A stretch of DNA of 54,177 nucleotides from an uncultured delta proteobacterium (GTDB taxonomy: Bacteria; Myxococcota_A; Polyangia; Polyangiales; Polyangiaceae): assembly GCA_903906315.1 (NCBI GenBank), contig CAIVJW010000159.1, positions 1 through 54,177 of the forward strand, written 5' to 3'. Positions within the stretch are counted from its first letter, which is position 1; each line of letters opens with the position of its first letter. Below the pieces are notes generated by a model that worked only from the letters and a program-made list of their open reading frames with translations, was not told the DNA's origin and searched no databases. This document shows, in pieces, positions 1 through 54,177 of this stretch. The position numbers and the translations under genes were made by a program.

Positions 1-236
1 CCGGTCGCGCCCCCGGCCCCCGCCGCGCCGCCCGCGCTCGTCGTGACCGCGCCCCCGGCGCCGCCCGCGCTCGCGGTTCCCCCGCTCCCCTGCCCGCCCG
101 CGCCGCCGGCCGACGTGGACGTCGCGACGCCCTGCCCGCCCGCACCCGAGCCGGCGACGGGGTCGCCCCCGCCGCAGCCGATCGCACCCGCCGCGCCGAG
201 GAGGAGACCGACCATACGGTGAACGATCGCGCTCAC
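1..236 (-). CDS. Gly/Ala-rich lipoprotein, N-terminal part (runs off the window)
   Basis: The reverse strand encodes a short signal peptide ending in an AIGC lipobox, followed by a low-complexity Gly/Ala/Ser/Thr linker that continues past the window edge. I chose a GTG start at 236 because it overlaps the upstream TGA as GTGA and has a GGAAAG ribosome-binding site about 8 bases before it; an ATG at 215 is the alternative. Such linkers typically hold a surface or secreted domain away from the membrane in Myxococcota. The functional domain is not in the window, so no role can be given. It is the second gene of a pair with the MopE-like lipoprotein, and the overlap suggests co-translation. Confidence 0.7.
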   Translation of the reverse strand, partial: MSAIVHRMVGLLLGAAGAIGCGGGDPVAGSGAGGQGVATSTSAGGAGGQGSGGTASAGGAGGAVTTSAGGAAGAGGAT

Positions 237-1888
237 GGGCAGCTCTTTCCGCAGACGCTGGTGACCTCGCTGACGCAGAAGCTGTCCCACGACGTCGAGC
301 AGCAGAAGCTGTCCTGCGCGCAGACGCTCTGCACGCAGTTGCCCTGGCCGGAGTCGCACCCGCTCACCAGCGACGACCCGGTCGAGCAGATCGGGTGCGA
401 GCACGTGAACCCGCCGCCGTTGCACGACTGGCCACAATAGGTCGGCACCTCACCCACGCAGATCGAGTCCCACGATCCCGAGCAACAGTACGAGTCGGCG
501 TTGCAGACCGCGGTCGCGCAGGCGCTGCAGGCCTTCACGAGCGCGAGGCCGCTGACGCAGACGTCGTGCGCGCACTGCCCGCCCCCGCAGCCGTTGTCGA
601 CGGCGCCGTTGCAGTCGTCGTCGAGCCCGTTGCCGCAGACCTCGGCCTTCGCCGCCTGGTTCTGCGTGCAGGAGAGCCCGCCGCCCTTGCAGGTCATCGT
701 GCCGGCGCTGCAGATGCCGGACAGGCCGGTCACGCAGGCGCCCCCGCCGCCGACCGCGCCGTCGTCGGGCACACCATTGCAGTCGTCATCGAGGCCGTTG
801 CAGGACTCGGGTGCGGCCTGGACCGACTGCACGCAGGACAGCGCCCCGTTCTGGCAGGTCAGGACGCCGGCCGCGCACGCGCCGAGCAGGCCCGTCGCGC
901 ACGCCGCGCCGCCACCCGGGTTGCCGTTGTCGGGCACACCGTCGCAGTCGTCGTCCTGGCCATTGCAGCTCTCCGCCCCCGGCACGACCTTCGGGACGCA
1001 GGCGAGCCCGCCCCCCGAGCAGGCCATCGTCCCGGCCGCGCAGGCGCCCATCAGCCCCGTCGAGCAAGCGACGCCCGCGCCCTGCACGTCGTCGACCTGA
1101 CCATTGCAGTCGTCGTCGAGGCCGTTGCACGTCTCGGCGGAGGGCGGCACCGTCGGCGCGCACTGCTCGGCGGTCGCGCCGTTGTCGGTGACGCACTGGT
1201 TCGTGCCCTTCTGGCACACGCCCGGCAGGCCGGTGTCGCAAGGCTGCCCCTTGCCGGGAAACAGCTCGTCGACGAGCTGATTGCAGTTGTCGTCGACGCC
1301 GTTGCACGTCTCGGCCTTCGGCGCGGTCGGCACGCACGACACGGGCTTGCCGCCTTCGCACGCCGGGACCGTGACGGCGCAGCCGCCGACTCCGCACGTC
1401 TGCTCGGGCAGGTCGTCCGCCTTGCCGTTGCAGTCGTCGTCGGCGCCGTTGCACTTCTCCTTCGCGAGGGGCACGACCTCACCGACGCACGCGCCCCAGG
1501 CCCCCGCCGCGTCGCACGTCTGCTTGCCACCCTTGCACGCGCCCACTCCCGCGGTCTTCGCGGGGCCGCTGTAGCAGTCTTGCTCCTGGCCCGCGTGGCA
1601 CGCGCAGCCGTCGTCGACGACGCCGTTGCAGTCGTTGTCGAGGCCGTCACACGCCTCGGCCGCAGGGACGCACGCCGCGCCGCCCGCGCCGCCGCGGCCC
1701 GTCTCGCCGCCCGCGCCGGTGGCTCCCGCGCCGAAGCCGCCCGCGCTCGATCCGCCGGTGCTCGTGGTGCCGCCCCACGCGCCGCCCGCGCCCTCGGGGG
1801 CGAGGTCCTCGATGGACGCAGGCGCCGGGGTACAGGCGGAGACCGACAAGGGCACGGCGAAGCACAGGGCAGCGAGCCGACGAAGCAT
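233..1888 (-). CDS. MopE-like metal-binding-motif lipoprotein (551 aa)
   Basis: The start at 1888 gives a signal peptide MLRRLAALCFAVPLSVSAC with a lipobox Cys and is preceded by GGGAGG; the open frame extends further upstream but without a sensible N-terminus. After a Gly/Thr/Ser linker come seven repeats of the type CNGxDDDCNGxxDD. These match the putative metal-binding motif family named after the copper-binding protein MopE. The C-terminus carries two Cys-rich repeats of about 50 residues, each with a CC-x(3)-WD-x(2)-CV pattern, probably disulphide-stabilised outside the cell. Role inferred: surface-anchored protein that may bind calcium or copper. No catalytic motif is visible. Confidence 0.85.
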   Translation of the reverse strand: MLRRLAALCFAVPLSVSACTPAPASIEDLAPEGAGGAWGGTTSTGGSSAGGFGAGATGAGGETGRGGAGGAACVPAAEACDGLDNDCNGVVDDGCACHAGQEQDCYSGPAKTAGVGACKGGKQTCDAAGAWGACVGEVVPLAKEKCNGADDDCNGKADDLPEQTCGVGGCAVTVPACEGGKPVSCVPTAPKAETCNGVDDNCNQLVDELFPGKGQPCDTGLPGVCQKGTNQCVTDNGATAEQCAPTVPPSAETCNGLDDDCNGQVDDVQGAGVACSTGLMGACAAGTMACSGGGLACVPKVVPGAESCNGQDDDCDGVPDNGNPGGGAACATGLLGACAAGVLTCQNGALSCVQSVQAAPESCNGLDDDCNGVPDDGAVGGGGACVTGLSGICSAGTMTCKGGGLSCTQNQAAKAEVCGNGLDDDCNGAVDNGCGGGQCAHDVCVSGLALVKACSACATAVCNADSYCCSGSWDSICVGEVPTYCGQSCNGGGFTCSHPICSTGSSLVSGCDSGQGNCVQSVCAQDSFCCSTSWDSFCVSEVTSVCGKSCP

Positions 1889-1973
1889 GAATCCTCCCGG
1901 GGAATGAGGCGATCTCGCAAGGGTCGCAGTCTTCCTCGCGCACGACAAGCGATCCGCGCCTCCCCGGGGGCGG

Positions 1974-4031
1974 TTACCGCCTGAACCGCTCGAAGAAGCC
2001 GCGCTTCTCGGGCTCCGTGCTCTCGGCGACGCCCATCTTCGCCAGGGCGGCGCGCACGGCCTCGGCGAGACCGGGGGCGACCGGCGCGCGACGCATGAAC
2101 CCGAACAGGCCGCGCTCGCCCTTCTCACCCTTCAGCAGCTCGGCGAGAACGGCCGCCGTCCGGTCCCGGTCGCTGCTGCCCTGACCGGGGTGGTCGCCGA
2201 GCATCCGGGCGCACACCGCGCGGAGCTCGGTCGGGCGCTCGCGGTCCTCGAGCAGCTCGAGCGCGCGGGCGCGGGCGAGGTCGGGCCGGCCGTGGCGCGT
2301 CGCGATCGCGGCCATCGCCATGGTCAGGATCTCCGGATCCGCGTCCTGCAGCGCGCGGGTCACGATCGACGCGGCCTGCGCGCTGCCGACCGCGTCCATC
2401 GCGACGATCGCGGCGAAGCGCACCTCGGCGTCCGCGTGGTCGACGTGCGGCGCGGCGACGTCCTCGAGCGAGGAGTCGGGGTGCCGCGCGCCGAGCGTGA
2501 GCAGCAAGCGCAGCGCGGGCGCCTCCAGGTTGGGCACGCGCAGCGCCGCGACGATGGCGCCGGGGGAGTTCATCCGGTCGAGCAGGTGATAGACGCGGTC
2601 CATCTGCGCGTTCACGCCCGACATCGCGAAGTGGGCGGCGACCGCCATGGCCCCCGGCTCGCCGATCGCCGCGAGCAGGTGCGCGAGCCCCTCGTCCTTC
2701 TCGGTCGCGTAGCGCGAGATGCACTCCTGGATCTCCTTCGTGGAGAGCATCTTGTTCAGCGCCGTCCGCGCCGGCGAGTGCCCGGCCTGCGCGGCGTGAT
2801 AAAGGCGCTCGGCGACCTCGGCGCACTCCTGGTACCGCCGGTTGGCGAAGTCGAGGCGCCCGAGCTTGCCGAGCAGCCCGATCGATCGCGGGTTGTCGAA
2901 GCGAACCTCGGGGAAGCGCCCCGAGGCGCGCTCGACGTGCAGCGCCTCGGCGAGGATCCAGTCCTGGAGATCGGCGGGCAGCTCCTCGAGCTTCAGGATC
3001 TCGTTCTCGTAGAGCATGCGGAGCACGGGCTCCGCCTCCGGCATGTGCTCGACCGACAGCCGCGCCGCGCAGAGCCCCACCGCCTCGCGCAGCGTCGACC
3101 CATCGACGCCCGCGTCGTCCGCCGCGAGCGCCTCGCAGAGCCGGCGGGTGAGGTCGATCGCGGGCCGCGGCGCCAGCGACTCGATGATGAGCGGCGTGAT
3201 CGGGATCTCCTCGAGCCCCTCGATGTGAGCGATGTCCTGCTGGATGCGGGACGCATTGAGGACGAGCTGCTTGAGCAGCTCCCCGTTGTTGATGGGGCGA
3301 ACGATGTCCTGAAAGATCTGGCGCTTGGCCTTGACGATCGCGGCGTGGCCGAGGTTCTTGAACATCGGCAGGAGGCGCAGGTCGCGGCGCAGGCGTGCGA
3401 GGCACATCCGGATTTGCCACGGCAGGTCGAAGTCGCGCGAGGCGACGTCGTTCGACAGCAGGACCGAGACGTTGAAGACCTGGTCGTCGAGGAGCGCCTG
3501 GCCGATGTCGAACTCGTGCCCTGGTGTCACGGGCCGGCTCAGCACCGAGACGAGCCCGATGAACTCCTTGAGCGTCACGCCGTTGCGGAAGGCCAGGAGC
3601 ACGAGGCTGTGCCGGTCGAAGTACTCGACGAACCGGGGGACGAAGAGCGAGTAGACGCCGGCCGGCATGATGTCCGACATGCGGAGTCGGCCGGCCCCGA
3701 GGCCGTCGACGAAGATCTCCGGCGGGGTCGTGCGGTTGAGCAGGTACGCGACCTGCGGGTTGTCCGCGAGGAAGTGGACGAGCATCTTGTAGAGGGGCTC
3801 GCCGACCTCGTGGTGCGCCGGGTGATCGGCCCCGTAGTAGGCCGCCTTGTTGACGCTCTGGACGAGCTCGCGGGTGAACTCCGAGAGCTGGTCCTTCTGC
3901 TCGCGCGAGAGCTTCGCGGCGCGGTCGGCGTCGTCGGGGGAATGGGCGCCGGGCGCGGCCTCGGGAGCCGTCGCTCCGTGGGGGGAAGCGGCGGTCGTCG
4001 CGCTGGCTGGATTGGTGGCTGGCCCCGGCAT
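1974..4031 (-). CDS. HEAT-repeat-like hypothetical protein (685 aa)
   Basis: Soluble protein with no signal peptide or membrane segment. The first 45 residues are Ala/Pro/Thr-rich and likely disordered. The rest is alpha-helical in character, and the C-terminal third (about residues 460-640) has paired helices with recurring DADPEIL and HADAEVRFAAIVAMDAVG stretches typical of HEAT or Armadillo repeats. The last residues are basic (FFERFRR). I do not recognise the N-terminal domain. Proteins of this build are frequent in Polyangia and usually act as scaffolds, but nothing here identifies a partner. The ATG at 4031 has an AGGATGG about 10 bases upstream. It stands alone between two lipoprotein genes on the same strand. 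Confidence 0.7.
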   Translation of the reverse strand: MPGPATNPASATTAASPHGATAPEAAPGAHSPDDADRAAKLSREQKDQLSEFTRELVQSVNKAAYYGADHPAHHEVGEPLYKMLVHFLADNPQVAYLLNRTTPPEIFVDGLGAGRLRMSDIMPAGVYSLFVPRFVEYFDRHSLVLLAFRNGVTLKEFIGLVSVLSRPVTPGHEFDIGQALLDDQVFNVSVLLSNDVASRDFDLPWQIRMCLARLRRDLRLLPMFKNLGHAAIVKAKRQIFQDIVRPINNGELLKQLVLNASRIQQDIAHIEGLEEIPITPLIIESLAPRPAIDLTRRLCEALAADDAGVDGSTLREAVGLCAARLSVEHMPEAEPVLRMLYENEILKLEELPADLQDWILAEALHVERASGRFPEVRFDNPRSIGLLGKLGRLDFANRRYQECAEVAERLYHAAQAGHSPARTALNKMLSTKEIQECISRYATEKDEGLAHLLAAIGEPGAMAVAAHFAMSGVNAQMDRVYHLLDRMNSPGAIVAALRVPNLEAPALRLLLTLGARHPDSSLEDVAAPHVDHADAEVRFAAIVAMDAVGSAQAASIVTRALQDADPEILTMAMAAIATRHGRPDLARARALELLEDRERPTELRAVCARMLGDHPGQGSSDRDRTAAVLAELLKGEKGERGLFGFMRRAPVAPGLAEAVRAALAKMGVAESTEPEKRGFFERFRR

Positions 4032-4128
4032 TGCGAGGCCATCCTATCACCGAGCCGTCGAGGCGAGCCGGGTATCCCCGCGCGCCGCTTCCGGGCCGCG
4101 CGCGGGCGCCCGCGGCGGTCGGCGGCCG

Positions 4129-4162
4129 GCGCCTGCTTGCGCACGGGGCGGAAAGCAGGCGC
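4129..4162 (-). terminator. Inverted repeat just past the PD40 lipoprotein stop
   Basis: A perfect 10-base inverted repeat (GCGCCTGCTT and AAGCAGGCGC, 14-base loop) lies 15 bases beyond the stop codon of the lipoprotein gene ending at 4178. There is no T-run, so it is an intrinsic terminator only in a loose sense; it could equally protect the mRNA 3' end. Confidence 0.45.
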
Positions 4163-4177
4163 GGCGCGCGACGCGGA

Positions 4178-6316
4178 TCAGATGTGCGGCTTCGGCTGGC
4201 AGAAGCCGTCCAGGCAGATGTTCGTCTTGTCGCAGCAGTCGGCGCCCACCTTGCACGAGTTGCCCTCGGCGGAGCACTGCCCGGGAGGCGGCGGATCGCC
4301 GCACGAGAGCTTGCCGGTCTGCGGGTCCTTCAGGCACTGACCGTTGCAGCAGTCGACGCCGCTCGCGCAGTCCTCGCCGACGGCCTTGCACGGGTCGAGC
4401 GCGTAATACGCATTCTCGCTCTTGCCGCAGTCCTCCTGGCCGCGCACGTAGAACGGCGGGTGCGACGGGTCGACGCCGGGGACCGGCGGGTCGTCGACGG
4501 CGGTGATCCAGAGCTGCTGGCGGCTGGCGCCGACGAGGCGATTGCCATAATCGCGGCGCGTGATGAACACGATCCAGTAGTAGCCGCCCGCGCGGAGGGG
4601 AGCGAACACCGGGTTGAAGCTCTTCTGGCCCGGATCGCCGGCCTTGGCGAGCTCCTGGACCGACAGGCCGTCGGTCGACGTGAGCCAGAGCGTGCCCTTG
4701 TCGATGGATCGCGATCCGTAGGTCGGCCGCCCGTACGCGAGGTACTTCGAATCGGGGGAGAAGCTCGGGTACGCGGGGCGCCCGGCCCCGCCCGCCTGCG
4801 GGACGATCATCTTCGTGTTCGACACCGTGACGCCGTCGGCCGCGACGTCCGCGACCGCGAGGTAGCCCGTGGTCGCGTCGAACACCCAGCCGCCGCCGGA
4901 GAGGCCGCAGATGCCCGCGAGGAGCTTGCCGTCGGGCGACCAGGCGGGCTCGCCGCAGCCATTGCCCATCGCGTTCGGGTTGAGCACGGCGCCGCCGATC
5001 GCGTCGACGATCTGGAGCGTGGCATTCGCCGGCGAGAAGCCGGTGTTGTCACTGCCGAGGAGCTTGTCGCCCTTGTCGTTGTAGGCGGAGAAGATGTACT
5101 TGCCCGAGGGCTTCTGCGGGCTGATCTCGGCGTACGCGGACGGGTTCTGGTCGAGCGCGACGGTGTAGAGCGGCCCGTTTCCGTCGTTGAACTCGGCCGC
5201 CATGCGCTGGCCGTTGCGGCTGACGGTGTGGCAGCCGAAGCAGGCCCCCGGCTTGAAGAACTCGTCGGGCTGGTCGCTGTCGGGCTTGATGCGGAGGATG
5301 CGGCCCGTCGAGGCGTTGCCGCACTGGTCGGGGAGCTCCCAGTAGTAGATGCTGCCGTGGAGGCGGCCCTGAGCGACGTGCCAGGTCTGCTTCACGGGCT
5401 GGTAGGCCTGCCCGTTGCTGGCGCGCGCGAGCGAGACCAGGAGCGGGTCGACCTGCGCGCCCGCGCCGGAGCTCTCGACCGCGTCCCAGTCGGCCTGCGG
5501 AAGGAGCTTGCGCGCCGGCGGCGGCGCCGCGAAAAACGCCGTGTAGGAGTAGTACTTCTCGACGAGCTGGATCCGGTAGACGTCGCCGGCCTGCGTGCCA
5601 TTCCACTGCACCTCGGGGGCGAGCACGGCGAGCGGAAAGACCGTCTCGTCGAGCGGGTAGACGACGCTCATCGACGGGTCGGCGCCGACGGGTGCGTCGA
5701 AGAGGGCTATCTGCTGCGGGGCGAGGCCGGCCTCGTTCACCGTGTGGGTGACGAAGACCTCGACCGTCGTCTCGGCCTTCAGGTTCTGGTAGACGGCGAA
5801 GAGCTTGCCGATGCCGCCGACCTTGCCCGTGGGCGTGAACACGCCCGCCGCGTCGAGGTCGCCGATCTCCGGTCGGGTATAGGTGAAGGTCGTCTGGAGC
5901 GTCACGTCGGCGCCGTTGACGATCGCCTTGATCGGCTGCTTGGGGACGTTCTGATCGTCGACCTTGAGCTGGACGGGGGCGGGCACGATGACGAGGATCT
6001 GGGGCTTCTGGCCGCCCTGGCCCTGGCCGCCTTGCGCCGCGCCGCCCTGCGCCGCGCCGCCTTGCGCCGCGCCGCCCTGCCCCTGGCCGCCCGCCTGCGT
6101 GGCGCCGCCCTGCCCCGTGCCGCCCGCGTGCGTCGCGCCGCCCGCGTGGCTTCCGCCCGATCCGGTGATCGCCACGCCGCCCGCGCCGGTCTGCGTGCCC
6201 GTGCCGCCTCCGGTCGTTTCGTCGCCCGTCGAGCCATCCCCGAAGGCGCTGCTCGGCGTGCCGCCGCACGCGACCGTCACGATCGCGAAAAGGAGAACGT
6301 ATGCCCATCGTCTCAT
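4178..6316 (-). CDS. PD40/TolB-like lipoprotein with one haem c motif and Cys-rich tail (712 aa)
   Basis: The signal peptide ends in a VACGG lipobox (Cys 17), followed by a Gly/Gln/Ala linker of about 70 residues. A TolB/PD40-type beta-propeller region follows; blocks such as AWSPDGKLL and SFSPDSKYLAYG are the typical WD-like PD40 signatures. Near residue 359 a single CFGCH motif is a covalent haem c site, set in a CHTVS context seen in PD40 lipoproteins of Polyangia. The C-terminal 75 residues contain about 12 cysteines in DCCNGQC and DCCDKTN patterns, a small disulphide-rich module. Role inferred: outer-surface binding protein with possible electron-transfer capacity. The start lacks a clear ribosome-binding site. 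Confidence 0.75.
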   Translation of the reverse strand: MRRWAYVLLFAIVTVACGGTPSSAFGDGSTGDETTGGGTGTQTGAGGVAITGSGGSHAGGATHAGGTGQGGATQAGGQGQGGAAQGGAAQGGAAQGGQGQGGQKPQILVIVPAPVQLKVDDQNVPKQPIKAIVNGADVTLQTTFTYTRPEIGDLDAAGVFTPTGKVGGIGKLFAVYQNLKAETTVEVFVTHTVNEAGLAPQQIALFDAPVGADPSMSVVYPLDETVFPLAVLAPEVQWNGTQAGDVYRIQLVEKYYSYTAFFAAPPPARKLLPQADWDAVESSGAGAQVDPLLVSLARASNGQAYQPVKQTWHVAQGRLHGSIYYWELPDQCGNASTGRILRIKPDSDQPDEFFKPGACFGCHTVSRNGQRMAAEFNDGNGPLYTVALDQNPSAYAEISPQKPSGKYIFSAYNDKGDKLLGSDNTGFSPANATLQIVDAIGGAVLNPNAMGNGCGEPAWSPDGKLLAGICGLSGGGWVFDATTGYLAVADVAADGVTVSNTKMIVPQAGGAGRPAYPSFSPDSKYLAYGRPTYGSRSIDKGTLWLTSTDGLSVQELAKAGDPGQKSFNPVFAPLRAGGYYWIVFITRRDYGNRLVGASRQQLWITAVDDPPVPGVDPSHPPFYVRGQEDCGKSENAYYALDPCKAVGEDCASGVDCCNGQCLKDPQTGKLSCGDPPPPGQCSAEGNSCKVGADCCDKTNICLDGFCQPKPHI
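6031..6090 (-). repeat. 15-base tandem repeat in a lipoprotein linker
   Basis: Four consecutive 15-base units (the last one diverged) encode repeated AAQGG in the linker of the PD40 lipoprotein. Because the unit is in frame, slippage would lengthen or shorten the linker without breaking the gene. Confidence 0.8.
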
Positions 6317-6449
6317 GGTGAGGATGGTAACCGACGTGGGCCGGCAACCAAGCGTAATGGCGAGATCCGCTCGGAACCGCGCGTTTCGAGGGCCCGAGTC
6401 GGCGCGCCCCGGCGCGGTCTGCGCCGGCGGACGCGCCGCCGCGGGCGCT

Positions 6450-8300
6450 TCAGTGGAAGGTGAGGCCCACGTAGGTGATGGGCGCGCCGGAGCCGAATGC
6501 GTCGACGGTGACGTCCTTGCCGGCGGGGAAGAGATCGTAGAGCTTCTTCATCGACCCGACCTCGTAGATCACGCCCTGCCACGGGACCGCCCAGACCGCC
6601 TGCTGGCCGTGCGTGATCGCGTACTCGAGCGCGTGATCCTTGCGCACCTTCGTCGCCTCGTCGGCGATGTCGGCGAAGGTCAGGTTGGTCTCGGCCCAGC
6701 CGTACCAGTGCGCGTAGTCGGGGTTCATGTGATAGGCCCCGTGCCACGTCTTGACCTGATCGTACTTGTACATCTTGAAGAAGAGCCGCTCGATCCTCGA
6801 CAGATCGCGGTAGAGCATCGACCCGCCGAGGAGGATGGCGCCGATCGCGTCCGGGTTCGCAGGGCGGGACTCCGGGCTCGGCGTGACGAGGCCGTCGTGG
6901 CTCAGCGCGCGAATGATGTCCTCGGCCTCGTGGGTGACGGACGCCGCGTTCACGTGCAGGCCGTCGGCGACCCCGAGGCGCGCCTCCGCGAAGGGCTTGT
7001 CGTGGCAGGGGCTGCACGCGCTCACCATCTCGGCGCGGCGCGCGGCGAGGACCTCGGGCGGGTCGACCACCTGCTTGACGACGCCGTCGAGATCGCCCGG
7101 AAATACCGAGTCCTGCACGCCGTCGGCGCCCGTCATGTCGTACGGCGCGCCCGGGTCGTAGGCCGGGTTCTCGTTCAAGGCGCCGTTCGCGAGGACGTAC
7201 GGCAGCTCGCCGGCGCGCGTGAACGAGACGTGCGTGTCGCGCCCGCCGACGGGCCCGAACGCCATGCCGAAGGACAGGTCGTGATCGGTGAAGAGGCCGT
7301 TCGGGCCCTGGACCTTGCGGCCCAGGTGGCAGGTCGCGCAGGTCGGGCCGCCCCCGACGTCGCCCTGGAGCGCCCAGCGGACGCCGTGCTTGGAGGACTC
7401 GTAGGCTTCGTATTGGGGATGATCGGGGCCCATGTGGCACGTGCCGCAGGCGAGCGGCTCGCGCGCCTCGCGGACGTGGAACGTGTGGCGCGCGTGGCAG
7501 CCGTCGCAGCGGGCCTCGGTGTCGTGGCACTGGGTGCACGTCGCGACGCCGCCCGAGAGCGGGTCGGCGCCCGAGCAGGGCGGCAGGTCGTCGTAGCGGC
7601 CGGCCTCGTAGACGCGCTGCATGCCGATCGCGTGGCGGTTCGCCTGGTGGCCCCGGTACTGGTCGGGGTGGCACTTGCCGCACGTGGCCGCGGTGGGCAT
7701 GGCGCTGTGGCCGGCGTAGTTGCCCATGTCGCCGCCGTGGCAGTCCTGGCACGACACGCTCGAGGCCATCGTGCTCGCCAGGTAGTCGGCGATGAGCTGC
7801 GGCTGCTTCTGCTGGTGGCAGCTCATGCACGGGTAGCTCTTGCCCACGAAGCCCTGGAAGACGAGGTCCTGCGTCGTCGGCACGCCGGCGAGGATCGAGA
7901 CGGTCGCGCGGACGTCCGGGTAGAGGCCCTGGTGCGCGGTCAGCTCGTACACGCCGACGGGCAGCTCGGCGAACGCATAGGTGCCGTCGATCCCGCTCAG
8001 GACCGGCGCGGCGAGCGGCGGCTCGAGGCTCACCTCGGCCGACCCCACGGCCATGCCGTCGACGTTCTGGGTGAGCGTGCCGGAGAGCGCGCCGACGGCG
8101 TCGCCCGGATCACCCTTGGGCCCCTTCGCGCCGAGCTCGCCCTTCGATCCGACCGCGCCGGGCGGGCCGACCTCGCCGCGCGCGCCCTGGGGCCCCGTCG
8201 GGCCCTGCGCGCCGGCAGGGCCAGCGTCCCCGGTGCAGGCGATCAGCAGGGCCGCCGCGATCGAGAGGACCGGGTGGACGGGAACGCGCCACGTCGTCAT
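6450..8300 (-). CDS. Octahaem HAO-family cytochrome lipoprotein with collagen-like stalk (616 aa)
   Basis: The start at 8300 follows GGAGG by 8 bases and opens a lipoprotein signal with lipobox LIAC (Cys 22). Residues 24-68 are about 15 uninterrupted Gly-X-Y collagen-like triplets. Residues 70-150 form a carboxypeptidase-regulatory-like beta sandwich. From residue 158 there are eight CxxCH haem motifs (158, 184, 207, 255, 265, 285, 321, 429). The surroundings, SKHGVRW before haem 7 and HGAYHMNPDYAHWYGW near residue 520, fit the hydroxylamine oxidoreductase/octahaem nitrite reductase superfamily. Members oxidise hydroxylamine or reduce nitrite, hydroxylamine or sulphur oxyanions; the substrate here is unknown. 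Location inferred: lipid-anchored, periplasmic or on the outer surface. No electron-carrier gene adjoins except the monohaem lipoprotein. Confidence 0.85.
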   Translation of the reverse strand: MTTWRVPVHPVLSIAAALLIACTGDAGPAGAQGPTGPQGARGEVGPPGAVGSKGELGAKGPKGDPGDAVGALSGTLTQNVDGMAVGSAEVSLEPPLAAPVLSGIDGTYAFAELPVGVYELTAHQGLYPDVRATVSILAGVPTTQDLVFQGFVGKSYPCMSCHQQKQPQLIADYLASTMASSVSCQDCHGGDMGNYAGHSAMPTAATCGKCHPDQYRGHQANRHAIGMQRVYEAGRYDDLPPCSGADPLSGGVATCTQCHDTEARCDGCHARHTFHVREAREPLACGTCHMGPDHPQYEAYESSKHGVRWALQGDVGGGPTCATCHLGRKVQGPNGLFTDHDLSFGMAFGPVGGRDTHVSFTRAGELPYVLANGALNENPAYDPGAPYDMTGADGVQDSVFPGDLDGVVKQVVDPPEVLAARRAEMVSACSPCHDKPFAEARLGVADGLHVNAASVTHEAEDIIRALSHDGLVTPSPESRPANPDAIGAILLGGSMLYRDLSRIERLFFKMYKYDQVKTWHGAYHMNPDYAHWYGWAETNLTFADIADEATKVRKDHALEYAITHGQQAVWAVPWQGVIYEVGSMKKLYDLFPAGKDVTVDAFGSGAPITYVGLTFH

Positions 8301-8606
8301 GGGGACCGCCTCCGTGCTTCGCGCGCCATGCGCACGGCTCACCGTAGGGGCCCGCGCGGCGCGTGAGCAGGGGGCGGGCGCGCACGGCTGACATCCGTCA
8401 GCGGAGGGGCCAAGCGGGACGGATTTTCGGGCGCCCGATCGGGCGCTACCGGGCCCGGGACCGCCCGGGAGCGGCGGGGCCCCCGGGATCCGAGGCCTTT
8501 TTGGCCTCCCGGGGGCCGTTGCGTTCACGAGGCGGCCCTCGCGGCCGAGGCGTGCTAGAAGGGCTGCCCCGAGCGTCGGCGCGATCATGCGCCTCCTGGA
8601 GAATCC
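8301..8606. other. Divergent intergenic region upstream of the octahaem gene and rpsU
   Basis: No gene is visible in these 306 bases. They must hold the promoters of both divergent genes. A TAGAAG at 8556, preceded by TGC, is a possible -10 element for rpsU, but no convincing -35 lies at the right distance. The main structure is the long hairpin listed separately. Confidence 0.6.
8478..8517. other. Strong hairpin upstream of rpsU
   Basis: Nine base pairs (GGCCCCCGG with CCGGGGGCC), a five-base bulge on one side, then six pairs (GAGGCC with GGCCTC) closed by a five-T loop. It lies 90 bases before the rpsU start and between divergent genes, so it does not end either one. It could be a leader structure if transcription starts upstream of it, or an insulator between the two promoters. 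Confidence 0.6.
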
Positions 8607-8837
8607 ATGCCGAGCGATGCGATCCAGTGCAAGCCCCTCGAGGTCGCCGTCGGCGACCGGGGCATCGAACGCGCCATCAAGCACCTGAAGCGCAAGGTGG
8701 CGACGGAGGGCATCCTCCGCGAGCTGAAGATGCGGCGCCATTACATGAAGCCGAGCATCAAGCGCCGGAAGAAGCAGGCCGAGGCCGCGCGTCGCCGTCG
8801 CAAGCGTGCCCGCATGGACGCGGCTCCCCGCACCTAG
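8607..8837 (+). CDS. rpsU: Small ribosomal subunit protein bS21
   Basis: 76 residues, very basic, with the family's arrangement: an N-terminal beta segment (PLEVAVGDRGIERAIKHLKR), then KVATEGILRELKMRRHYMKPS and a long Arg/Lys-rich C-terminal helix (RRKKQAEAARRRRKRAR). bS21 sits on the 30S platform near the anti-Shine-Dalgarno and helps initiation. The ATG at 8607 is preceded by CTGGAG. Length is normal. It is followed by a strong hairpin at 8897-8919 and stands apart from any other ribosomal gene. Confidence 0.95.
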   Translation: MPSDAIQCKPLEVAVGDRGIERAIKHLKRKVATEGILRELKMRRHYMKPSIKRRKKQAEAARRRRKRARMDAAPRT

Positions 8838-8896
8838 TCACGAACCGTCGGACGCTGGGCCCCCATCGGCCTGGCCCGACGACGAGCTCGATCGGT

Positions 8897-8919
8897 CCGT
8901 GGGGCGCGACGCCCCGCGG
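8897..8919 (+). terminator. Hairpin downstream of rpsU
   Basis: A 10-pair stem (CCGTGGGGCG with CGCCCCGCGG, one G-T wobble) closed by a CGA loop, followed by ACTCGTTTCG. It lies 60 bases after the rpsU stop and 87 bases before the phosphofructokinase start, in the right place to end rpsU transcripts. The T-tract is short. Confidence 0.5.
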
Positions 8920-9006
8920 ACTCGTTTCGATTCACGAAGAGGCGCCGGCGCGTCTCGACCGGCGAAGTGGCGCCCGCGCCGATCGCGAGCGAACGTGGAG
9001 GAGACC

Positions 9007-10302
<1,296 letters not shown>

Positions 10303-10303
10303 C

Positions 10304-11134
10304 GTGGCCCCCGGGCCGACCAAGCCGTACCTCTCGCTGCCCCGCCCGTGGCTCGTCGCCCATCGCGGCGGGGCCACCCTCGCGCCGGAGAACACGCTCG
10401 CCGCGTTCGACGAGGGCGTCCGCCACGGAGCGGTGTGCCTCGAGCTCGACGTGCGCCTCACGCGCGACGGCGTGGTGGTGGTGTCCCACGACGACGACAC
10501 GACGCGCGTGACGAGCATGCCGGGCACGATCGAGCAGCGCACGCTCACGGAGGTCGAGCGGCTCGACGCGGGCTGCCGGTACTCGCGCGACGGCGGCAGG
10601 ACGTTCCCGTTCCGCGCGCGCGCGCTCCGCATCCCGACGCTGCGCGAGGTGCTCCTCGCCTACCCCGAGCTGCGCCTCAACATCGACGCGAAGACGCGCG
10701 ACGCCGCGCTCGCCGAGGCCCTCGTGGCGGTGATCCGGGGCGCGCGCGCGGTCGGTCGGGTGTGCGTCGGGTCCGCGCACGACGACCAGGGCGAGCGGCT
10801 GCGCGCGATCCTGCCCGAGGCGTGTCATTTCCTCCCGCGCCACGCCGCCGCGCGGCACCTCCTCGCGGCCCGCGCGGGCGGGCTCCTCGAGTGGATCTGC
10901 CCGGGCGGGTGGGACGTGGCCGCCGTGCCGGCGCGGGCGGGCGCGATCACGCTGATCGACGCCGGCGTCGTGCGCCGCCTGCACGCGCGCGGGCTCGCCG
11001 TGTTCGTGTGGACGATCGACGACGAGGACGAGATGCGGAGCCTCATCGCGATGGGCGTCGACGGCGTGATGACCGACCGGCCCGATCGCCTGGCGCGCGT
11101 CCTCGCGGGCGATCGCGCCAGTCGCGCGCGATAG
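10304..11134 (+). CDS. Glycerophosphodiester phosphodiesterase family protein (276 aa)
   Basis: The hallmark residues are present: AHRGG near residue 19, PENTLAAF, ELDVRLTRDGVVVVSHD (metal and acid/base residues) and NIDAKT. The C-terminal TIDDEDEMRSLIAMGVDGVMTDRP closes the TIM barrel. Such enzymes split glycerophosphodiesters into glycerol 3-phosphate and an alcohol. No signal peptide is visible, so it is probably cytoplasmic. A GTG start one base after the phosphofructokinase stop indicates an operon; glycerol 3-phosphate can feed glycolysis, which agrees with the neighbour. It converges with the histidine kinase gene. Confidence 0.9.
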   Translation: MAPGPTKPYLSLPRPWLVAHRGGATLAPENTLAAFDEGVRHGAVCLELDVRLTRDGVVVVSHDDDTTRVTSMPGTIEQRTLTEVERLDAGCRYSRDGGRTFPFRARALRIPTLREVLLAYPELRLNIDAKTRDAALAEALVAVIRGARAVGRVCVGSAHDDQGERLRAILPEACHFLPRHAAARHLLAARAGGLLEWICPGGWDVAAVPARAGAITLIDAGVVRRLHARGLAVFVWTIDDEDEMRSLIAMGVDGVMTDRPDRLARVLAGDRASRAR

Positions 11135-11157
11135 CCGCGACCGAGGCGCGACGAGGC

Positions 11158-14127
11158 CTAGGCGAGCGCCTCGCGGACGCGGGCCGCGAAGACCTTGCCC
11201 TCGAACGGCTTCTGGACGAACACGACGCGGCTTCCGACGCCGTGACGAGCCACGGTGTCCGGCGTGTAGCCCGACATGAAGAGGCATCGCACGCCCGGGA
11301 CGCGCGCGTTCACGCGCTCGGCGAGGTCCACGCCGCTCATGCCGGGCATCACGACGTCGGTGACGAGCAGCCGGATGGCCGCCCCGTGCTGCTCCGCGAG
11401 GGCGATCGCGTCGTCGGGGCGGCTGGCGGAGAGGACCTCGTAGCCGAGCCGCCGGAGGATCTGCGCGCACAAGCGGAGCACCGCCGGCTCGTCCTCGACG
11501 ACCAGCACCAGCTCACCGGCCCCCTTGCGCGTCGGCTCCACCGCCGCCTCGACCGCCGGCTCGATCTTCGATCCGTCGGCGGCGACGGGCAGGTAGACGC
11601 GGAAGACCGCGCCGGATCCGGCGAGGCTCTCCACCTCGACGGCGCCGCCGTTCTGCCGCGCGATGCCGTACACGGTGGCGAGGCCGAGGCCGCTGCCGCG
11701 ACCGACCTCCTTCGTCGTGAAGAAGGGCTCGAACACGTGCGGCAGCACCTCGGAAGCGATCCCGGTGCCGCTGTCGGTCACCGTGAGGCGCACGTACTCG
11801 CCCGGCGCGATCCCGTCGTGCCCCTGGCAGAAGGCCGGGTCGAGCGCGACGTTGCCCGTCTCGATGGCGATCTTTCCGACGCCCGCGATCGCGTCGCGCG
11901 CGTTCACGCAGAGGTTGGCGAGCACCTGATCGATCTGCGAGGGGTCGACGCGGACGCGCCGGAGGCCGAAGCCGGGCGACCACAGGAGGTCGATGTCCTC
12001 TCCGATCAGCCGCCGCAGCATCTTGAGCATGCCGGCGACGGTGTCGTTCAGGTCGAGCACCTTCGGCTCGACCACCTGCTTGCGCGCGAACGTGAGGAGC
12101 TGGCGCGTCACCTGGGCGGATCGATCGGCGGCCTCCCGGATCTGCTCGAGGTCGTCGCGGGCTTCCTCGCCCCAGTCCCCGCGCTGCAGGAGCAGCTCCG
12201 CGTAGCCGCGGATGACCGCGAGCATGTTGTTGAAGTCGTGCGCCACGCCGCCCGCGAGCCTCCCGACGGACTCGAGCTTCTGCGCCTGCTCGAGGCTGCG
12301 CTGCAGGGTGCGCTCGACGGTGAGGTCCTTCGCGATCGACAGGAGCCTCTGCTCGCCGCGGATCGTGAGGACGACGCCGGAGTAGCCCACCATGACGGGC
12401 TTGCCGCCCCGGGCGCGGAGGGTGAGCTCGAGCCCGTCGACGCGGCCGTCGTCCCGGATGCCCTTCGAGAGGCGGGCGCGGTCCTCGGCCGACACCCAGC
12501 CGAGCTCGACCGAGGTGCGCCCGATGGCCTCCTCGCGCGAGTAGCCCGACAGCGCGACGAAGCGCTCGTTCACGGCGAGGTACGTCCCGTCGTCGACGCG
12601 GCTCAGCGTCATCATGATCGGGGCGTGGTCGAACGCGGCCGCGAAGCGCTCCTCGCTCTCGCGCAGGCGGTCGGTCACGATCCGCTGCTCGGTCTGGTCG
12701 TCGGCGAGCGCCGCGAAGTGCTCGACGTCGCCCGCCGCGTCGCGCACGCACTGAACGGCGAGCCGCACGTGGAGAGGGCGACCATCCTTGCGCACGAAGC
12801 GCTTCTCCAGCGTGTAGCCGTCCTGCTCGCGGGCGATCACGCGCTGAAACTCGGCCACGTCCGCGGCGAGGTCCTCGGGGTGGGTCAGCTCGGCCCACGT
12901 CCGCCCGAGCAGCTCCTCGCGCGAGTAGCCCAGCATCGAGCACATGCGGTCGTTGACGGCGATCCAGCCCTTGGCCGGAGAGGTGAGCGCCGCGCCGACG
13001 AGCGGGAGGTCGAAGTAGCTGCGGAAGCGCGCCTCCGTCTCGGCCTGCGCACGCCGCAGCGCCGCGGCCCTGCGACGCTGACGGCCGAGCGCGAGCGCGG
13101 CGACCGACGCGGCGGCGGAGACGAGGAGTCCGCCAATCAGCGACCCCTGCGCCTCGAGCAAGCCGACCCGACCGGCGAACGAAGGCAGCGATCGATAGCG
13201 GAAGGTCCACGGGCGGCCGAACACGTCGACGGTGGAGGTGCGCTCGTGCGCGGGAGGATCGGTCGGGCGCCCGACGTCGGCGTCGACGCTGCCGTACAGC
13301 CGCGCCTCGGGACTGGGTGAGTCGGCGGCGAAGACGTCGAAGGCCACGCCCACGGGCGCTACGCGGAGCGCGCGATCCACGAGGTCCCGGACGCGAATGG
13401 GGCTGTACGCGAAGCCGACGAGCGCAGCGCGGCGATCGGCGACCGTCTCGAGGGGCGCGCCGCGGCGATACATGGGCAGGTACATGAGCAGCCCGATCTG
13501 CGGATCCTGCGGAGTCTCCTGAACGAGCACGACGGGGCCCGCCAGCGCGGCCTCACCACCGTCGCGCGCGCGCTCGATCGCGGCGCGCCTCGTCGGCTCG
13601 GAGAGCATGTCGAAGCCGAGGGCGCGGCGATTGCGCCAGTCGACGGGCTCGAGGTACATGACCGGCACGTAGGCGTCGCGGGCGCCGGGCGGCCACACGC
13701 GGAAGTCCACGAGCCCATCGGCGCGGACTCTGGCGACGTGCCCGTCGACGTCCCCGGGCGTGAGCCACAGGGCCACCCCGACGCCCAGGATCCCCGGGTA
13801 GTGCTCGGCGAAGCGGAGGCTGTCGACGTAGCGATGCCAGTCCTCGCGCGACACCTCGGGGAGCACCTGGAACAGGCCGGCCCCGCCGCGGAGGACCTGC
13901 TCGTCGTCGCGCAGCCGCCGCGTGACACGGGCCTCGAGGTGGCTCGTCCGCTCGACGAATTCGGCGCGCGACCGCCCGACCGAGGCCGAACGAAGCGCCG
14001 CGTCGAGCAGGAGCGTGAGGGCGATCCCCGACAGCAAGACGAATATCGGGAGCAACGCAAAGAGGCGCTCGCCGACGCCCGACGGGGCGGCGTCCGGTAG
14101 GCGAAGGGGCGCGTTCTGCGTCGACAT
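11158..14127 (-). CDS. CHASE-PAS-PAS hybrid sensor histidine kinase (989 aa)
   Basis: Rough order: membrane segment 24-42, a large extracytoplasmic CHASE-type domain to about 310 (HYPGILGVGVALWL, VMYLEPVDWRNRRALGFDM), second membrane segment 330-350, PAS 370-480, PAS 495-605, dimerisation/phosphoacceptor with GGVAHDFNNMLAVIRGYAELL, ATPase domain (NLCVNARDAI, GSGLGLATVYGI) and a C-terminal receiver (VVMPGMSGVDL). HDFNN-type kinases phosphorylate their own receiver or pass the signal on through an HPt protein. I took the ATG at 14127 rather than one 13 codons upstream because MSTQN starts a plain cytoplasmic tail; neither has a clear ribosome-binding site. No separate response regulator adjoins. 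CHASE ligands in general are small molecules; the one here is unknown. Confidence 0.9.
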   Translation of the reverse strand: MSTQNAPLRLPDAAPSGVGERLFALLPIFVLLSGIALTLLLDAALRSASVGRSRAEFVERTSHLEARVTRRLRDDEQVLRGGAGLFQVLPEVSREDWHRYVDSLRFAEHYPGILGVGVALWLTPGDVDGHVARVRADGLVDFRVWPPGARDAYVPVMYLEPVDWRNRRALGFDMLSEPTRRAAIERARDGGEAALAGPVVLVQETPQDPQIGLLMYLPMYRRGAPLETVADRRAALVGFAYSPIRVRDLVDRALRVAPVGVAFDVFAADSPSPEARLYGSVDADVGRPTDPPAHERTSTVDVFGRPWTFRYRSLPSFAGRVGLLEAQGSLIGGLLVSAAASVAALALGRQRRRAAALRRAQAETEARFRSYFDLPLVGAALTSPAKGWIAVNDRMCSMLGYSREELLGRTWAELTHPEDLAADVAEFQRVIAREQDGYTLEKRFVRKDGRPLHVRLAVQCVRDAAGDVEHFAALADDQTEQRIVTDRLRESEERFAAAFDHAPIMMTLSRVDDGTYLAVNERFVALSGYSREEAIGRTSVELGWVSAEDRARLSKGIRDDGRVDGLELTLRARGGKPVMVGYSGVVLTIRGEQRLLSIAKDLTVERTLQRSLEQAQKLESVGRLAGGVAHDFNNMLAVIRGYAELLLQRGDWGEEARDDLEQIREAADRSAQVTRQLLTFARKQVVEPKVLDLNDTVAGMLKMLRRLIGEDIDLLWSPGFGLRRVRVDPSQIDQVLANLCVNARDAIAGVGKIAIETGNVALDPAFCQGHDGIAPGEYVRLTVTDSGTGIASEVLPHVFEPFFTTKEVGRGSGLGLATVYGIARQNGGAVEVESLAGSGAVFRVYLPVAADGSKIEPAVEAAVEPTRKGAGELVLVVEDEPAVLRLCAQILRRLGYEVLSASRPDDAIALAEQHGAAIRLLVTDVVMPGMSGVDLAERVNARVPGVRCLFMSGYTPDTVARHGVGSRVVFVQKPFEGKVFAARVREALA

Positions 14128-14264
14128 GTGGGCTGGAACTCTATCCGACCATCGGCGCGCCCCCACCAGGCTTGAGGGCTCCGAGCCGTCCTTTCAACCA
14201 TTGACCGGGCCGCCGCCCGAACCGCGCCTTGCAGCCTCATGCGCGCCCAGGGAGGATGCCCGCG

Positions 14265-15434
14265 ATGAGCCCTCCCCTCGCCTCGCGCGCGGCCCTCATG
14301 GGCCTCGCGGCGCTGATCGCGGCCTGCTCGAGCGCCGACCCGCCCGCCGGGGGCGGATCGACCGCCGACGCCGCGCCGCCGAGCTACGAGGACCCGGCCG
14401 CGGGGTTCGACGACGCGGCCGTGGCCGAGCTGCGCGCGCACGGGTACGGCAAGTACCTCGGCAAGTTCGAGCCCTCGGCGACCGAGCCGACGGACACCGC
14501 GACCTACTTCACGTTCGCGCCCGACAAGAAGGGCCCGATCTGCATGCAAGGGACGCCGTTCAAGGCCTCGATTCGACCCGGCACGACCGACGACCTCCTC
14601 ATCTACCTGCAGGGTGGCGGCGCGTGCTGGACGGGGACGTGCTGGGCGAACACGGGAACCTCGGGCGGCCCCTGGCCGGTGGGCTGGACCGACGGCGACC
14701 TCGAGAAGAACCCGCTCGGCGCGCTGCCCCTGCTCACCGTGGGCTACTGCGACGGATCGGTGTTCGCGGGCGACGGCGAGATGAAGGACGCCGAGAACGG
14801 CGCCCCCGACGGCGTGCGCTACCACCACGGGCTCGCGAACCTGTCGGCGGCGCTCGACGCCGGCAAGCGCGCGTACCCGAGCCCGCGCCGCATCGTGCTC
14901 ATCGGATCAAGCGCGGGTGGCTACGGCACGATCCTGTCGACGGCCGTCGTGAGGCTGCTCTGGCCGCACACGCACCTGTTCGTCGTCGACGACGCGGGCC
15001 CGGGCCTGACGAACCCGAAGCTGCCCGCGATGTACGCGACGATGGTGAAGGAGTGGAACCTCGCCGACCGCATCCTGCCGAGCTGCGCGGAGTGCCAGAA
15101 GGGCCAGTTCCTGCCCCTCGCCGGCTGGGCGCTCGCGCACGATCCGACGCTGCGCTTCGGGCTGTTCAGCTCGTACGCGGACGAGGTCGTGAGCCACGAC
15201 TTCCTCTCGATGACCGGCGGCACCTTCCGCACGCTGCTGCTCGCCGAGTCGGGCGCGGTGCACGACGCCTTCCCCACCCGCTTCGAGCGCTACTTCATCG
15301 ACGGCGTGCAGCACACCGCGCTGCTCGCGGGCTACTACGACGTCCGCGCCGCCGACGTGGGCCTGCCCGAGTGGACGCGGCGCATGATCGACGGCGAGGA
15401 CGGCTGGGCCGACGCGCTCGCGCCGATCGAGTAG
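14265..15434 (+). CDS. Pectin acetylesterase-like lipoprotein (389 aa)
   Basis: Start at 14265 is preceded by GGGAGG about 10 bases away and gives a signal peptide ending LIAACSS, a lipobox. The mature protein has the pectinacetylesterase-family landmarks: LIYLQGGGACW (oxyanion region), GSSAGGYG (nucleophile Ser), a downstream Asp in VDDAGPG and a late His in DGVQHTALL. In plants such enzymes deacetylate pectin; bacterial homologues act on various acylated substrates or are of unknown function, so the substrate here is open. Being lipid-anchored it would act at the cell surface. Divergent from the kinase gene, convergent with the next. Confidence 0.82.
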   Translation: MSPPLASRAALMGLAALIAACSSADPPAGGGSTADAAPPSYEDPAAGFDDAAVAELRAHGYGKYLGKFEPSATEPTDTATYFTFAPDKKGPICMQGTPFKASIRPGTTDDLLIYLQGGGACWTGTCWANTGTSGGPWPVGWTDGDLEKNPLGALPLLTVGYCDGSVFAGDGEMKDAENGAPDGVRYHHGLANLSAALDAGKRAYPSPRRIVLIGSSAGGYGTILSTAVVRLLWPHTHLFVVDDAGPGLTNPKLPAMYATMVKEWNLADRILPSCAECQKGQFLPLAGWALAHDPTLRFGLFSSYADEVVSHDFLSMTGGTFRTLLLAESGAVHDAFPTRFERYFIDGVQHTALLAGYYDVRAADVGLPEWTRRMIDGEDGWADALAPIE

Positions 15435-15575
15435 GGCCGCGCGCAGCGGCGACCCGTCCGCCCCGCGCGGGCGATCCGGCCTCGGGCCCGCCGATCGATC
15501 CCGCCGGGAGCGACGCGGCACGAGGCGCCTCGGGACGCGTCGCGCAGGCCGACCGCGCAAGCCCGGCGCGCGCGG

Positions 15576-16181
15576 CTACCGGGGCGGATCCACGACGCGG
15601 ACCGTGCCGAGCACGTACGGCCGCGACCGGGGCACGCACACGGTGCGCAGGTCGCCGATCACGATCGCGTTCGCGGTGACGGACTGCCGATCGAACAGCA
15701 CGGTCACCGCGCCGCCGGGCGCGGCCGTCACCTCGAGGTCGATCTCGACGCTCGGCGGCGTGTAGCCGTCGCCCTTCTCGACGCGGGCCGGCAGGACCAG
15801 GTGGACGCCGGCCGCGTCGTGCCACGCGCGCGCCCCGGGGCGCACGTTGGGCGTGCCCGTGTCCGCCACGACGCGCACCGAGCCCTCGACGACGCGCGCG
15901 CCCGGCCCGACGACCCAGTCGGTGGTCATGTCGGTGATGTAGTTGAGGCCCAGGTACGAGAGCGTCCCCGAGGGCGCGCTGTCGATGCGGACGGTGAAGC
16001 GACTGCCCGACGCCTGCACCTCGGGCAGCGTGACGACGGCGCTCCACGTCTGGCCGCCCGGCCCGCGCGAGCACTCGAGCGGCGCGCGCACGACCACCTC
16101 GTGCGCCATCGCGGCGGTGGTCACGAGCGAGGCGGAGGCGAGCGCCCCTGCCAGACGAAACGGTCGAAAGCCCGGTGCCAT
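15576..16181 (-). CDS. Secreted hypothetical protein (201 aa)
   Basis: The ATG at 16181 is preceded by GGAGGGAG and opens a classical signal peptide (MAPGFRPFRLAGALASASL then TTAAMA, predicted cleavage before HEVVV). The mature part is beta-rich, ends with an Arg/Pro tail and contains two cysteines (ECSRGPGG and TVCVPRSRP) that could pair. It has no membrane segment or lipobox, so it is probably periplasmic or released. I do not recognise the family; nothing points to an enzyme active site. It lies 118 bases downstream of the Cys-rich lipoprotein gene on the same strand. Confidence 0.65.
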   Translation of the reverse strand: MAPGFRPFRLAGALASASLVTTAAMAHEVVVRAPLECSRGPGGQTWSAVVTLPEVQASGSRFTVRIDSAPSGTLSYLGLNYITDMTTDWVVGPGARVVEGSVRVVADTGTPNVRPGARAWHDAAGVHLVLPARVEKGDGYTPPSVEIDLEVTAAPGGAVTVLFDRQSVTANAIVIGDLRTVCVPRSRPYVLGTVRVVDPPR

Positions 16182-16299
16182 CGCTGGGCGCTCCCTCCGC
16201 GCGGCGGGGCGTGCGGGTCGCGTCACCGCGCCGAGCCGCCCCGTGGCATGTCGCCCAGCATACTCCTCCGAGCGGCGACGTTCGAGCGCCGCGACCCGG

Positions 16300-17163
16300 T
16301 CAGTACGCGTGGACGAGAGGGCGGACCTCGCTGCACGGCCGGCAGAGCGAGTTGGGGAGCCCGGAGTTTCTCCGGGTGCGCCCGGCGACGGCCTTGAAGA
16401 CGGGGCCGCTCTTCTCCTCGTCGCACTGGATGCAAGGGTTCAGCGTGCCGTCCGGTAGCTGGTAGGGGCTCCCGAGCTCGGCGAGGCAGACCGCGAGGCA
16501 CTGCTCCTTCGTGTGGACGGTGTCCCAGTACCAGGCCTCCGCGCACGGCCGCTCGAACCCGAGCTGCTCGAGGCAGGCGACGTTCGCCGCCTCGCCGCCG
16601 CCCTGGAGGCCGCACTCGCGCACCGGCGCGGCGAGGTCGTTCTCGCGCACGTACACGGCCAGGTTCGCGAGCGACGAGCAGGCCCCGCACCGACCGAAGT
16701 GCGTCGGCCTCGCGCCGGCCGCGAGGGCCTCGGCCTCGGTCGCGTACGTGACGAGATCGTACGGGCGCGGCGCCTGCCCCGCGCTGCCGCCGAGCACGAC
16801 CCCGCACACGGTGCCCTCGGGGTCGGGCTTCGGCGCAGGCCCCGCGTAGGGATCGCCCGCGATCGGAGCGGTCGGCGTCGAGAGCGCGTAGCCCTCGACG
16901 AGCGCGCGCACGAACGCCGCGTCGTAGTCCGGGGGCGTGAAGTCCTTGCCGCCGCACGAGCAGGACGGCCGGCACAGGTCGGCGCCGACGCCCGTCTTCG
17001 CGTTCGGGCGCCCGAAGAGGCTCGCGCAGCCGTCGAGGGTCGCCCCCGCGTCGGCGCCCGCGGGCGAGGCCGCGCCGGGATCGGTCGAGCACGCGGCGAC
17101 GACGACGGCGGCGAGCGTGGGGGCCGCGGTCGCGCCGATCCGGCGAACGATCGCGAGGATCAC
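16300..17163 (-). CDS. Cys-rich lipoprotein of unknown function (287 aa)
   Basis: Starts with GTG at 17163, overlapping the TGA of the CPBP protease gene as GTGA. The signal peptide ends VVVAACST (lipobox). The mature protein has about 17 cysteines, among them CSCGG near residue 70, RCGACSSLANLAVY, CAEAWYWDTVHTKEQCLAVC, NPCIQCDEE and a C-terminal LCRPCSEV. The block SGPVFKAVAGRTRRNSG is well ordered and looks like a conserved core, so this is probably a true extracellular domain held by disulphides rather than random sequence. I cannot name the family. Translational coupling to the CPBP gene suggests a joint role in the envelope. Confidence 0.65.
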   Translation of the reverse strand: MILAIVRRIGATAAPTLAAVVVAACSTDPGAASPAGADAGATLDGCASLFGRPNAKTGVGADLCRPSCSCGGKDFTPPDYDAAFVRALVEGYALSTPTAPIAGDPYAGPAPKPDPEGTVCGVVLGGSAGQAPRPYDLVTYATEAEALAAGARPTHFGRCGACSSLANLAVYVRENDLAAPVRECGLQGGGEAANVACLEQLGFERPCAEAWYWDTVHTKEQCLAVCLAELGSPYQLPDGTLNPCIQCDEEKSGPVFKAVAGRTRRNSGLPNSLCRPCSEVRPLVHAY

Positions 17164-18119
17164 GAGGCGACCTCCTCGGCGTCGACCGGGATCGGCCTCG
17201 ACGCGCGCGTGACGACCGCGGCGATCGCGAGGGCCACGATCGACCCGCCGGCGAGGATCAGCGCGGCGGCCGGCATGCCGTACACCTTCGGCAGCGACGC
17301 CGTGACGAGCCAGCCTCGCGCGTGCGCGATGGACACCAAGTTATAGCCGAAGTGCAGCGCGACCGGCGCGGCGAGGCCGCCCGACGCATGACGAGCCGCG
17401 CCGCACGCGAGGCCGAGGCAGGTCGCCGACACGACGCGCACGAGGCCCGCACCGCCCGGCACGCCGAGGTGCATCGCGCCGAACACGGCCGCGGAGCCGA
17501 TCGTCGCGAAGCCGCCGTCGCGCAGCGATCGGAAGAGGGCGCGCGCCCCGCGGACGACGATCCCCTCGGAGAGGAGCTCGGCGGGCAGGCTGCGTGGCGC
17601 CTCGACCGCGGTCGGCCCGGGCGCGGTGAGCCGCCGCAGCGCGGACCAGACCGCGCCGCGAAACAGGAGCTCCTCGGTGAACGGCGCGAACAGCGTCGTC
17701 CACGCGAGCGTCAGCGCGAGGTCCCCCTCACGCACCGCGCGGCCGAACTGGCCGAGATCCTGGCGGGCAACGTCGGCGCCGCCGCGGCGCAGCTCCGCGA
17801 GCAGCGTCGGCAGCGCGATCGCGATCGCGACGCCGAAGGCCAGCACCCACACGATCGGCGCGGCCACCGCGGCCGCGGCCACCGCGCGCCCCTTCGCGCC
17901 CCGGAGCCCGAGCTCCGCGCGCGGGTCGTCGAGCAAGGCCCACGCGAGGCCGATCCCGAGGACCAGCGTGACCGTCTGCGCGAGCGGCAGGAACTCCTCG
18001 ATCGTCAACTGCCGCGCGACCGCGGCCGGCAGGAGCAGCGCGCCGTAGTCGAGGGCGAGGCGCGTGACGACCACCCACGCGACGGCGAGGACGACGAGCT
18101 TCAACGGGGCGGATCGCAT
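17160..18119 (-). CDS. CPBP family intramembrane glutamic endopeptidase (319 aa)
   Basis: Polytopic membrane protein with about eight hydrophobic segments. The three motifs of the CaaX/bacteriocin-processing (Abi) family are present: EELLFRG (motif 1, Glu-Glu and Arg), FGAMHL (motif 2 His) and HFGYN (motif 3). Family members cleave prenylated proteins or anti-sigma factors, or confer bacteriocin immunity; the substrate here is unknown. I placed the start at 18119 because MRSAPLKLVVLAVAW begins the first membrane segment; the longer open frame upstream would overlap the divergent OPT gene. The next gene starts inside its stop codon, so the Cys-rich lipoprotein may be its partner. Confidence 0.88.
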   Translation of the reverse strand: MRSAPLKLVVLAVAWVVVTRLALDYGALLLPAAVARQLTIEEFLPLAQTVTLVLGIGLAWALLDDPRAELGLRGAKGRAVAAAAVAAPIVWVLAFGVAIAIALPTLLAELRRGGADVARQDLGQFGRAVREGDLALTLAWTTLFAPFTEELLFRGAVWSALRRLTAPGPTAVEAPRSLPAELLSEGIVVRGARALFRSLRDGGFATIGSAAVFGAMHLGVPGGAGLVRVVSATCLGLACGAARHASGGLAAPVALHFGYNLVSIAHARGWLVTASLPKVYGMPAAALILAGGSIVALAIAAVVTRASRPIPVDAEEVAS

Positions 18120-18243
18120 GCGGTGGCGAGCATACGCGCCGGGGCGGCTGCGGGCAGGGCGTTCGGGCGATCGACGCACGCCCCGCGCGTTGCAGCGGGG
18201 GGCGTCGGTTTCCGCCGAGGGTCGCGTCGAGTAAGCCCGCACA

Positions 18244-20082
18244 ATGGCCGACCCGGCGATCGAAGCCCTCTCCGTGCCCGCGAACGCCCCCGCGCCCGAC
18301 CCCGAGGCCGAGTGGATCGCGACGACGTACGCGAAGGACGAGCCGAACCTCACGGTGCGCGCCGTCGTCGTCGGCATGATCATCGGCGCCGTGATGTGCC
18401 TGTCGAACCTCTACGTCTTCTTCAAGACGGGCTGGAGCATGGGCGTCACTCTCACCGCGTGCATCCTCGCCTTCGGCGCCTTCCAGGGCCTCTCGGCGGT
18501 GGGCCTCGCCAAGCGCCCGCTCGGCGTGCTCGAGAACAACGCGCTCACGACCGTCGCCTCGGGCGCCGGCTACATGACCGGCGGCGGCAACATGGCCGCG
18601 TTCGGCGCGCTCCTCATGGTCACGAGCGCGCGCCCCGCAGCCGTGCCCATGATCGCGTGGTTCGGCGTCATCGCCGCGCTCGGCGTGTTCGCGGCGATCC
18701 CGATCAAGCGCCAGCTCATCAACAAGGAGGGCCTCGCCTTCCCGACGGGCACCGCGACGGCCGAGACGATCCGGTCGATGCACGACGCCGCGTCCGGGGG
18801 CGGCAAGGCGAAGGCGAGGGCGCTCGGCCTCGCGGCGCTCTTCGGCGCGACGGTCGCCTGGCTGCGCGACGCGATGCACCTCGTGCCCGGCACCGTGAGC
18901 CTGCCCGTGCTGCTCGGCGGCAAGCTCCTCAAGGACTGGACGATCGCCCTGAAGTCCGAGGTCGTGCTGCTCGGCGGCGGCGCGCTCATGAGCTTCCGCA
19001 CCGGCTGGTCGCTGCTCACCGGCGGCCTGCTCACGTACGCGGTGCTCGCGCCGTCGCTCGTCGCGCAGGGGATCGTGAAGGAGGTCAGCTACAAGGCCAT
19101 CGTCGCCTGGACGCTGTGGCCCGGCGCCGCGATCCTCGTCGCCTCGGGCGTCACCTCGTTCGCCTTCGACTACAAGAGCGTCGCGCGATCGTTCTCCGGG
19201 CTCGCGCGGGTCTTCCGCAAACACGACGGCGCCGAGGCGGGCATCACGGCCGTCGAGTGCCCGGAGTGGTGGTTCCCCGCCGGCTTCGTCGTGCTCGGCC
19301 CGATGGTCGTCGCGCTCATGGCGTGGCTCTTCCACATCCCGGTCTGGGCCGGCGCGATCGCGGTGCCGCTGTCCGTCCTCATGGGCTTCGTCGCGGCGCG
19401 CGTCACCGGCGAGACCGACGTCACGCCGACCAAGGCCCTCGGCCCGGTCACGCAGCTCCTCTACGGCGTGATGACCCCCGGCAACCTCGCCGGCAACATC
19501 ATGTCCGCCAACGTCACGGGCGGCATCGGCCTGCACGCGGCCGACCTGCTCACCACGCTCAAGACCGGCTGGCTGCTCGGCGCGAAGCCGCGCCACCAGC
19601 TCTACGCGCAGCTCTTCGGCGTCGTCGCGGGCGCGCTCGTGGTCGTGCCCGCGTTCAGCCTCGTGATCCCCGATCCCGCCGCGCTCGGCAGCGAGGCCTG
19701 GCCGGCGCCCTCGTGCGTCGTGTGGGCGGGCGTCTCGAAGGCGTTCTCGGGCGGCATCGGGGCGCTGCACCCGTCGGCGAAGACCGCCGTCGCGGTCGGC
19801 CTCCTGCTCGGCGTCGCCCTCGCCGTCCTCGAGAAGCTCGCACCGAAGCGCTGGATCCCCTTTCTGCCCTCGCCGTCCGGCCTCGGCATCGCGATGGTGA
19901 TCCCCGCGAGCAACTGCATCGCCATGTTCCTCGGCGCCAGCGTCGCGGCCCTCCTCCGCAGGTTCCGCCCGGCCGTCGCAAAGGAGTCCGTCGTGCCGAT
20001 CGCCTCCGGGCTCATCGCGGGCGAGAGCCTGATGGGGATCGTCATCGCGATCCTCCTCGTGACGGGCCTCTTGCAGAAGTAG
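18244..20082 (+). CDS. OPT family oligopeptide transporter (612 aa)
   Basis: About 15 hydrophobic segments with OPT-family features: the N-terminal TVRAVVVGMIIGAVMCLSNL, GTATAETIRSMH, and a late AMVIPASNCIAMFLGA. OPT proteins import oligopeptides or metal-chelate complexes by proton symport. Length is normal for the bacterial branch. The ATG at 18244 has only a weak GAGTAAG upstream. The gene diverges from the CPBP protease across 124 bases that must carry both promoters and converges with cheR 14 bases after its stop. No peptidase gene adjoins to hint at the substrate. Confidence 0.88.
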   Translation: MADPAIEALSVPANAPAPDPEAEWIATTYAKDEPNLTVRAVVVGMIIGAVMCLSNLYVFFKTGWSMGVTLTACILAFGAFQGLSAVGLAKRPLGVLENNALTTVASGAGYMTGGGNMAAFGALLMVTSARPAAVPMIAWFGVIAALGVFAAIPIKRQLINKEGLAFPTGTATAETIRSMHDAASGGGKAKARALGLAALFGATVAWLRDAMHLVPGTVSLPVLLGGKLLKDWTIALKSEVVLLGGGALMSFRTGWSLLTGGLLTYAVLAPSLVAQGIVKEVSYKAIVAWTLWPGAAILVASGVTSFAFDYKSVARSFSGLARVFRKHDGAEAGITAVECPEWWFPAGFVVLGPMVVALMAWLFHIPVWAGAIAVPLSVLMGFVAARVTGETDVTPTKALGPVTQLLYGVMTPGNLAGNIMSANVTGGIGLHAADLLTTLKTGWLLGAKPRHQLYAQLFGVVAGALVVVPAFSLVIPDPAALGSEAWPAPSCVVWAGVSKAFSGGIGALHPSAKTAVAVGLLLGVALAVLEKLAPKRWIPFLPSPSGLGIAMVIPASNCIAMFLGASVAALLRRFRPAVAKESVVPIASGLIAGESLMGIVIAILLVTGLLQK

Positions 20083-20096
20083 TCGCGAGGCTGGCG

Positions 20097-20939
20097 CTAC
20101 TTGCGCACGGTCTTCTTGTAGATCCGGCCCGCCTCGTCGACGACCTCGAACCTGTCGGCGACCGACGAGAACGAGAGGGTCTCCTTGTCTCCGAGGCAGA
20201 GGAAGCCGCCATGGTCGAGGCTCTCCCAGAACAGCTCGAGCACCTTGTTCTGGAGGGCCTCGTCGAAGTAGATGAGGACGTTGCGGCAGAGGATGAGCTG
20301 CATCTCGCCGAACGACGTGTCCATCGCGAGGTTGTGCCGTGCGAACGTGATGCGACGCCGCAGATCCGGGTCCATGATCGCGGCCATGTAGCGAGCGAGG
20401 TAGTAGTCCGAAAGGGAGGCGTGGCCGCCCGCCTCGAGGTAGTTCGTGGCGCCCTTGCGCACGACCTCGAGCGAGTAGATCCCCGCCTTGCCCGTGTCGA
20501 GAGCTGGCTGGCTGATGTCGGTCGCGTACAGCATGCTGCGCTCGGCGATGCCGGCCTCACGCAGCAGGATCGCGTGCGAGTACACCTCTTCTCCCGTGGC
20601 GCAGCCGGCGTGCCAGACCTTGAAATGCGGCCAGCTGCGCAGCCTCGGGAACACCTTGGACACGAGCGCCGAGTAGAAGTGCGGGTCCCGAAAGAGGGCC
20701 GTCACCGACACCGAGAAGTACGGGACGAGGCTGCGGAAGAAGTCGGGCTCGCGCAGCACGCGCGCCGTCACGTCGGAGTACGTCGCGAGCCCCCGGTCGG
20801 CGAGAAAGTGCGAGGTGCGACGGGCGATGCTCGCCATCGCGTAGCCGCGGAAGTCATAGCCGTAACGCTGGTAGATGCCCTCGAGGAGCAGGTTGAGCTC
20901 GATCCGCTCGATCTCGCCGATCTCCGGGATGAGGCTCAA
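20097..20939 (-). CDS. cheR: CheR-type protein-glutamate methyltransferase (280 aa)
   Basis: Transfers methyl groups from S-adenosylmethionine to glutamates of receptor-like proteins. Visible are the N-terminal helical subdomain (LNLLLEGIYQRYGYDFRGY, SIARR), the SAM loop HAGCATGEEVYS, ATDIS, and LILCRNVLIYFD with GGFLCLGDKE at the end. The start is inferred to be TTG at 20939, which overlaps the TGA of the poly-HAMP kinase gene as TTGA; no ATG or GTG fits before the conserved region, and no clear ribosome-binding site is seen, so translation probably depends on the upstream gene. No MCP receptor is nearby; the methyl acceptor may be elsewhere or the kinase itself. Confidence 0.9.
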   Translation of the reverse strand: MSLIPEIGEIERIELNLLLEGIYQRYGYDFRGYAMASIARRTSHFLADRGLATYSDVTARVLREPDFFRSLVPYFSVSVTALFRDPHFYSALVSKVFPRLRSWPHFKVWHAGCATGEEVYSHAILLREAGIAERSMLYATDISQPALDTGKAGIYSLEVVRKGATNYLEAGGHASLSDYYLARYMAAIMDPDLRRRITFARHNLAMDTSFGEMQLILCRNVLIYFDEALQNKVLELFWESLDHGGFLCLGDKETLSFSSVADRFEVVDEAGRIYKKTVRK

Positions 20940-23900
20940 CGGCAGAGCCAGACGCGGAGGAGCGAGATGAGGCGATCCTGGTCGACCGGCTTCGTGAGGT
21001 AGTCCGTCGCGCCGGCCTCCATGCACTTCTGGCGATCTTCCTTCATGGCCTTGGCAGTGAGCGCGATGACCGGCAGGTTGGCGAAGCGCTCCTGCTTGCG
21101 GAGATTCCGCGCCGTCTCGTAGCCGTCCATCACCGGCATCATCATGTCGAGCAGCACGAGGTCGACGTCCGGCTGCTCGTTGAGGACGTTGAGGGCCTGC
21201 TCGCCGTTCGCGGCCTTCAGCGGGTTGACGCCGTGGCTGGCGAGCAGCTTCGCCATCGCGAACATCGTGCGCATGTCGTCCTCGACGATGAGGATCTTCT
21301 TGCCGCGGAGCTGCTCGTCCGACTCGTAGAGGTGCCGGATCGTGCGGCGCTTCTCCTCGGGCAGGTCGTTGACCACGCGGTGGAGGAACAGCGCGACCTC
21401 GTCGATGAGGCGCTCCTGCGATCGCACGTCCTTGATGATGATCGAGTCGGCGTACTGCCGGAGCGAGAGCTCCTCGGCCGCGGTGAGCTCTCGGACCGTG
21501 TAGACGATCACCGGCGGCAAGATCGCCTTCTCGGCGGCCGCCGCCTTGAGCAGCTCGAGGCCTTGCATGTCGGGCAGGCCCAGGTCGAGCACCATGAGGT
21601 CGAAGCGCCTCGTGCGGAGGGCGGCGAGCGCCTCGACGCCCGTGGCGACCTCGTGCGCGTGCACGTTGCCGTTGCCGATGATGCGCACCGTCTCGCGCCG
21701 CATGATGGGGTCGTCCTCGACGACGAGCACGAGCTTCTCGGCCGTCGCGGAGGACTTCTCGATCGTGGCCAGGATCGAGTCGATGTCCTCCGCGCGCAGG
21801 GGCTTGTGCGCGTGCCCGATCGCCCCGATGCGCAGCCCCTCCATCGAGGCGTCCTCCGCCGAGACGATGTGGACGGGGATGTGCCGGGTGTCGACGTCCT
21901 GCTTCAGCGCCGTGAGCACGGCCCAGCCGTTCGTGTCCGGGAGGTTGAGGTCGAGCACCACGCCGTTCGGGCGGAAGCTCTTCGCCAGCGCGATGCCGTC
22001 GAGGCCGCTGACGGTCGCGATGCACTTGAACCCGCGCCGACGCACCTCCCCGACGAGGATGCGCGCGAACTTCACGTCGTCCTCGATGATGAGGATCGTC
22101 CGGTCGCTGTCCTCGATCGCGTTGCGGTCGTCGGGAACGCTCGCCTGCGGGGCGGCCGGCTCCGCGCGCGGAGCCGCCACCGTGGGCGCGACGCGCGGCG
22201 CCGACGGAGCCGCGTGACCCGACGCGAAGCCACCGCCGTTCGCGCCGGCCGAGGCGACCCCTTGCGGCCTCCGGGCGATGACGGAGGCAGGCTCGCCGTC
22301 CTTCGAATCGGGGCTCGGCTTGATGACCGGGATGTAGACGGTGAACGTCGACCCCTCGCCAGGCTTGCTCTCGAGCTGGATCTCGCCGCCGAGCAGCGCC
22401 GCGAGCTCGCGCGAGATCGAGAGCCCGAGCCCCGTGCCGCCGAAGCGTCGCCGGTCGCCAGAATCGGCCTGCTGGAAGGCCTCGAAGACGATCTTCTGCT
22501 TGTCGAGAGGGATGCCGATGCCGGTGTCCTTCACGCGGATCGCGATCGTGCCGTCCTTCTGGAGGCCGCTGCGCGAGAGGTTCACCCCCGCGCTGGCGAA
22601 GCCGAACGAGACGGTCACGCTGCCCTTCTCGGTGAACTTGAGCGCGTTGCCGACGAGGTTCTTGATCACCTGCCCGAGGCGGGTCGGGTCGGTCACGATC
22701 GTCGCGGGGCAGTCGTCGGCGACCTTGACCTCGAGCCCGAGGCCCTGGTTCTTCGCCATGTGGTCGAACTGGCGCGAGATGGCCCGTCCGATGTCCGCGA
22801 TCTCGACCGTCTCGAGCCGGAGGTCCATCCGGCCGGCCTCGATCTTCGACAGGTCGAGGATCTCGTTGATGAGGTTGAGCAGGTCGTTGCCGCTCGCGAA
22901 GATGACGCCCGCCGACTCGCGCTGGTCGTCGTTCAGGTTGCCCTCGGGGTTGTCGCGCAGCGACCGCGCCAGCAGCAGCAAGCTGTTTAGCGGGGTCCGC
23001 AGCTCGTGCGACATGTTCGCGAGGAACTCGGACTTGTACTTGCTCGCGATGGCGAGCTCCTCGGCCTGGACCGTCATCTCGCGGCGGGCCTTCTCGATCT
23101 CGGCCTTCTGCCGCTCGAGCTCGACGTTGCGCCCCTCGAGCTCGGCGTTGGTGACCTCGAGCTCGCGCTGCTGCACCTTGAGCCGCGCCTCGGAGTCCAT
23201 CGTCCGCTGCATCTGCGCCTCGAGCTCGGCGTTCGTCTGCTCGAGCTCGGTCTGCTGCGCCTTGAGCTCCTGGCTGGCGATCTCGAGCGCGCGGGTCTGC
23301 TCCTGGAGCTCCTCGTTGTTCGAGCGGAGCTCCTCCTGCTGCCGATTGAGCATCGACTGCGCGAGCGCGATCTCGAACGACGTCGCGATGACCGCGGCGA
23401 CCTGGTCGAGGTACTGCTGCTCGATCGCCGTCAGGGGCGCGAGCGTGCCGAGCTCCATCACGCCGCGCAGCTCCGTCTTGAACATCAGCGGCACGACGGA
23501 GATGTTCCGCGGGGTGGCCTCACCGAGGCCCGAGACCACGCGGACGTAGTCCTCCGGCGCGTTCTGGAGGACGATCTGCTTGCGCTCGAGGGCCGCCTGC
23601 CCGACGAGCCCCTCGCCCAGGCGGAAGCGGCTCGAGAGGTTCTTCCTCTGCGTGTAGGCGTAGGAGCCGAAGAGCCGGAGGACCGGCCCCTCCGCGTCCA
23701 CCTCGAGCGTGTAGAGCGCGCCGACCTTCGCGCCGAGGTGGTTGGCGACGGCCGTGAGGGCGATCGTCGCCAGGATCTGCGGGTCGCTCTGACCAAGGAC
23801 GAGCTCGTTGAGCTTGCCAACGCCGCTCTTGAGCCAGTCGGTATCGCGCGCCTCTCGCGCGGCCAGGCGCAGCGCGCGGGTCATCTTCTGGAGCGCGAGC

Positions 23901-25345
23901 CCGAGCTCGTCCTTGTCGCTCCGAGGCGAGACGTCCACGTCGTAGTTGCCCGAGGCGATGACGTTCGCCTGGCTCGAAGCCGCCCGGAGGGTGCGGACCA
24001 TCAGGTTGATGGTGGTGGCGAGCATGTCGCGGGCGCCCTTCGCCTCGACCTCGACCTCGAGGTCGCCCGACGCGATCCGCTCCGTCGCCTGCGCGACGCC
24101 CCGCAGCGACGCCGTCATCTTGCGCAGGGCGTGCCCGAGCCGGTCCTTGTCGCCGCGCGGCGTGACGTCGCCGGAATAGTCGCCGGACGCGACGATCTCG
24201 GCCTGGCTCGACGCGTCCCGCAGGGTGCGGACCATGAGGTTGATCGCGCTCGCGAGCACGTCGCGCGCCCCCTTCGACTCGACCTCGACCTCGAGATCGC
24301 CGGCCGCGACCCGCTCCGCAGCGCGCGCCATGTCGATGAGCGACGTCGTCATCCTGCGCAGCGCGTGGCCGAGCTCGTCCTTGTCGCCGAGCAGGACCAC
24401 GTCGACGGCGTAGTCGCCGGCCGCGATCACGGTCGCCTGGCGGACCACTCCCTTGAGCGTCCGCACCGTCTGGTTGACCGACTCGGCGAGCTGGTCGCGC
24501 GTGCCTTTGGACGCAACCTGCACATCGAGGTCCCCGACGGCGACCGCGTCGAGCGCGCGCTTCACGCCCCTCATCGAGACGAGCGCGCCGCCGAACGCCT
24601 CCTCCACGTCGCCGAACTCGTCGTCGCGCGTGCGGACGACGTCGACCTCGAGGTCCCCGCGGGCGATCCCCTCGACGGCGAGCTTCAGCGAAGCGAGCGG
24701 CGTCGTGATGGATCCGATGAGCTGCGCGCCGATCACGCTGAAGAGGAGGAGGGCAAGCAGCAGCGTGCCGACGAGGACGTACGTCGACGCGGACCGCGAC
24801 TCGGCGGCGTCGTCGGCCTCGGCCTTCGCGAGGAGGGTCTGCTGGTCGACGAGCCGCCCGCACGACTCGATGGTCTCGACGCCGACGTGCAGCGCCGACG
24901 CGGCGCGCTCGCGGGTCTTCGCGACGTCGCCCGAGGCGATCGCGGCCCAGATCTGCTCGTTGTCGGTCCGGAACGTGGCGTACCGGGTGCGGAACTCGCG
25001 CCAGAGGCGGGCCTCGTCGCCGATCATCGGCAGCGCCTCGTAGGCGACCGCCGCGCGCTCGACGTCGGCGAGGGCCATCTCGCGCTTCAGCCGGTCGACG
25101 GGGATCGCGTCCTGCGACTGCGCCTGCAGGTCGATGATCGCCGTACGCGTCCAGAGCTGCACGCTCACGATCGCGGTCGAGAGCCGGCCGAGCGCGGTCG
25201 CCGATGGGACCTGGTTGGTGCTCACGCGCTCGAGCGCGAGGTCCGCTCGCCTCCTCTCGCGGAAGCCGATGGCGGCGACGAACAGCACGACGAGGGCCAT
25301 CGCCGCGAGCACCGCGAGCACCTTCGACTTGACGGACTTGAACAT
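20936..25345 (-). CDS. Poly-HAMP hybrid histidine kinase with GAF and three receivers (1469 aa)
   Basis: Membrane segments at about 10-26 and 188-212 enclose a helical sensor region of about 160 residues. From 230 to about 505 there are seven tandem HAMP-like modules. A GAF domain follows (520-670), then a coiled coil (680-790, QEELRSNNEELQEQTRALE), the phosphoacceptor domain MSHELRTPLNSLLLLARSL, an ATPase domain (GTGLGLSISREL) and three receivers. The phosphorylatable Asp is seen in LDLNLPD, LDLGLPD and LDMMMPVMDG. The second receiver has IIIKDVRS at the usual Lys position, so it may be atypical. The ATG at 25345 has AGGAAGC 9 bases upstream. CheR is translationally coupled behind it, which suggests methylation input or a shared output. 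Confidence 0.92.
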   Translation of the reverse strand: MFKSVKSKVLAVLAAMALVVLFVAAIGFRERRRADLALERVSTNQVPSATALGRLSTAIVSVQLWTRTAIIDLQAQSQDAIPVDRLKREMALADVERAAVAYEALPMIGDEARLWREFRTRYATFRTDNEQIWAAIASGDVAKTRERAASALHVGVETIESCGRLVDQQTLLAKAEADDAAESRSASTYVLVGTLLLALLLFSVIGAQLIGSITTPLASLKLAVEGIARGDLEVDVVRTRDDEFGDVEEAFGGALVSMRGVKRALDAVAVGDLDVQVASKGTRDQLAESVNQTVRTLKGVVRQATVIAAGDYAVDVVLLGDKDELGHALRRMTTSLIDMARAAERVAAGDLEVEVESKGARDVLASAINLMVRTLRDASSQAEIVASGDYSGDVTPRGDKDRLGHALRKMTASLRGVAQATERIASGDLEVEVEAKGARDMLATTINLMVRTLRAASSQANVIASGNYDVDVSPRSDKDELGLALQKMTRALRLAAREARDTDWLKSGVGKLNELVLGQSDPQILATIALTAVANHLGAKVGALYTLEVDAEGPVLRLFGSYAYTQRKNLSSRFRLGEGLVGQAALERKQIVLQNAPEDYVRVVSGLGEATPRNISVVPLMFKTELRGVMELGTLAPLTAIEQQYLDQVAAVIATSFEIALAQSMLNRQQEELRSNNEELQEQTRALEIASQELKAQQTELEQTNAELEAQMQRTMDSEARLKVQQRELEVTNAELEGRNVELERQKAEIEKARREMTVQAEELAIASKYKSEFLANMSHELRTPLNSLLLLARSLRDNPEGNLNDDQRESAGVIFASGNDLLNLINEILDLSKIEAGRMDLRLETVEIADIGRAISRQFDHMAKNQGLGLEVKVADDCPATIVTDPTRLGQVIKNLVGNALKFTEKGSVTVSFGFASAGVNLSRSGLQKDGTIAIRVKDTGIGIPLDKQKIVFEAFQQADSGDRRRFGGTGLGLSISRELAALLGGEIQLESKPGEGSTFTVYIPVIKPSPDSKDGEPASVIARRPQGVASAGANGGGFASGHAAPSAPRVAPTVAAPRAEPAAPQASVPDDRNAIEDSDRTILIIEDDVKFARILVGEVRRRGFKCIATVSGLDGIALAKSFRPNGVVLDLNLPDTNGWAVLTALKQDVDTRHIPVHIVSAEDASMEGLRIGAIGHAHKPLRAEDIDSILATIEKSSATAEKLVLVVEDDPIMRRETVRIIGNGNVHAHEVATGVEALAALRTRRFDLMVLDLGLPDMQGLELLKAAAAEKAILPPVIVYTVRELTAAEELSLRQYADSIIIKDVRSQERLIDEVALFLHRVVNDLPEEKRRTIRHLYESDEQLRGKKILIVEDDMRTMFAMAKLLASHGVNPLKAANGEQALNVLNEQPDVDLVLLDMMMPVMDGYETARNLRKQERFANLPVIALTAKAMKEDRQKCMEAGATDYLTKPVDQDRLISLLRVWLCR
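23830..24660 (-). repeat. Seven tandem 117-base (39-residue) HAMP-like repeats
   Basis: Each 39-residue unit starts with GDL or GDY (once GNY); most end in a helix before AA/AS. From unit 2 the start types alternate, making a 78-residue double unit that recurs nearly unchanged, also at DNA level. The first unit is 41 residues. Period and alternation are read directly from the translation. Confidence 0.85.
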
Positions 25346-25415
25346 GGATCGAGCTTCCTGAAATGCGTCCGGTCGTGGCGACGGCGCGGGGAGGACGGAT
25401 CGAGCGAGCGGAGGG

Positions 25416-26504
25416 TCAGCCGACCTGCATGTCGAGCCAGAGGGCGTCGAGCGCAGGCTCCGCCTCCTCGAACGCATCGACGAGCGTCGGGTCGAAGTGC
25501 CCGCCACGCCCCTGCCGGATGATCTTGGCGGTCACCTCGCGCGGCATCGCCGGCTTGTACGGGCGCGCCGAGCGGATGGCGTCGTACACGTCCACGACCG
25601 CGACGAGCCGCGCGGCGAAGGGGATCGCCTCGCCGATCAGACCGGCCGGATAGCCGGATCCGTCCCACTTCTCGTGGTGGCTCCGCGCGATCTCCGCGCC
25701 CACGCGCACGAGCTCGTGGCGCGGGTAGCTGCGCAGCACCGCGTCGAGGGTCGCACCGCCGATCGCGGAGTGCGTCTTCATCACCTCGAACTCCTCGGGC
25801 GTGAGCTTGCCGGGCTTGAGCAGCACCGCGTCGGGGACGCCGACCTTGCCGATGTCGTGCAGCGCCGCGGCGCGCGACATGGTGCGGATGAAAGCCTCGT
25901 CGAACTTCGGGTCCCACTCCGGGCGCTTGCTCGCGGTGCGAGCCAGCACGTCGACCAGCGCCGCGATGCGCTCGACGTGCATGCCCGTGGTGTCGTCGCG
26001 GGACTCGGAGAGCTTCGCCATCGCTACGATCGTCGCGATCTGCGCCTCCGAGATCTCGCGCACCTGAGCGGCGACGCGGCGCTCGAGCTCGGCCTTCTGC
26101 ACGCCGAGCTCGACCTCGAGGCGCCGGAGGTCGATGTGGGTCGCGACGCGCGCGAGCACCTCCTCGACGCTGAACGGCTTGGTGACGAAGTCGCGCCCAC
26201 CCGCCCGAAACGCGCGAACCTTCGAGTTGGAGTCGCTGAGCGCGCTGATGAACAGCACCGGCACGCGACCTAGCTCCGGCTCGGCGGCGAGGGCCTCGCA
26301 GACCTCGAAGCCGTTCATGCCCGGCATGTCGACGTCGAGCATGATGAGGTCGGGCGGCTCGGCGCGGGCCATGCGGAGCGCCAGCTCGCCCCCCGGGGCC
26401 GCACGCACGCGGTAGCCGGCGCTCGACAACGTCCGGACGAGGAGCCTGAGGTTCTCGGGCGTGTCGTCGACCACCAGGATGCTGGCGTCCATGCGATCCT
26501 TCAT
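25416..26504 (-). CDS. REC-HD-GYP response regulator, c-di-GMP phosphodiesterase type (362 aa)
   Basis: N-terminal receiver (LVVDDTPENL, phospho-Asp in MLDVDMPGMNG, Lys in FVTKPFS), a coiled linker, then an HD-GYP domain with ALHDIGKVGVPD and HHEKWDGSGYP. Such proteins hydrolyse cyclic di-GMP under control of phosphorylation. The start at 26504 overlaps the stop of the upstream hybrid kinase gene as ATGA and is preceded by GGAGGAGCGAGG, so kinase and regulator are likely made together and form a pair. The gene continues in the same direction as the poly-HAMP kinase, 70 bases away, and probably shares its transcript. Confidence 0.92.
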   Translation of the reverse strand: MKDRMDASILVVDDTPENLRLLVRTLSSAGYRVRAAPGGELALRMARAEPPDLIMLDVDMPGMNGFEVCEALAAEPELGRVPVLFISALSDSNSKVRAFRAGGRDFVTKPFSVEEVLARVATHIDLRRLEVELGVQKAELERRVAAQVREISEAQIATIVAMAKLSESRDDTTGMHVERIAALVDVLARTASKRPEWDPKFDEAFIRTMSRAAALHDIGKVGVPDAVLLKPGKLTPEEFEVMKTHSAIGGATLDAVLRSYPRHELVRVGAEIARSHHEKWDGSGYPAGLIGEAIPFAARLVAVVDVYDAIRSARPYKPAMPREVTAKIIRQGRGGHFDPTLVDAFEEAEPALDALWLDMQVG

Positions 26505-28891
26505 CCTCGCTCCTCCACGCCGAGCACCTCGAAGAGGGTGGCGTACTCGAATGCATCCGCCAGGCGGCGGAGCTCCCGCGCGACCGCCGGGGCGGCCCCG
26601 TCGAGCGCATCCATCTCGCGTGAGATCTGCTCGGTGTACCCACCCTCGAGCGCAGCCACGAGCGCCTCGCGACGCTCCACGGGCAGCGCGGCGACGGCCG
26701 CACGATCGAGCAGCGTGGCGCCCGACGAGACCTGCTCGTGGCCGCCGCCGACGACCTCGAACCGGGCCGGCGTGAGGCGCGCGATCTCGCGGAACACGCT
26801 CGCCTCGCGCACCGGCTTGCCGACGAACCCGTCGACCCCGGCCGCCAGCGCCTGCTCCCGGTCCTGCTGGAGGGTGCTCGCCGACACGATGACGAACGGC
26901 ACCGCGGCGCCGCCGGGGAGCTCCCGACTGCGCGCCATCACGTCGACCCCGCTGCCGTCCGGCAACCCCAGGTCGCAAAGCACGAGGTCACAGGCCTCCC
27001 TGGCGAAGGCCGCGACGCCGTCGGCCGCCGTGGACTCCGAGCGCACCTCGAGCCCCACCGCGTCCAGCATGCGCGTCAGCATCAGCCGGCTGTCGACGTC
27101 GTCCTCGACGACGAGGACCCTCACGCGCGGGGAATCGGACGAAAGGCCGACGACCAACGGCTCGCCCGCGCCGACCGCCTGGTCGTCGGTGAAGTCCGCC
27201 TCGAAGTCGAAGCGAAAGCTGCTGCCGACCCCGACCGTGGACGCGACGGCGACGTCGCCTCCCATGAGGCGCGCGAACCGCCGGCTCACGGCGAGCCCGA
27301 GGCCCGTGCCCGTGCGCGCGGCGTCGGGGGCCACCTGGACGAAGGGCTCGAAGATGTTCCCGATCTGGTCGTGCGGGATGCCGATCCCGGTGTCCTCGAC
27401 GCAGATCGACAGCCGGCAGCGCCCCAGCGCGACCAGCACGACCGTCGCGGTCAACGTGACGGCGCCCCCCTGCGCGAACTTCATCGCATTGCCGAGCAGG
27501 TTGATGAGCACCTGGCGGACCTTGCCGGCGTCGAACTGGATCCGACGAGGCAGGTCGGGCGACCGCTCGACGCGGAAGGCCACGCTGCGCTCGGCCGCGC
27601 GCAGCCGGAACATCCGTTCCATGTCGGTGAGCACGTCACCGAAGTCGGCGACGGTGAGGTCGAGCGCGTCGGTGCCCGACTCGATCCGCGACATGTCGAG
27701 CACGTTGTTGATGATCGTGAGGAGGTGCTCGCCGCTGCGGTCGATCGTCTCGAGGTACTCCCGCTGCCGCGCCGAGAGCCCTGCCTCGCGCAGGAGCAGC
27801 TGCGTGTAGCCGAGCACCGCGTTCATCGGCGTCCGGATCTCGTGGCTCATCGCCGCGAGGAACTGGCTCTTGGCGCGGCTCTCGGCCTCGACGTGCGCGA
27901 GGCGCTCCTTCTCGGCGGTCGCGTCGGCGCGCCGGAGCGTGCCGAGGACCATGTCGGGCAGGAGCGCGAGCTGCTCGGGGAGGTCGTCGCGCAGGACGCC
28001 TTCCCGGCGCCAGGCGAACGCGACGAGTCCCGTCACGAGGCCCTCCTCCATCATCGGCAGCAGCAGAGCGGCGCGGACGCCCTGCTCGACCAGTCGATCC
28101 CGGTCGGCCGAGAGCGCATCGGGCACCGCCTCGATCCGAGCCAGCGCGACGCCCTCGCCGTTCGCGATGCCGGGGAGGGACCCGAGGTTCATCAGGTGGG
28201 TGAGCTGTCCCGGGCGACGCCCCTCGACGGCCGCGTGCCACTCCATCGCGCCGGCATTCGCGCTCGGCGCCAACGGCTCGGCCTGGCGGAGCCTCGCGCA
28301 GGCGTGGCTCGCGCCGACGAACTGCGCGACCTTGCCCAGCGTGGCCGACACGCCGGCTCGCCCCTCCACCGCGCTGCGCTGCGTGAGATCCTTCGACACC
28401 GCGCCGAGCAGCTTGCGGAAGCTGTTGCGACGGGCGAGCTGATCGGCCTTCGCCTCGAGGGCGTGCGTGCGCTCGTGCACGGAGGCCTGCAGCTCGGCGC
28501 GCATGCGCGCGAGCTCGAGGAACACCTTGACCTTGCCGCGCAGGATCACCGGGTCGACCGGCTTGACGAGGTAATCGACGGCGCCCGTCTCGTAGCCGCG
28601 GAAGCGGTGGGCCTCGTCGCCGTAGGCGGCGCTCACGAAGATGATCGGGAGCCCCGACGTCGACGGGTTGCCGAGCAGCAGCTCCGCGAGCTCGTAGCCG
28701 TCCATGCCGGGCATCTGGACGTCGACGAGCGCGAGCGCGAACTCGTGCTGCAGCGACAAGGCCAGGGCCTCGTCGCCGCTCATGGCCTTGATGATCTTCG
28801 CCGGCACGTCCTTGAGCGTCTGCTCGAGGGCGAACAGGTTGTGCTTCCTGTCGTCGACGATGAGGATCAGGATTTCGGCGGTCGGGGGCAT
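26501..28891 (-). CDS. REC-GAF-HK-REC hybrid histidine kinase (796 aa)
   Basis: Soluble; no membrane segment. Domain order: receiver (ILIVDDRKHNLFALEQ, phospho-Asp in LVDVQMPGMDG, YLVKPVD), coiled coil, a GAF-like domain (about 170-330), coiled linker, phosphoacceptor domain MSHEIRTPMNAVLGYTQLL, ATPase domain (TGTGLGLAVSRRFA), second receiver (VLVVEDDVDSR, DLGLPDGSG, FVGKPV) and a C-terminal helical tail of about 65 residues with a regulator-like character. The receiver at the N-terminus means the kinase is itself controlled by an upstream phosphodonor. Start at 28891 chosen because MPPTAEILILIVDD begins the domain; the frame stays open 96 codons further but codes Arg-rich sequence overlapping the divergent cyclase. 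Confidence 0.9.
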   Translation of the reverse strand: MPPTAEILILIVDDRKHNLFALEQTLKDVPAKIIKAMSGDEALALSLQHEFALALVDVQMPGMDGYELAELLLGNPSTSGLPIIFVSAAYGDEAHRFRGYETGAVDYLVKPVDPVILRGKVKVFLELARMRAELQASVHERTHALEAKADQLARRNSFRKLLGAVSKDLTQRSAVEGRAGVSATLGKVAQFVGASHACARLRQAEPLAPSANAGAMEWHAAVEGRRPGQLTHLMNLGSLPGIANGEGVALARIEAVPDALSADRDRLVEQGVRAALLLPMMEEGLVTGLVAFAWRREGVLRDDLPEQLALLPDMVLGTLRRADATAEKERLAHVEAESRAKSQFLAAMSHEIRTPMNAVLGYTQLLLREAGLSARQREYLETIDRSGEHLLTIINNVLDMSRIESGTDALDLTVADFGDVLTDMERMFRLRAAERSVAFRVERSPDLPRRIQFDAGKVRQVLINLLGNAMKFAQGGAVTLTATVVLVALGRCRLSICVEDTGIGIPHDQIGNIFEPFVQVAPDAARTGTGLGLAVSRRFARLMGGDVAVASTVGVGSSFRFDFEADFTDDQAVGAGEPLVVGLSSDSPRVRVLVVEDDVDSRLMLTRMLDAVGLEVRSESTAADGVAAFAREACDLVLCDLGLPDGSGVDVMARSRELPGGAAVPFVIVSASTLQQDREQALAAGVDGFVGKPVREASVFREIARLTPARFEVVGGGHEQVSSGATLLDRAAVAALPVERREALVAALEGGYTEQISREMDALDGAAPAVARELRRLADAFEYATLFEVLGVEERG

Positions 28892-29126
28892 TCGGCCTCG
28901 CGAGTCGATGCGGGAAACAAGCCTGCGGCGGGCGGCGCCCGTGCAACGGTCATGCCCGCTCGGTGGGCTACGGATCGGGGACTTCCTGAGGATCGGCCAC
29001 CCGAGCCTGGGAGGCCGCTCGCGGGCACACGCACCCGCGCGGGGTGAGCGCACCCGCATACGACGCAACGCGCACGGTAGTACGGGACGCGACGGCTCGC
29101 GCGACTTATACCTGTGCGGCCTCGCA

Positions 29127-30206
29127 ATGGATGATCGAACGACGGCCACGGGCGCCCCCCGCGCCCACACGCTGCTCATCGTGGACGACGTCCCCGCGAA
29201 CGTCGCCTTGCTCGTGCATTCGCTCGGCGACCGCTACACGCTGCGCGTCGCCACCTCGGGCGAGCGAGCGCTGCACCTCTGCGCGAACGGGCCACCCCCC
29301 GACCTCGTCCTGCTCGACATCATGATGCCGGGCATCGACGGCCTGGAGGTCTGTCGTCGCCTCAAGGCGAGCCCGCGCACGGCAGGCGTGCCGGTGATCC
29401 TCGTGACGGCGCGCACGCAGCCGAACGACGAGGCCGCGGGCTTCGACGCGGGCGCGGTCGACTACGTGACGAAGCCGATCAGCCCCGTGGTCGTGCGCAA
29501 GCGCGTCGAGCTGCACCTCGAGCTGCGCGACGCGCGGCGCCGCTTGGAGCAGCTGAGCGGCCACTACTCGGCGTACCTGGCGCCCGAGCTCACGGAGAGC
29601 ATCCGGCGAGGCGAGATCGGCCGTGCGATCGGCAGCCAGCGCAAGACGCTGAGCGTGCTCATGTCCGACATCCAGGGCTTCACGCGACGCACCGAGCAGC
29701 TCGGCCCCGAGGAGATGACGGCGCTGCTGAACGCCTACTTCGAGGACATGACGCGCATCGTGCGCAAGCACGGCGGCACGCTCGACAAGTTCATCGGCGA
29801 CGCGATCCTGGTCTTCTTCGGCGATCCCACGACGCGCGGGGAGGCGGAGGACGCGCGCGCGTGCGTCGAGCTCGCGCTCGAGATGCAGGCGCGGCTGCCC
29901 GAGCTCAACGAGCGCTGGAAGCGGCTCGGCGCGGCCGAGGACCTGGCGGTGCGCATCGGCGTCTCGACCGGCGCGTGCACCGTGGGCAACTTCGGCAGCC
30001 CCGACCAGCTCTCGTACACGGTGCTCGGGACGCCCGTGAACCTGGCGGCGCGCCTCGAGGGACACTGCCCTCCCGGACGCGTGCTCGTCGCGGCCTCGAC
30101 GGTCGAGCTCGTACATAGCCGGTTCACCTGGGAGGCGACGGAGCCTCTCTCCGTCAAGGGGCTGAGCCAGCCCGTGCACGCCTGGCTGCCGGTCGCGACG
30201 GACTGA
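29127..30206 (+). CDS. REC-class III adenylate/guanylate cyclase (359 aa)
   Basis: Receiver at residues 14-130 (LLIVDDVPANV, phospho-Asp in LLDIMMPGIDG, YVTKPIS), a helical linker, then a class III cyclase domain: MSDIQGF (first metal Asp), KFIGDAILVFFG (second metal Asp, purine-contacting Lys), TVGNFGS and YTVLGTPVNLAARLE (Asn and Arg of the transition state). All catalytic residues are present; Lys together with Thr in LGT favours ATP as substrate. It would make cAMP in response to phosphorylation by one of the adjacent kinases. It is divergent from the REC-GAF kinase; 235 bases lie between the two starts. Two cyclic-nucleotide-binding proteins are encoded 1.6 kb away. Confidence 0.92.
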   Translation: MDDRTTATGAPRAHTLLIVDDVPANVALLVHSLGDRYTLRVATSGERALHLCANGPPPDLVLLDIMMPGIDGLEVCRRLKASPRTAGVPVILVTARTQPNDEAAGFDAGAVDYVTKPISPVVVRKRVELHLELRDARRRLEQLSGHYSAYLAPELTESIRRGEIGRAIGSQRKTLSVLMSDIQGFTRRTEQLGPEEMTALLNAYFEDMTRIVRKHGGTLDKFIGDAILVFFGDPTTRGEAEDARACVELALEMQARLPELNERWKRLGAAEDLAVRIGVSTGACTVGNFGSPDQLSYTVLGTPVNLAARLEGHCPPGRVLVAASTVELVHSRFTWEATEPLSVKGLSQPVHAWLPVATD

Positions 30207-30215
30207 CCGCGCCGT

Positions 30216-30827
30216 TCAACCGCCGCGCGCGCGCCCGGGCGCCGCCGCGGCTCGGTCGAGGCGCACCACGAGGTCGAGGATCCCGTCGGGCGCGAGCACG
30301 CGGGCGGAGACCCCGGCGGCGACCGCGAGCTCCGGCATCCGCGGGAAGCTGGCCGTCCGCGGGTCCTGCGCGACGGTCAAGCCGCCGTGCGCGCGCACGC
30401 TCCCGAGCCCGGCCACGCCGTCCTCGTTCGCGCCGGAGAGGAGGATCGCGCACAGGCCGCGGCCGTACGCCCGCGCGGCGGACTCGAACAGCACGTCGAT
30501 CGCGGGCCGACAGTAGTGGACCTTCGCGTCGATCGAGAGGGCGATCGTGCGCGCGCGCTCGACGAGCAGGTGGTAGTCCGCGGGCGCGACGTGCACGCGC
30601 CCGGCCGCGATCGGGGTCTTGTCGCGGGCTTCGGTCACCGGGACGCGCGACCTCGTGCCGAGGTGATCCGCGAGCTGCCCGCGGTCGCCTGCGTGGAGGT
30701 GCACGCAGATCAGGACGGGGAGCGAGAAGCTGGCCGGCAGCTCCGCGAGCAGCCCCACGACGATCTCGACCGCGCCGGCGGAGCCGCCGATCGCGATCGC
30801 CTCGCACGGCGCGTAGTCCGGCGTCAC
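30216..30827 (-). CDS. cheB: CheB-type methylesterase domain without receiver (203 aa)
   Basis: Consists of the catalytic domain only: AIGGSAGA with the nucleophile Ser, VHLHAG with the catalytic His and LSGANEDGVAGL with the catalytic Asp, followed by the usual EDPRTASFPRMPE-type strand (here QDPRTASFPRMPE). Classical CheB has an N-terminal receiver that holds the esterase in check; it is absent, so activity is not controlled by CheA-type phosphorylation. A GTG start at 30827 overlaps the cheR stop as GTGA. It removes the methyl groups that CheR adds, so the pair is a self-contained methylation/demethylation module. Confidence 0.9.
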   Translation of the reverse strand: MTPDYAPCEAIAIGGSAGAVEIVVGLLAELPASFSLPVLICVHLHAGDRGQLADHLGTRSRVPVTEARDKTPIAAGRVHVAPADYHLLVERARTIALSIDAKVHYCRPAIDVLFESAARAYGRGLCAILLSGANEDGVAGLGSVRAHGGLTVAQDPRTASFPRMPELAVAAGVSARVLAPDGILDLVVRLDRAAAAPGRARGG

Positions 30828-31684
30828 GGTCGCGCCACCCGCTTGAAGATGCCTGCGCGATCGTCGACCACCGCGAGCCCGAGCGCGGCGGGCTCGCAGC
30901 CGAGGTCCTCCTTCACTCCGAGGCACAGGAAGCCTCCGCGCACGAGGCTGTCGGCGAAGATCGCGACGGCGCGCGCGTGGAGCGCGCGGTCGAAGTACAC
31001 GAGCAGATCGCGGCAGACGACGAGGTGCATCTCGCCGAGCGCGCCGTCGGCCGTCAGGTCGTGCTGCATGAACGAGATGGGGGTGCGGATCTCGGGCGCG
31101 ACGATCGCGGCGCCGTAGCTGACGCGGTAGTAGTCCGAGAACGGGTGCGCGCCGCCCGCCTCGAGGTAGGCCTGCGTGAAGGCCCGGAGGCGATCGGTCG
31201 GGTAGATCCCCTCGCGCGCCTTCGCCAGCGCGACCTCGCTCGCGTCGGTCGCGTAGATCGTCGATCGCGCGCCAAGGCCCGCCTCCGCGAGCACGATGGA
31301 CGTCGCGTACGCCTCCTCGCCGGCCCCGCAGCCGGCAACCCACGCCTTCACGCGCGGCCAGGTCTTGAGGGCCGGAATCACGCGCTCGCGCAGCGCCGAG
31401 TGGAACGCGGGGTCGCGGAACATCTCGCTCGGGCGGGCGCCGAGCGCCTCGATCGCGGCCGACGCGAAGACCTCGTCGCGGAGCACGCGGGGGATGAGGT
31501 CGGCGATCGAGGCCGCGCCCGCGGACTCGACGAGCTCGATCACGCGCCGCTCGAGCGAGGCCTGCGCGAACGAGCGAAAATCGCGTCCGTAGCGGCGACA
31601 GATGGCCTCCAGCAGGAGCGAGATCTCGATCGACGCGAGCGCTTCGCGCCCCGATCCCTGCCGCTCGTCGCGCGTGGCGGCCAC
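30824..31684 (-). CDS. cheR: CheR-type methyltransferase, second copy (286 aa)
   Basis: Same fold as the copy at 20097: LLLEAICRRYGRDFRSFAQASLERR, SAM loop VAGCGAGEEAYA, ATDAS, VVCRDLLVYFD and GGFLCLGVKE. It differs clearly in sequence (roughly half of the residues by eye), so it is an old paralogue and not a recent duplication. Start GTG at 31684; there is no strong ribosome-binding site. Immediately coupled to cheB. With no receptor, CheA or CheW in the window, the substrate is unknown; CheB/CheR pairs next to hybrid kinases occur in other Myxococcota and may act on atypical receptors. Confidence 0.9.
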   Translation of the reverse strand: MAATRDERQGSGREALASIEISLLLEAICRRYGRDFRSFAQASLERRVIELVESAGAASIADLIPRVLRDEVFASAAIEALGARPSEMFRDPAFHSALRERVIPALKTWPRVKAWVAGCGAGEEAYATSIVLAEAGLGARSTIYATDASEVALAKAREGIYPTDRLRAFTQAYLEAGGAHPFSDYYRVSYGAAIVAPEIRTPISFMQHDLTADGALGEMHLVVCRDLLVYFDRALHARAVAIFADSLVRGGFLCLGVKEDLGCEPAALGLAVVDDRAGIFKRVARP

Positions 31685-31779
31685 GGAGGCAGCCTACCAC
31701 CAGGGCGCGAGCCCTCGGGTGCGTGACGCGCGCACGCCGCGCGCTCGGGCCCGGCGCGGGGTCGGTCGCGGGGCCGCGA

Positions 31780-32394
31780 TCAGCGCCCGCGACGGCGCAT
31801 CGCGAGCTCGGCGCCCGTCATCTGGCCGTCCGGGATGACGATCACGGCGTTCTCCATGTCCTCGAGCGAGATGTCCCAGTCCTCGGTCGCCGCCTGCACG
31901 CACGCGAGCGCGAGCGCGCCCTCGTCGGCGGATTCCGCCGGCGACGCGCGGCGGCTCGACAGGAGCCCCAGGCGATCGAGGGCGGTGCGGAGCTGCCGGA
32001 TGCCGGCGACCGCGATCTGGTGCTGGAAGCGGAGCGCGAACGGGCTCTGCGCGCCGAGCAGGCGCTCGAAGACCTCCCGCGAAAGCTCGAGCGCGACCGT
32101 GGGCGTGCGCGCGCGGACCGACGCCGATCGGGGCGCGCGGTCCACGAGCGCCATCTGCCCCACCATCGCGCCCGGGCCGAGCGTCGCGAGCACGCGGTCG
32201 CCGGCACCGAGCGCCTTGAAGACGTCGATCTCGCCGCGCACGATGACGAAGCACGACTGGCCCGTCGTGCCCTCGCGGCAGAGCAGGCCGCCCGCGGGGA
32301 TCGACACCTCCTGCGCCACGCTCGCGAGGAGATCGAGCTCGGCATCGGGGTAGCCGCCGAGCGACGGGAGCGCCCGGAGCGCGCCGCCGTTCAA
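31780..32394 (-). CDS. Cyclic nucleotide-binding domain protein (204 aa)
   Basis: CRP-like sensor domain with LLCREGTTGQSCFVIVRGEIDVF, GPGAMVGQMALVDRAPRSASVRA (phosphate-binding cassette; Arg-Ser at the ligand phosphate) and a C-helix. No helix-turn-helix domain follows, so it is not a classical CRP regulator; the C-terminal 60 residues are helical with an acidic stretch (TEDWDISLEDMENAV). Start taken as TTG at 32394, overlapping the TGA of the upstream cyclic-nucleotide-binding gene as TTGA. The two proteins probably work together, perhaps as a heterodimeric sensor of the cAMP made by the nearby REC-cyclase. Confidence 0.85.
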   Translation of the reverse strand: MNGGALRALPSLGGYPDAELDLLASVAQEVSIPAGGLLCREGTTGQSCFVIVRGEIDVFKALGAGDRVLATLGPGAMVGQMALVDRAPRSASVRARTPTVALELSREVFERLLGAQSPFALRFQHQIAVAGIRQLRTALDRLGLLSSRRASPAESADEGALALACVQAATEDWDISLEDMENAVIVIPDGQMTGAELAMRRRGR

Positions 32395-32984
32395 CCGAGC
32401 CCCCGGAGCTTGTCGACGAGCCGGCGGAACGCGCCGCCCGCGCGCTGGGCCTCGGGCCCGGAGGACGGCGGCGCGGTCGGCGGAGCGCCGCGCACGCCGC
32501 CGTGGACCGACGGCACGGCGGAGCCGCCCCCGAGCTCGGCTTCGATCGTCCCGTTCACGTCGCGCAGGCGCTTCGTCACGTCGCGGATCACGGCGCCGAC
32601 GACCGCGCTCGCGACCGCGGGCGCGACGGTGCGCAGCGCCTCCAGCGCGTCCCGGCGCAGCTCGTAGACGACCGTGCGGCCCTTCGCGACGACCGTCGCC
32701 GTGCGCGCGTACGGGTCGACGCAGGCCATCTCGCCGACGACCTCGCCCTCCGAGACGACCGCGACCGGCGCCTCGCCGCCGTCGAGCCGGCGGACCTGCA
32801 CGCCGAGCACGCCGGTCGCGACGATGACCATCGTGTCGCCCGGGTCGCCCTGCCGGAAGAGCACCTCCGCGTCGGCGAGCGTGCGCGGCCGGAGCGCGCG
32901 CACGAGCAAGGCCGCGTCCGCGTCGCCAAGCCCGGCGAACATCGGCACTCGACGGACGGCTTCGATGGCCGAGGTAGGCTGCAC
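32391..32984 (-). CDS. Cyclic nucleotide-binding domain protein (197 aa)
   Basis: A single cNMP-binding domain (VLFRQGDPGDTMVIVATGVLGV, VVSEGEVVGEMACVDPYARTATVVA) in residues 10-130. The phosphate-binding cassette has GEMACVDPYARTATV, with Arg-Thr in place of Arg-Ser/Ala-Ala and so still plausible for binding. A Pro/Gly-rich linker follows, then a short C-terminal basic helix FRRLVDKLRGLG. No DNA-binding domain. GTG start at 32984; a ribosome-binding site is not obvious. The next gene begins within its stop codon. Divergent from the VTT-domain gene across 84 bases. Confidence 0.85.
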   Translation of the reverse strand: MQPTSAIEAVRRVPMFAGLGDADAALLVRALRPRTLADAEVLFRQGDPGDTMVIVATGVLGVQVRRLDGGEAPVAVVSEGEVVGEMACVDPYARTATVVAKGRTVVYELRRDALEALRTVAPAVASAVVGAVIRDVTKRLRDVNGTIEAELGGGSAVPSVHGGVRGAPPTAPPSSGPEAQRAGGAFRRLVDKLRGLG

Positions 32985-33068
32985 GGCCGGAGCATCGCAC
33001 GCTGCTCCGAGGCTGTCAGTGTGACGTTCCGGCGCGCGTGTCCCAGCCGTGCTAGCTAGCCAACAATC

Positions 33069-33773
33069 GTGAGCGATGTGCAGCGCACCCTACGTATCGC
33101 CCGGATCGCGGCCGTGGTCGCCGTGGTCGTCGGGCTCGCGCTCGCGCAGCGCTTCGGCGTCTTCCACGAGCTGGCCGAGCCGGCCCGCCTCGCCGACAAG
33201 CTCGTACGGCTCGGGCCGTGGGGGTGGGCCGCGTTCGTCGTCGCGTATGCCGCGCTCCAGCCCTTCGGCGTGCCGGGCACCGTGTTCGTGTTCGCGGCGC
33301 CCCTCATCTGGCCCTGGCCGACGGCGTTCGCGCTCTCGATGACCGGGACGATGGCCGCGAGCGTGGTCGGCTTCTCGTTCGCCCGCTTCGTCGCGCGCGA
33401 CTGGCTGTCGAGCAAGGTCCCCGCCCGCTTCCGCCGCTTCGACGACGCGCTCGCGCGCCGGGCGTTCGCCACCGTGTTCTGGCTGCGGCTCGTCTTCTGG
33501 ATGCCGCCCTTGCTCCACGCCTTCTTCGGCGTGTCGAGGGTGCCGTTCGCGACGCACTTCTGGGCGTCGCTCGCGGGCTACGCGCCGACGCTCTTGCTCG
33601 TGAGCTACTTCGGGGCGCGCCTCGCCTCCGCGCTGCGCGGCGCGGCGCCGTCCACGTGGGCGGCCATCGCCGCGGCGATGATCGCGGTCGTCGTGACCGC
33701 GTGGACCATCCGCCGATCGCTGGCGAGGCGCGCCCCGCCCGGTGACGTCAGCGCCGAGCCCGGCGACGCCTGA
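33069..33773 (+). CDS. VTT (DedA/TVP38/TMEM64) family membrane protein (234 aa)
   Basis: Four to six hydrophobic segments with the VTT-domain layout: a re-entrant loop before FGVPGTVFVFAAPLIWPWPTAF, a central GFSFARFVARDWL, and RLVFWMPPLLHAFFGVSRVPFATHFWASLAGYAP-like order of Phe/Pro/Gly (given in parts here). Family members act in membrane lipid transport or scrambling; the exact substrate cannot be told from sequence. GTG start at 33069. Followed on the same strand by yccF, 151 bases later. Confidence 0.85.
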   Translation: MSDVQRTLRIARIAAVVAVVVGLALAQRFGVFHELAEPARLADKLVRLGPWGWAAFVVAYAALQPFGVPGTVFVFAAPLIWPWPTAFALSMTGTMAASVVGFSFARFVARDWLSSKVPARFRRFDDALARRAFATVFWLRLVFWMPPLLHAFFGVSRVPFATHFWASLAGYAPTLLLVSYFGARLASALRGAAPSTWAAIAAAMIAVVVTAWTIRRSLARRAPPGDVSAEPGDA

Positions 33774-33924
33774 AGCGCGCCTCGAGCAGGGCGAGCGCGC
33801 CCGGCCTGTCCGGGCACCGCTCGACTCCAGATGCGCGGCGGCCCCGGCCGCGCGGATGCGCTACCCTCCCCGCCGCGCCCGACACGGCGGAGCGCCCCCT
33901 CCCCCACCGCACCACGAGGCCCGC

Positions 33925-34293
33925 ATGAGCTTCCTCGGCAACGTCGTCTGGTTCGTCTTCGGCGGCTTCTTCGTGTGCCTCGGCTACGTGATCGGCGGCC
34001 TGGCCATGTGCCTCACGGTGGTCGGCATCCCGTTCGGGCTGCAGAACATCAAGCTCGGCTTCGCCTCGCTCGCGCCATTCGGCAAGCGGGTCGTCGAGGG
34101 GCCGAACGCGAACAGCCCGCTTCGCCTGATCTTCAACCTGATCTGGATGGTGCTCTTCGGCTGGGGGATCGCCCTCGCGCACCTGAGCTCCGCGATCTTC
34201 CTGGCCCTCACGATCGTGGGCATCCCGTTCGCGCTCCAGCACCTCAAGATGGTGCCGCTCGCGCTCTTGCCCTTCGGCCGCGAGCTCAGGTAG
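33925..34293 (+). CDS. yccF: YccF domain-containing inner membrane protein (122 aa)
   Basis: Two repeats of the YccF motif: LTVVGIPFGLQNIKLGFASL in the first half and LTIVGIPFALQHLKMVPLAL in the second, each after a hydrophobic hairpin. Length and duplication match the family of small inner membrane proteins of unknown function. The ATG at 33925 was preferred over earlier in-frame starts because MSFLGNVVWF is the usual N-terminus; CACGAGG lies 5 bases upstream. Confidence 0.92.
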   Translation: MSFLGNVVWFVFGGFFVCLGYVIGGLAMCLTVVGIPFGLQNIKLGFASLAPFGKRVVEGPNANSPLRLIFNLIWMVLFGWGIALAHLSSAIFLALTIVGIPFALQHLKMVPLALLPFGRELR

Positions 34294-34410
34294 GTCGCAC
34301 GTCCGGGCCGCGCGCGGCGCCGGCGCACCCCGCGCGTCGACCTCGACCGGCGTGCGCGCGCTCGCGCGACGCCCGGATTCGTCGTACCTTCCGGCCGAGG
34401 AGAAGACCTG

Positions 34411-34902
34411 ATGAAGCGACTGACCGTGAGCGGCCGCGCGTGCGGCGAGACCTTGGCGATCCTCATCGCGATGGCGTGGGCCGACGGCAAGCTCGAGCCG
34501 GCCGAGAAGGACGGGATCCTGGGCGCGTCGAAGGTGTTCAACCTGACCCGCGAGACGCGCGAGAAGATCGAGAGCCTCGTCGAGGCCAAGGTCTCGATCG
34601 CGGAGCTCGACCTCGGCGAGCTGTCTGCGCGGGAGAAGGCGTTCGCGTTCGTCGCCGCGTCGTGGATGGCCGGCGTCGACGAGGAGGTCCACCCGAAGGA
34701 GGCCGAGGCCCTCCAGGAGCTCGCGCGCAGGCTCGGCCTCACGCAGGCGCAGGTCGACGAGCTGTCGGGCCTGTCGGAGAAGCTCGAGCCCCTGCCCGAG
34801 GGCACGCAAAACTGGTCCGAGCACATCACGGCCCTCTTCAAGGCCATCCCGGCGCGCCTCGAGGAGGAGCCGGAGACCGACTTCGAGGTCGTGTTCGAGT
34901 AG
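34411..34902 (+). CDS. TerB-like (tellurite resistance/DjlA N-terminal type) protein (163 aa)
   Basis: All-helical protein with the TerB signature AMAWADGKLEPAEKDGIL in the first helix pair and AASWMAGVDEEVHPKEAEAL in the second. The acidic residues at both places can form the family's metal site. No export signal. GAGGAGA lies 9 bases before the ATG. It precedes the DUF2911 gene by 35 bases, so both are likely co-transcribed. TerB domains link membrane and stress-signalling complexes, but the single-domain form gives no specific function. Confidence 0.85.
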   Translation: MKRLTVSGRACGETLAILIAMAWADGKLEPAEKDGILGASKVFNLTRETREKIESLVEAKVSIAELDLGELSAREKAFAFVAASWMAGVDEEVHPKEAEALQELARRLGLTQAQVDELSGLSEKLEPLPEGTQNWSEHITALFKAIPARLEEEPETDFEVVFE

Positions 34903-34937
34903 TGGTCCCGCACGATCCCCGAGGAGAATACGCACCG

Positions 34938-35795
34938 ATGAAGTCGATGTTCCCGCGCGTGGCGCTCGCCGCCCTCGCGCTCGCCCTGACGCCCGCGGTC
35001 TTCGCCGCGCCCGCCGCCGCCCAGTCGATCGAGCTGCCGCGACCGAGCCCGAGCGGCAAGGTGACCCAGACCGTCGGGCTGACCGACATCACGATCGAGT
35101 ACTCGAGCCCCGCCGTGAAGGGCCGCACGATCTTCGGCGGCGTGGTGCCGTGGGACGAGCTCTGGCGCACCGGCGCGAACGCGGCGACGAAGGTCACGTT
35201 CTCGAAGGACGTGACCATCGAAAGCACGAAGGTGCCCGCGGGCAGCTACTCGCTCTTCACGATCCCGGGCAAGGCGGCGTGGACGGTGATCCTCAACAAG
35301 AATGCCAATCAGGGCGGCACGCGCGAGTACAAGAAGGAGCTCGACGTGCTGCGGCTCTCGGTCGCTCCGAAGGCGATCGCCCGGCGCGAGCGCCTCGCGT
35401 TCCTCGTGGCCGACTTCGGTGACGAGGCGGCCAACCTCGACCTCGAGTGGGACACGACGCGCATCTCGATCCCGCTCAAGCTCGCGACGAACGACCAGGC
35501 GGCCGCCTCGATCAAGGGGCTGACCGACAGCGCGTGGCGCCCGTACAACGCGGCCGCGCGCTACCTCCTCGACGCGAAGAAGGACCTCGACCAGGCGATG
35601 AAGCTGGTCGATCACTCCCTCGGGCTGAAGGAGGACTGGTGGAACCTGTGGACCAAGGCGCAGCTCCTCCACGCCAAGGGCAAGAAGGCCGAGGCCCTCA
35701 AGCTGCTCGACAAGGTCGACGACCTCGGCAAGAAGGCCGACTACTACTTCGCGGCCGACGACGTGAAGAAGGCGCGCGTCGACTGGAAGAAATGA
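34938..35795 (+). CDS. Secreted DUF2911 domain protein (285 aa)
   Basis: Signal peptide of about 30 residues (MKSMFPRVALAALALALTP, cleavage after AAAQ or AAA). The DUF2911 core follows: QTVGLTDITIEYSSPAVKGR, FGGVVPWDELWRTGANAAT, PAGSYSLFTIPG and WTVILNKN. The C-terminal 90 residues are helical with a TPR-like AEALKLLDKVDDLGKKADYY. The family is common in Bacteroidota and Myxococcota and of unknown function, probably periplasmic. GAGGAGA 11 bases before the ATG supports the start. Convergent with bshA. Confidence 0.88.
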   Translation: MKSMFPRVALAALALALTPAVFAAPAAAQSIELPRPSPSGKVTQTVGLTDITIEYSSPAVKGRTIFGGVVPWDELWRTGANAATKVTFSKDVTIESTKVPAGSYSLFTIPGKAAWTVILNKNANQGGTREYKKELDVLRLSVAPKAIARRERLAFLVADFGDEAANLDLEWDTTRISIPLKLATNDQAAASIKGLTDSAWRPYNAAARYLLDAKKDLDQAMKLVDHSLGLKEDWWNLWTKAQLLHAKGKKAEALKLLDKVDDLGKKADYYFAADDVKKARVDWKK

Positions 35796-35892
35796 GCGGC
35801 TGACACAGCCCGGCTCTTCCGCGATCGCAATCGGGCAAGGTGCCGGGCCCCCGCTCGCGCTAGGTCGCTCTCGCGGTCGCGGACTCGCCGCG

Positions 35893-37077
35893 TCACTCGC
35901 CGAGCACGCGCCGGTAGTAGTCCTCGTAGCGCGTCACCATCGGCTCGCGCCGCCAGCGCGCGATCACGGCGGCGCGCGCCGCGCGGCCCATGCGGTCCGC
36001 GAGGGCCGGGTCGCCGCAGATCGCCGCCGCGCTCGCTGCCATCGCGGCGACGTCACCGACGGGGTGCAGGAAGCCCGTCTCGCCGTCGACGACGACCTCC
36101 GGCAGGCCGCCGACGCGCGAGGCGATGACGGGCACGCCGACCGCGAGCGCCTCGAGCGCGGCGAGGCCGAAGCTCTCGATCGCGCTCGGCAGGAGGAAGA
36201 CGTCCGCGTGCTGGAGCACCGGGACGAGCTCGAGCTGCTTGCCGAGGAAGCAGACCGCATGCGCGAGGCCGAGATCGCGCACGAGGCCCTCTACGCGCGA
36301 GCGCTCGGGGCCGTCGCCGACGAGGAGCAGCAACGCGGGCACGGTGCGGCGCAGCTCGGCGAAGATGCGCACGACGTCGTCGACGCGCTTGACCGGGCGG
36401 AAGTTCGACACGTGCACGACGAGCGGCGGGCGGCGGCCGCCCGGGAGCTCCGTCTCGGCGCGCTCGAAGAGGTGCCCGAGCGCGCCCCAGCGCTTCTCCG
36501 CGGCGGGCTTGTAGGTGTCGGTGTCGACGAAATTGCCAATCACCTCGATCGGCTTCTCGTCGGGCACGCCGAGCAGCGTGCGCGTCGATCGGGCCAGATC
36601 CGCCGAAGGCGTGGTGACCCCGTCGCTCTGGACGATCGAGAAGCGCGTGAGGGCGAGGTACGAGGGGTCGTTGCCGACGAGCGTGACGTCGGTGCCGTGG
36701 AGGGTCGTGACGACCTTCGGGGCGCCGGGGCCGAGGATCTGCCTCGCGAGGTAGGCGCTCGTCGCGTGCGGCACCGCGTAGTGGACGTGGAACAGATCGA
36801 GCGGCTCGTGCTGCGCGAGCTCGACCATCTTCGAGGTGAGCGCGAGCGGGTAGAGGCCGTGATCGAAGAGCGGGTAGTCGCGGACCTCGACCTCGTGGAA
36901 GAACACGTTGTCGAGGAAGCGGTCGAGGCGGCGCGGCACCGCCGACGAGATGAAGTGCACGCGGTGGCCGCGGCGCGCGAGCTCCTGGCCGAGCTCGGTC
37001 GCGACGATGCCGCTGCCACCGAAGGTCGGGTAGCACGTGATGCCGATGCGGAGGCGGCGCGCGGCGCGGTCGGTCAA
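35893..37077 (-). CDS. bshA: N-acetyl-alpha-D-glucosaminyl L-malate synthase BshA (394 aa)
   Basis: GT4 glycosyltransferase of the first bacillithiol step, joining UDP-GlcNAc and L-malate. Features that set BshA apart from other GT4 enzymes are visible: GITCYPTFGGSGIVATELG at the N-terminus, HFISSAVPRRLD, the HVHYAVPHATSAYLAR block, TTLHGTDVTLVG and NFVDTDTYKP. The C-terminal half has VSNFRPVKRVDD, ESFGLAALEALAVGVPVIAS and a closing GETGFLHPVGD. Start taken as TTG at 37077, which overlaps the bshC stop as TTGA and has GGGAG 6 bases upstream. Normal length. Coupled to bshC. Confidence 0.93.
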   Translation of the reverse strand: MTDRAARRLRIGITCYPTFGGSGIVATELGQELARRGHRVHFISSAVPRRLDRFLDNVFFHEVEVRDYPLFDHGLYPLALTSKMVELAQHEPLDLFHVHYAVPHATSAYLARQILGPGAPKVVTTLHGTDVTLVGNDPSYLALTRFSIVQSDGVTTPSADLARSTRTLLGVPDEKPIEVIGNFVDTDTYKPAAEKRWGALGHLFERAETELPGGRRPPLVVHVSNFRPVKRVDDVVRIFAELRRTVPALLLLVGDGPERSRVEGLVRDLGLAHAVCFLGKQLELVPVLQHADVFLLPSAIESFGLAALEALAVGVPVIASRVGGLPEVVVDGETGFLHPVGDVAAMAASAAAICGDPALADRMGRAARAAVIARWRREPMVTRYEDYYRRVLGE

Positions 37078-38675
37078 GGCAGCTCCCGGACGGTGGGGTC
37101 GAAGGGGACGATCGCGGCGAGGATCGCGTCGGTGAAGGCGCGGACGCCGCGCTCGGCAGCGTAGAACGGCCACGAGTAGAAGCGCTCCTGGGGCACGCCG
37201 CCGGGCGCGAGGGCGGCGCGCAGCCGGTCGACGCGGCCGGCTGCGACGAGGTCGCGGGCGGCGAGGTCGCGCCCGTAGCGGTCCGCGAGGCGGCTGGCGG
37301 CGCGGCGGATCGCGTCGCGGGTGCGGCGGGCGCGGCGCGCGAGGTTCGGGTCGATCCGGGCGGCCTCGGCCTCGAAGGCGTCGAGGCGCGGCATCGTCGG
37401 GCCGAGGAGATCGGCGAGCAGGGCGGCGGGCCGCTCGTGCGCCTCGGGCGGCGCGAGGCGCGCGAGCAGCTCGTCGCGCGGGCGTTCGAGATCGGCCGTC
37501 GTGAGCCCGATCGCCGCGAGCCGCGATCGCGCGCGGTCGTCGACGACGCGGAAGCGCGCGCGCGGAGCGACGAGCGGCGGCGCGAGGCCGAAGAGCGGGT
37601 AGAGCGGCGCGACCTCGGCGTAGTACGCGAGCTCGCCGGGGCCGCCGAGATACGCGGCCGTCGGCAGGAGCGCGTCCTCCACGATGGGGCGGAGCAGCGC
37701 CGACGTGCTGAACGAGAGCGGGTCGCGATCGAGCCGCGCGCAGATCGCCTCGAGGCCGACGTGCGCCGCGCCGTCCCCGAGGCGGAAGCCGCCGGGGGCG
37801 ATCTCGGGTCGGAAGCGCGGGCCCTCGGGGCCGCCCTCGTGCACGAACGCGAGCGCGGCGCCGGGCCGCAAGCGCACTTGCTCGGCGAAGCCGGCGGCGC
37901 GGAGCGCGAGGCCCCGCGCGGCGAGGGCCGCGTCGATCGCGCGGGCCTCCACGAGGGACCGTCGGATCGTCGGGGCCGCGAGGCGCGCGACCGCGGCCTC
38001 GCGCGGGTCGACCACCACGAGCCCGTCGGCGGCGAAGATCGCCGCGATCAGGCCGCCGAACGCGTCGACGATCGACGCCCCCTCGCGGTACGACGCGCGC
38101 ACGAGCGCGATCACCTCGCCGGCGTGCGGCAGGCCGGCGAGCGCGTCGCCGAGGTGCGCGACGAGATCGCCGATCTCGGGGCCGAGGCGCGCGTGCTTCA
38201 CCGAGGCGCGGGGCGTCGCGCCCTCGTGCGCGAGGCGCAGCGTGACCGGCTCGCCGCCGCGCTGTGGCACGTGGCAGTGGTCGATCTCCGCGAGGTCGTG
38301 GTCCTCGCTCTGCAGCCAGAACACTGGCACGACGCGCACGCCGGCCTCGCGTTCGAGCGCGCGCGCCGCGACGACCGCGGCCGCGGCCTTGTAGACCGTG
38401 TACAGCGGACCGAGGAACAGGCCCGCCTGCTGGCCGGTGACGACGCAGGCCGTCCCGGGTCGAGCGAGCGCGTCGAGGTTCGCGCGTCGCGCGTCGCTCG
38501 GCGGGAGCGACGCATCGTACGCGAGGACCGCGTCGACGAGGCCGGGCGCCGCGCCGCGAGCGGCGGCCTCGCGCGTGCGACGCGCCCGCGCCGCGGGGTC
38601 GAGGAACGCGGGAGGCAGGAAGGCCGACGCGCGAGGGTCACCGGCGAGGTACGAGGGCGAGAACGAGGCAGGCAT
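37074..38675 (-). CDS. bshC: Putative cysteine ligase BshC (533 aa)
   Basis: Last step of bacillithiol synthesis, adding cysteine to glucosaminyl-malate. Family landmarks: VVTGQQAGLFLGPLYTVYKA, FWLQSEDHDLAEIDH, an ADGLVVVDPRE block and the C-terminal coiled coil with QERFYSWPFYAAERG. Length is normal. Start ATG at 38675 (MPASFSPSYL); no clear ribosome-binding site. The next gene, bshA, starts in its stop codon. The deacetylase BshB, which acts between the two, is not in the operon. The region immediately upstream carries a degenerate copy of the PIG-L gene's leader. Confidence 0.92.
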   Translation of the reverse strand: MPASFSPSYLAGDPRASAFLPPAFLDPAARARRTREAAARGAAPGLVDAVLAYDASLPPSDARRANLDALARPGTACVVTGQQAGLFLGPLYTVYKAAAAVVAARALEREAGVRVVPVFWLQSEDHDLAEIDHCHVPQRGGEPVTLRLAHEGATPRASVKHARLGPEIGDLVAHLGDALAGLPHAGEVIALVRASYREGASIVDAFGGLIAAIFAADGLVVVDPREAAVARLAAPTIRRSLVEARAIDAALAARGLALRAAGFAEQVRLRPGAALAFVHEGGPEGPRFRPEIAPGGFRLGDGAAHVGLEAICARLDRDPLSFSTSALLRPIVEDALLPTAAYLGGPGELAYYAEVAPLYPLFGLAPPLVAPRARFRVVDDRARSRLAAIGLTTADLERPRDELLARLAPPEAHERPAALLADLLGPTMPRLDAFEAEAARIDPNLARRARRTRDAIRRAASRLADRYGRDLAARDLVAAGRVDRLRAALAPGGVPQERFYSWPFYAAERGVRAFTDAILAAIVPFDPTVRELP

Positions 38676-39037
38676 CCGGGGCCCGGAGGATACGCCGCCG
38701 GTCGCTTCGAGGCCGGCCGCGCGCGACGAATGCCCCGCGGCGCGCCACTTCGCGCTCGCGTTGCCCGGGGAGCGCCGCGGTCCCGACGAGCCGACTCGCC
38801 GACCGGTCGACCGGACCGGGGCCGATCCCGTCGCCGGCGAGCGCTTGCCCGAGCTCGCCGTCGAGGCCGTCGCGCCGACGTCGCCGTACGTGGCCCTGTG
38901 GCTCGCCCTCGTTCGGGTGGAGCCGCGCGACGAGCGGCGGCTGCGCGCACGCCCCCATGGAACGAGCGAAGCCTCGAGCCACGCGCCGGTTGGGGCGGCC
39001 GCTCGAGGCTTCGAAGGCGGCGGCGCCGCCGACCCGG
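38676..39037. other. Intergenic region between bshC and the Asp/Lys-rich lipoprotein
   Basis: 362 bases without an intact gene. They contain the bshC promoter region (minus strand) and the PIG-L remnant described separately. The stretch 38860-39037 has an open frame on the plus strand that may be the continuation of that remnant, but it shows no recognisable domain. Confidence 0.6.
38706..38860 (+). pseudogene. Degenerate chimeric copy of the PIG-L gene's leader and an internal piece
   Basis: Bases 38706-38800 closely match 39810-39901, the leader and first five codons of the PIG-L gene (about 55 of 63 positions in the core, with the ATG changed to ACG). Immediately after, 38792-38848 matches 41301-41357 in the middle of the same gene; in the shifted frame it reads ADPVAGER like TDPVAGER of the parent. 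Roughly 1.4 kb of parent sequence is missing between the two matches. No start codon and a frame change at the junction make it a pseudogene. Both similarities were found by eye. Confidence 0.6.
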
Positions 39038-39727
39038 TCAGCCCGCGAAGGCCTTCGCCAGCTTCTCGAGGGCCTTCGACCCCTTGGCCGGGACGTCCTT
39101 GATCTTGGCAACCCACTCGTTCGCCTTGGTGACGAAGCCGTCGGCGATCTCCTTGGCACCCTTGAGGTCGGCCTCGGCGCTCGCCTTGACCTCGGGCTTC
39201 GAGAACGGGCTGCTGATCGACAGCTGCGCGCTCGCCGCGACCTTCGTCGCGAGCACGGGCACCTTGACGATCGCGTCGGCGACCTTCGCCGAGAGGGACT
39301 GGACCTTCTCCGGCATCGTCTTGATCCCGTTGACGCAGGCCTTCAGCTTGTCGAAGGCGGCGGTGATCTTGCCCTTCACCTCGACGTCGACCTCGCCGAG
39401 CGTGCCGAAGTCGACGCTGCCCGTGTCGACGAGGCTCTTGGCCATCGCCATGATCTTCTTCGAGTCGATCGATGCCGAGCCCTTGGCCGAGCCCTTGAGG
39501 TCCGCCGAGAGGCCCGTGACGCCGTCGATGGCCGCGTCGAGATCGTCGAGCGGCTTCAGGAGCCCATCGACGTCGGCCTGGAGGCCGAGGGAGATGGCCT
39601 TGAGCTGATCCATCGGCGACCCCTCGGCGTCGCTGGCGGACTTCGCGTCGCCTTCGGCGCCGCCGCAGGCAGGGGTGAAGGCGACGAGACCGAGGCAGAG
39701 GGCGGTGAGCACCGTGAAACGCTTCAT
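39038..39727 (-). CDS. Lys/Asp-rich lipoprotein of unknown function (229 aa)
   Basis: Signal peptide MKRFTVLTALCLGLVAF with lipobox TPAC (Cys 21). The mature part is mostly amphipathic helix, rich in Lys, Asp and Ala, with heptad-like spacing (KVQSLSAKVADAIVKVPVLATKV), suggesting a coiled coil or helical bundle. One further cysteine is present. I do not recognise the family. Codon use is a little less extreme in GC than the neighbours, probably because of the lysine content. It diverges from the PIG-L gene; 159 bases between them hold both promoters, with a TACAAT on the minus strand about 25 bases before the start as a possible -10 without a good -35. Confidence 0.75.
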   Translation of the reverse strand: MKRFTVLTALCLGLVAFTPACGGAEGDAKSASDAEGSPMDQLKAISLGLQADVDGLLKPLDDLDAAIDGVTGLSADLKGSAKGSASIDSKKIMAMAKSLVDTGSVDFGTLGEVDVEVKGKITAAFDKLKACVNGIKTMPEKVQSLSAKVADAIVKVPVLATKVAASAQLSISSPFSKPEVKASAEADLKGAKEIADGFVTKANEWVAKIKDVPAKGSKALEKLAKAFAG

Positions 39728-39886
39728 TGGAACGTGACCTTTCCCGATTGTATGGTTCGTCGCAGCTCGTATTGCGCGCCCAAGCCGAACGCAACACCTT
39801 TCCGAGCCCCTCGAGGCCGTGCGCGCTACGAAGGCCGCGCGGCGCACCACCTCGCGCTCGCGTTGCCCAGGAGCACCCCCGTCCCG

Positions 39887-42385
39887 ATGAGCCGACTCGC
39901 CCAAGCCGCCGCCCTCCTCGCCCTCTCGCTCGCCGGGGCGAGCGCGTCCGCCGCGCCGCCCCGCCAGCCGGGCGCCGGCGAGCTCGCGCGCGCGCTCGAC
40001 CGCCTGCTCGTCGTGGGCAACGTGCTCTACGTCGCGGCCCACCCCGACGACGAGAACACGCGCCTGCTCGCGTACCTGCAGAACGAGCGCCTCGTGCGCA
40101 CGGCCTACCTCTCGCTCACGCGCGGCGACGGCGGGCAGAACCTGATCGGCCCCGAGCAGGGCCCGCTCCTCGGCCTCATCCGCACGCAGGAGCTCCTCGC
40201 CGCGCGCGCCGTCGACGGCGCCGAGCAGCTCTTCACCCGCGCGCGCGATTTCGGCTACTCGAAGACGCCCGAGGAGACGCTCTCGATCTGGGGCAAGGAC
40301 GAGGTGCTCGGCGACGTGGTCTGGGCGATCCGCAGCTTCAAGCCCGACCTCGTCATCACGCGCTTCCCGACCGGCGGAATCGAGACGCACGGCCACCACA
40401 CCGCGTCGGCCCTCCTCGCCGAGGCCGCGTTCCGCGCGGCGGGCGACGCGAAGGCGTACCCCGAGCAGCTCGCCTGGACCTCGCCGTGGCAACCGCGCGC
40501 GATCGTGTGGAACAAGTCGCAGTTCTTCATCAAGCCGGGCGAGGACCTGTCGAGCTTCCTCAAGGTCGACGTCGGCGCCTACAGCCCTCACCTCGGCGTC
40601 TCCTACGGCGAGCTGGCCGCGACGAGCCGCAGCATGCACAAGAGCCAGGGCTTCGGCGCGGCAGCGCAGCGGGGGCCGGCGCTCGAGTACTTCAAGGCCG
40701 TCGTCGGCGACACGCCCGAGCACAGCCTCTTCGAGACCGTCGACCTCTCGTGGCGCCGCGTCCCCGGATCGGCGCGCCTCGTCGGGATGCTCGAGCGCGC
40801 GCGCGCCGACTTCCGGCCCGAGCGCCCCGAGGCCGCGATCGGCGCGCTCCTCGACGCGCGCGACGAGCTCGCGAGGCTGCCCGACAACCCGTGGAAGGGG
40901 CCTAAATCCGCCGAGCTCCGCGACGCCATCGTGGCGTGCGCGGGCGGGTTCTTCGAGGCCGTCGCGGCCGACTACCAGACGACGCCGGGCGCGAGCCTCG
41001 GCGTGAAGGTGACCGCGCTGAACCGCTCGTCGACTCCGATCACGCTGCGGTCGGTCCGCTGGCCGGACGGCACCGTCACCGAGGTTGGCAAGGCGCTCGC
41101 GCCGAACGGCGCCGTCGAGGCGGAGCGGGCGATCACCATCGCGAAGGACGCCCAGCCGTCATCACCTCATTGGCTGTCGAAGCCGCCCTCGCGCGGGCTC
41201 TACGCCATCGAGGATCGCCGCCTCGCGAGCGCACCCGAAGCGCCGCCGCTCGAGGTCGAGCTCGTGCTCGCGTTCGGCGACCGCACGCTGTCGATCCGCC
41301 GACCGATCGGCTGGAAGTGGACCGATCCGGTCGCCGGCGAGCGCTACCGACCGCTCGAGATCGCGCCCGCCGTGCTGGTCAATCCGGCCGACCGCGCGCT
41401 CGTCTTTCCGGACGGCGCCCCGAAGACGATCACCGTCGTCGTGCGGGCCGCGGGCCCCGGCGCAGGCGGCACCGTGAAGCTCGAGCTGCCCGAGGGCTTC
41501 TCCGCCGAGCCGGCGACGTCGCCCTTCCAGCTCGCCCGGAAGGGCGACGAGGCCCGCGTGGCCTTCCGCGTCACGCCGCCGGCGCGCGCCGACCGCGCCG
41601 GCGTCCGCGGCACGCTGCGCGCCGTCGCCGAGAGCGGAGGCCAGCGCTTCACGCGCGGGATCGAGCGCCTCGATCACGCCCACATCCCCATCCAGACGAT
41701 CTTCCCCGAGGCCGAGGTCAGCCTCGCGCGCTTCGACCTCGCGCGCAGCCGCGCGCCGATTGGCTACATCGCCGGCGCTGGCGACGAGGTCCCGGCCGCG
41801 CTGCGGCGCGTGGGCTACGAGGTCACGACGCTGACCGACGAGGATCTCGACACGCGGCCGCTCGAGCGCTTCGGCGCGATCGTCGTCGGCGTCCGCGCCT
41901 ACAACGTCAACGCGAAGATGCCCGCGCACCACGGGCGCCTGATGGACTACGTGGCGGGCGGCGGCACCGTCGTCGCCCAGTACGCGACGAGCAACCGCAT
42001 CAGCAAGGCGCCCACCGAGATCGGCCCGTTCCCGTTCGAGATCTCGCAGGAGCGCGTGACCGACGAGAGCGCCAAGGTCGGCTTCGATCTCCCCTCGCAC
42101 GCCGTGCTCAAGACCCCGAACGCGATCGTCGACTCCGACTTCGACGGCTGGGTGCAGGAGCGAGGGCTCTACTTCGCGGGCACCTGGGACGAACGCTACG
42201 CCGCGCCGCTCGCGATGCACGACCCCGGCGAGCCCGCGCGCAAGGGCAGCCTTCTCGTCGCGCGCCACGGCAAGGGAACGTTCATCTACACCGGCCTCGC
42301 GTTCTTCCGGCAGCTCCCGGCCGGCGTCCCCGGCGCCTACCGCCTCTTCGCGAACCTGCTGGCACATGGCAAATCCGGCCGCTGA
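39887..42385 (+). CDS. Secreted PIG-L family deacetylase, long form (832 aa)
   Basis: Signal peptide MSRLAQAAALLALSLAGAS with cleavage near SASAA. The deacetylase domain has AAHPDDENTRLLAYL (Asp-Asp and His zinc/catalytic motif) at residue 50, LTRGDGGQN, and GGIETHGHHTAS (third zinc His). It is followed by a 250-residue beta-sandwich region and a C-terminal glutamine-amidotransferase-like domain (GYIAGAGDEVPAALRRVGYEV, VVGVRAYNVN, DYVAGGGTVVAQY). PIG-L enzymes remove acetyl groups from N-acetylglucosamine derivatives; the long exported form probably acts on extracellular glycans or glycolipids. The next two genes, a tiny membrane protein and a sodium symporter, are tightly linked, suggesting uptake of the product. 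Confidence 0.9.
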   Translation: MSRLAQAAALLALSLAGASASAAPPRQPGAGELARALDRLLVVGNVLYVAAHPDDENTRLLAYLQNERLVRTAYLSLTRGDGGQNLIGPEQGPLLGLIRTQELLAARAVDGAEQLFTRARDFGYSKTPEETLSIWGKDEVLGDVVWAIRSFKPDLVITRFPTGGIETHGHHTASALLAEAAFRAAGDAKAYPEQLAWTSPWQPRAIVWNKSQFFIKPGEDLSSFLKVDVGAYSPHLGVSYGELAATSRSMHKSQGFGAAAQRGPALEYFKAVVGDTPEHSLFETVDLSWRRVPGSARLVGMLERARADFRPERPEAAIGALLDARDELARLPDNPWKGPKSAELRDAIVACAGGFFEAVAADYQTTPGASLGVKVTALNRSSTPITLRSVRWPDGTVTEVGKALAPNGAVEAERAITIAKDAQPSSPHWLSKPPSRGLYAIEDRRLASAPEAPPLEVELVLAFGDRTLSIRRPIGWKWTDPVAGERYRPLEIAPAVLVNPADRALVFPDGAPKTITVVVRAAGPGAGGTVKLELPEGFSAEPATSPFQLARKGDEARVAFRVTPPARADRAGVRGTLRAVAESGGQRFTRGIERLDHAHIPIQTIFPEAEVSLARFDLARSRAPIGYIAGAGDEVPAALRRVGYEVTTLTDEDLDTRPLERFGAIVVGVRAYNVNAKMPAHHGRLMDYVAGGGTVVAQYATSNRISKAPTEIGPFPFEISQERVTDESAKVGFDLPSHAVLKTPNAIVDSDFDGWVQERGLYFAGTWDERYAAPLAMHDPGEPARKGSLLVARHGKGTFIYTGLAFFRQLPAGVPGAYRLFANLLAHGKSGR

Positions 42386-42521
42386 CGCGCCGCGCGCGGC
42401 GGGCGAGGGCGAGGCGCCGCCCGCCCCGTTCCGCTCGTGGCGCGAGCTCTACGCGATGGTGATCGCGAGCCTCGCCCTCGTCGTCGTCGTGCTCGCGGCG
42501 CTGACGCGGGCCTACCGCTAG
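42366..42521 (+). CDS. 51-residue single-span membrane protein
   Basis: Starts inside the end of the PIG-L gene (20-base overlap, different frame) and ends 2 bases before the symporter start. The product has a Pro/Ala-rich N-terminus, then SWRELYAMVIASLALVVVVL, a single membrane segment with aromatic/charged flank WRELYA, and a basic tail LTRAYR. It is supported by its tight fit between two co-directional genes and by protein-like composition (one membrane span, positive-inside end) rather than by homology. It may be a small subunit or assembly factor of the symporter. Confidence 0.65.
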   Translation: MANPAADAPRAAGEGEAPPAPFRSWRELYAMVIASLALVVVVLAALTRAYR

Positions 42522-42523
42522 CC

Positions 42524-44221
42524 GTGCGCGCCCTCGACTGGGTCGTGCTCGTCGGCACCCTCGCCGCGATCGTCGCCTACGGCGCCTGGAAGAGCCGGCA
42601 GGTCAACGACGCCGAGGCGTGGCTGCGCGGCGGGCGCGATCTCCGCTGGTGGACGATCGGCCTGTCGATCATGGCGACGCAGGCGAGCGCCGTCACGTTC
42701 CTGTCGACGCCCGGCCAGGCCTACGAGGACGGCATGGGCTTCGTGCAGTTCTACTTCGGGCTGCCCGTCGCGATGGTGATCCTGTCGGCGACGATCGTGC
42801 CCATCTACTACCGGCTCAAGGTCTACACGGCCTACGAGTACCTGGAGGGTCGCTTCGACCGGAAGACGCGGCTGCTCACTGCGCTGCTCTTCCTCGTGCA
42901 GCGCGGCCTCGGAGCGGGCCTGTCCATCTACGCGCCGGCGATCATCGTGTCGACCGTGCTCGGCTGGCCCGTCGGGTGGACGACGCTGGTGATTGGCACG
43001 ATCGTCGTCGGGATCACGGTGTCCGGCGGGACGAAGGTGGTCAGTCAGACGCAGACCTGGCAGATGGCCGTGATGCTCGGCGGGATGGCGCTCGCGCTCG
43101 TCCTCGTGATCCGGGCGCTGCCTGCCGAGGTCTCGACGGGGCAGGCCGTGCGCGTCGCGGGCGCGCTCGGCAAGCTGAACCTGGTCGACTTCTCGCCGCG
43201 CCTCGACACCCGCTACACGTTCTGGTCGGGCATGACGGGCGGCCTCTTCGTGGCCCTCGCGTACTTCGGCACCGACCAGTCGCAGGTGCAGCGCTACCTG
43301 TCGGGCGGCACGCTCGCCGAGAGCCGCCTCGGCCTCCTGATGAACGGGCTCGTGAAGATCCCGATGCAGCTCTTCATCCTGTTCGTCGGGCTGATGGTCT
43401 TCGTCTTCTACCAGTTCCACGAGCCGCCCCTCTTCTTCCAGCGCGCGACGGTCGAGCGCGTGTACGCCACGCCCGCGGGCGCCGAGCTCCGCGCGCTCGA
43501 GGTCGACCACGCGCGCGTCTTCGCCGAGAAGCGCGGCGCGCTCGAGCGCCTCGTGGCCGCGTCGCGGCGGGGCGACGCCGACGCCGAGGCGCGCGCCAAG
43601 ACCGAAGCGCAGGCCGCCGACGGCGAGGACCGCGCGCTGCGGGGCAAGGCCAGGGCGGTGATCGCGCGCGCCGTCCCGGGCGCCGAGACGAAGGACGCGG
43701 ACTACGTGTTCATCACGTACGTCACGCGCCACCTGCCGACCGGCGTCGTCGGGCTGCTCATCGCCGTCATCCTGTGCGCCGCGATCTCCTCGACCGCGAG
43801 CGCCCTCAACGCGCTTGGATCGACCACCGTGGTCGACTTCTACAAGACGACCGTGCGGCCCGCCGCGAGCGATCGGCACTACCTCGTCGCCGCCAAGCTC
43901 TTCACCGTCGTGTGGGGCGCTATCGCGATGGCCTTCGCCGCGTTCGCCGCGCAGCTCGACAACCTGATCCAGGCCGTGAACATCCTCGGATCGGTCTTCT
44001 ACGGGCCCACGCTCGGCGTGTTCCTCGTCGGCTTCTTCCTCCCGCGCGTGCGTGGCACGCCCGTCTTCTGGGCCGCCATCGCCGCGCAGGGCGCGGTGTT
44101 CGCCGTGTTCGCCCTGAGCTCGATCGGCTTCCTTTGGTACAACGTCATCGGCTGCGCGATCGTGGTCGTGCTGGCTCTCGCGCTCGACGCGGCGGCGCCT
44201 CGGGCGGCCGAAACCGCGTGA
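42524..44221 (+). CDS. Sodium:solute symporter (SSS/SLC5) family protein (565 aa)
   Basis: About 13 hydrophobic segments. Landmarks: GGRDLRWWTIGLSIMATQAS in the first helices, YEYLEGRFDRKTRLLTALLF, VSGGTKVVSQTQTWQ, ALAYFGTDQSQVQRYLSG (sodium-site helix) and AAISSTASALNALGSTTVVDFY. Between helices a 90-residue hydrophilic, Ala/Arg/Glu-rich insertion (about residues 305-395) separates FVFYQF from YVFITYVTRHL. GTG start at 42524, 2 bases after the small membrane protein. The substrate is unknown; linkage to the PIG-L enzyme suggests a sugar or amino sugar. Confidence 0.9.
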   Translation: MRALDWVVLVGTLAAIVAYGAWKSRQVNDAEAWLRGGRDLRWWTIGLSIMATQASAVTFLSTPGQAYEDGMGFVQFYFGLPVAMVILSATIVPIYYRLKVYTAYEYLEGRFDRKTRLLTALLFLVQRGLGAGLSIYAPAIIVSTVLGWPVGWTTLVIGTIVVGITVSGGTKVVSQTQTWQMAVMLGGMALALVLVIRALPAEVSTGQAVRVAGALGKLNLVDFSPRLDTRYTFWSGMTGGLFVALAYFGTDQSQVQRYLSGGTLAESRLGLLMNGLVKIPMQLFILFVGLMVFVFYQFHEPPLFFQRATVERVYATPAGAELRALEVDHARVFAEKRGALERLVAASRRGDADAEARAKTEAQAADGEDRALRGKARAVIARAVPGAETKDADYVFITYVTRHLPTGVVGLLIAVILCAAISSTASALNALGSTTVVDFYKTTVRPAASDRHYLVAAKLFTVVWGAIAMAFAAFAAQLDNLIQAVNILGSVFYGPTLGVFLVGFFLPRVRGTPVFWAAIAAQGAVFAVFALSSIGFLWYNVIGCAIVVVLALALDAAAPRAAETA

Positions 44222-44267
44222 GGCCGTCCGCGGGGTCGCGGCAAGGGTCGGCGATCCCCCGAGGCGT

Positions 44268-46031
44268 TCAAGGCGCCGCTGCCGGGGCCTGCGCGAGGCG
44301 CGCGCGCGTCTGGCAGGCGGCCGCGTCGCCCCGATCGCAGGCGCGCGCGAGGAGCGGCAGCGCCTCGGCGGTCTCGCCGGCCTGGAGGTGGATCCACGCG
44401 GCGCGCGCCGGCGGGATCGGATCGGTCGGCGCCGCGTCGACGAGCGGCCGGTAGGCCTCGAGCGCGCGCGCGGTGTCGCCGCCGACGAACAGGCAGTGCG
44501 CCTCGAGCAGGTCGGATCGGAGCTTCATGCTCCGCTGGCGCGTCAGCCACCGCGCGCGCCGGACCTCGGGCAGCGCCTCCGGGCAGCGCCCCGCGCGGGC
44601 GAGGACCGTGGCCACGTTGAAGTGGACGAAGCCGAAGCGGTTCGCGGTGCGCGTCATCACCGGGTGCGCGAAGATCGCGTCGGGGATCTCGGGCTCGAGC
44701 TCGATCACCCGGGCGTTGAGCGCGTCCGGGCTCTGCCACGCCTCGTTGGCGAAGAGCGTTCCGATCACGCCGGCCGTCACGATCGCTCCCACCGCCACGC
44801 CGAGGCCGGCTACGGCGCCGCCGCGCCCGCGTGACGCTGCGGCCGCGCGCATCGCCCGGCGCAGCGCGAGGGCGAGGACGACCGCGAGCGCGATGGACGG
44901 GAGGAAGGCGTAATGCCCTTTGACGAAGTGGTCGAGCGGCAAGACGCCCGACACCGGCGCGAGCGTGACGAGGGCGAGGCCGACGGCCGCGCGCTCGCGA
45001 CCGAAGCGGCGCGGCCCCGCGAGCGCGAAGCCGGCGAGCGCGACGACGAGGGCGAGGCTCGCCCAGCCGGTCGCGTCGCGCGCGTCGAGGACCGGGAGGA
45101 ACGGCGGCACGTACGAGAGGTCCGTCGGCGCGAAGAGCTTGACGAGGTACCAGGCGACGGTCTTCGCCATCGTCAGCGCCGTGGCGATCGGCGACAGGAG
45201 CTCCCAGAGGTCCTGCTTGTGCGAGAGGACGCCGCCGAGCGCGAGCCGGCGGGCGACGAGGTACGCCGCCGAGACGCCGACGACGGCCGCGGCGAAGCGC
45301 ACGAGGGGCGCGCGCGCAACGCGCCGCGACGGCCAGAGCACGACGGCGAGCGCGATGGGCAACGTGACGGCCGCCTCGAGCGTCAGCAGGCCGCCCGCGT
45401 AGCAGCCGAGCGCGACCGCGAGATCGCGACCGCGCGCCCGACCGCGCGCGGCGTCGCGCCGGAACCGCAGGGCCGCGACGAGGGCGCCCACGTAGAACGC
45501 CGCGCACAGCACGGTGCTGCGCGCGGAGACGTAGCTCGTCGCGTGCGCGTGGATGGGGTGTGCGGCGAACACGAGGGCCGCGCCGATCGCTGCGAAGGGA
45601 GATCGGGTGACGGCCCGCGCGAGCGCGAACACGAGCGCGCACGCGACGATGTAGAGGAGCGTGCTCGTGAGGTGGAAGCCGAGCGACCTCGGCCCCCACA
45701 CCGCGAAGTCGAGCGCGTCGGTCAGGACGAGGAGCGGCCGGTAGTAGCTGCCGGCGTCCGCGTCGCCACCGACCCACCAGTAGCCGCGCGTGAACGCGGT
45801 CACGAGGACGTCGGGGCGCCGGATCGCCGGGTTTTCGACGATGAACTGGAGGTCGCCGGCGACGAACTCGGCGTCGAGGACGTTCGCCGACCCGATCCCG
45901 CAGACGAGGGCGATAGCCAGCGTCGCGAGGACCCCGAAGCGGCGCCGCGCCCAGGCCGGAAGCACGCGGCCGACGATCGCGAGGGTGCGCCGACGGTCCG
46001 CTGCGCTCGCGGCGCCCGCGCGCGCGGTCAC
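44268..46031 (-). CDS. TMTC-like polytopic membrane protein with TPR tail (587 aa)
   Basis: Around ten membrane segments in residues 25-430, beginning with an N-terminal span and an acidic loop (DAEFVAGDLQFI) that resembles the catalytic loop of GT-C enzymes. It continues with SYYRPLLVLTDALDFAVWG, a motif common to TMTC-type proteins, and AAHPIHAHATSYVSARST. The last 150 residues are TPR-like helices (FNVATVLARAGRCPEALPEVRRA, LVDAAPTDPIPPARAAWIH). Eukaryotic TMTC proteins O-mannosylate proteins; bacterial ones are uncharacterised and this may be a protein glycosyltransferase. GTG start at 46031 preceded by CGGAG. Convergent with the symporter. Confidence 0.78.
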   Translation of the reverse strand: MTARAGAASAADRRRTLAIVGRVLPAWARRRFGVLATLAIALVCGIGSANVLDAEFVAGDLQFIVENPAIRRPDVLVTAFTRGYWWVGGDADAGSYYRPLLVLTDALDFAVWGPRSLGFHLTSTLLYIVACALVFALARAVTRSPFAAIGAALVFAAHPIHAHATSYVSARSTVLCAAFYVGALVAALRFRRDAARGRARGRDLAVALGCYAGGLLTLEAAVTLPIALAVVLWPSRRVARAPLVRFAAAVVGVSAAYLVARRLALGGVLSHKQDLWELLSPIATALTMAKTVAWYLVKLFAPTDLSYVPPFLPVLDARDATGWASLALVVALAGFALAGPRRFGRERAAVGLALVTLAPVSGVLPLDHFVKGHYAFLPSIALAVVLALALRRAMRAAAASRGRGGAVAGLGVAVGAIVTAGVIGTLFANEAWQSPDALNARVIELEPEIPDAIFAHPVMTRTANRFGFVHFNVATVLARAGRCPEALPEVRRARWLTRQRSMKLRSDLLEAHCLFVGGDTARALEAYRPLVDAAPTDPIPPARAAWIHLQAGETAEALPLLARACDRGDAAACQTRARLAQAPAAAP

Positions 46032-46195
46032 GCCGGGACTCCGATCGAACCGGCGCGCATCCGCCGCAGGCTAGGTGACAGCGCGGCGCGGTCGCAAGCC
46101 GTGCGCCAGAGCCGCGTCGGACGACGCGCGAGGGAGCCGTTGCGCGACGCTCGACCCGACACATCCTTGTAGGACGATGGGTGAGGAGGGCGGAT

Positions 46196-47524
46196 ATGAA
46201 GCACCTAGACCGAAGCAAGCCCGCTCCGCTGTTGTATCTGCTGGCTCGGCGCCACGCGCGGCATGACGGCGCCGCCAGACGGGAGCCCGACGTCGGCGCG
46301 GATGCGCCCCCGCCGGCAGCGCCCGCGCCTCCCGCGGTCGACGGCGTGCCCACGATGTGGAGCTTGTCGGAGCTCGTCGAGGTCGAGGGACCGCTCGACG
46401 ACTCGGAGATCGAGATCGAGCCGGAATTCGAGCTGGAGGTCGAGCCGGAGATCGAAGCGGCGAGCGAGCCCGAGCCCCAGAGTGAGCCCGAGCCCGAGAC
46501 GACGCGGGTCGACACGCGGGAGCGCGACGAGCGCCTGGACGACCTTCGCCAGATCGAGTCGATCGCTCCACCTCCGCTCGCTCACGGGCTCCCGCCCGGC
46601 GCGGAATCGGTCGGCGCGATCGGCGGCCAGGTCTTCCCGAGCTCGCTCCCGCCCGGGCCGATGATCGTCCCGATCCTCGGCCGCGACTCGTATCCGCCGC
46701 CGCTGTCCGAGCCACCGCCGGAGCCCGACGACGTCGCGATCGACCTCCGTGCGTTCGAGCCGAGGTCCTACCGCCTCGCGCGCGTGGTGGGCCCGATCAT
46801 CGCCGCGCTCGCGGTCGCTGCCGGCGCGCTGGTGGTCGCTCGCGGCGGCCTCGACCGGAGCGATCCGACGCCGGCGGCCCCCGCCGCGGCGAGCTTCGGC
46901 GATCGCCTCGGCGAGGTCGCGCGTCACGGCGCGCCGGTCGCGCTGCGGCCGCCCGATGTGGCGTCGACCGAGGTCGCAGCGGCGCCCGCGATCGCCGTGC
47001 GGCCCGCCGCCCCGGCGCCGATGGCCGGGGCCGCGCAAGAGGTCCGCACGACGAAGGCCCTGGTCCCGGTCGCTGCACCGACCCGCGACCTCGCCGCGCG
47101 CGCGCCGGATCCCGTCGCCCCCACGCCGAAGCCCCCCGCTCCGCCGTCGCTCGACCCGAACTACGCGCCGCCCACGGCGACGCCCTCCGGCGACCTCGAG
47201 GCGGCCATGAGCACAGCCGCCCCCGCCGCAGCCGCCGCCGAGGGCCCGGGCTTCGACGCGACCGCCGCTGCACGCGCGATCGCCGACGCCGAGCTCCGCG
47301 CCGGCCACTGCGCGTCGGCGTTCGAGGACCGCCAGGGCGCCATCGGCGGCGAGGTCGCGGTCACGTTCGCCCCCTCCGGCCGCGCGACCAACGCGGTCGT
47401 GACCGGATCTCGCTTCTCGGGCCGCCTCGAGGGGAGCTGCGTCGCGCGCGTCTTCCGCGAGGCGCGGGTGCCGGCGTTCAGCGGCGAGGCCGTCACGGTG
47501 AGGCGCCGCATCCAGCTGCGTTGA
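46196..47524 (+). CDS. AgmX/TonB-like single-span protein with acidic repeats (442 aa)
   Basis: Residues 1-185 are probably cytoplasmic, Pro/Glu-rich, with an acidic repeat (EIEIEPEFELEVEPEIEA and EPEPQSEPEPE). A single span (GPIIAALAVAAGALVVA, about 200-217) follows, then a Pro/Ala-rich periplasmic linker and a C-terminal domain of about 85 residues (HCASAFEDRQGAIGGEVAVTF to VTVRRRIQL). That domain resembles the TonB-like C-terminus of AgmX and related gliding or outer-membrane-coupling proteins of Myxococcota, including the paired Cys pattern. Start at 46196 preceded by GAGGGCGG. Role inferred: linking an inner membrane motor to the outer membrane. Not linked to exbB/exbD here. Confidence 0.72.
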   Translation: MKHLDRSKPAPLLYLLARRHARHDGAARREPDVGADAPPPAAPAPPAVDGVPTMWSLSELVEVEGPLDDSEIEIEPEFELEVEPEIEAASEPEPQSEPEPETTRVDTRERDERLDDLRQIESIAPPPLAHGLPPGAESVGAIGGQVFPSSLPPGPMIVPILGRDSYPPPLSEPPPEPDDVAIDLRAFEPRSYRLARVVGPIIAALAVAAGALVVARGGLDRSDPTPAAPAAASFGDRLGEVARHGAPVALRPPDVASTEVAAAPAIAVRPAAPAPMAGAAQEVRTTKALVPVAAPTRDLAARAPDPVAPTPKPPAPPSLDPNYAPPTATPSGDLEAAMSTAAPAAAAAEGPGFDATAAARAIADAELRAGHCASAFEDRQGAIGGEVAVTFAPSGRATNAVVTGSRFSGRLEGSCVARVFREARVPAFSGEAVTVRRRIQLR

Positions 47525-47636
47525 GGGTCGCCAGGTCCGACCCCGCGGTCGGTCGAGCCCGGCGCGGAATGCCCCCGTTGCGCGGCCGCGCCTCACCGTC
47601 GACCGCGGCGCGCCGCCGGTCGAGTAGGCTCCGCGC

Positions 47637-51090
<3,454 letters not shown>

Positions 51091-51112
51091 CGATCGCCAT
51101 GGCCGAGCTCGC

Positions 51113-51211
51113 CTCGCCGAGCCGGATCCGCGGACGCTCCTGGTGCTCGACGTGGGCCTCGGCGCGGCGTCGAACGCGCTCGCCGTCCCGGCCGCGCCCC
51201 AGTTTCGCTGA
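51113..51211 (+). pseudogene. Internally deleted copy of mnmD
   Basis: Bases 51113-51178 match 48986-49050 of mnmD ([23 protein letters not shown] against [23 protein letters not shown]; about 55 of 66 bases by eye). After a short gap 51194-51211 matches the last 18 bases of mnmD exactly, including the stop codon, and the similarity extends some 10 bases beyond it. The 586 parental bases between are absent. Both pieces remain in one reading frame, fused to the end of the TPR remnant. Confidence 0.75.
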
Positions 51212-51224
51212 CCCGCGCGCGCGG

Positions 51225-51370
51225 CCCCGCCGTCCGTCGAGCGCCATCGCGAACGTCCCGCGCCCCACGGGCACCACGAGCTGCTCGAGGCCCGTGTCGA
51301 CCCACGGCGGCTCGCCGCCGATGGCCGCCTCGTCGAGGCCGATCATCGCCGCGAGGTCCGCGGGGCTCGC
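51225..51370 (-). pseudogene. Fragment of a PhzF-family gene
   Basis: The minus strand encodes ASPADLAAMIGLDEAAIGG followed by EPPWVDTGLEQLVVPV, which resembles the central part of PhzF/YddE-type isomerases (LAAxLGL, WVDTGxEQLVVP). Neither a start nor the N-terminal active-site region is present, and the frame decays on both sides. Only about 45 residues can be recognised. Confidence 0.5.
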
Positions 51371-51431
51371 GGCCACGGGGCGCGCGCGGCCCCGCTGGCA
51401 TCCGGCGGCCTTTCCCCGGTCTCCTCGGGAC

Positions 51432-51499
51432 CGCAGGCCTCCGCGTGCGGGCCCCCGACCGGCCCCAAACCGCCGACCAGGTCCGCGCGGAGGCCTGCG
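51432..51499. repeat. 14-base perfect inverted repeat
   Basis: CGCAGGCCTCCGCG at 51432-51445 and its exact reverse complement at 51486-51499, 40 bases apart, in the non-coding stretch before the nucleotidyltransferase gene. It could form a long hairpin or be a protein-binding site; no function can be assigned. Confidence 0.6.
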
Positions 51500-51727
51500 T
51501 GAGGGCTCCTCGGGCCAGCGATGCGCGCGAGGACGCCTGGGCCCGGTCCCATTTCGCCGACGGCGCCCACGCGGCGACCGTCGCGCGGCCTCGCCCCGCC
51601 GACGGTGTGCGCCTCGAGACCGGCGCACGGGCCGATCTTGGCCGACGAACCGCGCGCACGCCTTCGCGAGGGGCGGGAACGGCCCCGGGGGCTACCGGAC
51701 CGGCGTGCCCGTCGCTACGCTTTCCCC

Positions 51728-52048
51728 ATGGCTCGGCTCTCGCCGCTCGAACGCTCCGCGCTCGACCGCTTCGCCGCGGAAGCACGCGCGCGGCTCGGGA
51801 CGAGGCTCGTCTGCCTCACGCTCTTCGGGTCGCGGGCGCGGGGCGAGGGCCGTGACGACAGCGACCTCGACGTGCTCGTCCTCGTCCGCGGGATGACGCG
51901 CGCCGACCGCCGGCAGCTCGTCGACGACGCGGCAGACGTCGGGCTGACCCACGATCTCGTCCTGTCGCCGCTCGTCGCCGACGCGGACGCGTGGCGGGAC
52001 GACCTGCCGATCGCGCGCAGCATCGCGCAGGACGGCGTGCCGCTGTGA
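51728..52048 (+). CDS. MNT-domain nucleotidyltransferase, MntA-type antitoxin (106 aa)
   Basis: Minimal nucleotidyltransferase with the GSx10DxD motif (LFGSRARGEGRDDSDLDVLVL) and a third acidic residue in LTHDLVLS. In MntA/HepT systems the antitoxin attaches AMP to the HEPN toxin and inactivates it. Start ATG at 51728; the partner gene begins within its stop codon as GTGA. The length fits the family. It follows a run of gene fragments, as toxin-antitoxin modules often do in variable regions. Confidence 0.82.
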   Translation: MARLSPLERSALDRFAAEARARLGTRLVCLTLFGSRARGEGRDDSDLDVLVLVRGMTRADRRQLVDDAADVGLTHDLVLSPLVADADAWRDDLPIARSIAQDGVPL

Positions 52049-52455
52049 CCGAGGCGCCGCTCGCCCCGCCGGATCTCGAGCTCGCGCGGGCGCGGCGCAT
52101 GCTCGAGGCGGCGGCGCTCCTTCACGCGTCCGGCTTCCACGAGGACGCCGTGTCGCGCGCGTACTACGCGGTCTTCCACGCCGCGTCGGCCCTCCTGGCC
52201 ACCATCGGTCGGACCGTGCGAACACACGACGGCCTGCGCTCCGCGATCGGACAGCACTTCGTGCGGACGGGACAGCTCGACGCGCGGTTCGCGCGCGTGC
52301 TCGCGCGGGTCGCGGCCGACCGCAACGACGCCGACTACAATGCAGCGTCGACCTTCGGCCCGGAGGACAGCCGCGAAGCGCTCGCGGACGCGACCGCGTT
52401 CGTCGACGCCGCGGCGGCGCTGACGACCGGCGCCGCCGAGCCGGGCGCGCGCTGA
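52045..52455 (+). CDS. HEPN-domain protein, HepT-type toxin (136 aa)
   Basis: Helical HEPN domain of the PF05168 kind: ASGFHEDAVSRAYYAVFHAASALL, then THDGLRSAIGQHFVRTG and ARVAADRNDADYNAAS near the C-terminus. The canonical RNase motif Rx4-6H, normally in the last helices as RNxxxH, is not there; the position holds RNDADYN. A spacing-compatible RTVRTH occurs in the middle but probably is not the catalytic pair. It may therefore be a toxin of altered activity or a nucleotidyltransferase partner. GTG start at 52045 overlaps the antitoxin stop. Ends just where the base composition changes. Confidence 0.78.
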   Translation: MTEAPLAPPDLELARARRMLEAAALLHASGFHEDAVSRAYYAVFHAASALLATIGRTVRTHDGLRSAIGQHFVRTGQLDARFARVLARVAADRNDADYNAASTFGPEDSREALADATAFVDAAAALTTGAAEPGAR

Positions 52456-53314
52456 CAACCCCGACAGCAACCCCGGCGATCAGGGAGTCGTGGGACCGGT
52501 GGTTGCCCAAGCGGACGGCCCCTGGGTGGTCAACCTGACTTCGGGCGGCGACGCGGAAGACAAGGGCGGCGCGGGCAAGGTCGCGGTGCGTCTTCCTGTA
52601 GCGTTCGAGAACCAGTTCGATCTGGAGAAGCGCTATGCGTTCGGCTTCAACCTCACCGCCGCAACCAACGCCGCAAGTCTTGTGAACGTACAAGCGGGGG
52701 ACGCGGACCTCGCTGAGATGAAGCAGCAAGGCTGGGTCGCGTTGATGACCGGCACGGCAACGTTCAAGGGAACGAACTGCACGTCGTCGGAGCCGTCCTA
52801 CGACTTCTCAGCGTATCCCACGGTGGTGAAGTTCAGGTTCGGCTTGCGCAACCCGGTGCAGTATGCGAACTGCCAGAACCCGGACAGCGCGGGAGCCTCG
52901 CTTCCTGGGGAGGAGTTCCAGCGGGGCATTCAACTGCTGCCGAACGCACCAACCACGGCGCAGCTCACGATCCACACGGATCATTTGTTTTGGACGACGG
53001 TGGAGCACGACGCGGTGCCGATGTTCAACCAGTTCGCGTCGCACGCGGTGCAGCAGGCGGGCGGGTGGCAAGTAACGCTGGAGATGTTGGCGGGGGTGCC
53101 GCTGACGCCGGTGACGGATGCGAAGGGGACGCCGATTCCGTGGCGGTCTTGTGTGTCAGAGGCGTTGTATAGCCTTCCAACGACACCCACGCAGATGACG
53201 TTCGACACGGGAGGGCAGCCGCTGAACACGGTGCAAGAGTTTGTGAGTTTCAACGGGCGCACGATGGGGCACTTGAATGCGGACGGGATTTGCTATGTGG
53301 GAGAGGGGAAGTAG
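52456..53314 (+). pseudogene. Lipoprotein-type gene lacking its 5' end
   Basis: From the end of the HEPN gene the plus strand reads DNPDSNPGDQG, a linker-type sequence, and then a beta-rich domain (GPWVVNLTSGGDAEDKGG to NADGICYVGEGK) to a TAG at 53312. The first possible start is GTG at 52490, without ribosome-binding site or signal peptide, whereas the domain has secreted-protein character (paired cysteines, TIHTDHLFW, HDAVPMFNQFASH with several His/Asp). GC is lower than in the rest of the window (55-62% by eye). Most likely the 5' part, with its lipobox, is missing. I cannot name the domain. Confidence 0.55.
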
Positions 53315-53348
53315 GACCGCCGAGGCGCCGGGGCTGGCTTGATTGCTG

Positions 53349-53369
53349 CGGGCGAGGGACTTCCGCCCG
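53349..53369 (-). terminator. Short hairpin between convergent genes
   Basis: CGGGCG and CGCCCG with a 9-base loop lie 3 bases past the stop codon of the DUF1566-type lipoprotein gene. No T-run follows, so the call is weak. Confidence 0.3.
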
Positions 53370-53372
53370 TGC

Positions 53373-53966
53373 TCATCGAACGCAGAGGACGTCAGTGTAC
53401 TCGCCAGCGGGGTCGTAGGTGAAGAAGCGACCGTCGGTCATGACGTGCCACCCCGCCCCCAGGTCGTCGCAAGTCGAAGTCCAGGTTGTCCAATAGCAGG
53501 GCCACGCACAAGAGTTCCAGTGGGCGCCGGTGATCGCGAGGGCCTCGTCCTTGGTAGGAAGCCGTCCCCCCTGGTCTTGGCAGAAAGAACCGGCGCGGGC
53601 CTGGGTCAGACCGGTGACTGGGTCGCGGTACACGTAGCGATTCCACACCAGCCCGGTGGTCGTGTCCTTCACGCGGCCGGAGCCATCGTTGACACATTCC
53701 TCGGTGCCCGTAACGAGCATCTCGTAGCGGCCGGCGGGTGCGACGTTGCCGTACGAATCCCCGCAAGGGCCACCTCCTATTCCGCTGCCCCCCGCGCTGC
53801 CGCCGGTGCCTCCGGTCGCACTGCCGGCGCTACCTCCCGTTTCGCTGCCGGCGCTACCTCCGGTCGCGGAGCCAGCGGGCTCTTGTGCGTTCTGCCCGCA
53901 TGCCGCCACCATAAGCAACGCCGCAAGCACCTTCGCCGAGGTCACACCACTGAGGTTGATGTTCAT
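53373..53966 (-). CDS. Lipoprotein with DUF1566 (Lcl C-terminal) domain (197 aa)
   Basis: Signal peptide ending LMVAACGQ (lipobox), a linker of Gly/Ser/Ala/Thr repeats (GGSAGSETGGSAGSATGG), then a DUF1566-type domain: DTTTGLVWNRYV, LTQARAGSFCQDQGGRLPTK, DEALAIT, a WTTWTS strand and closing DVLCVR. DUF1566 domains are related to the Fgl-sulphatase/formylglycine-type fold and to C-type lectin-like modules, and are common in surface lipoproteins. Function unknown; probably ligand binding outside the cell. A promoter-like sequence lies about 160 bases upstream. GC is lower than in the bulk of the window. Confidence 0.8.
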   Translation of the reverse strand: MNINLSGVTSAKVLAALLMVAACGQNAQEPAGSATGGSAGSETGGSAGSATGGTGGSAGGSGIGGGPCGDSYGNVAPAGRYEMLVTGTEECVNDGSGRVKDTTTGLVWNRYVYRDPVTGLTQARAGSFCQDQGGRLPTKDEALAITGAHWNSCAWPCYWTTWTSTCDDLGAGWHVMTDGRFFTYDPAGEYTDVLCVR

Positions 53967-54108
53967 GGGGTCTCATTCAAAGGAGGTTCTGACGTCTGAT
54001 CGTGCCGCATCGCGTTGGGACCGTCGAGCGGCCAGCAGCGTGTAGGCGCTGCAAACGCGATTCGGCTGGGTAGCCACCGCAGCAACCTCGCGGAACCTCC
54101 CCGGGAGC

Positions 54109-54158
54109 GGGGTCAGTTGACATAATTCCCAAAGTACGACGCTACGTCAACCCGCCCC
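54109..54158. repeat. Imperfect inverted repeat near the window end
   Basis: GGGGTCAGTTGAC (54109-54121) and GTCAACCCGCCCC (54146-54158) pair at 10 of 13 positions around a 24-base AT-rich centre. GGGGTCAGTTGACATAATT-type sequences resemble the short palindromic elements that accompany REP-associated transposases, but no transposase is in view. Confidence 0.45.
54122..54150 (-). promoter_or_regulatory. Candidate sigma-70 promoter for the DUF1566 lipoprotein
   Basis: Reading leftwards: TTGACG (54150-54145), 17 bases, then AATTAT (54127-54122). Matches are 5 of 6 for the -35 and 4 of 6 for the -10 with ideal spacing. It lies within the inverted repeat and about 156 bases before the start at 53966. 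Confidence 0.4.
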
Positions 54159-54177
54159 GAGACGACCTCCAAGGCCC

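Follow-up and report, generated by a model that had tools for sequence, protein, structure and literature searches.

The gene at 6450–8300 of the window (the whole stretch of 54,177 nucleotides analysed here) lies on the minus strand, as do all of its features given below. Stop codon included, it specifies a 616 amino acid protein made up of a lipoprotein signal, a collagen-like stalk, a CarboxypepD_reg-like domain and an octahaem cytochrome. These coordinates had been predicted correctly to the base. The gene starts with ATG, just 5' of which a probable ribosome-binding site, GGAGG, was located (8309–8313), and its third-position G+C is 96%. The N-terminus is a signal peptide (aa 1–22; 8235–8300) closed by the lipobox LIAC, in agreement with the original prediction; Cys22 is invariant in alignment A1, is followed by Thr at the +2 position and is predicted from the sequence to be lipidated. 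Next comes the stalk (aa 24–68; 8097–8231), for which about 15 Gly-X-Y triplets had been proposed. There are exactly 15, all perfect and unbroken, including one KGE and one KGD, and the stretch matches PF01391 (Collagen) at 7.5e-7, with 29.3 bits against a cut-off of 27.2.

Between stalk and core lies a beta-sandwich (aa 72–147; 7860–8087) which, as had also been proposed, resembles the carboxypeptidase-regulatory domain. Its match to CarboxypepD_reg (PF13620; 4.4e-7, 30.6 bits) falls just below the cut-off of 32.3; relatives pass clearly, L076 among them with 46.3 bits. The beta strands reached a pLDDT of approximately 90 in a first, full-length model, which was built from 14 sequences and, with a pLDDT of 54 overall, was set aside for the core. 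The HAO-type core (aa 153–563; 6612–7844) contains the eight CxxCH motifs that had been counted in it, at aa 158, 184, 207, 255, 265, 285, 321 and 429, and C-terminal long helices. Past the end of the HAO fold there is a clade-specific C-terminal tail (aa 564–616; 6453–6611) ending in TYxGxTFH, here TYVGLTFH.

Two trivial sources of such an architecture were considered. A misplaced start or a frame-shift artefact is ruled out by the ribosome-binding site, the third-position G+C and the existence of stalked homologues. A chance Gly-X-Y run in G+C-rich DNA is ruled out by shuffling: when the residues of the protein were shuffled 20,000 times, no run exceeded 7 triplets, against 15 in the stalk, and 7 is also the longest run elsewhere in the window.

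The next gene downstream (4178–6316, minus) is 134 bases away on the same strand and possibly co-transcribed. Its product is a lipoprotein with a Gly-rich repeat, a PD40-type propeller and one CxxCH; the gene is not conserved beside the HAO-type gene in relatives. Further along, at 236–2128 (minus), there is a long lipoprotein-like open reading frame with many repeats of the DNDCDG/DDDCNG type. No conserved operon partner was found among the window and the 13 loci compared. At one of these (L067:5769–7730, plus) the gene directly upstream of the stalked HAO codes for a lipobox protein with broken Gly-X-Y stretches, nine CxxCH motifs and Asp-rich repeats resembling calcium loops; such a neighbour occurs at this locus only.

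The octahaem core and its haem 4 site

Membership of the core in the HAO family, which had at first been proposed from its motifs, was borne out by profile, sequence and structure. The PF13447 (Multi-haem_cyto) profile gave 102.2 bits against a cut-off of 21.9 (E-value 3.9e-29). A phmmer search of solved structures returned Nitrosomonas europaea HAO (1e-28), then anammox HAO-like enzymes and hydrazine dehydrogenase (HDH), and the order of the CxxCH motifs, with numbers 4 and 5 close together, is that of the HAO family. The AlphaFold2 model of the core (aa 146–616, from a 97-sequence alignment; pLDDT 83.2, pTM 0.83) superimposed on nine HAO-family entries with Z scores of 22.0–25.8 over 312–351 residues, C-terminal long-helix bundle included. 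A predicted core lacking the HAO haem arrangement would have spoken against the assignment; with the fold being that of HAO, this check came out in its favour. The best structural match was the reducing HAO-like Kustc0457/0458 of Kuenenia (PDB 6h5l; Z 25.8), which like HAOr is one of the reductive HAO-like enzymes of anammox bacteria, followed by Kuenenia HAO (25.1) and N. europaea HAO (24.3); NrfA and the octahaem nitrite reductases gave approximately 11. The core therefore belongs to the HAO family in the wide sense.

Kustc0457/0458 shares the octahaem HAO fold and 28% identity over the aligned part with the window protein. The Kuenenia enzyme, however, pairs with a second subunit, and none is encoded beside the window gene. 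N. europaea HAO (1fgj, 4fas) likewise has eight haems, an Asp-His pair near haem 4 and long C-terminal helices. It has no collagen stalk, and the solved HAO-like structures matched are, unlike the window protein, without lipobox, collagen or CarboxypepD_reg. The HAO structural alignments stop at model residue 413–423, which makes the last 50 residues an addition. This tail is mostly confident in the AlphaFold2 model, is present in the stalked clade described below and is absent from its unstalked relatives. HAO-family enzymes have seven distal His ligands and one five-coordinate haem; conserved non-motif histidines which are candidates for such ligands are H223, H272, H305, H340, H524 and H531, and within the clade also H198. 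In the Geobacter/Nitrospirota branch of the family (L091–L105, L108, L111 and others) most relatives carry a ninth CxxCH.

The original prediction left open whether the active site matches oxidative or reductive members. The haem 4 motif is CTQCH (aa 255–259; 7524–7538), which profile alignment places on the catalytic haem motif CTMCH of HAO, and Asp293-His294 (7419–7424) aligns with Asp267-His268 of N. europaea HAO. Both the motif and the pair are invariant in 97 of 97 rows, suggesting that substrate chemistry has been kept. The situation differs at the residue which, in N. europaea HAO, is cross-linked to haem 4 (Tyr467). The stretch containing it corresponds to HMNPDYAHWYGW (aa 524–535; 6696–6731), where profile alignments set His531 opposite Tyr467, with a one-residue gap nearby and with Tyr529 and Tyr533 close to the aligned place. 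The adjacent Trp532 is invariant in all 97 rows. Many Hao proteins have Trp at the key Tyr position, and absence of the Tyr is taken to favour reductive catalysis (PMC8940962). In a second analysis the reductive state is represented by His at the key site, the reductive HAO-like class of anammox bacteria lacks the cross-link Tyr and works in the reductive direction, and reductive enzymes form the large majority outside anammox bacteria (PMC12758564). Since the cross-link Tyr is absent at the aligned place, the enzyme looks to be of the reductive type.

The opposite direction, a surface hydroxylamine (or hydrazine) dehydrogenase feeding electrons into the cell, would draw on the same family, which holds both HAO and HDH. 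Moreover, OcwA of Thermincola potens, a cell-surface multihaem cytochrome of the wider NrfA/HAO superfamily, is reported to reduce nitrite, to reduce hydroxylamine as well as oxidise it without a P460 haem, and to act as terminal reductase towards acceptors outside the cell (PMC6703420). Against such an oxidative enzyme stand the missing Tyr and the HDH equivalog model of NCBIfam, which gave only 67.5 bits against a cut-off of 900, and we regard it as very improbable. The AmoA model (PF02461) had no match, but a control was equally silent.

Shortly before the haem 4 motif there is an extra Cys outside any CxxCH (Cys242; 7575–7577). It is found in all eight Myxococcota members of the stalked clade and in no other of the 97 rows; the sister branch has a Cys approximately nine residues earlier. 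Cys242 is a possible haem ligand or cross-link.

The stalked clade and an apparent shared tether

Full-length close homologues, counted as long high-scoring matches, are scattered among the Myxococcota: they were found in five of the 318 genomes of the class, our own included, and in none of the 58 nearest-relative genomes. Six of the 379 genomes of the phylum had homologues at E-values up to 1e-40. A scan of genome contigs gave further homologues, including some from Phycisphaerae. In a tree of 97 core sequences, the window protein falls within a clade of 12 members (SH-aLRT 100, stem length 0.97). Far from all lacking collagen, 11 of the 12 have a lipobox followed by 9, 15, 15, 17, 19, 20, 22, 23, 24, 33 or 40 Gly-X-Y triplets, the count starting in four rows at the Gly just before the lipobox Cys, and a clade member found later (L173) is stalked as well. 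By these comparisons the stalk is conserved in the clade and is no start-site artefact. In the twelfth, L081, the lipobox is followed by a linker that is not collagen, which indicates that the core can do without a collagen stalk.

Rows outside the clade have Gly-X-Y runs of at most 5 triplets, except L054, which has 12 triplets and a DUF7151 spacer (genome G044, contig 25; the same gene as L009). Here a lipobox and a stalk of GTD repeats, gained separately and independently, are joined to an octahaem protein that branches elsewhere in the HAO tree.

Whatever the length of the stalk, 76–83 amino acids separate it from the core in the Myxococcota branch; in the sister branch the distance is 9 amino acids and the CarboxypepD_reg domain is missing. 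A variable repeat joined to a fixed adaptor is what would be expected of a spacer. Reckoned at 0.286 nm per residue, the 15 triplets (45 residues) of the window protein would extend approximately 13 nm and the stalk of L076 up to approximately 34 nm, provided that they are triple-helical. The Gly-X-Y stretch might alternatively be a flexible Gly-Pro-rich linker which never forms a triple helix, the rest of the protein being as proposed below. The window protein has only 15 triplets, L081 manages without collagen and prolyl hydroxylation of collagen is generally regarded as missing from bacteria, all of which would suit a linker of this kind. A merely flexible segment is, however, at odds with the strict and unbroken Gly periodicity over 9–40 triplets in 11 clade members and with the KGE and KGD motifs, as well as with the trimeric nature of the family, oxidative HAO enzymes being trimers or multiples of trimers (PMC12758564). 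We therefore consider it unlikely.

The N-terminal part of the protein recurs on other cytochromes. Contig 244 of the same genome (G000; L166:4599–8249, minus) codes for a 1217 amino acid protein in which a lipobox and a long collagen-like stretch precede a body of the OmcA/MtrC family (TIGR03507, 244 bits against a cut-off of 209.3; also PF22112 and PF22113); nine plain CxxCH motifs were counted in the protein. The decahaem cytochromes of this family are lipid-anchored multihaem proteins, and the contig 244 copy shares the lipobox-collagen start with the window protein, but their haem fold is different, the window protein scoring 17 bits against the same TIGR03507 cut-off. A third protein of this kind in the genome, on contig 94, combines a lipobox, collagen, two CarboxypepD_reg domains and a multihaem part. 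It lies beside a cluster (L158, L159; bases ~16000–40000) in which multihaem cytochromes occur with NapC-like, cytochrome-b-fused and NrfD-like genes; one open reading frame there (~28691–30950) has at least 33 CxxCH motifs in approximately 750 amino acids.

When the N-terminal 150 residues were used as query against the relatives and the own genome, all nine matches reaching aa 131 or beyond were multihaem proteins, and matches covering collagen alone were mostly without haem motifs. One of the latter, the 222 amino acid piece L065, whose alignment extends to aa 130, is free of haem motifs. From these alignments the lipobox-collagen-CarboxypepD module looks like a shared tether for multihaem cytochromes. 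PgcA of Geobacter sulfurreducens, a predicted surface lipoprotein cytochrome, also has a long repetitive spacer (PMC5732950). Its repeats are PTx rather than GXY, it has three haems, and no relation to the HAO fold has been shown.

Cell location and proposed role

An outer-surface location had been suggested from the collagen part alone. The strongest pointer to it is that this genome itself encodes an OmcA/MtrC-family protein with a start of the same kind, the family being known for cell-surface reductases; multihaem cytochromes of relatives that begin in this way add to the case, which is still an indirect one. In E. coli, Asp at the +2 position of a lipoprotein favours retention in the inner membrane; by this rule the window protein, with Thr, should go to the outer membrane. 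We infer that it probably sits at the outer cell surface.

The same reductive enzyme might instead face the periplasm, from the inner leaflet of the outer membrane or from the inner membrane, with the Gly-X-Y stretch as a spacer within that compartment; it would then draw on periplasmic cytochromes for the electrons with which to detoxify nitrite, NO or hydroxylamine. The HAO-family enzymes known so far are periplasmic, those relatives in the tree that have no stalk carry plain secretion signals, and L173, alone among clade members, has Asp directly after the lipobox Cys. A lipobox by itself leaves the exposed face unfixed, and no dedicated trans-membrane partner adjoins the gene. MtrB-type porins (PF11854, a family which omits other porin-cytochrome conduits) had no match in this and four related genomes, and the DmsE/MtrA-type model (TIGR03508) gave matches below the cut-off only. 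On the other hand, the 40 triplets of L076, some 34 nm if triple-helical, are long for a periplasm, and the lipobox-collagen start on the OmcA/MtrC-family protein of this genome also tells against an internal location, which we hold to be distinctly unlikely.

That HAO-type enzymes are usually plain periplasmic proteins is correct for HAO proper. Surface work as such has precedent in OcwA and in a further multihaem cytochrome of the wider superfamily, OmhA of Carboxydothermus ferrireducens (6qvm), which is reported to lie at the cell surface (PMC7829351). Both have nine or eleven haems and Gram-positive hosts, OcwA is dimeric, and neither is known to have a collagen stalk. The window core matches them weakly (profile 5e-11 to PDB 6i5b, which we take to be OcwA; fold Z 8.8 to 6qvm), and they are remote relatives outside the stalked clade.

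Their existence bears on another reading, in which the protein is a surface electron conduit: a terminal reductase in the manner of OcwA, serving metal oxides, shuttles or partner cells, which has kept the HAO fold and no longer needs N-oxide turnover. The occurrence of the module on other multihaem cytochromes and the large multihaem cluster on contig 94 agree with this. N-cycle partner genes, moreover, were not found near the gene at the loci compared. Hcp (PF03063) had no match in five genomes and NrfA (PF02335) a full, strong match in only one of the genomes (G061, with an in-frame TGA), so that there is no nitrite-ammonification route around the enzyme. The invariance of the Asp-His pair and the haem 4 motif in all 97 rows speaks against it, suggesting as it does that substrate chemistry has been retained, and we rate such a conduit as a serious possibility, albeit somewhat improbable.

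The explanation which we favour, and consider on balance probable, is that the protein belongs to the reductive type of the HAO family and stands, anchored by lipid, on a collagen stalk at the outer surface. The signal peptide and lipobox would anchor each chain N-terminally in the outer membrane, the Gly-X-Y stretches of three chains would wind into a short collagen triple helix, and the CarboxypepD_reg domain would act as an adaptor between stalk and octahaem core. Electrons would arrive from other surface or outer-membrane multihaem cytochromes and be spent at the open haem 4 on reducing an extracellular small N-oxide, be it nitrite, NO or hydroxylamine. Shuttles or metal oxides may also receive electrons from the core, as they do from OcwA. 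Core and stalk are well matched, since HAO-family enzymes form trimers and a collagen helix needs three chains. Taken further, this suggests a trimeric HAO-type enzyme on a homotrimeric collagen helix with three lipids, an N-oxide reductase kept ~13 to 35 nm away from the cell and connected to extracellular electron transfer, the stalk being a tether that can be exchanged among the surface multihaem cytochromes of Myxococcota and some Planctomycetota. We put this fuller version forward as a reasonable possibility, stopping short of calling it probable.

Taken singly, the HAO fold, lipoproteins with collagen-like parts and cytochromes at the cell surface are all known. A search of open-licence papers did not turn up the three combined in a conserved clade, nor anything on point about collagen in conjunction with multihaem or c-type cytochromes. 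Nitrification, anammox and nitrite ammonification depend centrally on enzymes of the HAO family, which are regarded as periplasmic. That a clade has conserved both lipobox and collagen stalk implies a move of HAO-type chemistry to the cell surface, and an enzyme type of the nitrogen cycle thus seems to have been adapted to a task outside the cell. Collagen, which in bacteria is usually discussed as a part of adhesins, is suggested here as a length-adjustable tether for redox enzymes, and the lipobox-collagen start offers a sequence handle with which to find surface cytochromes in Myxococcota genomes. At the surface, HAO chemistry could connect the nitrogen cycle with extracellular electron transfer in Gram-negative bacteria, a connection which OcwA makes in its Gram-positive host.
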